Shown here piece by piece: positions 1 through 64,000 of a stretch of DNA of 64,000 bases (positions are counted from its first letter, which is position 1; each line of letters begins with the position of its first letter). The stretch is from a virus, in IMG/VR virus record IMGVR_UViG_3300030390_000715, positions 88,754 through 152,753 of that record; one strand, 5' to 3'. The notes under the pieces were generated by a model that worked only from the letters and a program-made list of their open reading frames with translations, had not been told where the DNA came from and ran no database searches. The position numbers and the translations under genes are program-made.

Positions 1-2
1 GG

Positions 3-215
3 CTAGGCAATTCTTGTGGCACAGAATCGTTGCCGCGAGTTGGAGCGAAAGGTGAGCTTGAGATAGTTACTTTAGAAGACGGCTTTGACGCTAGAGTCTG
101 TCACGTTGCTACTGAGGGCGATTACATCATTAAGGGTGTTCAAGGGGAATTTTATTCCTGCAAACCCGATATTTTTGATATGACTTATGAACTGGAATAT
201 TTGGTATCAAATTGA
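3..215 (+). CDS. Small conserved phage protein, 5' end off the window edge
   Basis: The reading frame is open from the left edge to the TAA-type stop at 213-215, and no ATG or well-placed ribosome site is visible inside, so the gene probably starts upstream. About 70 residues are seen. The C-terminal half contains the stretch GDYIIKGVQGEFYSCKPDIF, a pattern I recognise from many small phage proteins of unknown function. No membrane segment or catalytic motif is visible. It is the first of a run of short genes in the same direction. The frame is probably real because of the familiar motif; the function is unknown. Confidence 0.7.
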   Translation, partial: LGNSCGTESLPRVGAKGELEIVTLEDGFDARVCHVATEGDYIIKGVQGEFYSCKPDIFDMTYELEYLVSN

Positions 216-234
216 CTAGGCAGGGAGAGCATGA

Positions 235-441
235 ATGAACCACAAAGAGCGTAGCTATCTAATCAAACAGGTTATTGACGCGGCAAAGTCTCATGCAAAG
301 TGTGGAAACCTACACCACAAAAAATCCCATCAGCATTTAGATGGATGGATCTGTCCGGCTGAGACCGAGCTAGAAGCGGCTATTTATAAAGTGGAACTAA
401 TGTTACAGAAGGGAGAGCATAAAAGTAATGAGCATTTATAA
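235..441 (+). CDS. Small hypothetical protein
   Basis: A 68-residue protein of unknown function. I chose ATG 235 because it follows the purine-rich GGGAGAG block at 223-229; an ATG at 231 lies in another frame. The middle is rich in His and Cys (CGNLHHKKSHQHLDGWIC), which could bind a metal, but that is only an inference. The C-terminal half looks helical. It overlaps the next gene by 14 nt. I do not recognise the family. Confidence 0.55.
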   Translation: MNHKERSYLIKQVIDAAKSHAKCGNLHHKKSHQHLDGWICPAETELEAAIYKVELMLQKGEHKSNEHL

Positions 442-610
442 GGTAAAACTTACATATAGGTATTTTGATGTTGTTGATTTTTATGTTTTTGATGTTGTTG
501 AGGTTGAAGCCGATAATGAGAAAGATGCGCTAAAAAAAGCGACTGAGCTTTTAGATGACGCGGATTACGAGAGTCTTGAAGATAGCAAAATACTTGAAGT
601 CAACAACTAG
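428..610 (+). CDS. Small acidic hypothetical protein
   Basis: A 60-residue acidic protein. The pattern of alternating hydrophobic residues at the start (KVKLTYRYFDVVDF), followed by an amphipathic helix with DNEKDALKKATEL, resembles small beta-beta-alpha phage proteins. That is a structural impression only. A ribosome site (AGGGAG) lies at 409-414, some distance upstream of ATG 428. The start overlaps the preceding gene. Its stop sits directly in the repeated CAACAACTAGGAGAAAGT block that starts the next gene. Function unknown. Confidence 0.6.
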   Translation: MSIYKVKLTYRYFDVVDFYVFDVVEVEADNEKDALKKATELLDDADYESLEDSKILEVNN

Positions 611-619
611 GAGAAAGTC

Positions 620-841
620 ATGAGTAATACTAATACACCACAAGAATTCATGGCCGCTTACGATATAAACAATAGTGACGGGTCTGCTACCCTTAATTTA
701 ATGAAGGCAGCTTTACTTCCAAGCTGGCGCGAAACCTTTAAAAAATTAGAAGCATCTAGCCAGTTAGAAAACAAAAAACGCCGAGTCAGAGCGGCAACAA
801 CAGGAGAAAGTTATGATACTAATTCTAAGTCCGAAAGATAG
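620..841 (+). CDS. Small hypothetical protein
   Basis: A 73-residue protein starting at ATG 620 behind a strong GGAG site in the repeated AGGAGAAAGT block (609-618). The N-terminal half is polar with an alanine-rich helix-like part; the C-terminus is basic (KKRRVRAA). No recognised domain. It overlaps the following gene by 29 nt. Function unknown. Confidence 0.55.
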   Translation: MSNTNTPQEFMAAYDINNSDGSATLNLMKAALLPSWRETFKKLEASSQLENKKRRVRAATTGESYDTNSKSER

Positions 842-1007
842 TCTGTCTAAGTTGACGCTAGAGAACGTCGAGTCTTTTGCTCAAGAGGGTAATACGCTTT
901 TAGTAGTGTTTGAAGACGGTCGGGCACGAAACTATCCTCTCGTACATTTGTGGTATTACCAAAGCACCACCAAGCTACTAGGAGAAAGTGGTGAAAATAA
1001 CAGATGA
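813..1007 (+). CDS. Small hypothetical protein
   Basis: A 64-residue protein starting at ATG 813, seven bases after AGGAG at 802-806. It contains a predicted beta-rich middle (NTLLVVFEDGRARNYPL) that looks like a small strand-turn-strand protein. Frames on the opposite strand exist here but have no ribosome site. It overlaps genes on both sides, as is normal in this block. Function unknown. Confidence 0.55.
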   Translation: MILILSPKDSLSKLTLENVESFAQEGNTLLVVFEDGRARNYPLVHLWYYQSTTKLLGESGENNR

Positions 1008-1161
1008 CGAAACTTTGCAGGAATTTATCAGCAATCATTTAGACGTACAAGATTTTGGTTTTTTAGTTATAGCCAATGATGACTCGTTAAACCATCAGGC
1101 TTTAAGCCTTATACGTAGCAAGCTAAAAGCGTTCCTTGAAGGAGAAAATGATGAAAGATAA
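991..1161 (+). CDS. Small hypothetical protein with GTG start
   Basis: A 56-residue frame that starts with GTG at 991, six bases after GGAG at 981-984, in the same ribosome-site block that precedes its neighbours. A GTG at 988 is also in frame but too close. It reads to TAA at 1159-1161 and overlaps the next gene by 11 nt. The protein is acidic at the N-terminus (ITDDETLQEFI) and ends in a helix (SLIRSKLKAFLEG). It fills what would otherwise be a 140-base gap between two small genes. Function unknown. Confidence 0.55.
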   Translation: MKITDDETLQEFISNHLDVQDFGFLVIANDDSLNHQALSLIRSKLKAFLEGENDER

Positions 1162-1336
1162 AAAACTTATAAAAGCGGCAAAGAAGTTAGAGGATGCGGC
1201 ACAAGAGTATAGGTACTTGCATCAGAAAGGGAGTGAAAGGGACGCTCTTATCTGGATACAAAACAACACAACTGGCGAGGGTGTTTTTATAGCTGACAAT
1301 TTAAACATGGAACTTATAAAGGCAAGGTATTGTTAA
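1151..1336 (+). CDS. Small hypothetical protein
   Basis: A 61-residue protein. The preferred start is ATG 1151, six bases after GGAG (1141-1144); ATG 1148 is in frame but only three bases from it. The N-terminal half is a lysine- and alanine-rich helix (KKLIKAAKKLEDAAQEY). The rest is mixed (WIQNNTTGEGVFIADN). No recognisable domain. Confidence 0.55.
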   Translation: MKDKKLIKAAKKLEDAAQEYRYLHQKGSERDALIWIQNNTTGEGVFIADNLNMELIKARYC

Positions 1337-1356
1337 TCAACAACTAGGAGAAAGTG

Positions 1357-1815
1357 ATGGAAATTGATTTGATTGAACTGATTTTCTGGACGATATGCGT
1401 ATCTGTAGTGGTAATGTGTATTGTGGAAATGATTAATAGCCCTAACAACCCTAATGGGTATAAACATGATGATGCGCTACGCAAGTTATGCGGGGCTAAC
1501 GTCCGTATAAGCTATGGTTTCAGATTTGTTACTTACGAAAGTTTGTGCGGTAAAAATAGAGTCGATTTTCCACTAGATAAAGACCTATTACGCCATATGA
1601 ATAAAGACCTATTAGACTGTATGGAAACGATGCCCTGCTGTCCTTCAAAAGAATTTTCTCCACTTTATATAGAGTGGCAAGGAGAGAGATTTGTGTATGT
1701 GGGTTATTACGATGTGAATAATTTAGGTAGGGGTTCTGGAGATAAGGTAGTTGGAGAAAGGTATGGCAAACATTTTGGAGAGTATGGATATATGTCAGGA
1801 GAAAGTGATGAATAA
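1357..1815 (+). CDS. Hypothetical membrane-anchored protein
   Basis: A 152-residue protein. ATG 1357 lies six bases after GGAG (1347-1350) in the repeated initiation block; a GTG at 1354 is less well placed. Residues 5-25 form a clear hydrophobic segment (IELIFWTICVSVVVMCIVEM), so it is probably a single-pass inner-membrane protein. The soluble part contains several cysteines (near residues 44, 62, 87, 92 and 93) and aromatic residues. It overlaps the next gene by 8 nt. I do not recognise the family. Confidence 0.6.
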   Translation: MEIDLIELIFWTICVSVVVMCIVEMINSPNNPNGYKHDDALRKLCGANVRISYGFRFVTYESLCGKNRVDFPLDKDLLRHMNKDLLDCMETMPCCPSKEFSPLYIEWQGERFVYVGYYDVNNLGRGSGDKVVGERYGKHFGEYGYMSGESDE

Positions 1816-2005
1816 GGAAAACAGCATAAAAAATGAATGGGACAGACTCAAAAAAGAACACCCCGCGATTGTATCTGACGATGAAATGCAAGAAGCGCAC
1901 GACTGCATTGAGCAACAAGCGCACGACTGCATTGAGCAACAAGTCATTGATTACTGTAACCAGACTAATGTTAGCGATGGCAGTACGGCAAGCTACTATG
2001 AATAA
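1808..2005 (+). CDS. Small hypothetical protein with internal duplication
   Basis: A 65-residue protein starting at ATG 1808 behind AGGAG at 1797-1801. It is polar and probably helical. It contains an exact tandem duplication of eight residues (AHDCIEQQ twice), encoded by two identical 24-base units at 1895-1918 and 1919-1942. It overlaps the next gene by 8 nt. Function unknown. Confidence 0.6.
   Translation: MNKENSIKNEWDRLKKEHPAIVSDDEMQEAHDCIEQQAHDCIEQQVIDYCNQTNVSDGSTASYYE
1895..1942 (+). repeat. Perfect 24-bp tandem duplication
   Basis: Two identical 24-base units lie head to tail and keep the reading frame of the host gene. Identity at every base, including third codon positions, suggests a recent duplication. 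Confidence 0.95.
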
Positions 2006-2162
2006 ATTAATAATAGCTAAAATATTTTTGGGGTTAGCTTTAGGGCTTGTGGTAGCTGGTGTTACATTTCCTGATTTTGGGTTGGTAGAGCTTATTGTTT
2101 TTAGTGCATTTACTCTGGGGCAATTTGCTGTATACCTAAAACTGAAAAGGTGGAAACGATGA
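1998..2162 (+). CDS. Small two-segment membrane protein
   Basis: A 54-residue protein with two hydrophobic segments (IAKIFLGLALGLVVAGVTF and LVELIVFSAFTLGQFAVYL) separated by a short loop. It ends in a positively charged tail (KLKRWKR), which suggests both ends lie in the cytoplasm. ATG 1998 overlaps the previous gene. Size and charge pattern would fit a small phage membrane effector or holin-like protein, but there is no direct evidence for either. Function unknown. Confidence 0.6.
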   Translation: MNKLIIAKIFLGLALGLVVAGVTFPDFGLVELIVFSAFTLGQFAVYLKLKRWKR

Positions 2163-2207
2163 TAATGGATGATGATTTTGGCTGGCGATAACAGCAGGAG
2201 AAAAGTG

Positions 2208-2450
2208 ATGGATAAATGCAAAAAATGCCCTGATGGAGAGATGGTGCTCAAAATAGAAGATTACGAATTTCAGCATGAGGGAAAGCCGTTAGTGGTGCCG
2301 AGTCCTTACCATGAGTGTAATTCGTGTGGCTTCGACATGGTTTCTTATGAGCTATCGGTACTGAACGATGCACTAGTCCATCACGCCAAAAACAAATCGT
2401 CTAACAGAACACCATTCTCAAACTGCATTGGAGATAAAAAATGGATATAA
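2208..2450 (+). CDS. Zinc-ribbon protein, YgiT/MqsA-antitoxin N-domain type
   Basis: An 80-residue protein starting at ATG 2208 behind AGGAG (2196-2200). It has CxxC near its start (CKKC followed by PDGEM) and a second CxxC (CNSCGFD) about 40 residues later. Together these form a four-cysteine zinc ribbon like that of YgiT/MqsA-type antitoxin N-domains. The C-terminal DNA-binding HTH of a full antitoxin is missing and no toxin-like gene is next to it. It is more likely a stand-alone small phage regulator than a toxin-antitoxin partner. The zinc-ribbon reading is firm; the role is not known. Confidence 0.65.
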   Translation: MDKCKKCPDGEMVLKIEDYEFQHEGKPLVVPSPYHECNSCGFDMVSYELSVLNDALVHHAKNKSSNRTPFSNCIGDKKWI

Positions 2451-2506
2451 TAGCGAAAAATCTTGACATCCCTTGTGACCTTGATATACTAGAGACTGCA
2501 CCATAA
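2441..2506 (+). CDS. Possible 21-residue leader-like ORF
   Basis: A tiny frame starts at ATG 2441, seven bases after GGAG at 2430-2433, and ends at TAA 2504-2506. Its product (MDIIAKNLDIPCDLDILETA plus Pro) has no recognised features. A sigma70-type promoter lies inside it. It may be chance; I list it because its ribosome site is well spaced and it closes the small-gene run just before the terminator. Confidence 0.25.
   Translation: MDIIAKNLDIPCDLDILETAP
2463..2490 (+). promoter_or_regulatory. Sigma70-type promoter for a short transcript
   Basis: TTGACA at 2463-2468 and TATACT at 2485-2490 are separated by 16 bases. Transcription would start near 2497-2498. The intrinsic terminator begins only 26 bases further on, so the product would be a very short RNA unless there is read-through. 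Confidence 0.65.
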
Positions 2507-2548
2507 AACGATCACTCACAACCAGCCTTCTTTCGAGAAGGCTTTTTT
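2498..2548 (+). ncRNA. Candidate ~51-nt small RNA
   Basis: This is inferred from a promoter (2463-2490) and an intrinsic terminator (2524-2548) placed about 50 bases apart. Almost no coding sequence lies between, only the last nine bases of a doubtful 21-residue frame. The RNA would have a 26-nt single-stranded 5' part rich in A and C and a 3' UUCG-capped hairpin with a U-tract. That is the architecture of many bacterial and phage small RNAs. The alternative is that the terminator serves the upstream small-gene operon and the promoter adds read-through into thyX. Confidence 0.4.
2524..2548 (+). terminator. Strong intrinsic terminator, UUCG loop
   Basis: AGCCTTCT (2524-2531) and AGAAGGCT (2536-2543) pair perfectly around a TTCG tetraloop, followed by a run of T to 2548. 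It ends the small-gene block. Confidence 0.9.
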
Positions 2549-2556
2549 AATTCCAC

Positions 2557-2585
2557 TTGACAAATGGTAGAAGACCTGCTATAAT
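2557..2585 (+). promoter_or_regulatory. Perfect-consensus sigma70 promoter for thyX operon
   Basis: TTGACA (2557-2562), a 17-base spacer and TATAAT (2580-2585) match the bacterial consensus exactly. Transcription would start at about 2592. It would serve thyX and the small genes after it, probably as an immediate-early promoter read by unmodified host RNA polymerase. Confidence 0.9.
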
Positions 2586-2592
2586 ACAACCT

Positions 2593-2639
2593 GATCGACA
2601 ATCTCGTAAATTGGTGAATTCCTAGGTGGTGCGTCGATC
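2593..2639 (+). promoter_or_regulatory. Structured 5' leader of thyX
   Basis: GATCGAC at 2593-2599 and GTCGATC at 2633-2639 form a 7-bp stem that begins at the predicted first base of the transcript. Inside it AATT-GGTG-AATT (2609-2620) can form a small hairpin. The closing stem is followed by TTATTTT. It may protect the 5' end or act as an attenuator; nothing in the sequence decides between these. Confidence 0.5.
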
Positions 2640-2665
2640 TTATTTTAACTTAACTGGAGATGTGT

Positions 2666-3322
2666 GTGGTAAATTTAATTGCGCTAAGTAAACCGAGCGC
2701 GTATAGTGAATGCAGAACAGCCGAAGAATTAGTAGCGTATACTGCGCGAGTAAGTAATCCGGCTAATCAAAATAACACTGGGACAGCAAGCAAGCTCCTC
2801 TCGTATCTCATTAGAGAAAATCATTGGTCGCCTCTAGAGATGGTTCATATGACAATGGAAATTAAAACGACTAGAGATATTAGTCGCCAGATTTTACGTC
2901 ATCGATCCTTCTCGTTTCAAGAGTTTAGTCAACGATATGCGGTGAGTGAGAATATAGACGTAGTTAGAGAAACACGATTACAAGATAAATCGAATCGTCA
3001 AAACTCTATAGAGACGGATGATAAACATGTACATCATGAATGGCTTGACGCGCAGACTAAAGTTAGAACACTAGCAAAAGAGCAGTATCATAGGGCTCTT
3101 GATCTAGGTGTCGCGAAAGAGCAAGCGAGGTCATTGTTACCCGAAGGTCTTACCGAGACTACGCTATATATGTCGGGTAGTCTAAGATCGTGGGTACACT
3201 ATTGCGATCTTAGAATGTCAAACGGTACACAGAAAGAACATATGGAAATCGCTAAGTCCTGTTGGGAAATTATAGGACAGCACTTTCCTAGTGTAATTAA
3301 TTCAATTGAAGATAAGGAATAA
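2666..3322 (+). CDS. thyX: FAD-dependent thymidylate synthase ThyX
   Basis: This gene makes dTMP from dUMP using methylene-tetrahydrofolate, NADPH and FAD, and so supplies thymine nucleotides for phage replication. The ThyX signature RHRSFSFQEFSQRY (RHRxxSxxxxSxRY type) is complete at about residues 78-91. The family's C-terminal helices with SLLPEGLTETTLYMSGSLR and WVHYCDLR are also present. About 218 residues is the usual family length. I prefer GTG 2666, six bases after GGAG (2656-2659); the ATG at 2660 touches the ribosome site. It is the first gene after a consensus promoter and is followed after 4 bases by a small gene. Confidence 0.97.
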   Translation: MVNLIALSKPSAYSECRTAEELVAYTARVSNPANQNNTGTASKLLSYLIRENHWSPLEMVHMTMEIKTTRDISRQILRHRSFSFQEFSQRYAVSENIDVVRETRLQDKSNRQNSIETDDKHVHHEWLDAQTKVRTLAKEQYHRALDLGVAKEQARSLLPEGLTETTLYMSGSLRSWVHYCDLRMSNGTQKEHMEIAKSCWEIIGQHFPSVINSIEDKE

Positions 3323-3326
3323 AGAA

Positions 3327-3629
3327 ATGGGTATAGGAATATTGACGGGCCTAAGTAATTTAATAGGAGAAGTGGTATCGGTCGTAACAGTTTCTGGTGA
3401 GTATGTTGGCGTTTTTGAAGGTGAAGGCAAAGATGGCGAGATCGTCGTTAAAAATCCTCGAATGTTAATCGCAACTGAAGAAGGTGTAGGATTTGCGAGA
3501 GGTCTATGTATGACTGGTATGGCTGATGCGAAGATGGTACGGTTTAAAGACTATGTTTTTCTTACAGCCACTAATGATGATTTCGCAAATTCCTACAGAG
3601 AAGCGACCTCATTGATACAACGAGTGTGA
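3327..3629 (+). CDS. Small conserved hypothetical protein, possibly Sm-like fold
   Basis: A 100-residue protein starting at ATG 3327, just after thyX. The first half alternates hydrophobic residues in a way that suggests a small beta-barrel (IGEVVSVVTVSGEYVGVFEG, then IVVKNPRML). The 'decreasing/limiting' turn pattern and the NPR motif recall Sm-like proteins found in marine T4-likes, but I cannot confirm this. If right, it would be an RNA-binding or structural small protein. It overlaps the next gene by 4 nt (GTGA). Confidence 0.75.
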   Translation: MGIGILTGLSNLIGEVVSVVTVSGEYVGVFEGEGKDGEIVVKNPRMLIATEEGVGFARGLCMTGMADAKMVRFKDYVFLTATNDDFANSYREATSLIQRV

Positions 3630-3772
3630 ATAGCAAAAAAGCCAAGCTCTTCCGTAAAGTAGGAAAGGTTGACAAAAGGTCTAAGAAACTGTACAATACT
3701 TTAGATCACAAAGAGCGTGAAGTTCTTGGCGAAATATATGCTATTCTAAAAACTAAACAAAAGGTGAAATAA
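3626..3772 (+). CDS. Small basic hypothetical protein with GTG start
   Basis: A 48-residue, lysine-rich protein (NSKKAKLFRKVGKVDKRSKK) starting with GTG 3626 that overlaps the previous stop (GTGA). The middle (LYNTLDHKEREVLGEIYAIL) looks like one amphipathic helix. The next gene starts one base after its stop. Proteins of this pattern occur in marine T4-like phages, as far as I recall, with unknown function. The basic part could contact nucleic acid. Confidence 0.7.
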   Translation: MNSKKAKLFRKVGKVDKRSKKLYNTLDHKEREVLGEIYAILKTKQKVK

Positions 3773-3773
3773 G

Positions 3774-4322
3774 ATGAACGTGTTCTACTTAGATAAAGAC
3801 CCAGTAGTATGTGCTGAAATGCATAACGACAAGCACGTGGTAAAGATGCTTGTAGAATACGCGCAACTTATGTCGACGGCTCATAGAATTATTGATGGTG
3901 AACACTGGGAGGGAAGAACTACAAACGGTCGCAGAATCGCAAGGTTCTTCCACCCAGACGCCGCTATGCAACATACTCTATATAAGGCTACTCACATGAA
4001 TCATCCATCTGCGGTGTGGCTCCGAGAATCAGCACAGAATTATACGTGGTTGTACGATATGTGGACAGCATTACATCATGAGTTTGAACACAGATATGGC
4101 AAGTCTCACCTTTCATTCACTAAGCTAGAGTATTACTTGATATCCCCTCCCGAGGGTTTAACTGGTGTATCCGGCTTTACAGATCCACCTCCTGCTATGG
4201 GTCAATTCCCTGATTGTATCGTTCCGGGCGATTCAATAAAATCTTATCGCAACTACTATCAAGTAGCTAAGAAGAGTTTTGCAGTGTGGACAAAACGCGA
4301 CACACCCTATTGGTGGAAATAA
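3774..4322 (+). CDS. Conserved T4-like hypothetical protein
   Basis: A 182-residue soluble protein. It begins MNVFYLDKDPVVCAEMHNDKH, a start typical of a family that is widespread in marine T4-like phages and has no established function. Conserved-looking His residues (HNDKHVVKML, STAHRI, THMNHPSAVW) and the SYRNYYQVAKKSFAVWTKRD end could make a metal or active site, but this is an inference. It sits in a cluster with thyX and replication genes. It overlaps the next start (TAATG). Confidence 0.85.
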   Translation: MNVFYLDKDPVVCAEMHNDKHVVKMLVEYAQLMSTAHRIIDGEHWEGRTTNGRRIARFFHPDAAMQHTLYKATHMNHPSAVWLRESAQNYTWLYDMWTALHHEFEHRYGKSHLSFTKLEYYLISPPEGLTGVSGFTDPPPAMGQFPDCIVPGDSIKSYRNYYQVAKKSFAVWTKRDTPYWWK

Positions 4323-4489
4323 TGGCAACAAAAAATGACGTAACTGGAGATAGTATCCAGAGTAAGAAAAGCAGTAAGAACTATCGTGATAATTATGGAA
4401 ACATATGGAAGAAACCCGATGAATCGCCAGTACCACATCGCGAGGATACGGATACAGATAATGAAACATATCGAAGAGGATACGATTGA
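4322..4489 (+). CDS. Small conserved hypothetical protein
   Basis: A 55-residue polar protein starting at ATG 4322, inside the TAATG overlap with the preceding gene and ending in a TGATG overlap with the next. The start choice rests on this coupling. Sequence such as NYRDNYGNIWKKPDESPVPH is polar and probably disordered. Function unknown. Confidence 0.7.
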   Translation: MATKNDVTGDSIQSKKSSKNYRDNYGNIWKKPDESPVPHREDTDTDNETYRRGYD

Positions 4490-5259
4490 TGGCTAAAAAA
4501 GTGACTGCTAAAAGAGTTAAACGTGCCAAGTTTGTGCCTAAACCCAAGAAGACGTTGATACCTCAACCTAATTGGAGTAAACTTGAAAAGGCTACGACCG
4601 AAGATCAGCGTATGCAAGCTTGGTTAGATTGTGATATGTTCGTGCATTGTGAAGTGACTGATAAAGAATATCTTCACTCTATGAAGAAGTGGCTTAGAAA
4701 AGAAAGCGGTTGGGGTGTAAATGACGAGGTGCTTTTAATACCAGATACGTTCTTAGTAGCTTGCGCAAAGCATGGTTGGAAAGCGATACGTCTGGGCTAC
4801 ATGCCGGTTGCAGTTCGAACGTCTTTATATAAGATACTAATGCCGTTACTGAAAAATGCGCAGGCACTTAAAGATAAGGTCACGGGCGATCCATTGATTC
4901 ACCCCACCGTATCTGATAAAGATGAAGATCATGCGCTATATCTGCCCAAAGTGAAAGAGTGGATTGTTTCGATTAAGCAATACCTCAAAGCGAGTAAGCA
5001 TTACGAAGAATCGTCTGATGCGAAGTTAAGAATGCAATACCAAACAGCAACGACCTATCTGTATAATCTATCTGCTTATATGCGAACAGGCGTGTGGCTA
5101 GATTCGCATTACGGTGAGAAGCGAGAGTATAAGCAAGTATCTGTTTGCATAGCTCCCTCATATCGCCCAGACGGTACTATGAATAGAACGATAGGTGTCC
5201 ACTATCCTGATGTTGGGGCTGTATGGACACGAGAAATGGAGTATCCGAATGAAGCTTGA
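4489..5259 (+). CDS. Hypothetical protein
   Basis: A 256-residue protein, start ATG 4489 in a TGATG overlap. The N-terminus is strongly basic (KKVTAKRVKRAKFVPKPKKT), the rest largely helical with many Trp and Tyr residues. No catalytic motif is recognised. The basic tail and its place between DNA-metabolism genes and gp33 hint at nucleic-acid binding, but this is inference. Its 3' end overlaps the gp33 start. Confidence 0.75.
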   Translation: MAKKVTAKRVKRAKFVPKPKKTLIPQPNWSKLEKATTEDQRMQAWLDCDMFVHCEVTDKEYLHSMKKWLRKESGWGVNDEVLLIPDTFLVACAKHGWKAIRLGYMPVAVRTSLYKILMPLLKNAQALKDKVTGDPLIHPTVSDKDEDHALYLPKVKEWIVSIKQYLKASKHYEESSDAKLRMQYQTATTYLYNLSAYMRTGVWLDSHYGEKREYKQVSVCIAPSYRPDGTMNRTIGVHYPDVGAVWTREMEYPNEA

Positions 5260-5479
5260 TGGAATGATGATGACGAAGAGTAGGTTCACTAAGATGGTCG
5301 AAGACTGGGTGCGTGAAAAGCGAATGCCCTACATGGATGCAGTCTGCGCTATATGTGAACAACACAAGATGGAGATCGAAGATGTTAAGAAGTACATATC
5401 TCCTGTTATAAAGAATAAGATAGAAGCTGAAGCAATGAGCCTAAACTATCTTCCTCGCCAAAACACTTTACCAATTTAG
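5249..5479 (+). CDS. 33: Late transcription coactivator gp33-like
   Basis: A 76-residue protein like T4 gp33, which links RNA polymerase and the sliding clamp so that late promoters are used. The visible pattern is KMVEDWVREKRMPYMDAVCA, then EIEDVKKYISPVIKNKIEAE and the ending NTLPI. This matches T4 gp33's core (acidic helix, a 'sites of residence' ISPxIxxKIxxEA helix, and a short hydrophobic C-terminal clamp-binding tail NTLDFLL-like). It is shorter than T4 gp33 (about 112). The start may be ATG 5249 or one of the in-frame ATGs at 5264-5270. The many TATAAATA promoters downstream fit this role. Confidence 0.85.
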   Translation: MKLDGMMMTKSRFTKMVEDWVREKRMPYMDAVCAICEQHKMEIEDVKKYISPVIKNKIEAEAMSLNYLPRQNTLPI

Positions 5480-5505
5480 CTATATACTAATGCGTAATAA
5501 AATGA

Positions 5506-5534
5506 TTGACTTTGGTTGATCATTATGTTACAAT
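5506..5534 (+). promoter_or_regulatory. Sigma70-type promoter for gp32
   Basis: TTGACT (5506-5511), a 17-base spacer and TACAAT (5529-5534) form a near-consensus promoter in the 106-base gap between gp33 and gp32. Together with the terminator after gp32 it makes gp32 an independent transcription unit. Confidence 0.8.
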
Positions 5535-5585
5535 ACTCGAAGTACCATAAACTGAAATACACTGTTAATAATAGGAACAAGAAAT

Positions 5586-6494
5586 ATGTCTTTTGCAAAT
5601 TTAAAACGTAACCGCAATTCAATCGCAGACCTCGTATCTGCGGGCGCCACAAACACTGAAAAGAAAAACTATGACGATGATCGTCAATGGAAAGCGACGG
5701 TCGATAAAGCTGGTAATGGCTATGCCGTTCTCCGTTTCTTGCCTGCACCAGAAGGTAATGAGACTCCATGGGCTAGATATTGGGACCATGGCTTTAAAGG
5801 ACCTACCGGTCAATGGATGATCGAACGATCATTGACTAGTATCGGGCAACCATGTCCAATATCAGAAGCAAATAGTGCGCTCTGGAATTCGGGCAACGAA
5901 GATGATAAAGCTATCGTGCGTGATCGTAAGCGTAGGCTTCATTATGTATCGAATGTATTGGTCGTAAGTGATCCGAGCAACCCTTCTAATGAAGGTAAAG
6001 TAATGCTCTATACTTTCGGTAAGAAGATTCATGATAAGATCATGGATGTTATGCAACCTCAGTTTCAAGATGAAGCTCCACTTAACCCATATGATATGTG
6101 GGAAGGCGCAGACTTCAAATTGAAAATCAGAAATTGGGAGGGTTATCGCAACTATGATAAGTCAGAGTTCGCCAGTCAATCAGCCTTATTAGGTGGTGAT
6201 GACGAGAAGCTTGAAGCATTGTATGCCAAGACATATGATTTACATGAGTACACAGATCCTGCTAATTACAAAACTTACGCAGAATTATCTGCTCGTCTAG
6301 CTCTTGTATTGGGTCAATCTAGTCCTCAAACTCTGGCTCATTCTGCATCACTTGATGCTCAATCTCCTGCTCCTGCTCCTGCAAGCGCACCTCAACCCAG
6401 CATCCCAGCCGCTGATGCCGCAGTTCCATCATCCGCAGCCTCTGATGATGATGATACTATGGCATACTTCAGTTCTCTAGCGGCTGAAGACTAA
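5586..6494 (+). CDS. 32: Single-stranded DNA-binding protein gp32
   Basis: This 302-residue protein coats single-stranded DNA in replication, recombination and repair. The N-terminal basic part (SFANLKRNRNSIADL) is the cooperative binding 'LAST'-like segment. The core has VLRFLPAP, WARYWDHGFKGPTGQW, VSNVLVVSDP and GRAKF-type strands of the T4 family. The C-terminus is Ala/Pro-rich and ends in an acidic tail (SDDDDTMAYFSSLAAED), which recruits partner proteins. Length equals T4 gp32 (301). The zinc site of T4 gp32 seems absent: only one cysteine (about residue 88, GQPCPIS) is seen where T4 has several ligands. Confidence 0.97.
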   Translation: MSFANLKRNRNSIADLVSAGATNTEKKNYDDDRQWKATVDKAGNGYAVLRFLPAPEGNETPWARYWDHGFKGPTGQWMIERSLTSIGQPCPISEANSALWNSGNEDDKAIVRDRKRRLHYVSNVLVVSDPSNPSNEGKVMLYTFGKKIHDKIMDVMQPQFQDEAPLNPYDMWEGADFKLKIRNWEGYRNYDKSEFASQSALLGGDDEKLEALYAKTYDLHEYTDPANYKTYAELSARLALVLGQSSPQTLAHSASLDAQSPAPAPASAPQPSIPAADAAVPSSAASDDDDTMAYFSSLAAED

Positions 6495-6501
6495 ACTAAT
6501 C

Positions 6502-6529
6502 GGGGTTGGCATTCGTCAACCCCTTTTTT
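6502..6529 (+). terminator. Intrinsic terminator after gp32
   Basis: GGGGTTG (6502-6508) pairs with CAACCCC (6517-6523), followed by six T residues (6524-6529). Confidence 0.93.
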
Positions 6530-6548
6530 AATTTGAAGGACTTATATT

Positions 6549-7253
6549 ATGGATTACTCAACAATTCTCCAACTTTATTCACCATCGATTTTAGAATATA
6601 TCTTTCTAGGAATTATATTATTAAGTTTCATTCTATATCTTTATAATCCTAAGGAACATTGGTCGATAGAGATGCAGAAGCGATTCGAATACCAGAACAT
6701 GCCCGTATTAATACCAGTCCCTATCATAACTAAAGATATGGGATTCTGGAGTGCAATGAGAACTTGGCTATTCACTCGAAGGACCTTTGAGCTAGGTGAA
6801 GATTTTAATTTTTCATTAAGAAGATATGGCACAGATTTTATTATACCAAAAGGATTTCGTACAGACTGCGCCTCTATACCTAGATTTCTTGGCGCATTCT
6901 TATCTCCGACTGGTCTTCTTTTGATTCCAGGAATCGTTCACGATTATTGCTATCGAACAGGATACTATCCACCCGCGCCGGGTAGTGAGTTTTTCTATGT
7001 AGACGCTATTTCGCGAAAGGAATCAGATATTTGGTTTCGTGAAATCGCTACTTCGGTCAACGGTTTTGTTGTATTGAACCATATCGCGTATGTAGCACTA
7101 AGACTAACCGGATGGTGGGGATGGAAAGGGAGTGCTAGTGAACAAACAAAATGGTGGCTTAAACCAGGCTTTATCTTTTGGATTCTTGCCGCAGTCGTGT
7201 TGACCCTTTACTCTTGTAACGTACCTAGGTATGATATAATATATACATATTGA
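6549..7253 (+). CDS. DUF1353-like phage membrane protein
   Basis: A 234-residue protein. It has a hydrophobic segment near residues 16-33 (YIFLGIILLSFILYLY), a soluble middle and a second hydrophobic segment near 208-225 (FIFWILAAVVLTLYSC). The middle holds the DUF1353 signature: GFRTDCASIPRFL, then LLIPGIVHDYCYRTG and a terminal helix with conserved aromatic residues. DUF1353 proteins are common in phages and their function is not established. The two membrane segments suggest an inner-membrane location. The gene follows the gp32 terminator and its end carries the promoter of the next gene. Confidence 0.85.
   Translation: MDYSTILQLYSPSILEYIFLGIILLSFILYLYNPKEHWSIEMQKRFEYQNMPVLIPVPIITKDMGFWSAMRTWLFTRRTFELGEDFNFSLRRYGTDFIIPKGFRTDCASIPRFLGAFLSPTGLLLIPGIVHDYCYRTGYYPPAPGSEFFYVDAISRKESDIWFREIATSVNGFVVLNHIAYVALRLTGWWGWKGSASEQTKWWLKPGFIFWILAAVVLTLYSCNVPRYDIIYTY
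7232..7240 (+). promoter_or_regulatory. Extended -10 promoter before the SNase-like gene
   Basis: TGATATAAT at 7232-7240 is an extended -10 element (TGn plus perfect TATAAT). A weak -35 (TTGTAA, 7214-7219) lies 15 bases upstream. It lies in the end of the preceding gene and would give a start near 7247, 22 bases before the SNase ATG. Confidence 0.6.
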
Positions 7254-7268
7254 CAGAGGATGCAATAA

Positions 7269-7700
7269 ATGTTTGAATATAGATGTAAAGTAGTGAGAGT
7301 CATTGACGGAGATACAGTGGTTGTAGATATCGACTTAGGTTTCGGTATCGAAATGAGGAATCAGACCATAAGATTGCGTGGTGTAGATACTCCGGAAGTT
7401 CGTACACGAGATGACATAGAAAAGATGTACGGTAATATAGCCAAAGACTATGTGGAACATATGCTACTTTCGCAAGAAGAAACACATGGGTATGTTGTTT
7501 TGAAATCATATTCGTTTTCAGGAAAGTACGGTAGAACGCTCGGTGATTTTATAGTAGAAGGATCTTCACTCGCTTCGATGATAATAGAAGAGCATGTTGG
7601 TGTAGAATACATCATCACGGAATCAAAAGAAGATCGAGCAAAAAAGCATGTTCTCAATAGAACCTTAATAAGTGAAGAGATGACAGAGGGCTATATTTGA
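7269..7700 (+). CDS. Staphylococcal-nuclease-like (SNase) protein
   Basis: A 143-residue calcium-dependent nuclease of the SNase/thermonuclease family. The active-site segments are VIDGDTVVVDID near residues 11-22 (the DGDT metal ligand and OB-fold strand), RLRGVDTPEVR near 36-46 (catalytic Arg, metal Asp, TPE with catalytic Glu) and SGKYGRTLGDF near 81-91 (second catalytic Arg). All key residues seem present, so it is probably active. No signal peptide, so it acts in the cytoplasm, perhaps on host DNA or for nucleotide salvage. Related genes are common in marine T4-likes. The next gene begins right after the stop. Confidence 0.92.
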   Translation: MFEYRCKVVRVIDGDTVVVDIDLGFGIEMRNQTIRLRGVDTPEVRTRDDIEKMYGNIAKDYVEHMLLSQEETHGYVVLKSYSFSGKYGRTLGDFIVEGSSLASMIIEEHVGVEYIITESKEDRAKKHVLNRTLISEEMTEGYI

Positions 7701-7997
7701 ATGGCTAAACACATCGAAGATAAAACGCATAGCGGAAATGAACTAAGAACCATATGTGAAATGCATCGTGAGTTATACGATATAGTGTATGAGGTTGATG
7801 GCATGGAAGAAGCTTGTAGAATTCTTCAAGAAGCTTACACCGCGGCAAAGAAGATGGACGCAAAGCTTCGCCAATATGCGGGTGACTATGATAACGAATG
7901 GTGGGAGCTTGAACGTGAGATAGTCATATCAGAAAAGATACAAAACAGAACAGCCCGATCAATAGAACGGAAAGAAATAAAAAAACGAGAGATGTAA
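7701..7997 (+). CDS. Small hypothetical protein
   Basis: A 98-residue, charged, mostly helical protein (for example MEEACRILQEAYTAAKKMDA) that starts directly after the SNase stop with no spacing, suggesting coupled translation. The C-terminus is basic (SIERKEIKKREM). Its last codons are part of a 16-base direct duplication that continues past the stop. Function unknown. Confidence 0.65.
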   Translation: MAKHIEDKTHSGNELRTICEMHRELYDIVYEVDGMEEACRILQEAYTAAKKMDAKLRQYAGDYDNEWWELEREIVISEKIQNRTARSIERKEIKKREM

Positions 7998-8014
7998 TGT
8001 ACGAGAGATGTAAT
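7985..8014 (+). repeat. 14-bp direct repeat across a stop codon
   Basis: ACGAGAGATGTAAT occurs at 7985-7998 and again at 8001-8014, a 16-base period. The first copy contains the last codons and stop of the upstream gene; the second is a non-coding duplicate. Confidence 0.9.
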
Positions 8015-8021
8015 TGATCTC

Positions 8022-8153
8022 TAGTGGGCTCCCCACGACGAGAAGCGAGATAATTACTCGTAGGAGACGAGCTATCAATAGACTAGCCGTTATGGTAAAG
8101 CGTCACACGATTATGAATGGCTTGGCCGCTAGTAATCGTTCCACTAAATTTTT
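8022..8153. other. Hairpin-rich intergenic element between convergent operons
   Basis: No gene is visible in 7998-8156, but the stretch is packed with complementary segments. GTGGG-CTC-CCCAC is a tight hairpin at 8024-8036. CTCGT-AGGAG-ACGAG is a hairpin at 8057-8071. ACTAGC (8082-8087) pairs with GCTAGT (8128-8133), enclosing AAGC/GCTT (8098-8101 with 8120-8123). TAGTGG (8022-8027) could instead close the whole element with CCACTA (8141-8146), which is followed by TTTTT (8149-8153). It may be a bidirectional terminator or a structured RNA. Confidence 0.45.
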
Positions 8154-8156
8154 AAT

Positions 8157-9548
8157 TTACCAAGAGTAAGCGTTTGATCGTGTTCCGTTGTTTGTTGTAG
8201 GACTAGTCATAACAAACGGGCTACTAGTATTAGAAACATTGTTTTGTGTAGTAGTCGGTGCTGATACTTGGGTTGTCTGTACAATGGTCACATTAGCGTC
8301 ACCAGACGCACTGGATGTCTGTCTCCCGATCTCTTCGCTAACACTCTGTCGAGACTCGTCACCTTTTATCATTTCCGCAGTAACAGTTTTTGTTACAAAC
8401 TCAACGCGCTCTTGCGCGTCTGTACGTTGTTCAGCTTTCCATCTAGAAAGATCACCATACTTCTCACTTTCGTTTACGCCAGTAATCGAAGCTATATCAG
8501 CCATAGTACTGGCAGAAAAGGTGGGCTGAGGTATGGGTGGCTTTTCACCCTTACCAGAGTTGTCGTTGAATCCATTATCGAATTCGCGCATGAATGCTTC
8601 TATCGGAGAATCGCCTTTAGTGAAGATAGCTTTAATTGCGGCTGTCGCACCTCTACCTACACCTTCGACGAAATTCAAGATAGTGTCAACAATACTACCG
8701 AAGCTGTCTGCCATTGAAAACCCGTCGAGTAGTTTAGAGAAATTATCAAAGCCTAGTTTACTAGACAACCAAGAGATTCCATCTTTGAGTAGATCAAGGG
8801 GTAGGGTAACTAGGCTACCGATTCCTTTAAGAACACCTTTCGCAACGGCTGTAAACTTAGCGAACAGATCAGAGCCATCACCTAGACTAGTCAACTCTTC
8901 GAATATTGCCATTCCGGTTTCTATTGCTAATGTGATAGGCAAGAATGCTCTACCAATAATTCTGAAAAAACCAAATACCTTAGAGAACGAAGCTCCGAAC
9001 TTTGATATGAATCTCGTAACAGGCTCAAAGAAGCTTGTAATCTTTGCGAATGTTTTACCTATAACGCCCTTTGTGCCTATAAATGAATTCAATCTACCGA
9101 AGAAGTCTGTCATAGGTTTGAAGGACGATCCAATCTTTGTGAGTATTGCTCCCACCTTTCCGTTTGCGCTAAAGATAGCTTTAAAGCTATTTGACCATTT
9201 TGTTAGTCTAGCTCCGACATCGAAATTCATCTTCTTCAGAATAGCATTCAAGGTGTCGCCTAGCCCCAAAGTGAAGCCTGCTATGGAGCCTGCTATTCCT
9301 GCTACTAAAGCCGCGAATCCAAAGTTTAGACCTTCGGTATTCTTAACAGTAGGCACTTCAGGTTGGACGCTCGAATCATCTTTACCAGAAATACGCTCAC
9401 GCATATTCTCAGCCTCGTCCATCTTGTTACTAGCCCAGAGAGTGATAAAGTTGTCGATGTTGCGATCAAGCCTAGTGAGAACGTCATTATTCGCACGTTG
9501 CTCCATGACAACATCATTTAGAGTCTTACCTTTAGCTTTCTTAGCCAC
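8157..9548 (-). CDS. 29: Probable tape measure protein (gp29 position)
   Basis: A 463-residue protein with GTG start at 9548, preceded by AAGGAG. The middle (residues about 75-320) is a long series of amphipathic and hydrophobic helices rich in Gly, Phe and Ala (for example FGFAALVAGIAGSIAGFTLG and ITSFFEPVTRFISKFGASF), as in tape measure proteins. The ends are polar; the C-terminus is Ser/Thr/Asn-rich. It directly follows gp26 and its frameshift extension, the position of the tape measure gene in most tailed phages. In T4 gp29 has about 590 residues. If length sets tail length, this tail would be shorter than T4's. The assignment rests on position and composition, not on a motif. Confidence 0.7.
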   Translation of the reverse strand: MAKKAKGKTLNDVVMEQRANNDVLTRLDRNIDNFITLWASNKMDEAENMRERISGKDDSSVQPEVPTVKNTEGLNFGFAALVAGIAGSIAGFTLGLGDTLNAILKKMNFDVGARLTKWSNSFKAIFSANGKVGAILTKIGSSFKPMTDFFGRLNSFIGTKGVIGKTFAKITSFFEPVTRFISKFGASFSKVFGFFRIIGRAFLPITLAIETGMAIFEELTSLGDGSDLFAKFTAVAKGVLKGIGSLVTLPLDLLKDGISWLSSKLGFDNFSKLLDGFSMADSFGSIVDTILNFVEGVGRGATAAIKAIFTKGDSPIEAFMREFDNGFNDNSGKGEKPPIPQPTFSASTMADIASITGVNESEKYGDLSRWKAEQRTDAQERVEFVTKTVTAEMIKGDESRQSVSEEIGRQTSSASGDANVTIVQTTQVSAPTTTQNNVSNTSSPFVMTSPTTNNGTRSNAYSW

Positions 9549-9732
9549 CGTTTTCTTGCTCCTTTCGTTGGGCTTCTTCTTCTTCTAGAGCTTGCATTAA
9601 CATGATCATATGTACCTCTCTCTCCCATGGCATCATTTCATCTAACTCTGTTAAAGAGTATTTATGATACCTAAGTAGCATAAAGTTCGATTTAAAATAA
9701 TTTGTAAGGGACTCATGAGAGAGGCATACTAA
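9541..9732 (-). CDS. -1-frame extension of gp26, tail assembly chaperone-like
   Basis: A 63-residue frame that is open from the slippery run at the gp26 stop and ends 8 nt inside the tape measure gene. It reads LVCLSHESLTNYFK, then LLRYHKYSLTELDEMMPWER and an acidic helix LMQALEEEEAQRKEQENGG. The HKYSLTELxxMxPWE pattern resembles downstream parts of tail assembly chaperones. An internal ATG at 9681 has no ribosome site, so translation by -1 frameshifting from gp26 is more likely. The fusion would have about 295 residues. By position it corresponds to T4 gp51 but is far shorter. Confidence 0.7.
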   Translation of the reverse strand, partial: LVCLSHESLTNYFKSNFMLLRYHKYSLTELDEMMPWEREVHMIMLMQALEEEEAQRKEQENGG

Positions 9733-10427
9733 AAAAACGACTGCATGCCCTCAAGTTTTAATTTATTTGCATGCCCGCAATCCGAACACTCAAACTCTAT
9801 AGTATGCTTAACTGCTGGCATATTCTCAAGATAATCGGATAGCTTTGAGAACTGGCTTTGAGTCATTGAGTCAATGAATTCTCCCATACTCTCTTCGCTC
9901 TCCTCACTAGCGTTTATTCTATTTTCGCCATTATCTGTTATTATTGTCTTAATACATTTACCTAGTACACTGAATCCTTGCGTTCTACTATCACCGTCGA
10001 AGTCAAGCATCGTGTAATTAGGGTAATCCATCTCCACGCTAATATCGTCAGTAAGTTCTATGATCGATGACGAAGCGGTCTTCTCGCATTTAATCGAGCT
10101 AATGTCAATACTATTCTTGTTAGGAGTCTTACACTCAGAACAATCTAGTTTTACGTCTATCTTATCTCCTACAGACTTAGATCGAATTTGCAAGAACATA
10201 TATTCGATGTCAAATGTTTTGAGATCATCGTTCTTTATATTACCGTCGATACAAGCAATAACGGTATCTACAACCGCAGACATTATTTGTCCAGGGTCTT
10301 GCTGTTCTGATGCCATTAACAATATCTTTTCTTCTTTAACTAAGTAAGGTCTGTACTTGACTTTCTTGCCTGTAGATGGTATAGTTAGTGTATATTTTGG
10401 AACACTATTTAACTGTGGTAATGCCAT
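9729..10427 (-). CDS. 26: Baseplate hub subunit gp26
   Basis: A 232-residue protein of the T4 gp26 family, a baseplate hub/tail assembly factor. It starts MALPQLNSVPKYTLTIPSTG and VKYRPYLVKEEKILLMA, the typical beginning of the family. It contains two CxxC pairs (CSECKTPN near residue 98 and CSDCGHAN near 217), a probable zinc ribbon. T4 gp26 has about 208 residues. It lies between gp54 and the tape measure gene on the minus strand, with a slippery run at its stop. Its role as chaperone for the tape measure is an inference from that arrangement. Confidence 0.88.
   Translation of the reverse strand: MALPQLNSVPKYTLTIPSTGKKVKYRPYLVKEEKILLMASEQQDPGQIMSAVVDTVIACIDGNIKNDDLKTFDIEYMFLQIRSKSVGDKIDVKLDCSECKTPNKNSIDISSIKCEKTASSSIIELTDDISVEMDYPNYTMLDFDGDSRTQGFSVLGKCIKTIITDNGENRINASEESEESMGEFIDSMTQSQFSKLSDYLENMPAVKHTIEFECSDCGHANKLKLEGMQSFF
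9731..9738 (-). other. Slippery heptanucleotide for -1 frameshift
   Basis: On the coding strand gp26 ends TCG TTT TTT TAG, a run of seven T (9737-9731) at the stop codon. A slip of one base back puts the ribosome in the open frame starting TTA GTA TGC. Slippage on TTT TTT with a stop codon in or next to the A site is favourable; RNA polymerase slippage on the T run is an alternative. Confidence 0.65.
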
Positions 10428-10443
10428 GATTTATTCTCAGTTG

Positions 10444-11172
10444 TTATATTGAATTATATAGTGAGTTTGTTAACTTATTTAGTATGCCCGTAGTAGCCGC
10501 TCCAGTAGCTGTAATTCCTACCTTACCCTTATCTTTGTTCTGGAGTACTTCGCCCTGCCAAGACTTGTATGTAAACTCTACAGTGAATTGACTTATCTCA
10601 TTAGAAGCACCGTCCGAAAATGTTTCGTATGATACAGACTTAGGATATGCACGATCTAATAGCCAATGGTAGTTAGCAAAGCCCGAAGTACCTGCGTCAA
10701 TATCTAAGTCGAGATTTATATTGATTGGTCCTAATCTTACGTCTTTACTCTTGTTGAGAATAGGTATGCTGAATCCTTTCTCTAATTGATAGATGTGTAA
10801 AGGAAAGCAGTAGTTGTCGGCATACTCAGAAACATACCTACCTTCTAGATCGTCAGTACGAACGATAATGCTATCCATCCAACCTTCGAAATATCGTCGG
10901 GTACTCTGATCATTCATTACACGAAAGGTCATAGAGACTTCAGGATTCTGAAACCCGTACGCGACTTGTTGTTGATCAACACCCATATCACGAGCCGCAG
11001 TAAGAATTTGCCTCGAAGGTAATGTCACACTCGTACAGAGAAACGACATGTTCCTAGGAGAATCAGCTCCTTGAATCGCAGGCAATTGAACATGATATAA
11101 ATTCGTCTTTGCGGCTCCACGTTTTGAACCTACAAGACTTTTAAATTCATCTATGCTACTTGGTCTAAACAT
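10444..11172 (-). CDS. 54: Baseplate tail tube initiator gp54
   Basis: A 242-residue tube-like protein. SSIDEFKSLVGSKRGAAKTN, FLCTSVTLPSRQ and FRVMNDQSTRRYFEGWMDSI correspond to the same parts of gp19 (tail tube) in this window (DDFKSKLRGGGARANLFN, FLCKSAQIPQS, DTNFDIRDAFERWMNGI). So it is a gp19 paralogue that starts the tube on the hub. It is shorter than T4 gp54 (about 320). It overlaps the gp2-like stop by one base (TAATG). Confidence 0.85.
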   Translation of the reverse strand: MFRPSSIDEFKSLVGSKRGAAKTNLYHVQLPAIQGADSPRNMSFLCTSVTLPSRQILTAARDMGVDQQQVAYGFQNPEVSMTFRVMNDQSTRRYFEGWMDSIIVRTDDLEGRYVSEYADNYCFPLHIYQLEKGFSIPILNKSKDVRLGPININLDLDIDAGTSGFANYHWLLDRAYPKSVSYETFSDGASNEISQFTVEFTYKSWQGEVLQNKDKGKVGITATGAATTGILNKLTNSLYNSI

Positions 11173-11771
11173 TAGATCATGCTCCTTGAATCTTTATAAA
11201 CAGCACCTTTATTACCCTGAAATTGTTGCGTCGGTAAAAATGTCGCTATTTCCCATTCTGGTGGTGGTACGTATGCCATCTGCCCTTCAATTTGAGAAGT
11301 CAGGTAATGCTTTAAACACGGCTTGAACCATTTAAACTTTGAACTAGCAGTAAGAAATTTGTATGAGGCTTGAAACTTAGTAGTTTCATCCCACGCTTTA
11401 TTGTTTGTAACTTTCATTAGTTCGTCCAGTAACTTGGCACGAAGTGGTATAGGCAAGTAGTGAAGATTCAGCCCTAGAAACCCACCCTTTGCAGGACCAA
11501 CAATGATCACTAAAGGAAATGCGTCCCAGTACGGAAGCGTATCTCGGTGCTTGGCATCGTAGAAGTACATGTACATATCACCAATGCCTTTGCTACTACG
11601 AGCGCCACGCGTACTGCGTAACTCTAGCTCTTGTTCTCGCATAAGAGCGCGACGATTAATGCCTCGCATTTTTTGCACTTTCTTTCTAAACCATGCAGTC
11701 GCCTCTTTACTACGTGGCGTTATGCCCGCACGAAACGCTTCTTGTTCTACTTTTTTAAAGATTTCACTCAT
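11172..11771 (-). CDS. 2: DNA end protector protein gp2-like
   Basis: A 199-residue protein that I identify with the gp2 family of T4-like phages. gp2 sits on the ends of packaged DNA and protects it from RecBCD after injection. The recognised stretch is MYFYDAKHRDTLPYWDAFP, then GGFLGLNLHYLPIPLRAKLL. The basic N-terminus and a C-terminal motif (WEIATFLPTQQF, KDSRSMI) are usual in marine members. It is next to gp4, as in T4 (2 then 4). I am fairly, not fully, sure of the name. Confidence 0.7.
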   Translation of the reverse strand: MSEIFKKVEQEAFRAGITPRSKEATAWFRKKVQKMRGINRRALMREQELELRSTRGARSSKGIGDMYMYFYDAKHRDTLPYWDAFPLVIIVGPAKGGFLGLNLHYLPIPLRAKLLDELMKVTNNKAWDETTKFQASYKFLTASSKFKWFKPCLKHYLTSQIEGQMAYVPPPEWEIATFLPTQQFQGNKGAVYKDSRSMI

Positions 11772-11775
11772 ACGT

Positions 11776-12270
11776 TTATTTAGTCTTTTTCTTAGTGGAT
11801 TTTAATTTCTTTAGTGGTTTTAGTTTCTTCAGTGGCTTAGGCATTATTCCTTTCGCAGTCAACTCAACCTCTGTCCATATTTCAAACGACCAACCGTTAT
11901 CTTTTGCGAAGTTAGAGGCGGCTTTCCATTTATTCTGGTTTTTAACATACGTCAATCCCTCGTTTAAATATCGTCGGGTGCGCTTATCACCTTTTGGTGG
12001 CATCGTCTCTTTCTTCGGCTTGATCTCAATAAGAACAGTTCGACGATCAGCATATGTCACTTTCAAGTCCATGAAGTATCGATGATATCGTTTATCGATG
12101 TCATAGTAATAGGGTATCACAACCTCTTCGCTTGACCATCCTATAACATTAGGGTCATCGTCGCACCATGTAAAGGCGTATTTCTCCCACATTGATCGAT
12201 ACACCACTTTAGAATAGTCACCCTTATACTTGGATGGGTTTTTAACTTTATATCTGCCAGAATAAGCCAC
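11776..12270 (-). CDS. 4: Head completion protein gp4
   Basis: A 164-residue protein that finishes DNA-filled heads before tail joining. The start (MAYSGRYKVKNPSKYKGDYS), VVYRSMWEKYAF, SSEEVVIPYYYD and VTYADRRTVLIEIKPKKE match the gp4 family. It looks like an endonuclease-type fold with an EIKP motif (E-x-K). The C-terminus is a lysine-rich tail (PKPLKKLKPLKKLK). T4 gp4 has about 150 residues. It is the first gene of the minus-strand operon; a likely late promoter lies at 12311-12304. Confidence 0.93.
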   Translation of the reverse strand: MAYSGRYKVKNPSKYKGDYSKVVYRSMWEKYAFTWCDDDPNVIGWSSEEVVIPYYYDIDKRYHRYFMDLKVTYADRRTVLIEIKPKKETMPPKGDKRTRRYLNEGLTYVKNQNKWKAASNFAKDNGWSFEIWTEVELTAKGIMPKPLKKLKPLKKLKSTKKKTK

Positions 12271-12279
12271 TAGTTCCCT

Positions 12280-12287
12280 TATAAATA
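12280..12287 (+). promoter_or_regulatory. T4-type late promoter for gp48
   Basis: A perfect TATAAATA, 38 bases before the gp48 ATG, in the divergent gap between gp4 and gp48. Confidence 0.85.
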
Positions 12288-12303
12288 AAGATTATTAGAA
12301 ACT

Positions 12304-12311
12304 ATATTTAG
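12304..12311 (-). promoter_or_regulatory. Likely late promoter for the minus-strand operon
   Basis: On the minus strand the sequence reads CTAAATAT, close to the late consensus TATAAATA, 33 bases before the gp4 start. It is the only late-like element facing this operon. Confidence 0.45.
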
Positions 12312-12325
12312 TAAGGTTTAAAAAT

Positions 12326-13498
12326 ATGAATCCTAGTCAAATTAAGAAAGCGGAGCAGGATGCGCGTAACACAGCACAGTCTATAAGTCAAGACGCGACC
12401 AATGTTATTTTTGACAAAAAGATGGAGGGACTTGATGGTACTGAATCGACTCGTTCTGAAGTCTCGGCTCTTAATGCTAAAACTCGTGAATTCAGATATC
12501 CTCTGTCTATGCCTATGTCGGGTAAAGGCTACCCCGGAACAATTACATTTACTGCATACAAGATTGATGGTAAACTTGACCTTGGTGCATCTCTAGGATC
12601 AGCATTCGATAGAGCTACGAAATTCTTATCAGGTACTGATACAGACATTAGTGAGGCTGAAATAGATGCAAGGGCAACCGAAAGCGCGTTGGTCCTTGCA
12701 GAACAGAAAGCTAATGCAGGTAAAAAGAATCGATCAACTACGTCTTATGAGAATACTTCGCGAGGTGAACCAGTAGGTAAAGTGGTGATGCCCCTCCAAA
12801 GAGACTTACGCTTTTCTGACAATGTTACATACGATTCACCACCTCTTGGAGCATTAGGAGCTGGTCTCGAAGCGATAGGTGGTGGTAGAAATCCATTCGC
12901 CGGAGCTACTAACGGTGACGGAACATTCACAACTACTGCGGCTGCCTTAGCCGCGCAAGCTGTAGCAAAAGCTTCGGGTGCTGGTATTGGTGCTATAGTC
13001 GGTAAGTTAGCAGGAAGCGCATTAGGTGGTGCTGTCATAGGATCTGGAGCGACCGAAGGATTAGGTGATGCTGTTCGAAGTTCGACACGTATATCCTCCG
13101 CACCTAATCACAGAACATTATTCAAAGAAGTTCAGCTTCGACAATTCTCTTTCACATTTAAGATGATAGCAAATAGCGAACGAGAAGCGTTTGAGATAAA
13201 GCAGATCATAAAGTTCTTTAGGCAAGAGTTGTATCCTGAAAAGATCACAGTAGGTGACGAGAACATACCTATTGCATACAAGTTTCCTAATGTATTTGAA
13301 CTTCAGGTGAAGAATCAAACAGGTGGTAATCCCGCTTCAAAAATTCAGCGGTGCTATCTTAAAGATGTGCAAACATCATATAACTCAACGGGTAACGGTC
13401 TACATACAGACGGATCGTTTGTAGAATGTGATTTAACGATTAACTTCCAAGAGATATCAGCACTCGATAAAAACATGATAAGGGACAGAGGATACTAA
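12326..13498 (+). CDS. 48: Baseplate tail tube cap gp48
   Basis: A 390-residue protein that caps the hub and starts tube assembly. The N-terminus is polar. The middle is Gly/Ala-rich (about residues 170-250, LGALGAGLEAIGGG and AQAVAKASGAGIGAIVG). The C-terminal third is tube-like: VQLRQFSFTFKMIANSERE, IKQIIKFFRQELYP and a final domain with DVQTSYNSTGNGLHTDGSF. Length is close to T4 gp48 (about 364). It is the first gene of the plus-strand baseplate operon, and gp53 starts in an overlap with its stop (TAATG). Confidence 0.88.
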   Translation: MNPSQIKKAEQDARNTAQSISQDATNVIFDKKMEGLDGTESTRSEVSALNAKTREFRYPLSMPMSGKGYPGTITFTAYKIDGKLDLGASLGSAFDRATKFLSGTDTDISEAEIDARATESALVLAEQKANAGKKNRSTTSYENTSRGEPVGKVVMPLQRDLRFSDNVTYDSPPLGALGAGLEAIGGGRNPFAGATNGDGTFTTTAAALAAQAVAKASGAGIGAIVGKLAGSALGGAVIGSGATEGLGDAVRSSTRISSAPNHRTLFKEVQLRQFSFTFKMIANSEREAFEIKQIIKFFRQELYPEKITVGDENIPIAYKFPNVFELQVKNQTGGNPASKIQRCYLKDVQTSYNSTGNGLHTDGSFVECDLTINFQEISALDKNMIRDRGY

Positions 13499-14418
13499 TG
13501 TCAAATTATTTCGAAAACTTTCCGAGACAACTCTATAAGTTCGGTGATGCGGAAGATCCTGTTTACTTTCAAAAGTTAGCCCAATACGTCGATCTAGTCG
13601 ATAGGGTTGGCGATGATGCAAGTACATATATTGAATATGAGATACTAGATTTTGATAGACCGGATACCCTAGCACATAAGCTATATGGCACCAGCGAGTA
13701 TGAGTGGACATTCTTTTCGATGAACCCCCGACTTCGCGAGTCTGGCTGGCCCATGACTCTTCAAGATGTCAGTGACTATGCGATCAAGAAAGCGTATCCA
13801 AATTATGTTTGTCAACTAGGTATTTCTATACCAACAGCCATCGTAGGCGACTCTGCTGAACTTGGATATGCAGATAGTGCTACAGCAAGAGTTGATGTGT
13901 TAGCAAAACATATCGCTATCGCATTTCCTGTCGGGCAGACTGTTACTATTGGTAATTTCTACGGTGAAGTACTCGACCTCAATATACAAAATGCTGAAGT
14001 GACTATTGGTAATGTCAAAGATAGTGCGAGAAGTACTACGTTCGCTACGGGTGATTCTGTAGCAGGTCAAGCCGCTTATTTAGCTCCTACTACTATAACA
14101 TACGGAACGGCTGATAGCGCAACAATCGCAGTCAATTATCCTATCGTTTATCAAGACACGATTCCTACTGTCGACTCCGCTATCTCTTTGAATGAAATGC
14201 TTTCGGTAAGTACAAAGTATGAATATGAAGGAACACACCATTTCACGGATTCTGTTGGTGAAGTTGTTGACTATCTATTCTTCGATGGAACGATAACTGC
14301 GGTATCGAACATCGATTGGTTGATTGCAGAGAATGACAAGACAAAAAGAATACGCGTGATCAAGAACCAATTCATTGATAAGATTGTCGGTGAACATAAA
14401 CGCCTTACTGCGAGATAA
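13498..14418 (+). CDS. 53: Baseplate wedge subunit gp53 with large insertion
   Basis: A 306-residue wedge protein. The LysM-like core RPDTLAHKLYGTSEYEWTFF matches T4 gp53 (RPEELANAIYGNPQLYWVL). The C-terminus KTKRIRVIKNQFIDKIVGEH matches its last helix. T4 gp53 has about 196 residues; the extra ~110 residues (about 115-240) are beta-rich and repeat the phrases GDSAELGYADSAT and TYGTADSATIAV, so the insertion may hold a duplicated strand module. It connects wedges in the baseplate. Confidence 0.9.
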   Translation: MSNYFENFPRQLYKFGDAEDPVYFQKLAQYVDLVDRVGDDASTYIEYEILDFDRPDTLAHKLYGTSEYEWTFFSMNPRLRESGWPMTLQDVSDYAIKKAYPNYVCQLGISIPTAIVGDSAELGYADSATARVDVLAKHIAIAFPVGQTVTIGNFYGEVLDLNIQNAEVTIGNVKDSARSTTFATGDSVAGQAAYLAPTTITYGTADSATIAVNYPIVYQDTIPTVDSAISLNEMLSVSTKYEYEGTHHFTDSVGEVVDYLFFDGTITAVSNIDWLIAENDKTKRIRVIKNQFIDKIVGEHKRLTAR

Positions 14419-14421
14419 TTA

Positions 14422-15777
14422 ATGCCTTCGACTCAATCACAATTTAGTATACTAGAAGCCTCGATAATATCTACGTCCACATATGATGACGAAAGTGTTG
14501 TTGATGTAAAAAGTAATGTTCTTGAATTACAATTCTTCGAGCATATTGGTAAACCTTTTGTCGATGCTAAGATAGTGCTTATCGATGATATGGGTTTAAA
14601 AGATGCGCTAGGAATTCAAGGCACAGAGAAGTTTCGAATTGTTATTGGTGATCCATCGGGTCTCGAAGAACCTTCGATTGTCAAGTATTTTTACATATCA
14701 AATATTACACAGACAAAGAAGCTCAATGATCGAAGCGAAATGTTAGCGATTGATCTAGTAGAGGAGCAAGTGTTCGTTGACGCGGTAAAGCAGTTTAGTA
14801 GGTCTTACACCTCAACACTCGAAGATATGATCACTAGTATTTGTGAACGTGATCTAGGAAAGACTGTAGATAAAGAAGATTTCGAAGGTAGCGTACAGGG
14901 CGTTAGAAAAGTCATTATACCTTTCATGAGCCCTTTGAGCGCAATTCAGTGGCTGAAGAATCGGGCTACGAGCAAAATTGGTGCACCCATCTATCTGTAC
15001 TCAAGTCTATATCAAGACGAATTGAAGATGGCTAACTTAGACAAACTATTGCAAGCTGATGTAATCAATGATAAACTGCCCCTTAGATTTTCGAAGGCTG
15101 TTCAAGGAACAGACGATCCTCTTAGACCTTATTTTGAAGTTTTAGAGTTAAACGAGATCGGGGGTGATAACGCACTAGAACTTTACGAAGATGGTGCGAT
15201 CGGCTCTTTCTACTCAAACCTCGATGCAGGTACAGGAAACTCAGTTGACAACCACATAACGATTCGTGATATCATTGACGAGTTCTATACGAACGACTTA
15301 ATCTCTGCTGATACAATTCAATCGATATATGACGATGCTTTGCTGATTGGAGGCAAGCTGTCAGATACGTACAACTCTTTACATATTCACCAAGTGACTT
15401 CGAGCGGAACTTACAACCAATTCCTCAGTTATCACGACGAATCGACTCTTCTTGACGATAAAAATAATATAATCGAATCGAGATTAAAGGTTAAAAATAA
15501 AATCATTCGTGCTATAATGAAAAAGAATATGATTGATATTGGCATAGATGGAAGTATGCTTATTCGAGGTGAAGTTACTGTCGGTAATAAACTCCGCGTG
15601 TTATTCTTAAAATCTGATGCTAACGGAGACGAGAAGGATTTAAGCGAACAGGTAGACATGAGCAAGTCTGGTGATTATTTTATTGTTGCGATAAATAATA
15701 AAATGTCAAGCGAGAGTCATGTAGCACAATTAAGACTGTCTAAACTAGGTGACCTACCGGATAACTTCACACTATGA
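14422..15777 (+). CDS. 27: Baseplate hub gp27-like protein
   Basis: A 451-residue hub protein. It starts with the tube-like strands of gp27 (FSILEASIISTSTYDDESVV, DVKSNVLELQFFEHIGKPF, DAKIVLIDDMGLKDALGIQG). It ends with strands that carry KNMIDIGIDGSMLIRGEVTVG, VDMSKSGDYFIVAINN. T4 gp27 forms the trimeric torus to which gp5 binds. Position directly before the gp5-like genes fits. It overlaps the next gene by 4 nt. Confidence 0.85.
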   Translation: MPSTQSQFSILEASIISTSTYDDESVVDVKSNVLELQFFEHIGKPFVDAKIVLIDDMGLKDALGIQGTEKFRIVIGDPSGLEEPSIVKYFYISNITQTKKLNDRSEMLAIDLVEEQVFVDAVKQFSRSYTSTLEDMITSICERDLGKTVDKEDFEGSVQGVRKVIIPFMSPLSAIQWLKNRATSKIGAPIYLYSSLYQDELKMANLDKLLQADVINDKLPLRFSKAVQGTDDPLRPYFEVLELNEIGGDNALELYEDGAIGSFYSNLDAGTGNSVDNHITIRDIIDEFYTNDLISADTIQSIYDDALLIGGKLSDTYNSLHIHQVTSSGTYNQFLSYHDESTLLDDKNNIIESRLKVKNKIIRAIMKKNMIDIGIDGSMLIRGEVTVGNKLRVLFLKSDANGDEKDLSEQVDMSKSGDYFIVAINNKMSSESHVAQLRLSKLGDLPDNFTL

Positions 15778-16655
15778 ATATTCTAACTCCTATTCAAAAA
15801 GAATTTTACGGTGATGACCTTCGTTGGTTCTTAGGCACATGTATTAATGCACACCCACCTGCAGGACTAGAGGGGCGCGTAAAAGTTCGAATCAACGGAG
15901 TTCATAGCGCAAGTACCGCTGATATTCCGGAGAGGGATTTACCTTGGGCTCAAGTTCTATTGCCAACTACTGAAGGTGGTTCTTCAGGTATTGGTCGTAT
16001 TCCTCAGATAGTACAAGGCTCGTTCGTCTTTGGTATGTTCATGGACGGAGTATCTTCGCAATTGCCCTTAGTACTAGGAACATTACCTAGAATAGAATTA
16101 CCTTCTTCTGTACAGACTGATCGACGTACTTCAAACGAGAGTGCAACGGACTATACAAAACGCAGATTACAGAATGTTACTACTCAAAAATTCAAAGATG
16201 ATGGTGTACGAAACGCCTCTGTTGGATTACGTAGACAACAATCGATGAAGTTCTTTATTGATAATGGATATGATTTAATTCAAGCCTCAGCTATTACAGG
16301 TGCGCTTCAGGCTGAATCGCGATTCATTTTATACGACGAGCAGTGGTATGATTCACTAACTACTCCTAAACTTGGCATTGCTAACTGGAGAAAAGTAGCT
16401 ACGCTTGGTAGTCGATATACTAATCTATTGAATTTTGCTTCTCAATTCTCACCCAACGCTGACTGGAAATTATTCTCTATTCAGTTGCAGTTCGTGTTGT
16501 ATGAATTGAGGAACGATTTCAATCAAGTCAATAGTCGTTTAATAGCAACCACTAATGTCAAGGATGCGAGTGAAGTTGTCAATAGATACTATCTCAAGAA
16601 CACGAATGAAAGCTACAAGTTGGCTCAACAAGCCTACGAAGAGGTCTTATCATAA
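15774..16655 (+). CDS. 5: gp5-like hub protein: OB fold plus tail lysozyme
   Basis: A 293-residue protein that joins the gp5 N-terminal OB-fold domain (residues 1-110; RWFLGTCINAHPPAGLEGRV, VRINGVHS, LPWAQVLLPTTEGGSSGIG, PLVLGTLPRIE) to a peptidoglycan lysozyme. The lysozyme (about 150-290) resembles the 'phage tail lysozyme' family, not the T4 gp5 lysozyme. Its features are MKFFIDNGYDLIQASAITGA, the catalytic Glu in LQAESRF (about residue 181), GIANWRK and IQLQFVLYELRNDF. T4 gp5 carries its own lysozyme and spike in one chain of about 575 residues; here the spike is a separate gene. Confidence 0.88.
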   Translation: MNILTPIQKEFYGDDLRWFLGTCINAHPPAGLEGRVKVRINGVHSASTADIPERDLPWAQVLLPTTEGGSSGIGRIPQIVQGSFVFGMFMDGVSSQLPLVLGTLPRIELPSSVQTDRRTSNESATDYTKRRLQNVTTQKFKDDGVRNASVGLRRQQSMKFFIDNGYDLIQASAITGALQAESRFILYDEQWYDSLTTPKLGIANWRKVATLGSRYTNLLNFASQFSPNADWKLFSIQLQFVLYELRNDFNQVNSRLIATTNVKDASEVVNRYYLKNTNESYKLAQQAYEEVLS

Positions 16656-18565
16656 TGAGCAATGACGTATTAAAGAGTGAAGTCGAAGCAAGTTTTAAAT
16701 CAATCGACGAAACTCCTATTATCGAAAACTCTAAAAGAGCGATTGAAAGCCAAAAGAATACTGCTGAAACAATAGCGGGTTCTATCGCAGGTCAAGTAGA
16801 AGGTGGCATTCAATCCATCACCTCTAAAATAGACGAATATAGCGATAAAGTAAACACTGTATCTACAGAAGGATTACTCGACGATGGACTTCAAAGTCTC
16901 AAGGGTATGGGTACCGATGCAGTCAATACAGCAATATCAGGCTTTTTAGGTTCAAGCGGATCTTCTGTTAAAGTTGTATTTACTGATCCAGATTCTAACG
17001 GTATGGTATACCCACTATCATCATCGCTCGAAGCGTCCGGTGGTGCGAGTGCTACGGTATCAGCGATACTTCAGTTGATCACAGGACTAGGAGTAGGACC
17101 AGGCAGTCTTCAGAAAGTAGTTGCTGATGCAAGCCCCGCTGGACTAATCAGCGCAACAAAATCCATTACTGGTAAATTAGGCGCATTCGATGGGGCTGAA
17201 GCTATCGCTTCGCTCACAGAAAATGCTATCAACTCAGTCAAGATCGATCTAGAAAATGCCACAACGGGCAGTCTGGCTAACATCAAAGATAATAGCGGTA
17301 ATGTTCTTAATACACTTAATAAGACAATAACGAATATTCCTTCGACTTGGGATTCTGACGGCATTGTCACTTCAGTAACATCTATTACGGGTGTCGCTAA
17401 AAATAACGATAGCGCATTCAATCTGTCTATGACTGATCTTGATAATTCTATTGTCGACCTTAAAGGTGCAGTGACTAAGAGCCAAGACATCTCAGCTAAT
17501 TCCGCAGGACAAGTTTCTGATCTAACTAATCTATCAGGTGGCAAAGACGGCACGTCCGTAAAGTCTGATCTTGATAATGGCGCGAATTACTATAGAGCTA
17601 ATTTCTCAAAGAGTGGCGACGAGTATAGAAGTGTTGTTAAAAGAAGAGTGGCTAAAGATTCTAAGAGAGGAATTATACAAGGTATTAGTCAAGACGCTCT
17701 CAGCGACATTAGGAGTCGTTTCACAGCATTCAATTCACCCTTCACGCTGTCTGATGTTGTTATCAACGAAGTAATCAATTTATCGCAAGGAGATGTCGCT
17801 GATTTTTCGCAAGCAGTTAAACTCCTACATGATCAAACTGGTAAAGAGTATGATGTTGTTAAATCATTCTTACAGACAATCGATACGACAATCCATGCGG
17901 CAACAAGACCCGTATTATCTGATATAGTCTTTGCGGAGCCTTATGTTATTGGTTCATATCAAAAGAATTGGAATAAAGGCGCAGGCGATCCAGTCTTTCC
18001 GTACATATCTTCGCTCGAAGAATTACGGGCTGAAATCAAGAATATACAGCGAGAAGTTACTGAAGTTGTTGTGCATTGGACCGAGACCCATACAGATAAG
18101 AATATAGGTTCTGAAGAAGTCAATAAATATCATTTAGTCGCTGGGTTAGATGGAATTGGCTATCACTACATTATTCGTCGCGATGGTTCTCTTCAGAGAG
18201 GTCGACCCATTAATATACAAGGTCAACACTCACCAAAGAACTTTCACGATCTCCGTAGTTTATCGATAGCGTTTGTTGGTGGAATTAACGTACCGAGCGG
18301 TACACCCAATAGTGAAAACTTCTTGTCCGCACAGTCGTTGACCCGTAGTCAGTTTAACACATTCGATCATGTCTGTCGAGCAATATATAATGCTATTCCT
18401 GGTATTCAAATTGTAGGTCATATCGATATAGATGATGATGAATTAGATCCAGGCTTTGATGTTATATCCTACGCACAATCGAACTTTGGATTAAAGAGCG
18501 AGTTCAAGACTCCGCTCAAGCAACAACCCTTTACAGCTAAAGAGTTATTAACAAATGACGAATAA
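16655..18565 (+). CDS. Baseplate protein with N-acetylmuramoyl-L-alanine amidase domain
   Basis: A 636-residue protein. Residues 1-330 are low-complexity, Ser/Gly/Asp-rich and repetitive, probably a structural or coiled region. Residues about 465-625 form a zinc amidase of the T7-lysozyme/PGRP type. Features are VVVHWTETHTD (first His, about 473), GIGYHYIIRRDGSLQRGRP, GQHSPKNFHDLRSLSIAFVG, VGHIDIDDDELDPGF (second His about 588, with Asp of DPGF replacing Cys). It cuts between muramic acid and L-alanine. It follows the lysozyme and precedes the spike, so it is probably mounted on the tail tip. All zinc ligands seem present. Confidence 0.85.
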   Translation: MSNDVLKSEVEASFKSIDETPIIENSKRAIESQKNTAETIAGSIAGQVEGGIQSITSKIDEYSDKVNTVSTEGLLDDGLQSLKGMGTDAVNTAISGFLGSSGSSVKVVFTDPDSNGMVYPLSSSLEASGGASATVSAILQLITGLGVGPGSLQKVVADASPAGLISATKSITGKLGAFDGAEAIASLTENAINSVKIDLENATTGSLANIKDNSGNVLNTLNKTITNIPSTWDSDGIVTSVTSITGVAKNNDSAFNLSMTDLDNSIVDLKGAVTKSQDISANSAGQVSDLTNLSGGKDGTSVKSDLDNGANYYRANFSKSGDEYRSVVKRRVAKDSKRGIIQGISQDALSDIRSRFTAFNSPFTLSDVVINEVINLSQGDVADFSQAVKLLHDQTGKEYDVVKSFLQTIDTTIHAATRPVLSDIVFAEPYVIGSYQKNWNKGAGDPVFPYISSLEELRAEIKNIQREVTEVVVHWTETHTDKNIGSEEVNKYHLVAGLDGIGYHYIIRRDGSLQRGRPINIQGQHSPKNFHDLRSLSIAFVGGINVPSGTPNSENFLSAQSLTRSQFNTFDHVCRAIYNAIPGIQIVGHIDIDDDELDPGFDVISYAQSNFGLKSEFKTPLKQQPFTAKELLTNDE

Positions 18566-20009
18566 AGTAGATAATTTAGACGCACGAGAAAAAAATCTAG
18601 GTGTTGGTCAAGAAGATACCGTCGGTGTGCCAAAGGATGGATTCAGTGATCCGTCAGGCGAATTTCCTAAGCGAGAATATTTCTTTAGCTCAAGTGTAAA
18701 CAAAGCCGCTAAAGGCGAGAAAGTTAATAATCTTGATATTGGTGGTGGTGATCTAGGTGTATCGATTGATATGCCTAGCCAAGAGCCTTCGATGTATCCT
18801 CACAACGATACTAACGAAACTCCTTCGGGTCATGTTATCGAGTATGACGATACGCCCGGGGGTGAAAGAATATTATTAAAGCACAGAACAGGCGCTGGTG
18901 TAGAAATGAGGGCTGACGGCACAGTAGTTGTCGTGTCTAAAAATAAAAGAATTGAAGTGACAGGCGGTGATCATACCGCAATTATTGAAGGGGATGGTGA
19001 TCTTGTTTATAAAGGTAGTCTTAATTTACGTGTTAGTGGTGATTATAATGTCGACGTGGGTGGCGATTATAAAGTCACTGTCGCCGGTGACACCAAAGAA
19101 AGTATAAAAGGTCGGCACAACAAAACTGTCGGTAAAGATCAGAACTATACGATACGAGGTTCGAGAGGAGCGCAAGTGGTAGGTATGAACACCGAAACAC
19201 TATTAGGCTCTACTAATGTATTAGTTAAAGGTGATCAGAAAAATTATGTTGAAGGTGATATTGAGATGTTATCGTCTAACAATATTACACAAACTGCTGT
19301 CAACGAGTGGGTCGTCGCGTCGAGCGTGGCAGGTATTAGCGCAAGACATATTAGCGTTATCGGTCATAAAGGAACAATAGGTGGTTCAACAATTGACTAT
19401 TACGGCAAGACGTATGGTGGTATGCCAGGAGGTCTAACTAATCTTGCGACATTCTACGGAACATTGGTCGGTAAAGCTACAGAAGCGAATCATGCAGATT
19501 ATGCTATTAAATCATCTATCGCAGAATATGCAAGTGGTGCGGCTAAGGCGTTAGTAGCCGCTAAAGAAAAGCCAACTACAATTTCATCCCCTAATCCAAT
19601 ACCCGGAATTATGACATATCTTCCTTTAGCACCCACAGCACCTTTACCAAACCCCGCTATAGTAGAGATGCAGTTATCGACAAGCAACTACGGAATCAGA
19701 AATGTTGAGGTCGACCCTTTACTTAAAGAAAAGATAAGTAAGTCGGATGACTACAAAGAATTGTTTAATGAAGATCCTTCGATTCATGAGATAAGATCGA
19801 AGCTAAGAGATACAGCGCATTTTAACAATAATGCATTTACGAGCTTTCTTGTAAGTGAAAATAAACTTAACAGAGATTTTAAAAAGAACATTCCTAGAAA
19901 CATTGGTAGATCAGCAAATAAGAAAGGAACAATTCATTTCGGAACTACTACATTAGGAAACAATCCCGCTGACACGAGAAGCAAAAGATTTAAGGTGAAC
20001 ACAAAATGA
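18555..20009 (+). CDS. Central spike protein (gp5 C-domain, VgrG-like beta-helix)
   Basis: A 484-residue protein. Residues about 160-260 carry the regular octapeptide repeats of a triple-stranded beta-helix: GDYNVDVGGDYKVTVAGDT, then KGRHNKTVGKDQNYTIRG, as in T4 gp5C and VgrG needles. The front part (about 90-150: HVIEYDDTPGGERILLKHRTG) is the typical VgrG/gp5 spike connection. The C-terminal 150 residues are polar and Pro-rich. It trimerises to puncture the outer membrane. It overlaps the amidase gene by 11 nt. No tip metal motif was identified. Confidence 0.87.
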   Translation: MTNKVDNLDAREKNLGVGQEDTVGVPKDGFSDPSGEFPKREYFFSSSVNKAAKGEKVNNLDIGGGDLGVSIDMPSQEPSMYPHNDTNETPSGHVIEYDDTPGGERILLKHRTGAGVEMRADGTVVVVSKNKRIEVTGGDHTAIIEGDGDLVYKGSLNLRVSGDYNVDVGGDYKVTVAGDTKESIKGRHNKTVGKDQNYTIRGSRGAQVVGMNTETLLGSTNVLVKGDQKNYVEGDIEMLSSNNITQTAVNEWVVASSVAGISARHISVIGHKGTIGGSTIDYYGKTYGGMPGGLTNLATFYGTLVGKATEANHADYAIKSSIAEYASGAAKALVAAKEKPTTISSPNPIPGIMTYLPLAPTAPLPNPAIVEMQLSTSNYGIRNVEVDPLLKEKISKSDDYKELFNEDPSIHEIRSKLRDTAHFNNNAFTSFLVSENKLNRDFKKNIPRNIGRSANKKGTIHFGTTTLGNNPADTRSKRFKVNTK

Positions 20010-20764
20010 TACTACTGGTTAATCCACAATATAATCCTGACTTCGAAGATGATATAACGTCTACGACTAAACTAGGTCCTGGCATATCTCTTGCGAAGTT
20101 CTTAGGTGCTAAAGGATCGCGTACACAACTTGATACGCTATATGCGGAAGACTTCTTTGGTGCACCTGATAAAAGACAGATTGCTCGTAATCTAGTCCTA
20201 CACACTCAAGTCATCCAGTCAGTAATAGCAAACTCGTTTTTCTCTAGGCATCGCTTAGTTGTGAGCGAAGGAATATACGAACCTAATCCAAAGTTCACAG
20301 TAGAAGAACGCGCTGTCGGGAGTGAAGCGCAAGCTAAGAAACTAGCGAGTGAAAATAAAGGATCGTTTGGTAAAGGTCCGGACGGATGGATAGCTCGTAT
20401 TCCAACTTATATCGGTGAGAGACCCACCGCTGGCAGTATCAATGATTTAAGAAGAACCGGTAGAGCCGTAGCGTATCAGCTTGTCGACAAGAAAGGTAAG
20501 TCAGACCCACAAATGTCGTTTGACCTAGCAGTGTACTTAAAAGACTATTGCAATTATGATAAACTGACACTTGACTACGATACGTTCGATCCGTCGGGTG
20601 ATCTCACATGCTCGATTATATTAGAGATGCCAAAAGTTCCAACAACATACGACCTTTCATTTAAATATGATCTTGAAACGACATACAATGGTGAGCTTCA
20701 AGCAAAAGACGAACTACTCGAAATACTTCCTGAAGTAGAAAGTATATTTGATTTCTTCTCTTGA
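20006..20764 (+). CDS. Baseplate-cluster protein, possible degenerate M15-type peptidase
   Basis: A 252-residue protein of uncertain function between the spike and gp25. The middle and end recall VanY/Hedgehog-type DD-peptidases: RLVVSEGIY (strand), then INDLRRTGRAVAYQLVD where active enzymes have SxHxxGRAVDI, and YDKLTLDY and SGDLTCSIIL where they have FDQL and WxHVS. The zinc-binding His, Asp and His are not conserved (Leu, Tyr, Ser in these places). If the resemblance is real the domain is probably inactive and structural. This is an inference from pattern only. Confidence 0.6.
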   Translation: MILLVNPQYNPDFEDDITSTTKLGPGISLAKFLGAKGSRTQLDTLYAEDFFGAPDKRQIARNLVLHTQVIQSVIANSFFSRHRLVVSEGIYEPNPKFTVEERAVGSEAQAKKLASENKGSFGKGPDGWIARIPTYIGERPTAGSINDLRRTGRAVAYQLVDKKGKSDPQMSFDLAVYLKDYCNYDKLTLDYDTFDPSGDLTCSIILEMPKVPTTYDLSFKYDLETTYNGELQAKDELLEILPEVESIFDFFS

Positions 20765-20770
20765 AAAGAC

Positions 20771-20778
20771 TATAAATA
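20771..20778 (+). promoter_or_regulatory. T4-type late promoter for gp25
   Basis: A perfect TATAAATA with the gp25 ATG 21 bases after it. It separates the hub genes from the wedge genes. Confidence 0.85.
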
Positions 20779-20798
20779 AAAGAAAAGGGCGATAATGC

Positions 20799-21461
20799 AT
20801 GGCTAAGATTTTCTCTACAGAGGACGGTAAACTTAACACTAGTGTTAGGCTTACGAGCGAACGACTGTATACTGACTTCGATCTAGTCTTCGAGAAAAAG
20901 ACATCTACGGATGGCGATATCTTTAAAAAGACCGATGCGGGTGCAGTAAAGCAGGCTATTAAAACTCTGCTATTAACTAATCGTTTCGAGAAGCCTTATA
21001 GACCACAATTCGGTGCTGACCTATATTCACTATTGTTTAGTCTAGCTGACGAAGAATCGGGCGAAGAAATATCTTCGGCTATCACAGAAGCGATTGAACG
21101 ATACGAGCCAAGGGTTGCAGTACAGAGACTTCAAGTATCAGCCACACCTGATTACAATACGGTCGATGTTACAATAGAATTTCGTGTTATCAATACACAA
21201 TTAATTGATACACTGCGATTAAGTATCACTGATCAAATAGCCGGACCAGATAGAGGCGTGGTTGTTCCTGTCACTGTAGCTGATATACCTCAACAAGTAA
21301 TTAAGACTGAATACGATAATCGCATATTATCAGAGTTTGGACTTTACTTGTCAAGAGATATAGGTAAAACTATTGACGGTGCAATTCTAACTCAAGACGG
21401 TGACGAAATAGCATTCGCAGATACTTCTGGCAATGTACTTATCATATCTACCCCATCTTAA
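20799..21461 (+). CDS. 25: Baseplate wedge subunit gp25 with C-terminal extension
   Basis: A 220-residue protein. The gp25/GPW core (about residues 25-140) shows AVKQAIKTLLLTNRFEKPYR, PQFGADLYSLLFSL, EAIERYEPRVAVQRLQVSAT and DVTIEFRVINT. In T4 gp25 has about 132 residues and begins the sheath from the baseplate core bundle. Here about 80 residues (140-220) follow, beta-rich with two strand pairs (GVVVPVTVADIP, FADTSGNVLIIS), not seen in T4. It leads gp6 by 15 bases. Confidence 0.92.
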   Translation: MAKIFSTEDGKLNTSVRLTSERLYTDFDLVFEKKTSTDGDIFKKTDAGAVKQAIKTLLLTNRFEKPYRPQFGADLYSLLFSLADEESGEEISSAITEAIERYEPRVAVQRLQVSATPDYNTVDVTIEFRVINTQLIDTLRLSITDQIAGPDRGVVVPVTVADIPQQVIKTEYDNRILSEFGLYLSRDIGKTIDGAILTQDGDEIAFADTSGNVLIISTPS

Positions 21462-21476
21462 CGGAGAGAAAGCGTA

Positions 21477-23273
21477 ATGGCTACAACCATTAAATCTACT
21501 GATCTAGATTTTAACGAAATAAAGAATAGTCTAAAAGTGCATCTACAGAACAGTGCGGAATTTAGTGACTATAACTTTGAGGCTTCGGCTCTATCGAGTC
21601 TTCTTGACGTTCTAGCCTATAACACACACCAAAATAGTTTGGTCGCTAACTACGCTTTGAACGAATCGTTTTTAAGTACCGCACAGCTTAGATCGTCTCT
21701 TGTTGGTCTTGCAAGTAGCTTGGGCTACACTGTCAATTCAAGAACAGCTTCATATGCTGTCGTGAATCTATTCACAACAATCGATGTTAATCCTCCGTCG
21801 AGCGTAACATTACCTGCGGGCAGTACATTTTCATCTACTGTCGATAACAAGACTTATACGTTCCAAACACGAAATACCCTTATCGCAAGAAACAATGGAA
21901 GCGATCAGTACTTCTTCGCGATTGATGGTAATCAGAATGTTCCTATCTATGAAGGTGTTGTCAAAACAAAATCATTCATTGCTGGTCAAGGCAGTGATCT
22001 CGACTCATATGTTATACCAGTAACAAACTTAGACCTAGATACAGTCAAAGTCACAGTGTTTGATTCACCATCTTCTATAAACGGAAAGACGTTTATCAAC
22101 ATTAACGGTGCGACTTCAATTAACGAAAAAACGCGCTTGTTCGTGTGTAAAGAGACACCCAACGGATTCTATGAGTTGTCGTTTGGTAATGGTGTTCGTC
22201 TAGGTTCTCAAGCACCCGTTGCAGGCAATAAAATTCTTGTCGAATACACTGCTGTATCTGGAGCTGAAGCGAACGGTGCAAGAACATTTAGCCCTGATGC
22301 ACAGATTGCAGGCGGCTATGATATTACTGTAACGACTATCGCACAATCTGGTGGTGGTAACGCAAAAGAATCAATTGAGTCGATTCGTAAAAACGCGCCT
22401 TACATATACGCTTCGCAGAACAGAATGGTCACTGCTGAAGACTATGCCGCTTTGACACTCAGAAGCTATGCTAATGTTATAAAGGACATCAAAGCTTGGG
22501 GCGGTGAAGATAATTTTCCTGCGACATACGGATCAGTCTTTCTATCAATCGAATTCTCTACGACCGACGCTACTGTTATAACTAACACTAAAGAAGCCAT
22601 AACGAATCTTGCAAAAGACTTATCGGTCGCTTCATTCGACATTAAATTTTCTGATCCAGTAGACACGTTCCTTGAAGTGAAAACATTCTTTCAATTCAAT
22701 CCTAACTTGACTTCATCCTCTCGTTCGCAAGTCGAGACGAATGTGGCTAGTGCTATGGAAACATACTTCGAGAATAATCTTGGTGCGTTCGACAAGTCTT
22801 TCCGAAGATCGAATATGCTAAGTGCTATTGATGCGGTCGATGGTTCTGTATTGTCCAGTCGCGCAGAAATTAGTATGCAGTCAAGATTCGATCCTAAACT
22901 CGGTGCGGTTGATTACATCATTAATTATCCAACTTCAATAAGTCCTCCTGATGATACGCTATATGTTATTAGTTCAGGCAACTTCTTTATTAACGGTAAG
23001 ATATGTTTTCTCCGGAATGTTCTTGATTCAAATGTCATTCAAGCTATTAGTGTCGCTACCGGCATTGCGGAAGTCGATGACATTGGTTCTTATGATGCAG
23101 GCGCAGGAACAGTAACATTAAACTCGTTTGGCGGCACACTCATTAATGGTGAATTTGTCAAGATTAATGCCACTCCGGCTAACCAGTCAGTGATCAATCC
23201 TTTCAGAAATAACATTCTGAAATTCGATGCTACAGCTTCAACGGCTCTAGCAGTACTCACAGATACAGTATAA
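21477..23273 (+). CDS. 6: Baseplate wedge subunit gp6
   Basis: A 598-residue protein that forms the ring of the baseplate wedges. The recognised N-terminus is STDLDFNEIKNSLKVHLQNS, then YNFEASALSSLLDVLAYNTH, LRSSLVGLASSLGYTV, and the wedge core AGGYDITVTTIAQ, SIRKNAPYIYASQNRMVTAE. T4 gp6 has about 660 residues. The last part ends with a beta domain. Its TAA stop is inside the TATAAATA late promoter of gp8. Confidence 0.93.
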   Translation: MATTIKSTDLDFNEIKNSLKVHLQNSAEFSDYNFEASALSSLLDVLAYNTHQNSLVANYALNESFLSTAQLRSSLVGLASSLGYTVNSRTASYAVVNLFTTIDVNPPSSVTLPAGSTFSSTVDNKTYTFQTRNTLIARNNGSDQYFFAIDGNQNVPIYEGVVKTKSFIAGQGSDLDSYVIPVTNLDLDTVKVTVFDSPSSINGKTFININGATSINEKTRLFVCKETPNGFYELSFGNGVRLGSQAPVAGNKILVEYTAVSGAEANGARTFSPDAQIAGGYDITVTTIAQSGGGNAKESIESIRKNAPYIYASQNRMVTAEDYAALTLRSYANVIKDIKAWGGEDNFPATYGSVFLSIEFSTTDATVITNTKEAITNLAKDLSVASFDIKFSDPVDTFLEVKTFFQFNPNLTSSSRSQVETNVASAMETYFENNLGAFDKSFRRSNMLSAIDAVDGSVLSSRAEISMQSRFDPKLGAVDYIINYPTSISPPDDTLYVISSGNFFINGKICFLRNVLDSNVIQAISVATGIAEVDDIGSYDAGAGTVTLNSFGGTLINGEFVKINATPANQSVINPFRNNILKFDATASTALAVLTDTV

Positions 23274-23276
23274 ATA
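23269..23276 (+). promoter_or_regulatory. T4-type late promoter for gp8, overlapping the gp6 stop
   Basis: A perfect TATAAATA whose bases 3-5 are the TAA stop codon of gp6. The gp8 ATG follows after 26 bases. Confidence 0.85.
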
Positions 23277-23302
23277 GATACATATTAATAAGAGAACTAA
23301 TC

Positions 23303-24685
23303 ATGACCTCAGCGATTACTAATCAATTTCGAATGTCTCTGCTAGACGAGTTAAAAGCCGACATTGACGGATCCGTATCAAACTACTATGTGGGTCTAGC
23401 AAAGGGAGACGCGTATAATATCTCGGGTCTCGTTAACATTGCTCCTTCTGATGTTGGCTCAAACTACGCGCAATCTCAAATTAGACAAACCCTCCAGTCA
23501 GTCAAAACACTTGCGAATACTTCGTATGTTGTGCCTACTGTTAATTGGGTGAGTGGTACAATTTATAATCATTGGGATGACAACAACCACGCATTAACAA
23601 ACTTCTATGCTATAAACTCATTCAATGATGTGTTTATTTGCGTAGGTGTTGGTAAATTATCTGACGGTACTATTAACACTTCTGTAGACGAACCCACCCA
23701 AACATTTCAACGAAGTTCTGCTCTAGGTGGGGGCTACGCTTCTGACGGAAAGACGTTCGAGCTTGGTGATGGATATAGATGGAGATTCATGTATAGAATA
23801 TCCAACGTAGCTTATGCGACATACAGAACAGCAAACTGGACACCGGTTAAAAAAGTATCTGCTCTTGGATTAATTGCAGAAGAGAACGCACAAAAGAATC
23901 TTCAAGATGCTTCTATAGGCGGTGAAATAATAGGAGTTGAGATTGTAAGTGGTGGAACTACAGTAACAAGTGTCCCTACTATAACAGTTACAGGCAACGG
24001 AAGTCTAGCCGCATTCACTGTCGATATTTCTAACGGAGCAGTGACACGAGTATTAGTAGATACAGATGCCAACACAGGTGAATATCGACATGGAAGTGGC
24101 TATGATTATGCTGATCTAAAACTCAGTGTAGGCGATGCCGTTCTGCGCCCTATACTATCACCAAAATTGGGCGTTCATGCTGATATCGCCAAAACATTAA
24201 AGTCGAACGCGCTGATGCTTCAGACTGACTTTATTGCGAACGAGAACGAAAGTATTAGAATAGAGAACGACTTTAATCAGATCGCCCTATTCAAAAATGT
24301 AAACGCCTTTGGCACTTCGACTGCTTTCTCTGCTAACACAGGAAGTGCCTTGAAGGGTCTATCTGTTACTGTATCAAATGGCACGTTTGAAATCGACGAT
24401 CTATTCAAAAATGATGCAGGAACAGCTACAGCTAAGGTCTATTACCACGATACAGTAGATAGTAAATTATATTACTGGCAAGACGAACAAACAGGATTTG
24501 GTGAATTCAATGCTACAGACGGGCTATCTAACTTAATTCGTACAGGCATTGCAGGAACAAGCGCATTATTATCACCCGACATTGATGCATATTCGGGTGA
24601 TATAATGTATATAAATAATGTAGACGAGATTACTAGAGCAAGTAATCAAACCGAAGATATTCGAATCGTAATTCAGCTAAGATAA
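23303..24685 (+). CDS. 8: Baseplate wedge subunit gp8
   Basis: A 460-residue protein. The N-terminal region reads NYYVGLAKGDAYN, and the middle DGYRWRFMYRI. The C-terminus GDIMYINNVDEITRASNQTE aligns with T4 gp8 (GEMIYMENRPPIIMAMDQTE), ending with a terminal strand of the same kind. T4 gp8 has about 334 residues; the extra length lies in the middle (about 210-330), a beta-rich insertion. It connects wedge proteins at the baseplate edge. Confidence 0.85.
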   Translation: MTSAITNQFRMSLLDELKADIDGSVSNYYVGLAKGDAYNISGLVNIAPSDVGSNYAQSQIRQTLQSVKTLANTSYVVPTVNWVSGTIYNHWDDNNHALTNFYAINSFNDVFICVGVGKLSDGTINTSVDEPTQTFQRSSALGGGYASDGKTFELGDGYRWRFMYRISNVAYATYRTANWTPVKKVSALGLIAEENAQKNLQDASIGGEIIGVEIVSGGTTVTSVPTITVTGNGSLAAFTVDISNGAVTRVLVDTDANTGEYRHGSGYDYADLKLSVGDAVLRPILSPKLGVHADIAKTLKSNALMLQTDFIANENESIRIENDFNQIALFKNVNAFGTSTAFSANTGSALKGLSVTVSNGTFEIDDLFKNDAGTATAKVYYHDTVDSKLYYWQDEQTGFGEFNATDGLSNLIRTGIAGTSALLSPDIDAYSGDIMYINNVDEITRASNQTEDIRIVIQLR

Positions 24686-24699
24686 TAAGAGACTAAAAA

Positions 24700-27600
24700 A
24701 TGGCAAACCAATATACTTCCGCTACGTTACCAGGTACTTACGCAGACGATTTTGACCCAACAAACAATTATCATCAAATATTGTTTAATAGTGGTCGCGC
24801 ATTGCAAGCCCGAGAACTTACTCAATTGCAGAGTATCATCTTTGCTGAAATGAGCAGGATGGGCGGCAATTTATACAAAGAAGGTGCGGCTATCTCAGGT
24901 GCTGGCACTAGTATCAATAGCGCATACGATTATGTCAAGATCGCTTCGACAAATGCAGGTGGCGAATTCTCTGCTATACCCGTCGGAACAATATTCTCTG
25001 ATCCTATTACTAATATCAAAGCACAAGTCCTAGAAGTATCGCAAGCAAAAACAGGGCAGTTATTTGATACGTTGTTCATTGAATATATCAATAACGGAAG
25101 CGCAGTCTCAGGAAACACTCCTACTAGATTTGGTGATCAGGTCACACTCTTCGATCAGTCAGGTGGTGGTTATGAATTAATCACAGAAACACCTAACGCT
25201 ACTGGTAAAGGTGTTAAGTTTACTGTCGCAGAAGGCGAGTTCTTTGCTCTAGGTAGATTCGTTAATACTATTGAACAATCTATCATATTATCTCCTTACG
25301 AAAATTCTGCGATTGATACTGTCGTAGGATTTAGAGTCGTTCAAGATATTGTTACTGTCAATGACACTGAAGCATTATATGACAACACAAACGGTGTCGT
25401 TAATACAGCTTCTCCTGGTGCTGATCGCTATCGTATCAGCCTAGTTCTAACTACCGAAGATCAAGTTACTGACTCGCAAACATTCTTGTTCTTAGCGCGA
25501 GTTGAAAACTCAAAGATCAGCGAAGAAATACAAATTCAAGACTCGTTCAATAAAATTAATGATCTACTTTCTATACGCACTAAAGAAGAGTCAGGCGATT
25601 ATGTAGTTAATCCTTTTACTGTTAACGTCGACGATTTTGATAACGGTCTTGATTCTAACCTCGATCTTATTGTATCAGAAGGCACAGCATATATCAATGG
25701 GTACAGAGTAGAAAATCAAAGTTCTGCTAAGTTTAAATTGCCGAGACCCACTGCTACTGAATTAGTTAATAACGATACTATCGGTATTCAGTTAGGCAAC
25801 TATTTCCTATGTAATGTCAACAAAGATATTCCTATTCTTGATTATACAGAAGTGAATCTATACTCTGCTGTCACTGCGGGCGGTTCTGTAGTCGGTACAG
25901 CGAGAGTCCGAGGAATTCAACACTTCAGCGACACCGTACAAAAAGTATTTGTCTATGATGTTACTATGCAACCCGGTCAATCTATTGCCCAGATAAGAAG
26001 TCTAGGTACGGCTTCTACTAATTATTTTGACATAGTTGTCGCCACAAACGGTATTAAATTATACGAGACTGATAATAACGATCTATTATTTGCTACTAAC
26101 AACGCACGACCTTCAGACTTTGATGATATTACAGTAACAGTTCAGAAGTACCAGACGAAAACTGCTGTTGGTAATGCGGTCACATTAGATCAATTACCTG
26201 TTGGTCAATCTTACACACAATCTTCTGAGTGGATATTAAGTACTGCTCAAACCAGTGGTGTGGAATTACCAAGTACTTATGTTGTTACTATAACTAACAG
26301 TGGTCGCGATGCTTCTGTAACGAGTCTCGCGCAAGCTACTGACGATTATAAAATTATCGCGTTTGTGCAAAAGACTGCTACGATAAAGCCTAAGACTGCT
26401 ACTACTTCGGGCACGACTTCATTCACCTCTTCTGTAGATGCGGTATCTGGTGTTACGTATTTTAATCTTGGTCTTCCTGATATCTACTCTGTCGATTCTG
26501 TCAGACAAAACAATAGTGCTGGTAATGATTTATCGTCTATCTTTACAATAGATGATGGTCAACGCGACAATTATTACGGTGACGGTCGCCTAGTACTTAA
26601 AGACGGCTTCGCAGATCCAGGCACAATCTATGTAAACTTCAAGTCGTTCACTCGTGGTGCAGGCGATTTCTATGCGGTCAATTCATACAACGTACCATAT
26701 AGTGATATTCCTAAGCACATAACGAATACTGGTGAAGAGATATCGTTGCATGATGTTATCGACTTTAGACCTGATCAAAATACTGCGGGCACAGTGTCGA
26801 ATATACCTGCGCTTCCTCTCAACGGTTCTTTAATCACTGCTGACGTTAATTATTATTTGCCTCGTGCTGATAAAGTTATCATGACTCATGACGGTGAGAT
26901 CAACATTCTAATGGGGCAACAAGCCCGCGATCCACAATTCAAAGAGACACCTGATAACTCTATGGAATTGTATAAGATCATATTGAATGCAAACACCAAG
27001 GATGAAAATGATCTTGTTGTCGTGCCTACTGCTCAACAACGTGGCTACACGATGAAAGATATCGGTGATCTAGAAAATAAGATCGATGCTATAGAAGAGT
27101 CTACTTCACTTAGTATTTTTGAATTAGAAGCGCGTCTTGATAACGTACTTGACAGTGATGGCGTAATTCGTATCATTAGTGGTCTTCAAGTCAACGAAGC
27201 GACTGATCATACTGGCACCGACACGGGTTCACCTGATCATAGAGCTTCGATAGATCCTGAGAATCGTTTGATTAGACCATCATTCGAAGAAGGTAATACT
27301 AGACTAGTCTACGTACCAAACAATACTGCTGATGCTTTCACAACATCACATTCAAGTACGGGTGTTGTCAAGAAGGGCGATAACATCTATCTTGCGCACG
27401 ATTCCGCAGAATGGACATTCCAGAAACTCGCTTCACGTACTACAAAGATTAATCCTTTTGGATTGATCGACAATGTTGGTACATTAAAACTTTCTCCTTC
27501 TACTGATGAATGGAAAGAGTCTATTCAAGATGCTGTTAAGGTTCTAGCTGGTACTAATAAGCTGTCCGCAAAACAAGCGCATTGCTGGAATAACTGGCAG

Positions 27601-30006
27601 TGGAATTGGGGTGGTCGAACTAACGGATCTAATTTCACGGCTAATGTTAGACGAGTAGTAGCCTCCGAAAGTCTACGTAGAGTGATTGGTGATAGAACAG
27701 TCGATCTTGCCCTTGTACCATGGATTCGATCACGAAAGATTTTCTTCAAGGCGCAAGGCTTAACTCCGAACACTAAGTTTACTCCATTCTTTGACGGTAA
27801 AGATGTCTCTGCATGGTGTCGAGAAGAAGTTGCATTCGTTCAGTGGTCAGATCGAGTAGATGATATTGGTAATAAGAATACATACTCAACAATGTCTGGT
27901 CACCCTGACGGAACTACTGATCTTATTGCTGATGCCAACGGTGAAGTCATTGGGTCATTCTTCATACCTAATATTACACCTAAGTATGCGCTACAACACA
28001 CAAAATATCGTGGAAGATATAATAGATATTATCTACGATTTAGAGCCGGTGCAAGAGAATTTAAACTTCTTGATATCAACGTGAACGACTGGGCTAGTGC
28101 AAACAGTAAAGCATTTACGCATTATACTGCTAAGGGCTTGTTGCCATGGGTATGGTGGAATCCTCTTACGCGCTCAAGAGGCAATAAATATCTTTATCCT
28201 TACAACTACACACGTAAACTTTACTCTGCTAAAGAATTGAAACGTGTACTCGATAGAGTACCTGCGGCTTCTGTTAAGCTAATCGATCCTCAGTTATCTG
28301 GTTTATATGGACCTGATGGTGTTGCACTAGATGGTGCGGCTCTACAGACATTAGCAAACAATACTCAAATGTCGAAAGTTTTGTCCGATTATATTAACAT
28401 TAACTTTAATCAGTTTGCAGACATTTTACCTGCTACAGTCCAAGCGGCTACGATGAATCCATTAGCGCAGACTTTTCATGTTAGTAACGATGTTGGTGTT
28501 ACATTGACTAAGATTGATTTATTCTTCAAGTCAAAGCCAACGACTACTGGCTTACCTGTATCTGTTCATATTCGTCCGGTAGAGAATGGCAAGCCGTCAA
28601 CTTCAGACATTATACCTGATTCACATGTATATGTTAATAGTGCTGATGTTGTCGCAACATCTAATACGAATCAATTGGTTACTATTCAGGGTGCACCAAC
28701 ACCTTTCGTATTTGAAGAGCCACTTTACTTATCGCCTGGGCAAGACTACGCTATTGTGGTCACTTCGCAATCTACAGAGTACGAGCTTTACACTGCAAAG
28801 ACTCGCGAACCAGTAATCAATTCGAAGGCTAGATCGATCACAACACAGTCTGCGCCAGGAGCAATGTTCTTACCTCAGAATGGTGTTAACTGGACTGATT
28901 CGAAAGATCAAGACTTAATGTTCAAGCTAACACGCGCTAAGTTTGGTACGAACGGTGGAGCTAACGGCAGTCTTGTATTGAAAAATGCTGATGTTCCTGC
29001 TAGACTATTGAGTGAGAACCCATTACAAACTACAATTAGTGATCATAAAATATATGTTCGTCACGCCAATCACGGTCTACAGCCAGGAGATGGTGCTAGA
29101 CTAGATAGTTGTGCCGAAATAGGTGGATTCAGTTCTGCGCAGTTAAGCGGTAGTTTCGAAGTTATTGATGTCGATGCATACGGATATCGTTTCGAGATTG
29201 ATCCAAGTAATAGAGTCACAGCGACTACTACTGAAGTTGGTGGTGGTGAGAAATGTCTTTCTTTAGGAAACACTAACTTTTCTGTCGCTAATCCTCATAT
29301 CGAATCGATAATACCTAACACGACTTCGATTGATGTCTCTGCACAATTTACTTCTGGTAAGTCTGTATCTGGTTCTGAAACACGATTCGTAAGAGATACG
29401 AAGTATACGAGAATCACGCCTAAGACAAACACTGATTTTGAGAAGGTCAATACGTTATATAACTCTTATTCTCAAGACTCAGATATTGGTGCGGGCATTG
29501 CCTCTGCTTACTTCAAGGTTGATATGAAATCAGCAAGCGATTTTGTTTCTCCTATCATTGATTTACAGCGTTCTTCGTTAATAACTGTTAACAACTTGAT
29601 CGATGATCCGTCAGTTACACCGCATATCTATCCTGTCGCTGAAACATCTGCAACGGGTAGTACTACAGTAGCGTCTCATATTAATAGCCCTGTAGTATTG
29701 CAAGAGACTGCTGTTGGTATTCAAATAAAGACTGACGCGTCCGTTCACTCGGAATGCAACTTTAGATTAGCCTATCGTGTTTGTTCTTCTGATCAAGATA
29801 TTCAGAACACACCGTGGGTAGTTCAAAATCCTACTGACGCTATCGTAAAGGATGGAAGTGTGCGCTCCGTTGAATTCTTAGTCGGTGATAAGAATGGCAC
29901 AATACCTCCATTTAGTCAAGTTCAGACTAAGTTCATTCTAGAAAGTAAGAATAGTGGTAAGCCAGTAACCATAGGCAATAGTGTGGTCAAGTACTTAGCG
30001 GTATGA
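24700..30006 (+). CDS. Large baseplate wedge protein (DUF4815-type)
   Basis: A 1768-residue protein beginning with NNYHQILFNSGRALQARELT, the DUF4815-type phage structural N-domain. It then has many beta-rich domains, a helix-and-tryptophan-rich region (about 960-1160, QAHCWNNWQWNWGG; GLLPWVWWNP), and a beta-sandwich near 1240-1340 with NPLAQTFHVSNDVGVTLTKI. It lies where T4 has the large wedge proteins gp7 and gp10, and by size it could do the work of both. I cannot align it with either by eye. Function as wedge or peripheral baseplate protein is inferred from place. Confidence 0.75.
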   Translation: MANQYTSATLPGTYADDFDPTNNYHQILFNSGRALQARELTQLQSIIFAEMSRMGGNLYKEGAAISGAGTSINSAYDYVKIASTNAGGEFSAIPVGTIFSDPITNIKAQVLEVSQAKTGQLFDTLFIEYINNGSAVSGNTPTRFGDQVTLFDQSGGGYELITETPNATGKGVKFTVAEGEFFALGRFVNTIEQSIILSPYENSAIDTVVGFRVVQDIVTVNDTEALYDNTNGVVNTASPGADRYRISLVLTTEDQVTDSQTFLFLARVENSKISEEIQIQDSFNKINDLLSIRTKEESGDYVVNPFTVNVDDFDNGLDSNLDLIVSEGTAYINGYRVENQSSAKFKLPRPTATELVNNDTIGIQLGNYFLCNVNKDIPILDYTEVNLYSAVTAGGSVVGTARVRGIQHFSDTVQKVFVYDVTMQPGQSIAQIRSLGTASTNYFDIVVATNGIKLYETDNNDLLFATNNARPSDFDDITVTVQKYQTKTAVGNAVTLDQLPVGQSYTQSSEWILSTAQTSGVELPSTYVVTITNSGRDASVTSLAQATDDYKIIAFVQKTATIKPKTATTSGTTSFTSSVDAVSGVTYFNLGLPDIYSVDSVRQNNSAGNDLSSIFTIDDGQRDNYYGDGRLVLKDGFADPGTIYVNFKSFTRGAGDFYAVNSYNVPYSDIPKHITNTGEEISLHDVIDFRPDQNTAGTVSNIPALPLNGSLITADVNYYLPRADKVIMTHDGEINILMGQQARDPQFKETPDNSMELYKIILNANTKDENDLVVVPTAQQRGYTMKDIGDLENKIDAIEESTSLSIFELEARLDNVLDSDGVIRIISGLQVNEATDHTGTDTGSPDHRASIDPENRLIRPSFEEGNTRLVYVPNNTADAFTTSHSSTGVVKKGDNIYLAHDSAEWTFQKLASRTTKINPFGLIDNVGTLKLSPSTDEWKESIQDAVKVLAGTNKLSAKQAHCWNNWQWNWGGRTNGSNFTANVRRVVASESLRRVIGDRTVDLALVPWIRSRKIFFKAQGLTPNTKFTPFFDGKDVSAWCREEVAFVQWSDRVDDIGNKNTYSTMSGHPDGTTDLIADANGEVIGSFFIPNITPKYALQHTKYRGRYNRYYLRFRAGAREFKLLDINVNDWASANSKAFTHYTAKGLLPWVWWNPLTRSRGNKYLYPYNYTRKLYSAKELKRVLDRVPAASVKLIDPQLSGLYGPDGVALDGAALQTLANNTQMSKVLSDYININFNQFADILPATVQAATMNPLAQTFHVSNDVGVTLTKIDLFFKSKPTTTGLPVSVHIRPVENGKPSTSDIIPDSHVYVNSADVVATSNTNQLVTIQGAPTPFVFEEPLYLSPGQDYAIVVTSQSTEYELYTAKTREPVINSKARSITTQSAPGAMFLPQNGVNWTDSKDQDLMFKLTRAKFGTNGGANGSLVLKNADVPARLLSENPLQTTISDHKIYVRHANHGLQPGDGARLDSCAEIGGFSSAQLSGSFEVIDVDAYGYRFEIDPSNRVTATTTEVGGGEKCLSLGNTNFSVANPHIESIIPNTTSIDVSAQFTSGKSVSGSETRFVRDTKYTRITPKTNTDFEKVNTLYNSYSQDSDIGAGIASAYFKVDMKSASDFVSPIIDLQRSSLITVNNLIDDPSVTPHIYPVAETSATGSTTVASHINSPVVLQETAVGIQIKTDASVHSECNFRLAYRVCSSDQDIQNTPWVVQNPTDAIVKDGSVRSVEFLVGDKNGTIPPFSQVQTKFILESKNSGKPVTIGNSVVKYLAV

Positions 30007-30239
30007 TCAATTATCGTCACATAAAAGTCGAGGGGGTTCCTAGTTTAGTTCGAGATGTTGAAACAAACGCTATACTAAGTGTAGATGCAAAAGCAATCGA
30101 ACTAGCTAGAACCCAAAAAAGAATACGAGCCGCAAAGAAAATTGAACATACAGCCTTAGAGAATAAGGTCGATAGTCTCCAAAAAGACATAGAGGATATT
30201 AAAAAAATACTAGAATTGTTAGTCTCTGATAACGTATAA
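30003..30239 (+). CDS. Small conserved protein with coiled coil
   Basis: A 78-residue protein that overlaps the stop of the large wedge gene by 4 nt (ATGA). Residues 1-40 (INYRHIKVEGVPSLVRDVET) are a short beta unit. Residues 40-78 form a coiled coil with heptad hydrophobics (LENKVDSLQKDIEDIKKILE). Small proteins of this layout accompany baseplate genes in marine T4-likes and are probably virion components. Its stop codon is embedded in the next late promoter. Confidence 0.75.
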   Translation: MINYRHIKVEGVPSLVRDVETNAILSVDAKAIELARTQKRIRAAKKIEHTALENKVDSLQKDIEDIKKILELLVSDNV

Positions 30240-30242
30240 ATA
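30235..30242 (+). promoter_or_regulatory. T4-type late promoter for the tyrosine-ladder operon
   Basis: A perfect TATAAATA covering the TAA stop of the previous gene, 35 bases before the ATG at 30278. The next late promoter is only at 39654, so four genes probably share this transcript. Confidence 0.85.
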
Positions 30243-30277
30243 ACTGTAACTCTTGACGAATAAGAAGACTGACACCT

Positions 30278-33200
30278 ATGTCTCTACCCTTAAAACATCT
30301 TGGCAATGGCGCGCTTCAAGAATTAGCTTCCGTTGATCTTGATTCCATTGCTTATAGGGCGGGTGTTCATCTAGGTAAAATGGGCGCAGAAGATGCTTCG
30401 GCTCTAACTACAACCTCTACTGCTAACACTCTAGTCGGTTCAATCGATGATACGTTTTACGAAACCACTATAGGTTCTACTCCAGGAACAACATGGACAG
30501 TTAATCTAGCTGTCGATCATATATCGGACACAACTACCGGTGTTCATACTGCGACATTCACACAATTAAACGAATTTCCCTCTCCTATCTTTGTTGGCGA
30601 TACTGTAAGAGTTATTGTTACAGGTGATGCTCAGACAGGTTTTGAAGAGATCGCTCACGAATTGTCCGAGTCTGGTACAGCACTCTTCAGTACAGAAAGT
30701 GTAACAACAACACCGTCCGCGTCTATCATCGAAGATACTCGCGTCGAATGGGAAGATTTTGTTTATGGTCTGACAGGCACATTTATCTCACAGTTTGAGG
30801 TTAAGGTGACTCAACCTGGAGTAATAAACTTTTCGTTGAATGTGAGTACCACTGACTTAAACAACACAACTAATAATACCGCTAACGCGTCTATATCGTT
30901 TGCGACTGTCGATGTTGAAGAAACATTACCGCCAGAAGCGACTAGCGTTCAATATGACTTATATCAATCCAATGCTGGTATTGTTACGCAAAGCGTACAC
31001 AAAAAGAACCCTGTTTTCTGGACCAGATATCTAACGCCAAATGGTATCAAAGAAATGTCTGATGCAGAACTTGATTCGTTCTGCGAAAAATTAGTCATAC
31101 GAATTATGGCAAACGAATTGCCAGGCACATACAGATTAAATGCTAACAGCCCAGGCTCTGATTGGGTTCAATTTGTTAGCAACGTATTTACAGATACACG
31201 CGCAGACGGATCGACTACTGACTACTCGATATGGCTAAGACAGTCAGGTACTGCGCCTACTCAAGTTAATCTTGTATATCCGAAGCGCGTCTTGGGTGAA
31301 TACGCAGGATTAAATGAGTATACAGACAATCAAGTCGAATTTACTTTTGGCGAAAGAGTTAAGAAAGCCATTGCCACTACCGGTATTGGTAAATATGTAC
31401 TAAGATCATCTACTCAAGGTGCGCCTACTGAAACAGGAACGTGGGTTGCTCGTGGTAGTGCGATTGATACTAGACTAGAATATTATTATGACCCAGGTTA
31501 TGTTTCAACACCTGCATATTCAAGTCAATATGTAGAAGATTATGCAACCGACTATGTTGACACGTATGAAGGTAATTATGAGCCTACATATACTGGCGAT
31601 TTCACTGCTGACTTTGAAGGTACATACGAAGCGGAATATCTAGGCAACTATACGCCAGATTATGACACAGGATATGATGCCGAATACACTCAAAACTTTG
31701 AAGCTGATTATCAAAGCCAGTATGAGCAAGAATATCTTGGGGACTACGTTAGCCAATATGTACCCACATACGACGGTGCTATTTTTAACGAACAGTACAG
31801 TACGGATTATCTAGCCGCTGATTTTATAGGCGACTACATTAGCGATTATACAGCCGACGCATACGATTCAGGATATACTTCGGACTATCAAATTGATTAC
31901 ATTGGTTCATACACTGGTCAATACACTAGTAACTATGACAGCGTATATGAAGATATCAATTACGCTACAGATTACAGCGTAGATTATACAGGGCAATATG
32001 AGTCTGTATATGCGACCACGTATGAGAATGACTACACTAGTAATTATAGTTCCCAGTACACTTCTCAATATTCGGATGAATACGAGTCTGTATATGAAGA
32101 TATAGAATACTTGACCGATTACATCTCGGTCTATAATAGCGACTATACTACTGACTATCTAAGCGATTATGATAATACAGCATATAGTACGATTTTCGAA
32201 ACTACCTACGCCACAAATTATTCTACTGGCTTTGAATCTACCTTTATAGGCACGTATGATGACACTGACTATGCGGCTACCTTTTCTGGCGATTATGTCT
32301 CTAATTATGATAACTCATTCGTAAGTCCGGAGTATCAGAGTGTTTACGAGGGTAGCCCATACTCTGTAGACTTTGTTGGAGATTACACATCCACTTATGA
32401 TTCTTCGTTCGTACAGGATTTTGTAGGCACGTATGATGACACTGACTATGTGACTAACTTCGTCGGTGATTATGCTAGTCAATATATCAGTCAGTTTAGC
32501 CAAGACTTTGCTGTCGATTATAATACAGACGATTACGTGGTAGACTTTGTTGGTGATTATACGTCATCTTACGATGCTTCGTTCGCACAGGACTTCGTTG
32601 GAAATTATAGTGACACTGACTATGCGACTACCTTCGTCGGTGATTATGCTAGTCAATATATCAATCAGTTTAGTCAGAACTTTGCGGCAGTGTTTGATGG
32701 TTCTCAATATACTACTGTTTTTGAATCGAACTATGTGGGTGATTATGCAGGATCATTCGAAGGCAACTTCAACAACATATTCGAAGGTGCAAGTTATGTT
32801 TCTACCTTTGCCAACTCTTATGCTAGTCAATATACGTCACAGTTCAGTCAAGCATTCTCGGCTAACTATGATAACACAACATACACTGGTGACTTTAATG
32901 AGACTTATTCTGGCGATTACATTGGTCTGTATAGCGCGTCTTTCGCAGGCAATTATGAGCGAACTACATATGAAACGCAATTTAGCGCGTCATACACCGG
33001 CAACTATGTGGGTCTTTTCTCACAGACTTTCTTAGGAACATATGACAGTCAAGGATACACTGCTGACTTTACAGCAAACTATACTGGCGACTACAGCGGT
33101 ACGTTCGGAACTACGTTTCTTGGAAATTATGATAGTCAACAATTTAACGCTATCTTCGAGAGTACTTACACTGGTGATTATGACGGACAATTTAGTGCTA

Positions 33201-36200
33201 CGTTTATCGGTGAATACGATAGAGTAAACTACAACACAAACTTCGTAGGCGATTACGTCGGTGATTATAGCGGAGCATTTAGTGCTACGTTTGTAGGCAA
33301 TTACGAAAGATTGACGTACCAAGGCGAGTATGTTTCTACGTACACTGGTGATTATACCGGAACATTTAATGCCAACTTTAACGCTACTTACGATGGAGCT
33401 AATTACGCCTCTCAATATACTGGCGGTTATACTGGCGCTCCGTCTGAAACCTTTAGTGCTAACTTTATAGGCGAATACCAGCGAATTGATTACACTAGCC
33501 AATATACTGGTCAATACGTATCACAGATAAGCGAATCGTTCGGTGCTTCATATACGGGTGTCTACGAAAGAACCAATTACACTTCTGTTTACACTGGTGG
33601 TTATACTGGACAAGTAAACGAAAACGAGGATAGCACTAACGAAGAGTCGTTCGCTCGTGACACTTACGTCTCACAATACACTGGCGGATACACTGGTGGT
33701 TATGCAGGGCTATACGAACGCGCAGTGAATGAATCGTTTTCAGGTGCCTCATTCACTGGTGATTATACAGGGCAGTATGTTGGTCAAGTTGGCGAAACCA
33801 TAATTGATAATATCGATGAATCGTTCAATGTGAACTATACAGGCGAATATACAGGTCAGTATGTTGGTCAAGTTGGCGAAACCATAGGCGATGCTATCAA
33901 CGAATCATTCAATGTAAATTACACTGGTGATTATACAGGGCAGTATGTTGGTCAAGTTGGTGAAACCGAGCAACAAACATTTACAGCAACTTTTAACTCT
34001 GCTAATAACTACAATACGCAATATACAGGGCAGTATATTGGTCAAGTAACCGAGAATGAAAGTACAACGGAACAACAATCTTATACAGGCGCATATACAG
34101 GCGATTACACAGGTCAGTATGTTGGTCAAGTAAGTGAGACAGAACAAACAGCTATCAACGAAGGTTTTGTTACCACATATATTGGAACATATACTGGTGG
34201 TTATGAACGCGCACAAACAGAAAATGAAGACCAAACACAATCGACCACATACACGGGCGGTTATGTACGCGCACAAAACACTACTAATCAAGATACGGTG
34301 ACTGATGCCGTAGGGGAAGTTTTCAATGGAAACTTCCAAGGAAACTACGTTAGTACCTCTACAACTTTTTACAATGGACCAAATGCTCATACAACAAGTA
34401 CGATGGTTGCTGACGAATATGCTGATCTAAATGATTACAACCTTTCGGGTACAGCCGGTTATTCCTCTGTTTCTTCTACCCTTGGTGGTAGTTTCAGCCC
34501 AACTTCACTTAATCTTGGCATGGGATCTGTAAGGGCTCTATTTCACAACTGGACTACGATTTTTACTTCTGGTGTTGGTGTTAAAACATCGCAAGGTTTA
34601 ACGCTTCAACTCAACGCTGGTAGTAATCCCACAAACTGGCAATCGATGCACCTTGTAGCACCCGGTGGCGCGGTTACGATTGTCAATAGAACGTCTATGT
34701 CTTATACGCTGTCAGGTGGAATTGCGACTTTCTCTATATCTTCCTCGGTTGCCCCCGGACCCGTCTTCTTTGGTCAAAATGAATCTTGGACTGTTAAGTT
34801 TATTAATCCCTTTGGCAACACAGCGGGATATGCCGGTGGAGGTGGCAGTTCAACTTTCATAGGAGATTACGTAAGTTCATACATAGGCTCTTATTTAGGC
34901 GCATACACGGGCTCATACACAGGGCAATATACAGGAACAGTGAACGAGAATTTCACGGGTGATTATGTCGGGCAGTATTCGGGTCAATATGTTGGTGTTG
35001 TTCAAGAGGGCATAGATGAAGGCTTTGCGTCTACATACACTGGTCAATACACTGGTGGCTATACAGGTTTATACGAACGAGCGCAGAACCAGTCGTTTGC
35101 TACGGTTCAATCATCGACATATACCGGTGGCTATACAGGGCAATATACAGGCTTATACGAACGAGCGCAGAATGAAAACTTCGCGGTCAACTATAACAGT
35201 TCATACATAGGCAACTACACTGGTGGTTATGCAGGGCTATATGAACGAGCGCAGAGTGAAACTTTCGCGGCTGTTTATGCTGGAACGTACACAGGTCAAT
35301 ACACTGGTGGCTATTCAGGATTATATGAACGAGCGCAGAGTGAAACTTTCGCGGCTGTCTATGCCGGCACATACACTGGACAATACTCTGGTGGTTATGC
35401 AGGGCTATATGAACGCGCAGTGAATGAAACTTTCAGTGTTGCTTACGCGGCTGATTATATTGGTCAGTATGTTGGTCAAATAGCTGAAGTAGAACAGACT
35501 ACAGAACAAGAAACATTCTCCGCGTCTTATATTGGAAATTACATTGGTGGTTATACTGGTCAGTACTTAGGGCAATATGAGCGTACACAACAACAAAACT
35601 TTTCCGCTAACTACTTAGCCTCGTTTGAAGGTGCATTTAACGCAACATATGTGGGGCTATACGAACGCGCTATTGATGAAACATTTAGTGCTAACTACCT
35701 CGGAACATTCGCGGGCGATTATGTCTCACAATATACTGGAGCATACGAATCTGTAGATAGCGAAACATTTACGGCTAACTTCACTGGCTCTTATAATAGC
35801 ACATATTTGTCATCGTATGACGGTACCTTTGTTGCTAACTTTAATCAAACATTCATTGACCAATACACCGGAACATTCCTTGGTGATTATCTTTCGCAGT
35901 ATACAGGCGGATTCTCAGAGTCCTTCGCCGGAGACTACGCTTCTGATTATCTCGGAACATTCGCGGGCGATTATCTTTCGCAGTACACGGGCGTCTTTAC
36001 ACAAAACTTTGTAGGCACATACACTTCGGGCTATACAAGAACATTCGACGGCGACTACGTTTCACAATACGAAGGTAACTTCTCGGCTGTATACACAGGA
36101 AACTTTACTGCACAATACACCGGAACATTCGACGGCAACTACGTTTCACAATATGAAGGTAACTTCTCGGCTAATTTTGGAGCGCAGTTTAGCGCACAGT

Positions 36201-37720
36201 ATCTTGGAACATTCATAGGTGATTATGCTTCGAGCTACGAAGGTGCGTTTGGTGTCTCATATTCTGGAAACTTTACTGAAGACTACGTTGACACGTATAC
36301 ATCCCAGTATACATCCCAGTATACATCTGATTTTGAAGCCATTTACGTCGGTGATTTTGAAGGAGCTTATCAAGCTTCCTTTGAAGGTAACTTTGCGGCT
36401 CAATACGAAGGATCTTTTGCGCAGACCTTCACAGGATCATACGATACACAGTACACTGGATCTTACATATCACAGTATTTGTCGACATACGAATCAGCTT
36501 TCACAGCTATATTCGGTAGTGATTACACGTCCGAGTATCTAGGAACATTCGACGGTAACTATGTCTCAGCCTATGCCAATGTGTTCAGCCAGACATTCTC
36601 GGGCAATTATGTTTCTAGTTATCTCGGAACATTCACTGGTCAATATACGGGTGAGTACGAGTCAGACTATACAAGCTCATTCGCAGGAGATTATGCATCC
36701 GAGTATCTTGGAACATTCGACGGTAACTATGTCTCAGCCTATGCCAATGTGTTCAGCCAGACATTCTCGGGCAATTATGTAACTGATTATATTGATTCTT
36801 ATCAGTCTGCTTATATTACTACCTATGACAGTACATTCACATCTAACTTTAGTGGTGAATACACGTCCGAGTATCTCGGAACATTCGATGGTGATTATAC
36901 TTCGGAATATGCTAGTATATACCTGAACGAATATGTCGGTACTTACACATCTGAATACACTGACACTTACACTGGCAACTTCTTAGATACATACGAAGGA
37001 ACTTTCGCTGATGCGTATGAAACTGGTTATACTGGCACATATGCTTCCGAGTATCAAACCAATTACGGATCGGAGTTTATAAGTGAATATGCTAGTGATT
37101 ATACCACTGATTACAATACCGATTATGCTACGCAATTCGAAGGCACGTTCATTGGTCAATATGAGAATGAGTACCTAGGCACTTACGAAAGCACCTTCAT
37201 AGAGAATTACGAGTCGACTGAATCATACATTGCATATGGTACTTCCTATGCGTCCGAATATGTCTCTGACTACAATCCTACATACGAAGGTGATTTCTTA
37301 GGAAGCTATGAGCCTAGCTACGAGACAACTTACAATTCAGAATATACAGGCACATATGACGCTGACGCTGTGGATGAAAGTTACGATTCATTGTATGTTC
37401 GTGATCTTTATTCTTCTGATTATACGACTGATTATATCGAACAAGTTTACGTGTCTGGTTATGTGACTAGCTACGAAGGTCTTGATAGCGAAGAGTCATA
37501 CGATACGACATATGATGGCGCTGTTTACACCTCGAGCTATGCCTCTGACTATCAAGATGATGACATTATCGAGAGTTACGATGACACGGCTTACACCGCA
37601 CTCTATAATACCGATTACTCGATTGACTATATAACTGATACAGCATACGGTACTGGAGGACACTTACGAGACATTCCTGTATCGATTGAAACTTATACAT
37701 TATACGTGAGGGTAGCATGA
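30278..37720 (+). CDS. Giant tyrosine-ladder repeat protein, probable virion fibre
   Basis: A 2480-residue protein. Residues 1-405 are a non-repetitive attachment-like region that starts SLPLKHLGNGALQELASVDL. Residues about 405-1340 and 1530-2450 are an almost unbroken ladder with Tyr or Phe at every fourth position (for example DYVDTYEGNYEPTY; YTGQYVGQVGET). The other residues are small or polar (Gly, Thr, Ser, Asp, Asn, Gln) and there is almost no Lys, Cys or Met. An island at about 1345-1525 (SSTLGGSFSPTSLNLGMGSV) is a normal globular beta domain. The last 24 residues (GGHLRDIPVSIETYTLYVRV) form a C-terminal cap. I recall similar YTGDYTG-type proteins in marine T4-likes. Probably a long appendage; function not known. 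It overlaps the next gene by 4 nt. Confidence 0.85.
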   Translation: MSLPLKHLGNGALQELASVDLDSIAYRAGVHLGKMGAEDASALTTTSTANTLVGSIDDTFYETTIGSTPGTTWTVNLAVDHISDTTTGVHTATFTQLNEFPSPIFVGDTVRVIVTGDAQTGFEEIAHELSESGTALFSTESVTTTPSASIIEDTRVEWEDFVYGLTGTFISQFEVKVTQPGVINFSLNVSTTDLNNTTNNTANASISFATVDVEETLPPEATSVQYDLYQSNAGIVTQSVHKKNPVFWTRYLTPNGIKEMSDAELDSFCEKLVIRIMANELPGTYRLNANSPGSDWVQFVSNVFTDTRADGSTTDYSIWLRQSGTAPTQVNLVYPKRVLGEYAGLNEYTDNQVEFTFGERVKKAIATTGIGKYVLRSSTQGAPTETGTWVARGSAIDTRLEYYYDPGYVSTPAYSSQYVEDYATDYVDTYEGNYEPTYTGDFTADFEGTYEAEYLGNYTPDYDTGYDAEYTQNFEADYQSQYEQEYLGDYVSQYVPTYDGAIFNEQYSTDYLAADFIGDYISDYTADAYDSGYTSDYQIDYIGSYTGQYTSNYDSVYEDINYATDYSVDYTGQYESVYATTYENDYTSNYSSQYTSQYSDEYESVYEDIEYLTDYISVYNSDYTTDYLSDYDNTAYSTIFETTYATNYSTGFESTFIGTYDDTDYAATFSGDYVSNYDNSFVSPEYQSVYEGSPYSVDFVGDYTSTYDSSFVQDFVGTYDDTDYVTNFVGDYASQYISQFSQDFAVDYNTDDYVVDFVGDYTSSYDASFAQDFVGNYSDTDYATTFVGDYASQYINQFSQNFAAVFDGSQYTTVFESNYVGDYAGSFEGNFNNIFEGASYVSTFANSYASQYTSQFSQAFSANYDNTTYTGDFNETYSGDYIGLYSASFAGNYERTTYETQFSASYTGNYVGLFSQTFLGTYDSQGYTADFTANYTGDYSGTFGTTFLGNYDSQQFNAIFESTYTGDYDGQFSATFIGEYDRVNYNTNFVGDYVGDYSGAFSATFVGNYERLTYQGEYVSTYTGDYTGTFNANFNATYDGANYASQYTGGYTGAPSETFSANFIGEYQRIDYTSQYTGQYVSQISESFGASYTGVYERTNYTSVYTGGYTGQVNENEDSTNEESFARDTYVSQYTGGYTGGYAGLYERAVNESFSGASFTGDYTGQYVGQVGETIIDNIDESFNVNYTGEYTGQYVGQVGETIGDAINESFNVNYTGDYTGQYVGQVGETEQQTFTATFNSANNYNTQYTGQYIGQVTENESTTEQQSYTGAYTGDYTGQYVGQVSETEQTAINEGFVTTYIGTYTGGYERAQTENEDQTQSTTYTGGYVRAQNTTNQDTVTDAVGEVFNGNFQGNYVSTSTTFYNGPNAHTTSTMVADEYADLNDYNLSGTAGYSSVSSTLGGSFSPTSLNLGMGSVRALFHNWTTIFTSGVGVKTSQGLTLQLNAGSNPTNWQSMHLVAPGGAVTIVNRTSMSYTLSGGIATFSISSSVAPGPVFFGQNESWTVKFINPFGNTAGYAGGGGSSTFIGDYVSSYIGSYLGAYTGSYTGQYTGTVNENFTGDYVGQYSGQYVGVVQEGIDEGFASTYTGQYTGGYTGLYERAQNQSFATVQSSTYTGGYTGQYTGLYERAQNENFAVNYNSSYIGNYTGGYAGLYERAQSETFAAVYAGTYTGQYTGGYSGLYERAQSETFAAVYAGTYTGQYSGGYAGLYERAVNETFSVAYAADYIGQYVGQIAEVEQTTEQETFSASYIGNYIGGYTGQYLGQYERTQQQNFSANYLASFEGAFNATYVGLYERAIDETFSANYLGTFAGDYVSQYTGAYESVDSETFTANFTGSYNSTYLSSYDGTFVANFNQTFIDQYTGTFLGDYLSQYTGGFSESFAGDYASDYLGTFAGDYLSQYTGVFTQNFVGTYTSGYTRTFDGDYVSQYEGNFSAVYTGNFTAQYTGTFDGNYVSQYEGNFSANFGAQFSAQYLGTFIGDYASSYEGAFGVSYSGNFTEDYVDTYTSQYTSQYTSDFEAIYVGDFEGAYQASFEGNFAAQYEGSFAQTFTGSYDTQYTGSYISQYLSTYESAFTAIFGSDYTSEYLGTFDGNYVSAYANVFSQTFSGNYVSSYLGTFTGQYTGEYESDYTSSFAGDYASEYLGTFDGNYVSAYANVFSQTFSGNYVTDYIDSYQSAYITTYDSTFTSNFSGEYTSEYLGTFDGDYTSEYASIYLNEYVGTYTSEYTDTYTGNFLDTYEGTFADAYETGYTGTYASEYQTNYGSEFISEYASDYTTDYNTDYATQFEGTFIGQYENEYLGTYESTFIENYESTESYIAYGTSYASEYVSDYNPTYEGDFLGSYEPSYETTYNSEYTGTYDADAVDESYDSLYVRDLYSSDYTTDYIEQVYVSGYVTSYEGLDSEESYDTTYDGAVYTSSYASDYQDDDIIESYDDTAYTALYNTDYSIDYITDTAYGTGGHLRDIPVSIETYTLYVRVA
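31490..34300 (+). repeat. First tyrosine-ladder repeat block
   Basis: Degenerate in-frame repeats with aromatic codons (TAT/TAC/TTT/TTC) every 12 bases. Longer near-identical units occur, for example at about 32400-32500 and 32577-32675, with the shared phrase GDYASQYISQFSQ-like. Unequal recombination is the likely cause. Confidence 0.9.
34855..37650 (+). repeat. Second tyrosine-ladder repeat block
   Basis: Same 12-base aromatic period as the first block. An 83-base unit at 36530-36612 recurs at 36698-36780, 168 bases apart, with one mismatch. A shorter unit encoding GLYERAQSETFAAVYAGTY recurs at about 35240-35300 and 35325-35380. Confidence 0.9.
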
Positions 37721-38166
37721 GTTTACAAGTAGAATATTTAGATAACGCATACTGGGAAAATAAAGATAAGACCCAGCTAAAATGCATTCGATTGAAGCCC
37801 GTTGAAGGCGGAAAGGGTGGTCGCAAGAAAGATGTCTTATTATTAAATAAAGGTGATCCAGAATATGACATTGTAGTGTCTAGGTGGGGTGTTCCTCATA
37901 TCGATAAAAACACTCAAGAACGCGCTGACTCTAAGGATAAAAAAGATCGAGAGAATCGCGCAGTCCACGAACAGCGCAAAAAATCTGCTGAGTTAGAGCA
38001 ACTATTCAATGCTAAACTTCAGACGAGTGAAATACCTGAAATCAAAAATTCTACAAACAAAGCTATGAGATCGAAGATAAGACGCGCAAAGAGTGTGATC
38101 GAAATGCAAGCCCTAGCCGCTCTGCTGATTGGAATGGAATTAGGCTACATTGAGGTTAAAAAATGA
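37717..38166 (+). CDS. Conserved hypothetical protein in the fibre operon
   Basis: A 149-residue basic protein. The first half is beta-like (SLQVEYLDNAYWENKDKTQL, KGGRKKDVLLLNKGDPEYD). The second half is a long charged helix (TQERADSKDKKDRENRAVHE, QRKKSAELEQLF). It could be a chaperone or an attachment protein for the fibre; this is inference from place and the coiled-coil-like helix. It overlaps both neighbours by 4 nt, implying coupled translation. Confidence 0.75.
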   Translation: MSLQVEYLDNAYWENKDKTQLKCIRLKPVEGGKGGRKKDVLLLNKGDPEYDIVVSRWGVPHIDKNTQERADSKDKKDRENRAVHEQRKKSAELEQLFNAKLQTSEIPEIKNSTNKAMRSKIRRAKSVIEMQALAALLIGMELGYIEVKK

Positions 38167-38969
38167 GAGATGTGATTGACACAGTAAAAAAATGGCTACG
38201 CATTACTCCACCTACGACCCCACCTACGATTGGATATGTTATTGTTGCATCTCGAAAGAAGTTCTTTTATGTTTCTGCAATTAATCTTATGGAATCAATC
38301 AAAGATCATTATCCCGAAGCTAAGATCACTCTAGTCGTTGAAGAAAGATTCCTTGATGGTAACGAGAAGATAGCGGATAACATTATTTTCTGCGATGATC
38401 ATGCACGAGCTAAGTTGATAGGAATGGCTAAATCACCTTATGATATTACGTTTTATGTCGATGCAGATATAGAATGCGAACACGAAGATATCTCTACAAT
38501 CTTTGATAAACTCGATGGACATGATATCATGTTCACTGGTCTACCTGCTGATAGACATTACTGTTACGCAGAAGTATTCTTTGACGGTGCAACAAAGGCT
38601 GACGGTACTAAAGCAGGGTTCGAACTTTGCGGAGGTGTCTGTCTTTATGATATGAGAAAGCCACTTGTTCGTGAATTCATGAACGATTGGTATAATCTAA
38701 CTGTAGCTCAGTATGCTAGACTCTGGTGGCCAAGGAACGAAGATGGCACTGAAGACCTCAAAAATTATCCTGCTACACTAAAAAGATGGGACCAATTCTC
38801 ACTTTGGTGGTTAACTAACAAAGAGCCAAAATACAAAGACCTCAAAGTAGGTATATTAGAAGATGATGCTCGATGGAATTACTACTCTAAGTATAAGTAC
38901 GACCATAATAAAGAGCCTGTAGTATTGAGACACTACTCCTCTTCAGGCGCTAAATCTCTGGAGTTTTAA
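38163..38969 (+). CDS. GT-A-type glycosyltransferase
   Basis: A 268-residue enzyme likely to transfer a sugar from a nucleotide-sugar. After a Pro/Thr-rich front (ITPPTTPPTIGYVIVAS) come Rossmann-like elements, the metal-binding DxD motif in YVDADIE (about residues 98-104), GGVCLYDMRK and a substrate-site segment WDQFSLWWLTNKEPKYKDL. This pattern suggests glycosyltransferase family 8-like enzymes. It has no membrane segment. It sits in the same operon as the giant repeat protein, which makes that protein a possible acceptor. Confidence 0.75.
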   Translation: MRDVIDTVKKWLRITPPTTPPTIGYVIVASRKKFFYVSAINLMESIKDHYPEAKITLVVEERFLDGNEKIADNIIFCDDHARAKLIGMAKSPYDITFYVDADIECEHEDISTIFDKLDGHDIMFTGLPADRHYCYAEVFFDGATKADGTKAGFELCGGVCLYDMRKPLVREFMNDWYNLTVAQYARLWWPRNEDGTEDLKNYPATLKRWDQFSLWWLTNKEPKYKDLKVGILEDDARWNYYSKYKYDHNKEPVVLRHYSSSGAKSLEF

Positions 38970-38972
38970 ACT

Positions 38973-39647
38973 ATGATGAAAAATATACCTTTAAACGACT
39001 TTGCAATAGAATTGTTAGACGAAGCATTGTGGTTTACAAAAGAAGAAAATTACACCGCTGTAATACCTACGAAGATGAACGATCTCGATAAAGCTGATTA
39101 TTATACGGGTGATGAATATTTCGAGAAAATAAAAGCGATGGGTAGTTCTCATGATGGATTTCCAGAATTCATCGCCTGTTATTCTTTTGGTCAAGGTATT
39201 AGATTCGATAATCATAATCCAAAAATTCAAAGGAAGATCGCTGAAGTAACCGAAAGACATAGTGCGTTAATAACTAATATTCAGACTACTTTCAATCTTA
39301 AAAAGAACGCTCTGTTTTCGATTTATCCTCCGGGTGGCTTTATCTCTTGGCATAATAATGCTAACGCGTCGGCTTATAACTTTATATTTACTTACAGCGA
39401 AACAGGTGATGGATGGTGGAAGCACTTGGATCCTGTTACTAAAGAAATGGTTCATATACCTGATGTTAAGGGATGGCAATGTAAAGCTGGACACTTCGGC
39501 TCATACGCTGACGGAGAAGACTCACTAGTATATCATGCCGCAAAGAATGGTAGTACAGGATTACGAATGACCATTGCGTTCACGTTAGATCGATCTGATA
39601 CGTCACTATCTCTTCAGGACTGGATAATAGAAGATATTCAAGCTTAG
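38973..39647 (+). CDS. 2OG/Fe(II) oxygenase-like protein
   Basis: A 224-residue protein. The C-terminal half resembles a double-stranded beta-helix dioxygenase: LFSIYPPGGFISWHNNANAS with a His near residue 126, SYADGEDSLVYHAAKNGSTG with a second His, and LRMTIAFTL with an Arg for the 2-oxoglutarate carboxylate. The first site reads HNN instead of HxD/E, so either the metal ligand differs or the enzyme is inactive. Related sequences occur in marine T4-likes. It follows the glycosyltransferase after 3 bases and ends just before a late promoter. Confidence 0.6.
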   Translation: MMKNIPLNDFAIELLDEALWFTKEENYTAVIPTKMNDLDKADYYTGDEYFEKIKAMGSSHDGFPEFIACYSFGQGIRFDNHNPKIQRKIAEVTERHSALITNIQTTFNLKKNALFSIYPPGGFISWHNNANASAYNFIFTYSETGDGWWKHLDPVTKEMVHIPDVKGWQCKAGHFGSYADGEDSLVYHAAKNGSTGLRMTIAFTLDRSDTSLSLQDWIIEDIQA

Positions 39648-39653
39648 GAATCG

Positions 39654-39661
39654 TATAAATA
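39654..39661 (+). promoter_or_regulatory. T4-type late promoter
   Basis: A perfect TATAAATA seven bases after the oxygenase-like gene and 33 bases before the next ATG. Confidence 0.85.
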
Positions 39662-39694
39662 ACCTTATAAGATAATCGAAAGGATATTATACAA

Positions 39695-40054
39695 ATGGCT
39701 ACGCATTACGAAGTCCTTCAAATAAATCAAGGCTCTGACACTTCGATAGAGTTGGAGCTTGTAAATGTGGACAATTCTAAAAAGGACTTGACAGGGTTTA
39801 GTGTTGAAGCTAAACTCAGTTCAAGCTATTCTCAGCCTGATTCTGATAAGACTAGTTTCTTGTCTATAATATCCTCTCCCTCTACAAGCGGTATCGTCAA
39901 TCTTTCGTTGACTAACGAGCAAACGAGCATACTTAATCCTAAGAAGCGTTTCGTCTATGATGTTGAGATATCACACGTTGATAGTGCTACGGGCAATACA
40001 ATTATCGAGAGGGTTCTAGAAGGTATCCTTACAGTAACTCCGGCGGTGACTTAA
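39695..40054 (+). CDS. Small Ig-like structural protein
   Basis: A 119-residue beta-sandwich-like protein (YEVLQINQGSDTSIELELVN, LTGFSVEAKLSS, RFVYDVEISHVDSATGNTII, VLEGILTVTP). It resembles the BppU N-domain/Ig-type proteins that bind fibre or baseplate parts in many phages. It is the first gene of a new late transcript and stands two bases before the next gene. A role as adaptor for the following fibre protein is inferred. Confidence 0.65.
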   Translation: MATHYEVLQINQGSDTSIELELVNVDNSKKDLTGFSVEAKLSSSYSQPDSDKTSFLSIISSPSTSGIVNLSLTNEQTSILNPKKRFVYDVEISHVDSATGNTIIERVLEGILTVTPAVT

Positions 40055-40056
40055 TA

Positions 40057-41136
40057 ATGACAAGAGTAGTAGTTGAAAATAGGACGAAAATTCTAAAGAT
40101 TGTCGTCGGTACTCCTATCTCAACTGTCGTGGCTGCGGCAGCGGCTGGTGTTGATGTTGATAACATTGCGGGCATTACTACTACCGGCGCAGAACATGGC
40201 GATATTCTTATTTACAATGCTGTCACAGAAACTTGGACAGCGAACAATCTAATAAACGAAAATCAAATTATAGATGGAAAACATTATCCGTCTGATTCCG
40301 CTCACGCATTTATGCTTCTGCGTAGAAGCGGCACAAGTGGAGCGCCTCCACATCTTCGTCAAGGCGAAACTGCGTATTCATACTTAGTTGATTCAGCCCA
40401 TGATGGCTTTGGTAATGGCGGTCAAAGACTGTACATTGGCGTTGGTGCTGACTCGACGTATCCCGATGGATCTGTTCGCGCACAATCATTAGAAGTTATT
40501 GGTGGTTCTTACTTCACCAATCTTTTAAATCATCCAGCTGGTGTCAATACTGCGAATAGCGCATTAATCGTTGATTCAAATGGTCACTTAGACTCTCTTC
40601 TTGTAAGACAGTTAACAGCCATAAACTTCACTGGCACTGGCGTTACTAACTTAGATTCTACAAACGTAGGTAATCTTAATGTAGCGAATGACGCTGTTTT
40701 TGATTCTGACGTAAGAATTAAAGGTAATCTAATAGTCGATGGTGATACTACCTTTGTATTAGATATCGTTTTGGATTCGACTGATGTTATCGGTGATTTT
40801 AATGTCTATGAAGGAGTGGCTAACTTTAATGTTGATAAACAATTCTTTATTGACAGTGTGCAAATCGAACAGTTCATTGATAGTAGCGTTAATGATTTAC
40901 TAACATCAGGTAATGCAGTAAGTTTAACATACTCTAATCCTAACAATAGCCTCAACAATAGCCTCACTATAGCTGTCGATATTACGGATAGCGCAAATCT
41001 TGGTGTAGCTTCGTTTGATGCTATTGCAGGTGAAACAGAAAGCACAACTAAACAATTTTCTAATGTTAACGGTGCAGTGAGTATAACCACTCTTGACGGC
41101 GGATTCTTTGGTAATGACTCAAGATATCCAGGATAA
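40057..41136 (+). CDS. Tail fibre / appendage protein
   Basis: A 359-residue protein. It has a proline-poor N-terminus, a middle with a repetitive beta pattern (GHLDSLLVRQLTAINFTGTG, DVRIKGNLIVDGDTTFVLDI), and a C-terminal segment with NAVSLTYSNPNNSLNNSLTI and a terminal GGFFGNDSRYPG. The 'KGNLIVDGDTT' type of repeat is common in phage fibres. Aspartate-serine pairs (DSAHAF, DSAHDG) recur as in neighbouring fibre proteins. Receptor and position on the virion are unknown. Confidence 0.7.
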   Translation: MTRVVVENRTKILKIVVGTPISTVVAAAAAGVDVDNIAGITTTGAEHGDILIYNAVTETWTANNLINENQIIDGKHYPSDSAHAFMLLRRSGTSGAPPHLRQGETAYSYLVDSAHDGFGNGGQRLYIGVGADSTYPDGSVRAQSLEVIGGSYFTNLLNHPAGVNTANSALIVDSNGHLDSLLVRQLTAINFTGTGVTNLDSTNVGNLNVANDAVFDSDVRIKGNLIVDGDTTFVLDIVLDSTDVIGDFNVYEGVANFNVDKQFFIDSVQIEQFIDSSVNDLLTSGNAVSLTYSNPNNSLNNSLTIAVDITDSANLGVASFDAIAGETESTTKQFSNVNGAVSITTLDGGFFGNDSRYPG

Positions 41137-41145
41137 TTTTAAGAC

Positions 41146-41153
41146 GCTAAATA
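41146..41153 (+). promoter_or_regulatory. Weaker late-promoter-like element
   Basis: GCTAAATA at 41146-41153 differs from TATAAATA at the first two bases. It lies 36 bases before the TTG start of the next gene. Confidence 0.4.
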
Positions 41154-41189
41154 GAAACACTAAGAGCATTATAACAGGAGCTTGATACG

Positions 41190-44100
41190 TTGTCAACCAC
41201 TAAATTACTAAATCGCAGAACTAATGTGCCCGGACAAGTACCCGGTATAACGGACATTGATCTTGGTGAAGTAGCGATTAATACACATCAAGGTAAAATG
41301 TATATCAAACGTGATAAGTTTGGTGTTGTTGATGTGGTCCAAGTGGGCGAAGATGCAGTAGAGAATGTATTCTATGTTTCTAAATCAGGTGAGTTCGGAA
41401 ACTCAGGAACATCATTGGGTGATTCGTTCAAAACATTAGACTCTGCTGTCAGTCTTATCACCACGCTCAAATCGTTTGCGTTCGATGAAGCTAAATGTAC
41501 AAGAGACTTTAATTTCATATTCGATGGTCTGTATAACGATATTGCATTCGGAACAAACTATAATGCTGTTACATCGGGTCATTCTTACCAAAGAGCTAAC
41601 GCTAATAAAGTTATTACAGATCAATTAGTTCCGACTCGTGTATCATTCAATCAGGCTCGTGGTGCTATTGGTTCGGTTGATGAAGTGAAAGCTAGTACGG
41701 GAGAAAGCGGAGCATTATATAGAAACAACAAACACTGGTCAGAGATTATTGACATTCTTGTTAACGGTAAACAAAGTACCGAGCAAGCTCATGATGTATT
41801 GGAGTTTCCAGCTCCTCTTGTTCTCACAACACCTGATGCAGACGATGCGGCTATAATTCTACAGAACAATCGCGAATGGTTGAAAGATGAATTGGTCGTA
41901 TACATTTCACAAAACTATCCTGCACTATCATACGATAGAGTTAAGTGCGAAAGAGATACTGGTTATATCATTGATGCAATAATCACTGATCTGATGACAG
42001 GCTCTAATTACAATTCGGTCACTGCGGGTCTTGCGTATAAACGATACCTTGCGTTACCCGATTATCAATCAGCCTCGACTATTGATATCTGGACATTCCT
42101 ACGCGATAGAATGTTAGAATTGTCAATTACAGAAGCATCTAAGTCTAAGATAATCGCTAGTGTAGCTGAAATCGCTGACATCATGGTCAATGACGTACAA
42201 GCGGCTGATATTATTGTCACTCCTGATACGCCAGCAACTACGACCAATAGAAGAAATGCGGCTAGTCAGATTAAAAATAACAAGCAATTGTTAATCGACC
42301 AAACAGTATTGTATCTTGCGCAGACGTATCCTACAATTCAGAATTATGACTCTACTAAATGTGCCCGAGATGTTGGTTACATAGTTGACGCTATAACACT
42401 GGATCTTATGTTAGGTACGAACTATAACACAGTTACTTCAGGTCTTGCATATGTTCGTGTAAATGCTATTCCTGCTGGACAAGTTGAGTTTACAAAAGGT
42501 GCTTGGATAATTCTTCGAGATGCCATAAACGCTCTGTCAATAAGCACAGATTCGCAGGACAAAGTAACTGCAAGTATAGCAGAGATAAACGACATCATTG
42601 ATAATGGCGCTACCTCTGCTGATACGCTGATAATGCCAGACTCTATTAACACTTCGGTGACTAGAAGAAACGCGGCTGATCAGCTTAAAAATAATAACAC
42701 ATTTATCATCGATGAAGTAATAAGGAATATATCAGAAAACAGTCCTGCACTGACAATCGATAGAGCGAAATGTTCAAGAGATGTTGGATTAATCGTTGAA
42801 GCGATCAGCCGAGATTTACTGTTTGGTACAAACTATAATAGTATTACTGCTGGTCTAGCCTATACGCGAAACAATGCTATTCCCGCGGACACTGTAGAAG
42901 GTACTGTCGCGGTGATAACTGCTATAGGAACAATAACTGACGGGCTCGCTATCGACGCTTCTACAAAAACAGCCTTGAAAACGAGCGTCAAGACTGTCAC
43001 GGATATTATCACTTCAGGAATATCTATCAACGATATAGTATTCCCAACAACAATAAACTCTAGTGTTAATGAAGAGCGGGCTCATTCTCAAATTCAACTT
43101 AATAAAACTTTGTTGATCGACAACTACATAGCGTATATTACAGCTAACTATCCGTCTTTAGTCTATGACACTGCTAGATGCAGGCGAGATGTTGGATTTA
43201 TTCTTGACGGTTTATCTCATGACATATTATATGATGGTAACACAGCTTCACGGAATGTTGCTTTTTCGTATTTCGTCGACGGAGTTTCTGTATTACCTGC
43301 GGGTCAAGTAACAGCGATATTAGCCGCATACGCAAATTTAAACGCTGATCTCGCATTGGTTTTAGCAGAGACTTTGCCTAACCAAGATGTCACTGGTTCA
43401 AGCCAATCAGGTCTTTTGCAAGTAACGACTCGGTTAGAGACTCTTCTTAATATTACGATCAACGCAATAACCGCAGGCAATATAGCAAGTGTTCCTCTCG
43501 TAGAAAATGTCGATACTACTGCTATAGCAGAGCCGATGGTAAAAGATTACGCGGCTGTCGTTTCTTCTTTAGCATTTATTCAAACAAGCGCGATAGCTGT
43601 TTACGATCTTGTTGGTCCGGTTCATTATAATCGTACTAAATGTCGAAGAGACTTAACCTTCATACTAGAAGCTTTACAGCACGACATTCTATATGGTGGT
43701 AACTTCGGTTCGTTTAATATAGCGCGATCATATTTTGTTGATGGTGTATCTCAGCTCGGAAGTTCTGATGAAATTACAGCCTCCATTAGCGCCTATCTAT
43801 TTTTGAAGACTGTAGTGTCTTCGGTCGTACAAGAGACCTATACGGGTCAGGATACGTCTGGTGGACTCGCTGGTGCTACTGAAGCCACAACTCTTGATAC
43901 ACTGATAGACATTATAATCGATGTAGTTAATGCTGGCAACATTGATTCGATTGCCACAAGAGTTTTGCCAGATTTAACTGGAATAACAGCTACAGATTAT
44001 AACACAATTAATAATGCAATAGTAGCATTAAAAGCGGAAGTTATTGAGTATGCAGATTGGTACGGACCTGTCACATATGATCGCGTCAAGTGTAAGCGAG

Positions 44101-46121
44101 ACTTAGGATTCATTCTTGACGGCTTGATTCATGACTTGACATACTTCGGTAATGTCGGATCGGTGACTAACGCAAGATCATATTTCGTGGGTGCTGTGGC
44201 TCAACTTGGTAGCGCCGACGAGGTAACATTCACATCAAACGCTTTGACATACCTCGATCTTGCTATTGGGCAAGTCATTCTCAAAACATTCACAGGTCAA
44301 GATACTGTCGCTGATGCAGGCACTGCGGCAGAGGGAGTTGTCGTTAATGACCTGATCTCTATTATCGAAGCACCAATATTAGCGGGTACGATTTCAGGAT
44401 TGAGAGCTACGGTATTGCCAGATTTCACTGGCATTGCTTCGAGTACTACAGTCGACTACGGATTGATTCTAGCACAAAAAGCGACGATCACTAGTCAAGC
44501 ATTGACACATGTTGATCTAAACGGTTCAACGACTTACGATAAAGTCAGATGTCGCAGAGATACAGGCTTTATAGTTGACGCTCTGACACATGACGTATTG
44601 TATGGCGGAACACACGGTACGACTATTAATGCCCGAGCTTATTATGTTGGAGCTGTCGCTCAGTTACCGGCTGATCAACAAGCGGCTACTCAAGCGACAT
44701 ACGAACACCTGAAAACAATAGTGGGACAGCTTATCACTAACACACTGACGAGCAATCTATCCACAGGTGCTGATCTAACTGGCAATGCAAGCCAATATGC
44801 TACTGTATCAGAGAAGACTACGCTAGACTCCCTTATCACGATAATAGTTGATGTTATAGCCGCAGGCAATCTCGACGCTCTACCGGCAGTGGTACAGCCT
44901 AATCTAATTAGTCGAGGTGTTTCTGTATCATTAAGAAATGCCGTCACAGCTACTAAAGCTATTCAGGATTTCTTGATACTTCAGTCGGTTAAGTCTGCGA
45001 AGAATACTGGTGATACAACAATCTTTTTGAAGTCTGGCGATTACACGATTAATAATCCTGTTAAGTTACCTCCTAAGACTGCGATTGTCGGTGATAACTT
45101 GCGAACCACTACAGTTAGACCTAAGAGTGTGGATTCTGATCTCTTCTACGTAGACAACGGCACTTTCATAAAAGACTTGACCTTTCGAGATCATCAAAAC
45201 TTAGCGGCTTGTGTTGCATTCGACCCTAGTGTTGATAGCTCAAGAGCCGGACCATTCATTGTACAATCACCTTATGTTCAAAACTGTACTTCTATTACTA
45301 ACGACGGTGTTGGTATGAGAATTGACGGTTCTAAATGTTCGGGTTTGAAGTCGATGGTATCTGATGCATTCACTCAGTACAACGCGGCAGGTATTGGTGT
45401 TCATCTACTAAATCGCGGTTTTGCTCAGTTGGTTTCTATATTCACAATTTCTACTGAAACCTCTATTCTCGCTGAAACTGGTGGTCAATGTTCTATCACT
45501 AACAGTAACGCTTCGTTCGGTGATTTCGGGCTAGTCGCAAGAGGTACTTCTGGTATTCTATATGACGGGCAATTAGACTCGGATTATCCTATATTCACTA
45601 CTTCACTGCGTTTGAGAAATGTTATAAATAGAGACAGTGACGATTATATCACTGCATTCGGTGCTTCTAAACTGCCTAATTATGGCGATACAATGAAGTT
45701 TGATTCCGAAGAGTATTACTACACTGTAGTTGGTGTGGATTCGGTTGATGTAGATAAGTATGATATAACATTCGAGCCACCTTTGAATTCGTTGAAAGCT
45801 AAAGATCAGAACATGACCTTTAGACAACGATCATTGATTGCTTCAAGTTCGCACACGTTTGAATATGTTGGTTCGGGAACAAACACGTTCACAGCTATAC
45901 CTCAGAATGGTGGTATACCTAAGCCCGAGCGTGAAGTGGTATTTGACTCTGCAACGAATGCAGGTTTAGTTGTATTCACTTCGACGGATCAGATGGGTGA
46001 CTTTAGAATCGGATCAGAACTAACTATTAAAAGACAGGAAGGTAGAATCGTAGGTGAGACATTCGAAAGATCACTATATGCTATTCTAACTCCATATATT
46101 CTAGCACTAGAAGGTAACTAA
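41190..46121 (+). CDS. Giant appendage protein: eight Cys-containing helical repeats plus beta-helix
   Basis: A 1643-residue protein that starts with TTG (41190) nine bases after AGGAG. The N-terminus (RRTNVPGQVPGITDIDLGEV, GKMYIKRD) is a tail-fibre-attachment type. Then come eight repeats of a helical motif of the form YDxxKCxRDxGFIxDAxxxD followed by LxxGxN. Copies 1-4 end GTNYNxVTxGLAYxR; copies 5-8 end GGNxGSxxxARSYFVxGVxQL. They lie about residues 100-1120, spaced roughly 100-190 residues. Residues about 1265-1640 form a pectate-lyase-type beta-helix (GDYTINNPVKLPPKTAIVGD; DGVGMRIDGSKCSG). It may bind or cut a surface polysaccharide, but no catalytic residues were identified. Confidence 0.82.
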   Translation: MSTTKLLNRRTNVPGQVPGITDIDLGEVAINTHQGKMYIKRDKFGVVDVVQVGEDAVENVFYVSKSGEFGNSGTSLGDSFKTLDSAVSLITTLKSFAFDEAKCTRDFNFIFDGLYNDIAFGTNYNAVTSGHSYQRANANKVITDQLVPTRVSFNQARGAIGSVDEVKASTGESGALYRNNKHWSEIIDILVNGKQSTEQAHDVLEFPAPLVLTTPDADDAAIILQNNREWLKDELVVYISQNYPALSYDRVKCERDTGYIIDAIITDLMTGSNYNSVTAGLAYKRYLALPDYQSASTIDIWTFLRDRMLELSITEASKSKIIASVAEIADIMVNDVQAADIIVTPDTPATTTNRRNAASQIKNNKQLLIDQTVLYLAQTYPTIQNYDSTKCARDVGYIVDAITLDLMLGTNYNTVTSGLAYVRVNAIPAGQVEFTKGAWIILRDAINALSISTDSQDKVTASIAEINDIIDNGATSADTLIMPDSINTSVTRRNAADQLKNNNTFIIDEVIRNISENSPALTIDRAKCSRDVGLIVEAISRDLLFGTNYNSITAGLAYTRNNAIPADTVEGTVAVITAIGTITDGLAIDASTKTALKTSVKTVTDIITSGISINDIVFPTTINSSVNEERAHSQIQLNKTLLIDNYIAYITANYPSLVYDTARCRRDVGFILDGLSHDILYDGNTASRNVAFSYFVDGVSVLPAGQVTAILAAYANLNADLALVLAETLPNQDVTGSSQSGLLQVTTRLETLLNITINAITAGNIASVPLVENVDTTAIAEPMVKDYAAVVSSLAFIQTSAIAVYDLVGPVHYNRTKCRRDLTFILEALQHDILYGGNFGSFNIARSYFVDGVSQLGSSDEITASISAYLFLKTVVSSVVQETYTGQDTSGGLAGATEATTLDTLIDIIIDVVNAGNIDSIATRVLPDLTGITATDYNTINNAIVALKAEVIEYADWYGPVTYDRVKCKRDLGFILDGLIHDLTYFGNVGSVTNARSYFVGAVAQLGSADEVTFTSNALTYLDLAIGQVILKTFTGQDTVADAGTAAEGVVVNDLISIIEAPILAGTISGLRATVLPDFTGIASSTTVDYGLILAQKATITSQALTHVDLNGSTTYDKVRCRRDTGFIVDALTHDVLYGGTHGTTINARAYYVGAVAQLPADQQAATQATYEHLKTIVGQLITNTLTSNLSTGADLTGNASQYATVSEKTTLDSLITIIVDVIAAGNLDALPAVVQPNLISRGVSVSLRNAVTATKAIQDFLILQSVKSAKNTGDTTIFLKSGDYTINNPVKLPPKTAIVGDNLRTTTVRPKSVDSDLFYVDNGTFIKDLTFRDHQNLAACVAFDPSVDSSRAGPFIVQSPYVQNCTSITNDGVGMRIDGSKCSGLKSMVSDAFTQYNAAGIGVHLLNRGFAQLVSIFTISTETSILAETGGQCSITNSNASFGDFGLVARGTSGILYDGQLDSDYPIFTTSLRLRNVINRDSDDYITAFGASKLPNYGDTMKFDSEEYYYTVVGVDSVDVDKYDITFEPPLNSLKAKDQNMTFRQRSLIASSSHTFEYVGSGTNTFTAIPQNGGIPKPEREVVFDSATNAGLVVFTSTDQMGDFRIGSELTIKRQEGRIVGETFERSLYAILTPYILALEGN

Positions 46122-46125
46122 GAAC

Positions 46126-46491
46126 ATGGCAACTCCATTAAATGTATTCAAATCCGTTTCAGTAGCTATTACTGAAGGACCTATTACAGGTGACAGTGAT
46201 GTAGTTTACACAACTCCGAACGGTATCACAACTATTGTTTTGATGGCTCAGGTTGCTAACGTAGATTCTGATCAGCAAGTGCATGAAGTAACATTGAAGC
46301 AAGCCTCAGGTTCAGCGGCTACTCCTATTCATTTAGTTAGAGGATATAGAGTACAGCCTCGTGACGGTGTTAGTTTGACAACGGGCAAGTTGATCGTCGA
46401 AGAAAATGGTGTTATAAGATGTTCGACTTTAGCCGGTAGTGCAAACAAACTTGAACTCACATTAAGCTTCTTGGAATCATTAAATGGCTAA
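46126..46491 (+). CDS. Small structural protein
   Basis: A 121-residue beta-rich protein (SVSVAITEGPITGDSDVVYT, NGITTIVLMAQVANVDSD, VHEVTLKQASG). It has Thr-Thr-Gly and Gly-rich turns and no Cys in the core until CSTLAG. It seems to be a small virion protein of the type common between fibre genes of marine T4-likes. It overlaps the next gene by 8 nt. Confidence 0.65.
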   Translation: MATPLNVFKSVSVAITEGPITGDSDVVYTTPNGITTIVLMAQVANVDSDQQVHEVTLKQASGSAATPIHLVRGYRVQPRDGVSLTTGKLIVEENGVIRCSTLAGSANKLELTLSFLESLNG

Positions 46492-47716
46492 TTCTATCAA
46501 GTCGATTCTCGGAAGTGTACCCAAAAGGGCTGTAGAGAATTTAGATTCGAATCGTTATGAATACATAACGCTCGACCAAACAGAGCCAAGCCCAGGCAAT
46601 CCTTCTACTGATGGTCAACTATATTCGTCAAAAGCAAATGGCGAAAGAGGCTGGACTTCTGTACCTAGAATTAGTGGTCTAGAGTTTATCGATCAAGCTC
46701 TTGACTCAGGTGGTGCTACAGACTTATATGCCTTGTTCTTAAAAGGTGATCCTTCGGTCTCTAACGGATTGCACGATAGCGTAGTTTTTAGAAAGCTTAA
46801 TCTTGGCGCATTCTCTGATACCGAGACATTACAGTCGGTGACCGACCGCGGTGATAGTACCAACGTGTACGTCAAGTTTACTGGTGGTCTCGAAGCTGAT
46901 AGTGTTCTGATTCTCGGCAACTTGACTGTTCTGGGCACACAGACGATTTTGAACACAGAAATCGTCGAGATAAAAGACTTAAATATATTACTCGCTAAAG
47001 GTTCAGCGACTAATGCTCAGGCTAACGGTGCTGGTATAACTATAGACGGATCGTTCGCAGAGTTAAGTTATAAGTCTGTCGACAATTCTTGGAATATGAA
47101 TCGAAAACTCAACCTCGATTCTGGACTAGATGTTTCTGGTCCAAGCACTATGGATTCTGCTACAATTACAAATGATTTTGTGATTGAGAATGTTCCGTCA
47201 TCGGTCACTGCTGTAGTTGGTCTTTTCTTAGATCCTTCGACTAATCAAGTTGTTTCAAGAACAATCTCGACCGATATTCTCGACGGTACTGTTAAGCTAA
47301 CGAATGTCATTACAAAAAATAACGATCAAACATATTACCCTGCATTCGTTAGTGTTTTAAACGGTGCTGATAGTGCGGCTGTCGATAGTGATTTATCCTA
47401 CAATCCATCACAGAATAGACTTACAGTACGCAATTTATCTCTTCGAGGTATTTCGTTAGATGCAACTACCGATGATGTACTTGTAATATCTGCGAATGAT
47501 TCAGTAGCATTTAGGCAACTAGGTGCATTAGCATATCGGGACTCAGAGGAAGATACTTTAGCAACCGTTGTTTCTAGAGGTAACACTACTCTAGACAGTG
47601 TTGAGTTTGGTAAGGTAACAGTGAATGGTGATCTGAAAGCTTCAAGGTATTATGATCCTTCTGATAGACAGTTATTAATTTACGATTCCCTGGGTGCCAC
47701 TCTTTGGGGTGCATAA
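46484..47716 (+). CDS. Tail fibre / appendage protein
   Basis: A 410-residue protein. The N-terminus (SIKSILGSVPKRAVENLDSN, YITLDQTEPSPGNPSTDGQL) leads to a repetitive beta segment. The fibre signature GNLTVLGTQTILNTEIVEIK, then DLNILLAKGSATNAQANGAG is seen in many phage fibres. A second part (DLSYNPSQNRLTVRNLSLRG, DSEEDTLATVVSRGNTTLDS) contains sequence shared with other fibre genes here. Its stop lies in a late-promoter-like element. Confidence 0.7.
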   Translation: MANSIKSILGSVPKRAVENLDSNRYEYITLDQTEPSPGNPSTDGQLYSSKANGERGWTSVPRISGLEFIDQALDSGGATDLYALFLKGDPSVSNGLHDSVVFRKLNLGAFSDTETLQSVTDRGDSTNVYVKFTGGLEADSVLILGNLTVLGTQTILNTEIVEIKDLNILLAKGSATNAQANGAGITIDGSFAELSYKSVDNSWNMNRKLNLDSGLDVSGPSTMDSATITNDFVIENVPSSVTAVVGLFLDPSTNQVVSRTISTDILDGTVKLTNVITKNNDQTYYPAFVSVLNGADSAAVDSDLSYNPSQNRLTVRNLSLRGISLDATTDDVLVISANDSVAFRQLGALAYRDSEEDTLATVVSRGNTTLDSVEFGKVTVNGDLKASRYYDPSDRQLLIYDSLGATLWGA

Positions 47717-47719
47717 ATA
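47712..47719 (+). promoter_or_regulatory. Late promoter for the neck genes
   Basis: CATAAATA, one base from the T4 consensus, covering the TAA stop of the fibre gene and 23 bases before the gp13 ATG. Confidence 0.65.
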
Positions 47720-47742
47720 AACGTATAATTTCGGAGAAATAA

Positions 47743-48501
47743 ATGGCTAGCCCAACAACACGACAAACCTTAATCGATTTCTGCCTACGTAGGTTAGGGG
47801 AACCAGTGATTGAGATAAATGTGGATGAAGATCAGGTCGAAGATAAAGTCGATGACGCTCTTCAGAAATACCAAGAGTTTCATAGCGATGCGACTCTTAG
47901 AACGTATATAAAACATCAAATAACGGCTACGGATATAAGCAATGGTTGGATTCCTCTGCCATCTTCTGTTCAATGGGTCAAGCGATTGTTTCCTATTAAT
48001 ACTACATTCGGTTCTGGTGGCGGTGATATGTTTAATATCAAGTATCAGATGATGTTTAATAATATGGGAGACTTTTTGAGTTTCGCAGGTGACTTGAGTT
48101 ACATCTATCAGATGGAACAATATATGAGCCTAATCGATTCTCAACTATCGGGCTTGCCTCAAGTTAGACATGCTCGTAGACAAGAGCGTTTATATATTGA
48201 TGGTGATTTAACAGACGGTGATATCCTTGAAGGCGATTTCGTTATCGCTGAAGTCTATCAAATAATTGATCCTAATGTATATAATACTATCTGGAATGAT
48301 ATGTTCATAAAGGATTATACTACACAATTAATAAAACAGCAATGGGGCATTAACATGTCCAAATTCGAGGGTATGCAACTTCCAGGTGGTGTCACGGTTA
48401 GTGGTCGCCAAATGTATGAAGATGCCACTGCCGAACTAGAAAGATTGGAAGAGAAACTTCGACTTGAGCAAGAATTGCCTGTCGATTTCTTCATAGGATA
48501 A
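47743..48501 (+). CDS. 13: Neck protein gp13
   Basis: A 252-residue head-tail connector protein. It starts with the family pattern TTRQTLIDFCLRRLGEPVIE and DEDQVEDKVDDALQKYQEFH, and continues with DPNVYNTIWNDMFIKDYTTQ and LIKQQWGINMSKFEGMQLPG. T4 gp13 has about 309 residues. In T4 it joins gp14 to form the neck ring between portal and tail terminator. gp14 starts two bases after its stop. Confidence 0.95.
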   Translation: MASPTTRQTLIDFCLRRLGEPVIEINVDEDQVEDKVDDALQKYQEFHSDATLRTYIKHQITATDISNGWIPLPSSVQWVKRLFPINTTFGSGGGDMFNIKYQMMFNNMGDFLSFAGDLSYIYQMEQYMSLIDSQLSGLPQVRHARRQERLYIDGDLTDGDILEGDFVIAEVYQIIDPNVYNTIWNDMFIKDYTTQLIKQQWGINMSKFEGMQLPGGVTVSGRQMYEDATAELERLEEKLRLEQELPVDFFIG

Positions 48502-48503
48502 CA

Positions 48504-49406
48504 ATGGCAACTAATCTTTACTTCTCACAAGGCAGACAGTCCGAGCAATTACTATACGAAGATATCATTATCGAATCTTTGAAAATGTACGGGCAGGACG
48601 TTTACTATATTCCGCGCGACTTAGTTAACAAAGACACCATCTTTGGCGACGATAGTACCTCACGTTTCGATGCCGCTTATCGTATAGAAATGTACGTCGA
48701 AGGCGTCGAAGGTTTTGATGGTGACGGTGACTTATTCGCTAAGTTTGGTGTCGAGATAAGAGATGCCGCTACATTTATTATGGCACGTAGACGATGGCTT
48801 AATACTGTAGGTACCGTCGAGAATGCATTAGACGAGCCGTTTTATCGCCCACGCGAAGGCGATTTAATAGTGTTGACTCTTTCTAATTCTATTTTTGAGA
48901 TACAGAAGGTAGAAGACGAATCACCGTTTTATCAATTGAAGGATTTACCTGTATTCCGTATGAGATGTGAATTGTTTGAATATAATGATGAAGATTTTGA
49001 TACGGGTGTTGCCGCGATTGATGCCGTTGAATCAGCACATGCATATACTACAATTCTCACATTCGATCAAACAACATTCTCAATTGCTAATAGTACATAC
49101 ACTCTTGGCGAAGAATTAAGTCAGGATAATGGCACGTACACCATGAAAGGTGAAGTCGCTCATATTGACGCGTCTGTTCCTGGTACATATAAACTATCGA
49201 TAGCGCATACTGGTGCGACTGACGGTGAATATCATGTATGGTCAACCACCGATCCTGTCGTCGGAGCGGATTCACTTGTATCTGAAATACCACTTACTAA
49301 CACTGGTGAAGATTTACAAGAGGGTAATCAAAACGATATCTTTGATGATGTTGCTGATGACTTTATGGACTTTTCAGAGTCTAATCCGTTTGGAGATCCT
49401 ATCTAA
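48504..49406 (+). CDS. 14: Neck protein gp14
   Basis: A 300-residue neck ring protein. The pattern LYEDIIIESLKMYGQDVYYI, DLVNKDTIFGDDSTSRFDAA, YRIEMYVEGVEGFDGDGDLF, AKFGVEIRDAATFIMARRRW is diagnostic for gp14. The C-terminal 100 residues (about 180-290) form a beta-rich, acidic extension; T4 gp14 has about 256 residues. It overlaps gp15 by one base (TAATG). Confidence 0.95.
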   Translation: MATNLYFSQGRQSEQLLYEDIIIESLKMYGQDVYYIPRDLVNKDTIFGDDSTSRFDAAYRIEMYVEGVEGFDGDGDLFAKFGVEIRDAATFIMARRRWLNTVGTVENALDEPFYRPREGDLIVLTLSNSIFEIQKVEDESPFYQLKDLPVFRMRCELFEYNDEDFDTGVAAIDAVESAHAYTTILTFDQTTFSIANSTYTLGEELSQDNGTYTMKGEVAHIDASVPGTYKLSIAHTGATDGEYHVWSTTDPVVGADSLVSEIPLTNTGEDLQEGNQNDIFDDVADDFMDFSESNPFGDPI

Positions 49407-50689
49407 TGTTCGGCACTCATTTTTATCACCAAAGAATTCGAAAGGCTGTAGCTGTATTTGGTTCACTGTTTAATAACCTTAATGTTATACGCAAGAATAG
49501 CACAGGCGAAGTAATTAGTCAAGTAAAAGTTCCTCTTTCTTATGCACCCAAAAGAGACTTTATAGCTCGAATGGATGAAATGCTCAATACAGAAACGAAC
49601 GAAAGACAAATAGCATTGAAGTTGCCAAGAATGTCGTTCGAGATTGTCGCGCTTCAGCATGATCCAACTAGACAAATGCCTAGAAATAACACATGCATAA
49701 AAGCACCTTCGACATATAACGGTAAAGCTACGCAGTTATATTCTCCTGTACCGTACAACGTATACTTTCAGCTAAATGTCTATGGAAAAAGTCAAGACGA
49801 TGTTCTTCAGATAATCGAACAGATCGTACCGTATTTTACACCGACATATACTGTAACAGTAAAGCCGCTCGATGATTTCGATGTTAAAGAAGACACTCCT
49901 ATAGCATTAACAGGACTAACCTTTTCTGATGACTACGAAGGCTCTATCGAACAACGACGATCAATAATCTATACATTAGATTTCGAAATGAAAATGAATA
50001 TGTGGGCAAACAATAATACAGCAAAAAGCAAGAAAATCATTGAATCTGCTACTGTATCTGTTACTGATATGGACGGTAATAACCTGTTCGATACTAAAGT
50101 GTTAGCCAATGTAATAACAGGAAATAGCGGTGTACTTGCAACTGAAGATGCTGGTACTATCACCGAAATCCTAAAGATCGAAAATATTCAGAGTGCGGTT
50201 TCAACTGTCTCGGCTTCTTCACCCACATCTGGTGTCGCCTCTGCAACGATCATCGGTGTTGTTACATCAGGAGGCACTACCTCAGCGAATGTCTCATGGG
50301 TCTATACTCCTGATCCAGACTTTTCGGGTAGCGATTCGTTTGTCATTACATTAAATCTTGTCGACGGAACGAGCAATACAGTGACAATTAATACCACGGT
50401 CACTGACGCCGTGATTGATGGAATTAGCGATGCGTTCGCAATTACACTTAATACGACTACCGCTATTAATGTCGGTGCTAACGATACATTCGAGTCTGCT
50501 ACGGTTGTTTATACGATACCAGTTGGTGGACAACCCGACAACGGTTCGGTGACAATAACTAATTCAGCTACCGGTGCTATGACTTATACGCCCGAGACAG
50601 GATTCGTGGGAACAGATGTATTCACCTATACAGCTACGCCCGCTACTGGTCAAGCAGAAAATGTAAGTGTTACATTAACAGTGACATAA
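49406..50689 (+). CDS. 15: Tail completion/sheath stabiliser gp15 with Ig-like extension
   Basis: A 427-residue protein. Residues 1-210 are a gp15 (tail terminator) domain: FGTHFYHQRIRKAVAVFGSL, KVPLSYAPKRDFIARMDEML, QLYSPVPYNVYFQLNVYGKS and SIIYTLDFEMKMNMWANNNT. The rest (about 215-427) is an extra region of about two bacterial Ig/cadherin-like domains (YTPDPDFSGSDSFVITLNLV; TYTPETGFVGTDVFTYTATP). T4 gp15 has about 272 residues and no such domains. They would form a crown around the tail top and may bind host or decorate the neck. Confidence 0.92.
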   Translation: MFGTHFYHQRIRKAVAVFGSLFNNLNVIRKNSTGEVISQVKVPLSYAPKRDFIARMDEMLNTETNERQIALKLPRMSFEIVALQHDPTRQMPRNNTCIKAPSTYNGKATQLYSPVPYNVYFQLNVYGKSQDDVLQIIEQIVPYFTPTYTVTVKPLDDFDVKEDTPIALTGLTFSDDYEGSIEQRRSIIYTLDFEMKMNMWANNNTAKSKKIIESATVSVTDMDGNNLFDTKVLANVITGNSGVLATEDAGTITEILKIENIQSAVSTVSASSPTSGVASATIIGVVTSGGTTSANVSWVYTPDPDFSGSDSFVITLNLVDGTSNTVTINTTVTDAVIDGISDAFAITLNTTTAINVGANDTFESATVVYTIPVGGQPDNGSVTITNSATGAMTYTPETGFVGTDVFTYTATPATGQAENVSVTLTVT

Positions 50690-50694
50690 AACAG

Positions 50695-50702
50695 TATAAA
50701 TA
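50695..50702 (+). promoter_or_regulatory. T4-type late promoter
   Basis: A perfect TATAAATA six bases after the gp15 stop and 29 bases before the next ATG. Confidence 0.85.
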
Positions 50703-50731
50703 GAATAAGAAATACAATCTGAGGAAGTGAC

Positions 50732-52309
50732 ATGGCAGGCGTAAAGGTAACCGATTTAGACTCCGCAACTGGCGTACCAGCGGTAGATGATATTCTAATA
50801 ATTGTCGATAGAGACACGAATATCACAAAACAAATTAAAGCTGGCGACCTGCTTTTAGGGCAAACAGCTAACCAGTCGAATCAAGTTTTTCTAACAACCT
50901 CTACCGAAGCAAACAATAAAGTTTTCTTTGGTAATGGCGCTAACGGTGAATACGACTCGGTAAATATCAGCGACGATTTTACGTATGACGCAAGCACAGG
51001 CGAGTTAGCGGCAACGCGCTTTGCTGGTAGCGGAGCTGATCTGACTGACTTACCCACAAATGCTCCTGTTGTTAATGCTGTCGATGCTGGCGCAGATGAC
51101 GATGGTTATCATCTAATGATTCGTAAAGCCGCTACTGGTGAGGATAGCGTACAGACTGCTAGTAATTTACTATTTAATCCTAATACTGGTATTTTTAGTG
51201 CTCCTTTTGTTGCAGGTGATGGCAGCCAGCTAACAGGCGTAAAGGCAGATAGTGCGCTAGTAGCCGCTTCTGCTTTAAGCGCGAACTTTGCTGTCGATGC
51301 CACGAACGCAGATAGTGCGCTAGTAGCCGCTTCTGCTTTATTAGCGGCTCGTGCAACAATCGCAGATAGTGCCGCGCTTGCGGCTCTAGCAGTTCGAGCA
51401 AACTTAGCCACTTACGCACTTGCCGCAGATAGTGCAATAGCATCTTCTACCACACTATTAGCAGATAGAAGTACAAACGTCATTGCTGTAGCCGCTACCA
51501 GTGAAACTGCTGTTTATCCTATTTTAGTTGATGGTCTTACGGGCAAACAACTGCCACTCACAGACGGTGCTCTAGTTTATGATCCACAGACCGAAACATT
51601 ATCAGTAACAAATATTACTGGTGATGGTTCTGGATTAACAAACTTACCGCTTACTGCTAGTGGTGTTGTTGCGACGGCTGTTAATGTTACTCCTACCGCA
51701 GTAGCCGCCTCACACTCTATCATATTTACACAAAGCCCGACTGGTGTAGATAGCGTAAACACTGACCCAGATTTTACATATAATCCATCGACCAATCTAT
51801 TATCTGTTCTCAACATAGCTGGTAACGGTTCTTTGTTAACAGAAGTTCCGGCTGTATCAATCACATCTAAAACAGGTCCTAGCACAGGTACACAATACCT
51901 ATTAATGAAGGCTAACCAGACGGGCGATGATTCAGTAACTACCGATGCGGGCGCAGTATGGGACGCGGCTACTGATACTATGTCATTTACTAATGTAGCA
52001 GGTAACGGAGCTGGATTAACTAACGTGGCGGCTCTTTCAGCTACTAATGCCACAAACATTGCTGTAACTTCTGTCGATAGTAACGCTACGTACTACATAC
52101 ATTTCGGCTCTGGTGCTTCAGGTAATGATAACGTAAACGTCGATTTGGATCTTACGTATAATCCAAGCACTAATGTTTTGGGTGCTGACAATCTTTTTGT
52201 CTCTGATAGCGCAGGATTATGGTCTGGCACTGCGCCAGTGACAACTAATGACGCTATCAATAGATTAGCATATCGAGTTAAAGTTCTGAATGGCGGAACA
52301 CCCGCATAA
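50732..52309 (+). CDS. Appendage/fibre protein with Ala-rich repeats
   Basis: A 525-residue virion-type protein. The N-terminus (GVKVTDLDSATGVPAVDDIL) is a domain shared with the 52348 gene in short form (DIKLSALPTLTQSEDGDFLV). The middle has repeated phrases around ADSALVAASAL and FAVDATNADSAL, probably a coiled or beta-fibre shaft; one unit of 33 bases recurs exactly at 51245 and 51308. Later the beta units YNPSTNLLSVLNIAGNGSLL, DAGADDDGYHLMI and TSVDSNATYYIHFGSGASGN recur. It ends with a short GGTPA tail. Function: probably a fibre of unknown position. Confidence 0.7.
   Translation: MAGVKVTDLDSATGVPAVDDILIIVDRDTNITKQIKAGDLLLGQTANQSNQVFLTTSTEANNKVFFGNGANGEYDSVNISDDFTYDASTGELAATRFAGSGADLTDLPTNAPVVNAVDAGADDDGYHLMIRKAATGEDSVQTASNLLFNPNTGIFSAPFVAGDGSQLTGVKADSALVAASALSANFAVDATNADSALVAASALLAARATIADSAALAALAVRANLATYALAADSAIASSTTLLADRSTNVIAVAATSETAVYPILVDGLTGKQLPLTDGALVYDPQTETLSVTNITGDGSGLTNLPLTASGVVATAVNVTPTAVAASHSIIFTQSPTGVDSVNTDPDFTYNPSTNLLSVLNIAGNGSLLTEVPAVSITSKTGPSTGTQYLLMKANQTGDDSVTTDAGAVWDAATDTMSFTNVAGNGAGLTNVAALSATNATNIAVTSVDSNATYYIHFGSGASGNDNVNVDLDLTYNPSTNVLGADNLFVSDSAGLWSGTAPVTTNDAINRLAYRVKVLNGGTPA
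51245..51340 (+). repeat. Exact 33-bp in-frame repeat, 63-bp period
   Basis: The same 33 bases start at 51245 and 51308; they encode the ADSALVAASAL phrase. Identity at third codon positions shows a recent duplication. Confidence 0.9.
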
Positions 52310-52316
52310 GAACGCA

Positions 52317-52324
52317 ACTAAATA
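52317..52324 (+). promoter_or_regulatory. Late-promoter-like element
   Basis: ACTAAATA, two differences from TATAAATA, 23 bases before the next ATG. A second example of the CTAAATA variant seen at 41147 and, on the minus strand, at 12311. Confidence 0.4.
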
Positions 52325-52347
52325 ACAGAAAGTAATGAGGAAATGAA

Positions 52348-52803
52348 ATGGCAGACATTAAGTTATCAGCCCTACCAACACTAACACAGTCCGAAGACGG
52401 CGACTTCCTTGTAATCAATGATGCCAGTACAGGCTCGACTAAGAAGATTACTCGACTTAATTTGATTGGTCATTTAGCTACGCAAATTCGCGATTCTGCT
52501 GATGGTGGTATTGTCATTCCTAATGGTGATCTCACCATCGCGAACGAGCTAAAAGCTGGAGGAGACATATCAACTGCTGGTAAAGTCAAGTTTGGTATGC
52601 TAACAGATTTTGTAAGCGGCTCATATGCAACTGGTATTGTTGATAGCGAAGGTGGAATGGTGTTAGTCGATAGCGCAGTTCCAACAACATTAGCCGCAAG
52701 AGCATATTCTCCTGCTGATACAACAAAATGGACAGGCACTGATCCTACTACGATAAAAGAAGCATTAGATAGAATAGCGGCTGCCCTTGGTCCTATAGCA
52801 TAA
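52348..52803 (+). CDS. Small appendage protein
   Basis: A 151-residue protein with the same N-terminal motif as the 525-residue fibre gene before it (IKLSALPTLTQSEDGDFLVI, STGSTKKITRLNLIGHL). It then has a short beta part (IVIPNGDLTIANELKAGGDI) and ends with PTTIKEALDRIAAALGPIA, a helix that occurs at the end of several fibre genes. It may be a short fibre or an adaptor. It touches the next start (TAATG). Confidence 0.65.
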   Translation: MADIKLSALPTLTQSEDGDFLVINDASTGSTKKITRLNLIGHLATQIRDSADGGIVIPNGDLTIANELKAGGDISTAGKVKFGMLTDFVSGSYATGIVDSEGGMVLVDSAVPTTLAARAYSPADTTKWTGTDPTTIKEALDRIAAALGPIA

Positions 52804-55800
52804 TGGCTCATACACCGTTTTCTGATAAAGGCAGACGCCATCTAAATCTAAGACAAAATCAGATTGAAGGTGTTTTGCCTGACCACTTTAAGGAATACTA
52901 TCCTAAATTCTTGGGGCTATTAAATCAGTACTACGAGTGGCAAGATCAATACGCTTCGACCGAATTGCTGTCACACCTCTTTAGTACTCGCGACATTAGC
53001 GAAACTGATATATCCCTATTGTCTTATATCGAAGATGAATTGCTATTAGGCGATACTTACTTCGAGGGATTTGGACAGACCGAATCAGAGAAACGAGCCG
53101 CGGCTAACTTCTCTAGCACTCTATTTCGAGCTAAAGGCTCTAAGTTCGCTATCGAATGGTTCTTTAGATCGTTCTACGGATTCGATGCAGAAGTAATCTA
53201 TCCAAAAGAAAACATATTCAAGACAAGTGAAAGCGGATCGCTCATTGGTCCGGACTCGCTAAGGTACTTGACTAATGACGAGCTATATCAAACATTCGCA
53301 ATTCTTATTAAAGTTGGCGTACCGATATCGAAGTGGCGAGACATATTTAAGAAGTTTGCACATCCTGCAGGAATGTATCTTGGCGGTGAAGTATTATTGA
53401 CTTCCGATGCTATATCTGCTATACTAATTGATGATCAAGACATTAAACAACGACCTACGACTTCCTATGCGCTCACCGCTGATGTGGACGTTAGTTCTGG
53501 CAGTTCTGTACTATTTGAAGGGCAGACTGCGACATTCACGCTCACTGGATCTGACGTAGTTGACGGAATCGATGCTGTCAATTGGCATATTGAACATGTC
53601 ACTACTGACAATGATGATTTCCCTAGTACGCCACCTTTAGTTGACTCTAAGGAACCTCTCAATATTAATAGTAGCACAGGCACTTTTCAAGTCACAACTT
53701 GGATTACAGATGCTACGGTAGAAGCTGATGAATCGTATATCGTAAAGATTACCGATCAAGAGGGTAGAGCATTAACTGAACTATCAGTGACAGTCAAGAA
53801 TAGGGTTCCAGCCTACACACTGACACCATCTACTTCAACATTAAACGAAGGAGATACTGCTACATTCACTATCGCAGGAACTAATGTTCCATATTCTGGT
53901 AGCACAACTTTACAATGGTATGTTTCACATACATCTACCGCAGACGCTGACTTTGTGCCTAACCCACCCCCACTTTCAGCCTCTAAACAATCTGTTACGA
54001 TATCTGATAGTCAAGGCACGTTTGATGTTAGACTTTCGATAGATGGTGCTAGTGAAGGTTCGGAGTCGTTTGACGTTATACTCGTTGATGCAGTAGGAAC
54101 AGTATTAGCGACTCAAACAATTACAACCGTTGATGTTGTTAGTGCATATTCTGTCACTGTAGCCGATATAGTAGAAGGCTCCCAAGTAGAGATTAGTATT
54201 GCAGTGAATGCTTCGGAAGTTGGCGATAGCTTTACCTATGTCATTACTGGCGGAGATACTAGATTATCCCAGACTACAGATACATTCACGATTACAAGTA
54301 GCCCGTTCGTTCGAATATTCGATACAACATCCTCGGGCGCATTCGAAGGCTCAACTACTTCTACAGTCACCGTCACGAATAATAATACGACTGTTCAAGT
54401 CTCTGACACGTTCGCTATTACGGACGCTACACCTACATTCGAGATAGTTGCTAGTCCAGCCTCAGCCGGTGAAGGTGATACGGTTGCATTTACACTTAAC
54501 GGTACTAATGTGCCTACTCAAGTGTATTACTGGAATCTAACCCACGGCTCTACTGTAGATGCAGACTTCAGTTCACCCGCTGGAGTATTAGATGGTTCGA
54601 CTAGAATAGCTAGTGGATCTATCGGAGCTGGTGGAAGTCTAGGCTCTTTAGTATTTGCTACTGACTCTGAAGTGGGTGATGAAACATTCACATTCAATCT
54701 ATACACAGACAACACCGTACCTGGTACCGTAGTTGCTAGTCTACCTTTCGTTATCGAAGGTACAGGAACGACAAATGTTATCACGCTAGACAAATCTACA
54801 ATGACCGAAGATGGTGATAGCATTGTTAATACGTTCACAACATCTTTAGGTGATGGCGATTATTACTTTTTCATCGATGGAGCCCAAAGTCCTACTTCCG
54901 ATTTCGTAGACGGAGAATTTTGGAATTCGGGTGATAGAAAACCATTTAATGTTACTAGCGGAGTCGGTACGTACACCATAACAACATTAGCTGATCTTAC
55001 ATTCGAATCGTCAGAAGTGTTTGTCACTAAAGTTTCGGCTACTGCAAATGGTGCGATATTAGCGACATCACCTAACATTACTGTTACGAACACTTCTTCA
55101 CAGTCCTACACGGTATCCGTACCCTATTTTATCGTCGAAGGAAATACGGTCAATCTTGAGGTTGTATCTGATGGACCTAGCGAAGTATTATTCATTGAAT
55201 TGACTGGTGACGTTTCACAGATTAGCGCAACGCAAGCAACTGCGGCATCTACAGCCCAAGGAACTAAAGTATTCTCGTTCGCAACAACAACGTCGGATAC
55301 ATATTCAGGTACACAAAATATCACGATTACTGTCGGTCGAGGTAATTACGTGAATTCTGGTGGAACGCAAGTTGCAACCACTACATTCACCCTCAATGAT
55401 CAAAATCCTGTAGCCACTCTCACTCCCTCGGACTTATCTCCTAGCGAAGGTGATACAGTGACGTTTAACTTAGCCGGAACAAATCTAGCAGACGGAACTT
55501 ATTACTACAGAGATGATACTAAGGTAAAACCGGTTCGTGTCTCGTTAGGAAGTTCTTCGGGCTCTTCTTCTATTAATATGTCATCTACCGATCTGGCTAA
55601 ACTGCAACTCGGCATGCAAACATTAGATGTTAATGTTGTGGGAACAATCACTGGGATATTCAGCTCCAGCGTTACCCTATCAACGCCTAACACACGAGAT
55701 ACTATAACTGGTGAGATATTACACTTTATTTTACCGGAAGATATCGAAGATGTCGATAATGCAACTCATTTTGGCTCGTTCGCTGTTACGAGTGGCACAG

Positions 55801-56522
55801 GATCTTTTGAAGTTGATTTCGCTACTAATACAGACTTCTCTAATGACGAGCATGACTTTAGCGTCTATTCTTCAGGCTCACCTGCTGTTGCTTACGAAGG
55901 ATCGCTTATCGCTACTGCGGCTACGGTAACGGTACAAGATCAAACGCCATTTACTATACAATTTACTGATAACGCCCTTAATGACACAGGCACAGGCGAT
56001 ATATTCCCTGGTGGTTCGGGCACAAATACTGCGGCTGAATCGTCCACTAAATTCGCGATGAATCGTGATGGTACGATTGGTAATACAACTAATCAATCGA
56101 CTAATCCACAGACTACAGAAACTAATGATTGGATAAATCCTCCAAGTTCAAGATTCAGTACCGCCGGTGATCAATTCCAAGTGAGAGTTCGTGCGTGGGA
56201 AAATGCCGCAAGAACAATACCATGTACAGCTGGTGATCAAGATCAGAACACAGCAAGCTTTCAAACTGCTGTATGGACATTAAGCGGTAATTTAGGTTCG
56301 ACAACTTGGCAACCTGGTAGCTCAAATCAATGGCACAATCTTTCTTCGAATGTATTGATTGAACTTGATGGATATAGAAGCGGTGGAGGTTCTGAAAATC
56401 TCACCATTTACTTGACGCTAGAAGTCAAAGGTTACTCTGGCACCTTAGGCTCAGGAACTACATACTTAACTAAGAATTTCACCATGGAAGGTGGCTTAAA
56501 CGTGATTGTGAATTCTAGATGA
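52803..56522 (+). CDS. Large Ig-repeat virion protein
   Basis: A 1239-residue protein. Residues 1-210 form a helical anchoring domain (LRQNQIEGVLPDHFKEYYPK, FLGLLNQYYEWQDQYASTEL, GSKFAIEWFFRSFYGFDAEV, WRDIFKKFAHPAGMYLGGEV) shared by structural proteins of marine T4-likes. From about 225 to 1090 lie about seven Calx-beta/Ig-like repeats (STLNEGDTATFTIAGTNVP; ASAGEGDTVAFTLNGTNVP; SDLSPSEGDTVTFNLAGTNL). The last 150 residues are a separate beta domain. Such repeats often bind surface sugars. It overlaps both neighbours. Confidence 0.8.
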   Translation: MAHTPFSDKGRRHLNLRQNQIEGVLPDHFKEYYPKFLGLLNQYYEWQDQYASTELLSHLFSTRDISETDISLLSYIEDELLLGDTYFEGFGQTESEKRAAANFSSTLFRAKGSKFAIEWFFRSFYGFDAEVIYPKENIFKTSESGSLIGPDSLRYLTNDELYQTFAILIKVGVPISKWRDIFKKFAHPAGMYLGGEVLLTSDAISAILIDDQDIKQRPTTSYALTADVDVSSGSSVLFEGQTATFTLTGSDVVDGIDAVNWHIEHVTTDNDDFPSTPPLVDSKEPLNINSSTGTFQVTTWITDATVEADESYIVKITDQEGRALTELSVTVKNRVPAYTLTPSTSTLNEGDTATFTIAGTNVPYSGSTTLQWYVSHTSTADADFVPNPPPLSASKQSVTISDSQGTFDVRLSIDGASEGSESFDVILVDAVGTVLATQTITTVDVVSAYSVTVADIVEGSQVEISIAVNASEVGDSFTYVITGGDTRLSQTTDTFTITSSPFVRIFDTTSSGAFEGSTTSTVTVTNNNTTVQVSDTFAITDATPTFEIVASPASAGEGDTVAFTLNGTNVPTQVYYWNLTHGSTVDADFSSPAGVLDGSTRIASGSIGAGGSLGSLVFATDSEVGDETFTFNLYTDNTVPGTVVASLPFVIEGTGTTNVITLDKSTMTEDGDSIVNTFTTSLGDGDYYFFIDGAQSPTSDFVDGEFWNSGDRKPFNVTSGVGTYTITTLADLTFESSEVFVTKVSATANGAILATSPNITVTNTSSQSYTVSVPYFIVEGNTVNLEVVSDGPSEVLFIELTGDVSQISATQATAASTAQGTKVFSFATTTSDTYSGTQNITITVGRGNYVNSGGTQVATTTFTLNDQNPVATLTPSDLSPSEGDTVTFNLAGTNLADGTYYYRDDTKVKPVRVSLGSSSGSSSINMSSTDLAKLQLGMQTLDVNVVGTITGIFSSSVTLSTPNTRDTITGEILHFILPEDIEDVDNATHFGSFAVTSGTGSFEVDFATNTDFSNDEHDFSVYSSGSPAVAYEGSLIATAATVTVQDQTPFTIQFTDNALNDTGTGDIFPGGSGTNTAAESSTKFAMNRDGTIGNTTNQSTNPQTTETNDWINPPSSRFSTAGDQFQVRVRAWENAARTIPCTAGDQDQNTASFQTAVWTLSGNLGSTTWQPGSSNQWHNLSSNVLIELDGYRSGGGSENLTIYLTLEVKGYSGTLGSGTTYLTKNFTMEGGLNVIVNSR

Positions 56523-57418
56523 TTAAGCACTACAACTTAGACGAAGTGTTCTATGAAAAGGATAGTCTGGATAATACTTGGATGATCATCCATAGAGATC
56601 CAACGACTAACGAAATTACTGCGGCTTCACCGGTCATTCGGGCAAGTAATGGCGATATTGATTTCGCAAAGTCACAGGACTTTTTAGAAAATGCACATAT
56701 AAGATCGATTAGTCAAGCAGTAGATAGGTCCACTGCTAGACATAACAATCCAGCGGCTAATCTTTTCGTTAATAAACAAATAAAGCGCGTCGATTATCTC
56801 ATTGGCGAAGAAGAAGGTAAAGCTCTTCGTGCGATTGTCGAAGAAAGATTTCCTGAATATAAGATATGGAATAACTCTAAGAATGTTATAGGGACCTACG
56901 GTGCATATCGCGCACCTTACACCGCAGTCGAATCAATAAGTGTATATGATGTGACATTCGTAACAGGTCCAGATTATCAACCAAGTGACGAGTTATTTCA
57001 ACCACCCGAACGCTTTGGTGTCGACATAGTAAATACTTATCCTCAACGACGACCTTGGTACGGATGGAAATTTAATCTAGCCGATAATTCTGTATTATGC
57101 AAAGTCGTACATATTAATAAGGTAGAAGGTGTTGTTTATCCTCCCTTGGTGCATGAACAAGTTGGAACATACTACGGAACATTTCATTCAGAAGATGGCA
57201 CTATAAGTAATGATCGTGACATGTTCTTTTTTGGAACAATTTTGAATGTCGAGAGGTATTGTGAAGAGCATGGTTTAGATATGCCTTTATTTGATGAATT
57301 TGAAGATGGCTTTGTGCCATATGAACACATCTTCGTATGGGGAATAGGCTTTGATAGCACTACTGGTGTTCCTTATGTTATGAAAGCATACGAAGGGAGA
57401 GATGTCGAATGCAATTAA
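56519..57418 (+). CDS. Hypothetical protein
   Basis: A 299-residue soluble protein, rich in aromatic residues and lacking a recognised motif. The start (IKHYNLDEVFYEKDSLDNTW) and the segments RVDYLIGEEEGKALRAIVEE and PQRRPWYGWKFNLADNSVLC suggest mixed alpha/beta. It lies between the large Ig protein and gp16, a place where marine T4-likes keep virion proteins. It overlaps gp16 by 10 nt. I cannot name a function. Confidence 0.7.
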   Translation: MIKHYNLDEVFYEKDSLDNTWMIIHRDPTTNEITAASPVIRASNGDIDFAKSQDFLENAHIRSISQAVDRSTARHNNPAANLFVNKQIKRVDYLIGEEEGKALRAIVEERFPEYKIWNNSKNVIGTYGAYRAPYTAVESISVYDVTFVTGPDYQPSDELFQPPERFGVDIVNTYPQRRPWYGWKFNLADNSVLCKVVHINKVEGVVYPPLVHEQVGTYYGTFHSEDGTISNDRDMFFFGTILNVERYCEEHGLDMPLFDEFEDGFVPYEHIFVWGIGFDSTTGVPYVMKAYEGRDVECN

Positions 57419-57915
57419 ATATGGACATTACTGATATCGATGCGAAGTTTTGGAAAACAGTCGAACACGAGAAAAATATGACAAATGAAATAGTTGTAAT
57501 AGACCCAGTAATAGACGCAGAAGATACTGCTGATATGACAAAGCACGAACGTACAATGAAAACTGACTATGATATGGCTAAATCTAATCTTGTGCATCTT
57601 CTTAAAAATGGTAACGATGCTCTCGAAGATATGTTGTTGGTCGCTAAAGAAACCGAACATCCTAGAGCCTACGAGGTGTTATCAGGATTGTTGAAAAATA
57701 TCGCTGTAATCAATGACAGAATTATGGCATTGAATAAAGATTATATGGAAGTCACTGCTCCTAAATCTACTAGCGCGGTTCCTACGGCTGATGCCGGTCA
57801 GGGCACAACAAATAATAACGTATTCATTGGATCTGTCTCTGACCTTCAGAGAATGTTACAAGATGCTGATGACAACGAAAAGGTTATAGAATCAGATGTT
57901 ACCGAATCGAAATAG
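57409..57915 (+). CDS. 16: Terminase small subunit gp16
   Basis: A 168-residue packaging protein that recognises DNA and stimulates gp17. It has the family's helical core (DYDMAKSNLVHLLKNGNDAL, EDMLLVAKETEHPRAYEVLS, GLLKNIAVINDRIMALNKDY) and the C-terminal FIGSVSDLQRMLQ segment like T4 gp16. ATG 57421 is a second possible start. It overlaps gp17 by 20 nt. Confidence 0.93.
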   Translation: MQLNMDITDIDAKFWKTVEHEKNMTNEIVVIDPVIDAEDTADMTKHERTMKTDYDMAKSNLVHLLKNGNDALEDMLLVAKETEHPRAYEVLSGLLKNIAVINDRIMALNKDYMEVTAPKSTSAVPTADAGQGTTNNNVFIGSVSDLQRMLQDADDNEKVIESDVTESK

Positions 57916-59515
57916 TGGAGAGTCCTATCTCGGCAATCCTAATGTTAAACGTGACGGAATTGTACAGACCTGGAGCAAAGATCAAGTAGTAGAGTACGCA
58001 AGGTGCAAGCGCGATCCTGTGTATTTTGCGATACATTATATCAAAGTGATCAGTCTAGACGAAGGTTTAATAGACTTTAATCTATATGATTATCAGAAAG
58101 AATTGTACGATCAATTTCAGAAAAATAGATTTAATATTGTATTGGCTTGTCGCCAGTCGGGCAAGTCAATCTCTTCTGTAGTCTATATACTTTGGTACGC
58201 CATTTTTCATCCGGAGAAGACTATTGCAGTACTTGCTAACAAAGGCGCTACTTCTAGAGAAATGCTTTCACGCATTACATTAGCTCTTGAAAACTTACCG
58301 TTCTTTTTACAGCCAGGTTGTCGCGCTCTTAATAAAGGTAGCATTGAGTTTAGTAACAATAGTCGAATTCTTGCCGCGGCTACTTCTGGCTCTTCTATTC
58401 GTGGTTTGTCTGTTAACTTATTGTATCTGGATGAGTTTGCATTCGTGGAACGAGCGGCAGAGTTCTATACTTCAACGTATCCGGTTGTATCTGCTGGTAA
58501 AGATACGAAAGTAATTATAACATCTACTGCTAACGGTATCGGAAATACCTTTCATAAGATTTGGCAGGGCGCAGTACAAAAGACTAATAAATATGTACCA
58601 TTCACTATCGACTGGTGGGACGTACCTGGTCGAGATGAAGCGTGGAAATTGGAAACAATCGATAACACATCGCAACTTCAGTTTGATCAAGAATTTGGTA
58701 ATACGTTCTTCGGCACCGGTGATACGCTAATCAGTTCTTCTTGTCTATTAGACCTAAGAGCGAAGAACCCCCTCAAAATTCTTGAAGGGGGTTCTCTGCT
58801 TGCCTATAAAGAGCCCTGCGCAGGACACGAATACATCATGACGGTAGATGTATCAAAGGGGAGAGGTCAGGATTATTCTACGTTTAATATAATCGACATT
58901 ACGACCAGACCGTTTGAGCAAGTTTGCGTGTATCGGAACAACACTATCTCTCCAATTCTCTTCCCTGACATTATATATAAGTATGCCGTAGTCTACAATG
59001 AGGCTTATGTCGTTATTGAGTCTAATGATCAAGGTACTGTAGTTTGTCAAGGCTTATATCATGACATGGAATATGAAAATGTACATGTCGAGTCTGCTGT
59101 TAAAGCCAATCGAATCGGTGTAGAGATTACGCGAAAGTCAAAGCGATTGGGCTGTTCTGCTATTAAAGACATTCTCGAAGAAAATAAACTTGAAATTGTC
59201 GACGAGAACACTATATCTGAGATATCTACGTTTGAGTCCAAAGGCAATTCATACGAGGCTAGTGACGGCAACCATGATGATCTAATGATGAATCTAGTTA
59301 TGTTCGGTTACTTTGTCGCTTCACAGTTCTTTGCTGATATGACAGATATTAATCTGAAAAAGATGATGTTCGAGCAACAAGCTAGGCAAATTGAAGATGA
59401 TATTGTTCCGTTTGGATATATCGATGATGGAAGCGACATAATAGATCATTATGAGCGTGAAGAGAACGACAAGCACCAGCAATGGGCTACATGGGGCGAT
59501 GAACCGGATTATTGA
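57896..59515 (+). CDS. 17: Terminase large subunit gp17
   Basis: A 539-residue packaging motor. The ATPase half has Walker A (ACRQSGKS, about residues 83-90) and Walker B (LLYLDEFAF, about 175-183), and ITSTANGIGN after it (coupling motif). The nuclease half has the RNase H-like acidic residues in TVDVSKGRGQDYS (about 315), VVIESNDQGTVV and DGNHDDLMMNLVM. T4 gp17 has about 610 residues. A 10-bp perfect hairpin in the mRNA lies at the boundary of the two halves. Start ATG 57896 is inside gp16. Confidence 0.97.
   Translation: MLPNRNSGESYLGNPNVKRDGIVQTWSKDQVVEYARCKRDPVYFAIHYIKVISLDEGLIDFNLYDYQKELYDQFQKNRFNIVLACRQSGKSISSVVYILWYAIFHPEKTIAVLANKGATSREMLSRITLALENLPFFLQPGCRALNKGSIEFSNNSRILAAATSGSSIRGLSVNLLYLDEFAFVERAAEFYTSTYPVVSAGKDTKVIITSTANGIGNTFHKIWQGAVQKTNKYVPFTIDWWDVPGRDEAWKLETIDNTSQLQFDQEFGNTFFGTGDTLISSSCLLDLRAKNPLKILEGGSLLAYKEPCAGHEYIMTVDVSKGRGQDYSTFNIIDITTRPFEQVCVYRNNTISPILFPDIIYKYAVVYNEAYVVIESNDQGTVVCQGLYHDMEYENVHVESAVKANRIGVEITRKSKRLGCSAIKDILEENKLEIVDENTISEISTFESKGNSYEASDGNHDDLMMNLVMFGYFVASQFFADMTDINLKKMMFEQQARQIEDDIVPFGYIDDGSDIIDHYEREENDKHQQWATWGDEPDY
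58764..58795 (+). other. Perfect 10-bp inverted repeat inside terL
   Basis: AGAACCCCCT (58764-58773) and AGGGGGTTCT (58786-58795) pair without mismatch around a 12-base loop. It encodes the segment linking the ATPase and nuclease halves. There is no T-run after it, so it is unlikely to be an intrinsic terminator. Confidence 0.85.
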
Positions 59516-59528
59516 AAATAGCAGTAAG

Positions 59529-59536
59529 TATAAATA
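59529..59536 (+). promoter_or_regulatory. T4-type late promoter for tail sheath
   Basis: A perfect TATAAATA 64 bases before the gp18 ATG, the longest late-transcript leader in the window. Confidence 0.85.
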
Positions 59537-59600
59537 AAGCTATTGAGATTTATTCTTATAATGCTTCTTATCAATAATTGAAAACTAAAGGACAACGACC

Positions 59601-61343
59601 ATGGCATTTATTCCATCCGAGTCTCCAGGAATCAACATCAAAGAGTTTGATCTGTCAGGTGTAGTACCTGCGGTAACAACATCTACAGGTGCGATTGTCG
59701 GCGACTTTAATTGGGGTCCAGTTTCAGAGCCGGTAAAAGTCGCTAACGAAGCGCAACTTGTATCTTCTTTTGGATCACCAACATTTACTAATGATAGCTC
59801 CGCTATCGACTATCTATCCGCAAGCTCATTCCTAAAATACTCTAGCGACTTGTTTGTCGTTCGTGAAGTAGGAACTGGCGCTTTCAACGCTAAAGACAGT
59901 GACGGTACTGCTGACATATTAATCAGAAATGATGATGATTGGCTTACTCAAAAAGATGCTTCTGCGGTAGCAAACAACACATACATAGCGAAACATGCAG
60001 GATTAGCAGGAAACTCTATCGATGTACATCTATGCCCAGTCGGCACATCTCCTACTGTATTCAGTGGATGGGCATATGCAGGCTCTTTTGATAGTCGACC
60101 TGGTACTTCTTCGCATGTCGCTTCACTATCACCTGACGGAACTGCCGCGAATGACGAGGTTCATATCGTAGTAGTTGACCGAGATGGTAAGTTCACAGGT
60201 ACTAAGGGAACTGTTCTTGAAACATACCCGTTCGTATCTATAGCTTCTGATGCTAAGACTCCAGACGGCACATCTAATTTCGCACTCGACGTTATCAACG
60301 CAAAGTCTGAATACATTAGAGCCGCTGGTTTAAACCCTGGATATGTCACCGCTACTTCAGGCGCATTCACTGCTGTTACTAACGGAACTGGCACCAAAGC
60401 GGGTGTTGAGCTTATTGCTCTCAAATCTGGAGCCGCAGGCACTAAGATAGCAGAAACAGAATATGCTACCGGCTTTGCCCAATTCTCTGATGTCGATACG
60501 ATTCAAGTTGACTTTTTAATTGCTCCTGGAATACCAGCGACCGTTGCTCATAAAACTGTCGTTGAAAATCTAGTTGCAATTGCTACAGCCCGAAAGGATT
60601 GTGTAGTAGTCGCTTCTCCTCCAAGAGGTGTTGTTGTAAATGCCGCGGCTAGTACGCTAGTGGCTAATACAGTAACATGGTCTGACACTCTAACAGCTTC
60701 CTCATACTTGATTGTAGATAATAACTACTTGAAAGTTTATGACAAGTACAATGACCAATATGTTTTCATTCCCGCTTCAGCCTCAACTGCTGGTGTAATG
60801 GCGGCTACTGATGACGTTTCAGCTCCTTGGTTCTCACCCGCGGGTTCTCGTAGAGGTCAATATCTTGGCGTGACTGCACTAGCTCATAGTCCTACCAAAG
60901 CAGAACGCGATACGCTATATAAAGCAGGTGTTAATCCTATTGTTAATATTCCTGGACAAGGTATCTTACTGTTCGGTGATAAGACTAAGCTAGGAAGACC
61001 AAGCGCCTTTGATCGTATCAACGTCCGTAGACTTTTCTTAGGCGTAGAACGAGCAGTTAAAGCCGCGGCTCAAAATGTAATGTTCGAATTTAATGACGAG
61101 TTTACTCGCGCTGAATTCGTAAATGTGGTCGAGCCGTTCTTGCGAGAGATTAAGGGTCGAAGGGGAATTACTGACTTCCGTGTTGTTTGCGACGAAACAA
61201 ACAATACCGGTTCAATCATTGATTCAAATCAGTTTGTAGCGACTGTCTTTATCAAGCCAGCACGTTCTATTAACTACGTTACTTTAAACTTCGTAGCAGT
61301 TAGAACCGGTGTTGATTTTGATGAAGTTGTCGGATTAGTATAA
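59601..61343 (+). CDS. 18: Tail sheath protein gp18
   Basis: A 580-residue contractile sheath subunit. The typical start (SPGINIKEFDLSGVVPAVTT, STGAIVGDFNWGPVSEPV) and the C-terminal half (FNDEFTRAEFVNVVEPFLRE, IKGRRGITDFRVVCDETNNT, FIKPARSINYVTLNFVAVRT) are diagnostic. T4 gp18 has about 659 residues. RBS AAAGGA at 59588-59593. It is followed after 12 bases by gp19. Confidence 0.97.
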   Translation: MAFIPSESPGINIKEFDLSGVVPAVTTSTGAIVGDFNWGPVSEPVKVANEAQLVSSFGSPTFTNDSSAIDYLSASSFLKYSSDLFVVREVGTGAFNAKDSDGTADILIRNDDDWLTQKDASAVANNTYIAKHAGLAGNSIDVHLCPVGTSPTVFSGWAYAGSFDSRPGTSSHVASLSPDGTAANDEVHIVVVDRDGKFTGTKGTVLETYPFVSIASDAKTPDGTSNFALDVINAKSEYIRAAGLNPGYVTATSGAFTAVTNGTGTKAGVELIALKSGAAGTKIAETEYATGFAQFSDVDTIQVDFLIAPGIPATVAHKTVVENLVAIATARKDCVVVASPPRGVVVNAAASTLVANTVTWSDTLTASSYLIVDNNYLKVYDKYNDQYVFIPASASTAGVMAATDDVSAPWFSPAGSRRGQYLGVTALAHSPTKAERDTLYKAGVNPIVNIPGQGILLFGDKTKLGRPSAFDRINVRRLFLGVERAVKAAAQNVMFEFNDEFTRAEFVNVVEPFLREIKGRRGITDFRVVCDETNNTGSIIDSNQFVATVFIKPARSINYVTLNFVAVRTGVDFDEVVGLV

Positions 61344-61355
61344 GGGGAATATGAT

Positions 61356-61883
61356 ATGGCTATTCTAGGAGTCGATGACTTTAAATCGAAATTGCGTGGT
61401 GGTGGTGCTCGTGCGAACTTGTTCAATGCGACACTAAACTTTCCCGCTTATGCCGGAGGAGATGTCGAGTTGACATCTTTCCTTTGTAAATCAGCACAGA
61501 TACCTCAATCAGCTATGACTCCTCTTGTCGTTCCGTTTCGCGGGCGAGAGATGAAGATTGCTGGTGATCGTACATTCGAAGATTGGACAGTTACTATTAT
61601 CAATGATACAAACTTTGATATACGTGACGCGTTCGAGCGTTGGATGAATGGTATTAATGCTCACCAATCCAATACTGGTCTTATCAATCCTTCTGATTAT
61701 CAGACGGACTTGATTCTTGATCAATTGGATCGTGATTCAACTATTCTGAAGCGTTATAACTTTAGAGGTGCTTTTCCTGTCAATGTTGGTGAAATTGCAT
61801 TGACATATGATACGCAGAATGAAATCGAAACATTCGATGTTACTTTCTCATATCAGTATTGGGAATCAAATACCACTAGTTAA
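61356..61883 (+). CDS. 19: Tail tube protein gp19
   Basis: A 175-residue tube subunit (T4: about 163). Recognised parts: GVDDFKSKLRGGGARANLFN, ELTSFLCKSAQIPQSAMTPL, VPFRGREMKIAGDRTFEDWT, FERWMNGINAHQSNTG and YDTQNEIETFDVTFSYQYWE. It shares its fold and motifs with gp54. Strong expression is expected; it ends with a hairpin at 61901. Confidence 0.97.
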   Translation: MAILGVDDFKSKLRGGGARANLFNATLNFPAYAGGDVELTSFLCKSAQIPQSAMTPLVVPFRGREMKIAGDRTFEDWTVTIINDTNFDIRDAFERWMNGINAHQSNTGLINPSDYQTDLILDQLDRDSTILKRYNFRGAFPVNVGEIALTYDTQNEIETFDVTFSYQYWESNTTS

Positions 61884-61900
61884 GCTAAGTCTATATAATA

Positions 61901-61933
61901 AGGCACTATCGTTCTTTTCGTTCGATAGTGCCT
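61901..61933 (+). terminator. Hairpin after gp19, probable terminator
   Basis: AGGCACTATCG (61901-61911) and CGATAGTGCCT (61923-61933) form an 11-bp perfect stem with an 11-base loop. The following CTATTATAAC has no clean T-run, so it may instead be an RNA-processing or stability element. Confidence 0.7.
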
Positions 61934-61958
61934 CTATTATAACAAAGGTCGCAATATA

Positions 61959-63638
61959 ATGGCAAATGAAGAAGGTTTGAAACTATTCGGTTTCAGTATC
62001 ACTAGAGCGAAGAAGGCTTCGGACACCAAAGAAAAGCTACCCGCTATCGTAGTTCCCACTGATGTTGATGGAGCTGGATACGTACAAGGTTCTGGTGCAG
62101 GTCATTTCGCTTCTTTTATCAATCAAGACGGTGATCAGTCTAAAGATAATGCACAACTTATTCATAAGTATCGTGGCGTTTCGATGCATCCAGAAGTCGA
62201 TATGGCGATTGAAGAAATCGTTAACGAGTCTATCGTTTCCTCAGACGAAACATCCTCTGTAGAACTGGCTCTAACCGACATCGATTGTCCAGATAAAATT
62301 AAAGAATCTATCAACGAAGAGTTCGATCACATTATTAGTATGCTCAAATTCAACGAATTGGGGCATGACATTTTCCGTTCATTCTATGTTGATGGTCGAG
62401 TAGTATACCATCTTTTAGTGAACGAGTCAAATCCAAAAGCGGGCATTCAGGACATACGAAATGTCGATGCCGCTAAAATTAGAAAAACTAAAAAAGTTAC
62501 CTATAAAAAGGACGAAAAAACCGGCGTCAAGATTATTGATAATATAGAAGAATTCTATGTATATGAAGAGAAGCCAGGCAATCAAACAGCTGGAATTAAG
62601 CTGTCACCTGACGCGATAACTTATGTGACTTCGGGTCTTCTTGACGAGTCAAAAAAGAAAGTCGTATCGTACCTTCACAAAGCATTAAAGCCTATCAATC
62701 AATTGAGAATGATGGAAGATTCGTTAGTTATCTATCGACTAGCTCGTGCGCCTGAGCGCAGAATATTTTACATAGACGTTGGTAGTTTACCACGGGGTAA
62801 AGCTGATCAGTATATGAAAGATATCATGGCTAAGTATCGTAACAAGGTTGTTTATGATGCTGATACTGGCAAGTTGAAAGATGACCGAAAGCACATGTCA
62901 ATGCTCGAAGACTTTTGGTTACCTCGTCGAGAGGGTGGTAAAGGCACAGAGATATCAACACTTCCTGGGGGTGAGAATCTTGGTCAGATAGATGATATTC
63001 TATATTTCCAGAAGAGACTATACAGATCATTGAATGTTCCTATAGGCAGATTAGAAAATGAAAACACCTTCTCTGTTGGTCGAAGTACTGAAATTTCTCG
63101 TGAAGAGGTTAAATTCCAGAAATTCATTGATCGTCTTAGACGTAGATTTAGTTCTGTTTTCTTAAACATTCTACGTAAACAACTTTTGCTCAAAGGCATT
63201 ATCACGGAGCAAGACTGGGATAAGTGGAAAGATGACATCTATATTGATTTCATTAAGGACAATCACTTTTCAGAATTGAAAGACATGGAGATTCTCCGTG
63301 AACGTATTGGATTAATGAATGAAGTCACACAATACGTAGGCGAATACTATTCTAAAAATTGGGTGATGAAGAATGTCATGCAATTAAACGAAGATGAAAT
63401 CAAAGAGATGCAGAAGCAGGTCAAAAAGGAAATCAAGGATGAAGAAATAGATGATCCTAAAGATAAAGATGAAGATGAAAAAGGTCAAGATTCTGAGCCT
63501 GCACCAACTCCGGTTACTGTAGTTGATGCACCAAAAGAAGAAGAGCCTAAGAAAGAGCATGTAGCTATGCCACAAGACGAGAAGCTTACCGAAGAAATGA
63601 CCACTTTTATGAGAAACCTGAATAATGAGTCAAAGTGA
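61959..63638 (+). CDS. 20: Portal protein gp20
   Basis: A 559-residue portal, twelve copies of which form the DNA gate at the head vertex. Diagnostic parts: YRGVSMHPEVDMAIEEIVNE, LKFNELGHDIFRSFYVDGRV, RRIFYIDVGSLPRGKADQYM, DIMAKYRNKVVYDADTGKLK, LEDFWLPRREGGKGTEISTL. T4 gp20 has about 524 residues. The C-terminal 80 residues are highly charged (IKDEEIDDPKDKDEDEKGQD). No late promoter was found in front. It overlaps the next gene by 14 nt. Confidence 0.97.
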   Translation: MANEEGLKLFGFSITRAKKASDTKEKLPAIVVPTDVDGAGYVQGSGAGHFASFINQDGDQSKDNAQLIHKYRGVSMHPEVDMAIEEIVNESIVSSDETSSVELALTDIDCPDKIKESINEEFDHIISMLKFNELGHDIFRSFYVDGRVVYHLLVNESNPKAGIQDIRNVDAAKIRKTKKVTYKKDEKTGVKIIDNIEEFYVYEEKPGNQTAGIKLSPDAITYVTSGLLDESKKKVVSYLHKALKPINQLRMMEDSLVIYRLARAPERRIFYIDVGSLPRGKADQYMKDIMAKYRNKVVYDADTGKLKDDRKHMSMLEDFWLPRREGGKGTEISTLPGGENLGQIDDILYFQKRLYRSLNVPIGRLENENTFSVGRSTEISREEVKFQKFIDRLRRRFSSVFLNILRKQLLLKGIITEQDWDKWKDDIYIDFIKDNHFSELKDMEILRERIGLMNEVTQYVGEYYSKNWVMKNVMQLNEDEIKEMQKQVKKEIKDEEIDDPKDKDEDEKGQDSEPAPTPVTVVDAPKEEEPKKEHVAMPQDEKLTEEMTTFMRNLNNESK

Positions 63639-64000
63639 TTTAACCCACGCCTTTCATATTGCCTATACCGAAGATCGTGTAAGAAAATTGAAGAGTGACA
63701 TCATTGAAAGAATGCAAGAGATCGAATTGCTTAAAGGCGATAAAGGTGACTCCGTAAAAGGTGATAAAGGTGACTCTGTTAAAGGCGATAAAGGTGACAA
63801 GGGAGACTCCATAAAAGGCGACAAAGGTGACAAAGGCGACTCTGTTAAAGGAGACAAAGGCGACTCGATAAAGGGTGACAAAGGCGATAAAGGTGACAAG
63901 GGAGACTCGATAAAGGGCGACTCGATAAAGGGTGACAAAGGCGACAAAGGTGACAAGGGTGACTCTGTTAAAGGCGACTCTGTAAAGGGTGACAAAGGCG
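63625..64000 (+). CDS. Collagen-like repeat protein, 3' end off the window edge
   Basis: The frame starts at ATG 63625 within the end of gp20 and is open to the window end, so only about 125 residues are seen. After a 37-residue helical N-terminus (SQSDLTHAFHIAYTEDRVRK) it is entirely KGDKGDSVKGDKGDS-type repeats, with short units GDK and longer GDSVK/GDSIK. Strict Gly-X-Y is broken by the Ser-Val/Ile-Lys units, so it is an interrupted collagen-like strand. It lies where T4 keeps the prohead core genes 67/68, between portal and protease. Function unknown: core component, head fibre or tail needle are possible. Confidence 0.75.
   Translation, partial: MSQSDLTHAFHIAYTEDRVRKLKSDIIERMQEIELLKGDKGDSVKGDKGDSVKGDKGDKGDSIKGDKGDKGDSVKGDKGDSIKGDKGDKGDKGDSIKGDSIKGDKGDKGDKGDSVKGDSVKGDKG
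63735..64000 (+). repeat. GGTGACAAAGGCGA-type tandem repeats
   Basis: Nine- and fifteen-base units encode GDK and GDSVK/GDSIK blocks. Third codon positions vary, so many copies are old, but neighbouring copies are nearly identical. It continues past the edge. Confidence 0.9.

Follow-up and report, generated by a model that had tools for sequence, protein, structure and literature searches.

A predicted glycosyltransferase and an oxygenase-fold protein are co-inherited with a family of aromatic-repeat fibre-like proteins in T4-type marine phages

Introduction

That a virus can decorate its own fibre is already a known idea. In mimivirus, the enzyme L230 hydroxylates and glucosylates collagen-like proteins (PMC9614988), and R699 adds one more glucose (PMC9546862). 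Mycobacteriophages O-glycosylate their own capsid or tail (Freeman et al. 2023, cited in PMC11652166). In pelagimyophages, GT8 genes lie near the tail fibres in a non-syntenic island and have been assigned to modification of the host O-chain, and an aspartyl/asparaginyl hydroxylase is reported to be core to these phages (PMC7029224).

Here, we describe a four-gene locus in a 152,753-bp uncultured virus, analyzed within a 64-kb stretch of DNA that spans positions 88754–152753 of the record (hereafter, the window). As in the mimivirus system, where the modification has been shown, the virus encodes a repetitive, extended protein together with a 2OG-type hydroxylase, here predicted, and a glycosyltransferase. 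The mimivirus target is Lys in Gly-X-Y collagen, however, whereas our locus encodes an aromatic repeat in which Lys and Pro are almost absent, and L230 is one fused protein, whereas the enzymes described here are separate and belong to a bacteriophage. As in mycobacteriophages, the glycosyltransferase is phage-encoded, there acting experimentally on the phage's own virion proteins and here predicted to do so; the mycobacteriophage system, as described in the citing article, includes no oxygenase, aromatic-repeat fibre family or fixed C-terminal motif. With the pelagimyophage host-recognition cluster, the locus shares its T4-like region and the presence of GT8-type genes near tail fibres, but its gene order is fixed and its glycosyltransferase is tied to one fibre family. 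That enzyme resembles GT8 enzymes such as glycogenin and LgtC in predicted fold, DxD motif and an invariant late His, but has no sequence-family match. The locus differs from known fibre decorators in its fibre family, its separate enzymes, its fixed C-terminal tail and the HxN site of its oxygenase-fold protein. We consider it probable, if some way from certain, that the four genes together serve as a dedicated cassette for the maturation of a new fibre family in T4-type marine phages, with enzymes that would modify the fibre.

Results

Four genes form one late unit in the tail-fibre island

The portal, sheath and baseplate genes in the window indicate that it belongs to a T4-type marine myovirus. 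Its portal protein is closest to that of phage C48C1 (Kyanoviridae, 64%), followed by those of the OM43 phage Melnitz and Pelagibacter phage Mosig (about 51%). The locus consists of four consecutive genes on the + strand, encoding an aromatic-repeat fibre-like protein of 2480 aa (30278–37720), a 149-aa Lys/Arg/Glu-rich protein (37717–38166), a protein of predicted GT8/GT24 glycosyltransferase fold (GT; 38163–38969) and a protein of predicted 2OG/Fe(II)-oxygenase fold (OX; 38973–39647). The first three genes are joined by ATGA overlaps (at 37717 and at 38163), and 3 bases lie between GT and OX, exactly as in the original prediction. Upstream lie genes for a DUF4815 structural protein and a PHROG 473 virion protein, and the gene that follows the cassette (39695–40054) matches a PHROG named L-shaped tail fibre assembly. 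The cassette thus lies between the baseplate wedge/DUF4815 genes and the sheath stabiliser, the position of the tail-fibre island in T4-like genomes; in Melnitz-3, the DUF4815 and PHROG 473 homologues are kept and lead into tail-fibre genes, and the cassette is absent. Together, the upstream flank, the Melnitz-3 fibre genes and the L-shaped-fibre neighbor place the cassette in the tail-fibre island, and from this position we infer that the repeat protein is present in virions.

The four genes had also been predicted to form one late unit, with the next late promoter only after them, and the promoter positions in the window and its relatives agree. The T4-type late promoter motif TATAAATA is found on the + strand upstream of the fibre gene (30235–30242) and again at 39654–39661, where it ends the unit and serves the gene at 39695, with none in between. 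By count alone, its excess in the window is weak (10 occurrences against 6.0 expected, with at least 10 in 9 of 100 shuffles); the layout is confirmed because relatives place the motif in the gap between OX and the next gene (77 of 78 distinct loci) and not inside the unit, with no occurrence in the gap between the fibre and small genes (0 of 80) or between the small gene and GT (0 of 85). The motif lies no more than 120 bp upstream of the fibre gene in 26 of the 54 testable relatives. One further match in the window, at 45623–45630, falls within a 1643-aa gene (41190–46121) and is probably due to chance.

Some relatives (L002:13444–13537, L057:9459–9561 and similar loci) have a gap of about 100 bp between the fibre and small genes, in which a strong hairpin is accompanied by the conserved element TATATAC. 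The window has no such gap, the two genes overlapping there. In at least one C48C1-like relative, a T-rich tail comes after the hairpin, and the presence of a hairpin in this gap means that the enzymes may be expressed at a lower level than the fibre in C48C1-like phages.

The first gene defines an undescribed family of repeat proteins

The window protein begins with a conserved, non-repeat N-terminal domain (residues 1 to about 408; 30278–31501, + strand). A first repeat block (31502–34342) and a second (34841–37600) are separated by a non-repeat insert at about residues 1356–1521 (34343–34840), delimited by sequence reading and periodicity, and the last 11 residues form the C-terminal motif IETYTLYVRVA (37685–37717), all on the same strand. 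The repeat unit is [YF]-x-[GS]-x; its last position most often holds D, T, Q or N, and its aromatic position holds Tyr 294 times and Phe 130 times (residues 391–2400). The body contains 353 Y/F pairs spaced four residues apart, as compared with 89.6 in 1000 shuffles (SD 7.5, maximum 112). The predicted ladder of Tyr or Phe at every fourth residue is therefore real and far beyond chance in the body, but it does not run over all 2480 residues, because the N-terminal domain, the insert and the C-terminal motif are non-repeat. The whole protein matched no Pfam family, and Pfam, PHROG and PDB searches gave no sequence match to known tail-fibre families.

Searches of IMG/VR with GT, OX and the C-terminal motif returned more than 100 related loci, and the family is now known from over 150 uncultured contigs in IMG/VR and from a single annotated phage, C48C1. 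The C48C1 homologue has 3347 aa, is annotated only as "hypothetical protein", carries TETYTLYVRVA at its C-terminus and lies upstream of the same three genes. This is an undescribed phage protein family, defined by its N-terminal domain (about 270 aa in most relatives), which had no match in PHROG or in a profile search of the PDB with the family alignment; no relevant publication turned up in literature searches for the tail motif, for phage C48C1 or for phage fibres with aromatic repeats. Members vary greatly in length and in repeat, and what they have in common is the N-terminal domain, an aromatic-x-Gly/Arg unit and, nearly always, the ETYTLYVR tail.

Across 132 distinct bodies, N or D precedes 49% of aromatics (3.8- and 3.5-fold enriched) and G or R occupies position +2 of 71%; [N/D]-[Y/F]-x-[G/R] is the most frequent core of the repeat, and [ND][YF]xG occurs 4240 times in family bodies versus 279 in shuffles. 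Ser and Thr are abundant in nearly all bodies, median Lys and Pro contents are 0.2% and 0.8% (132 bodies), and collagen-type Gly-X-Y with Pro/Lys was not found in them. The tail is conserved far better than the body. Its consensus, ETYTLYVR[T/V]A, ends at the last residues of the protein; leaving out the TYTLY core, which served as the search pattern, Glu stands before it in 136 and Arg after it in 148 of 152 distinct tails, and in 143 of 152 distinct relatives the protein stops exactly four residues beyond the motif's last Tyr.

The non-repeat inserts differ between family members. Non-repeat segments of the STDT[ST]TNQQF[FW]EPR type are shared by the repeat bodies of two distant members, P0001 (about residues 1990–2060) and L016, a resemblance that suggests exchange of inserted domains within the family. 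Next to one full-length member, a 63-aa ORF (L277:1142–1333, − strand) fuses the start of the N-terminal domain straight to the C-terminal tail without a repeat body.

Predicted folds of the accompanying proteins

An AlphaFold2 model of GT, built from the family alignment (pLDDT 93), matched UGGT, LgtC, glycogenin, LARGE1 and COLGALT1 in Foldseek (probability 1.00, E about 1e-8 to 1e-7), with E 3e-8 to 1e-7 and a TM of about 0.5 for UGGT, LgtC and glycogenin. These enzymes mostly act on proteins or glycans. The model thus predicts a GT-A fold of the LgtC/glycogenin type (GT8/GT24). The DxD motif, D100-A-D102 (38460–38468, + strand), and H257 are invariant in 50 of 50 relatives, and we take D100, D102 and H257 to be the equivalents of the LgtC metal ligands. 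By sequence, GT had no Pfam, PHROG or NCBIfam assignment, with only weak GT2 Pfam matches in 21 of 50 members, and a profile search of PDB sequences returned nothing significant.

The presence of LgtC, a lipopolysaccharide galactosyltransferase, among the best fold matches would fit a GT that alters host lipopolysaccharide, for superinfection exclusion or receptor change, with a separate role for OX, and such a role has been proposed for pelagimyophage glycosyltransferases in the same host-recognition island (PMC7029224). An enzyme of the host surface would be expected to move independently, however, whereas GT, like the small gene, is single-copy and inside the cassette in every genome tested, accompanies the fibre and small genes at every locus, and lies within the late unit with no internal TATAAATA before it. 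We regard a host-surface role as quite unlikely.

For OX, the AlphaFold2 model (family alignment; pLDDT 96) gave top Foldseek matches that were all 2OG/Fe(II) oxygenases (probability 1.00, E 1.6e-5), in a loose superposition with a TM of only about 0.3–0.4. The best match was a prolyl hydroxylase; AspH was among the matches but was not the best. The modelled structure is that of the 2OG/Fe(II) double-stranded beta-helix fold, and the original reading of the two genes as a DxD glycosyltransferase and a 2OG/Fe(II)-oxygenase-like protein is thus supported for both at the level of the predicted fold. Profile searches for OX gave no Pfam, PHROG, NCBIfam or PDB-sequence match; a control search with Pfam PF05118 matched nowhere and was uninformative. 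In place of the usual HxD/E, OX has H127-N-N129 (39351–39359, + strand), the H and N of which are invariant in 63 of 63 relatives, and distal His188 and Arg198 are likewise invariant, giving HxN...H...R. The canonical HxD/E...H iron triad is replaced by HxN in all 63, so catalysis could differ or be lost. AspH has a two-His site without a carboxylate, HxG; at the +2 position, OX carries no carboxylate, but Asn in place of Gly.

The 149-aa protein had no family match in Pfam, PHROG or NCBIfam, and nothing significant in a PDB profile search. It is a candidate assembly factor or adaptor, which would be dedicated to the fibre and would perhaps bind its fixed tail.

The four genes are inherited together

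With the N-terminal domain as sole query, the small gene, GT and OX were found downstream in all 53 informative IMG/VR loci, that is, those with at least 2.5 kb of downstream sequence. In the opposite direction, GT as query recovered the small gene and OX in 79 of 79 distinct loci that had 1.5 kb or more of upstream sequence, and the aromatic protein in 78; the sole locus without it, L055, is a short contig. Neither direction yielded a case contrary to the earlier expectation that GT is lost whenever the repeat protein is lost. With the tail motif as query, 65 tagged ORFs directly precede small-GT-OX, 21 precede a second tagged ORF and then the small gene, and 5 directly precede OX; the 17 other cases have a long downstream ORF with the same N-terminal domain, mostly cut by the contig end. 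We found no clear exception, every resolved locus leading into the same genes. In some loci, the order is fibre-small-GT-second fibre-OX, so that the enzyme genes flank fibre genes. Gene order, late-unit layout and strict co-inheritance hold across diverse loci.

T4-like late regions are syntenic, which makes linkage alone weaker evidence than these counts suggest. The four genes could be neighbors for this reason only, with the enzymes acting on other virion proteins or sharing no substrate; in almost all loci, linkage extends to the next gene (39695), and the OX family has paralogues elsewhere in the genome. Yet relatives with the same upstream flank, such as Melnitz-3, miss all four genes together. 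Among 50,697 phage records searched by tblastn, C48C1 alone gave a match to any cassette protein at our thresholds; it encodes all four, in unchanged order. In a tree, moreover, the cassette OX form one lineage apart from the paralogues, except for one long-branch row. We consider mere synteny an improbable explanation.

These genomes contain two further OX lineages, one near capsid genes and one near replication genes. The former adjoins a second gp19-like tail-tube gene (L166:7505–8627, C48C1 record 17798–18920; L167; L169), so that two of the three OX lineages neighbor virion-protein genes, and in C48C1 its region comes directly after the major head protein gene; this second lineage may modify another virion protein. 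The third lineage (HTNWNANAY or HTNYDANAY; L171, L172, L173, L170 and L168) lies mostly near dnaB-like/thyX-like replication genes and is, we presume, possibly the "aspartyl/asparaginyl beta-hydroxylase" reported as pelagimyophage core. Bacterial OX homologues were confined to one contig (JAAXIF010000028.1, L292/L293), which was binned in a Sphingobacteriales MAG and carries the phage cassette and a second OX copy; it is probably a phage contig.

Discussion

We have not seen the fibre-like protein in the absence of one GT and one OX, with which it shares a late unit, and the best explanation is that these enzymes act on it. They would do so in trans, and the label "self-modifying" in the original prediction was the wrong word. 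Nothing that we found points to the receptor-masking fibre that was suggested as well. The first gene would encode a long, extended protein belonging to the tail-fibre region: behind an anchor-like N-terminal domain comes a repeat body with an aromatic every four to six residues and Gly or Arg after it, and the tail at the C-terminus is fixed. During late virion assembly, the GT8-fold enzyme would add sugar to this protein and the 2OG-fold OX would hydroxylate it.

The repeat body offers no constant acceptor residue: Tyr, Asn/Asp and the ladder spacing each have exceptions among members that have kept the enzymes. Judged by residue counts, Ser/Thr would be the most generally available sugar acceptor and Asn/Asp beside the aromatic the most plausible site of hydroxylation. 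Tyr, one of the modified residues originally predicted, is not the constant feature. It makes up only 6–13% of the aromatics in L151, L247, L258 and L118 (Phe 87–94%), and the four-residue spacing is all but missing from several bodies, although all of these loci have the same three genes downstream; this weakens the tyrosine idea, and we rejected Tyr as a general acceptor. Asn/Asp before the aromatic fails as a universal site in L123 (6% of aromatics) and L255 (10%), both of which have OX. Prolyl or lysyl hydroxylation of the body is disfavored by composition, Lys and Pro being nearly absent.

The persistence of the enzymes where the ladder is weak or Phe-only, together with a tail far better conserved than the body, could also mean that they modify the constant parts (the ETYTLYVR tail, the N-terminal domain or the small protein), for example in assembly licensing, and not the repeats. 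Three members (L045, L049 and L164) keep the enzymes though their tail is lost or changed, however, and glycosylation of one short tail would not require so conserved an enzyme pair, and we think it unlikely that the constant parts are the substrate. The fixed tail may be an alternative enzyme target or a recognition signal. A bolder and rather doubtful version is a phage counterpart of collagen maturation, in which OX would hydroxylate Asn/Asp or the aromatic in the [N/D]-[Y/F]-x-[G/R] repeats and GT would glycosylate the fibre, with the tail and the small protein marking the proteins to be decorated. Were it true, abundant marine viruses would carry a tag-directed, densely modified phage fibre.

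No member of this family of giant fibre-like proteins was seen apart from its predicted glycosyltransferase and oxygenase, and phage C48C1 and the fixed gene set offer directly testable material. If the modification is real, it would constitute a hydroxylation-plus-glycosylation pathway for a bacteriophage virion protein that would bear on how receptors are recognized, on fibre mechanics and on host defence.
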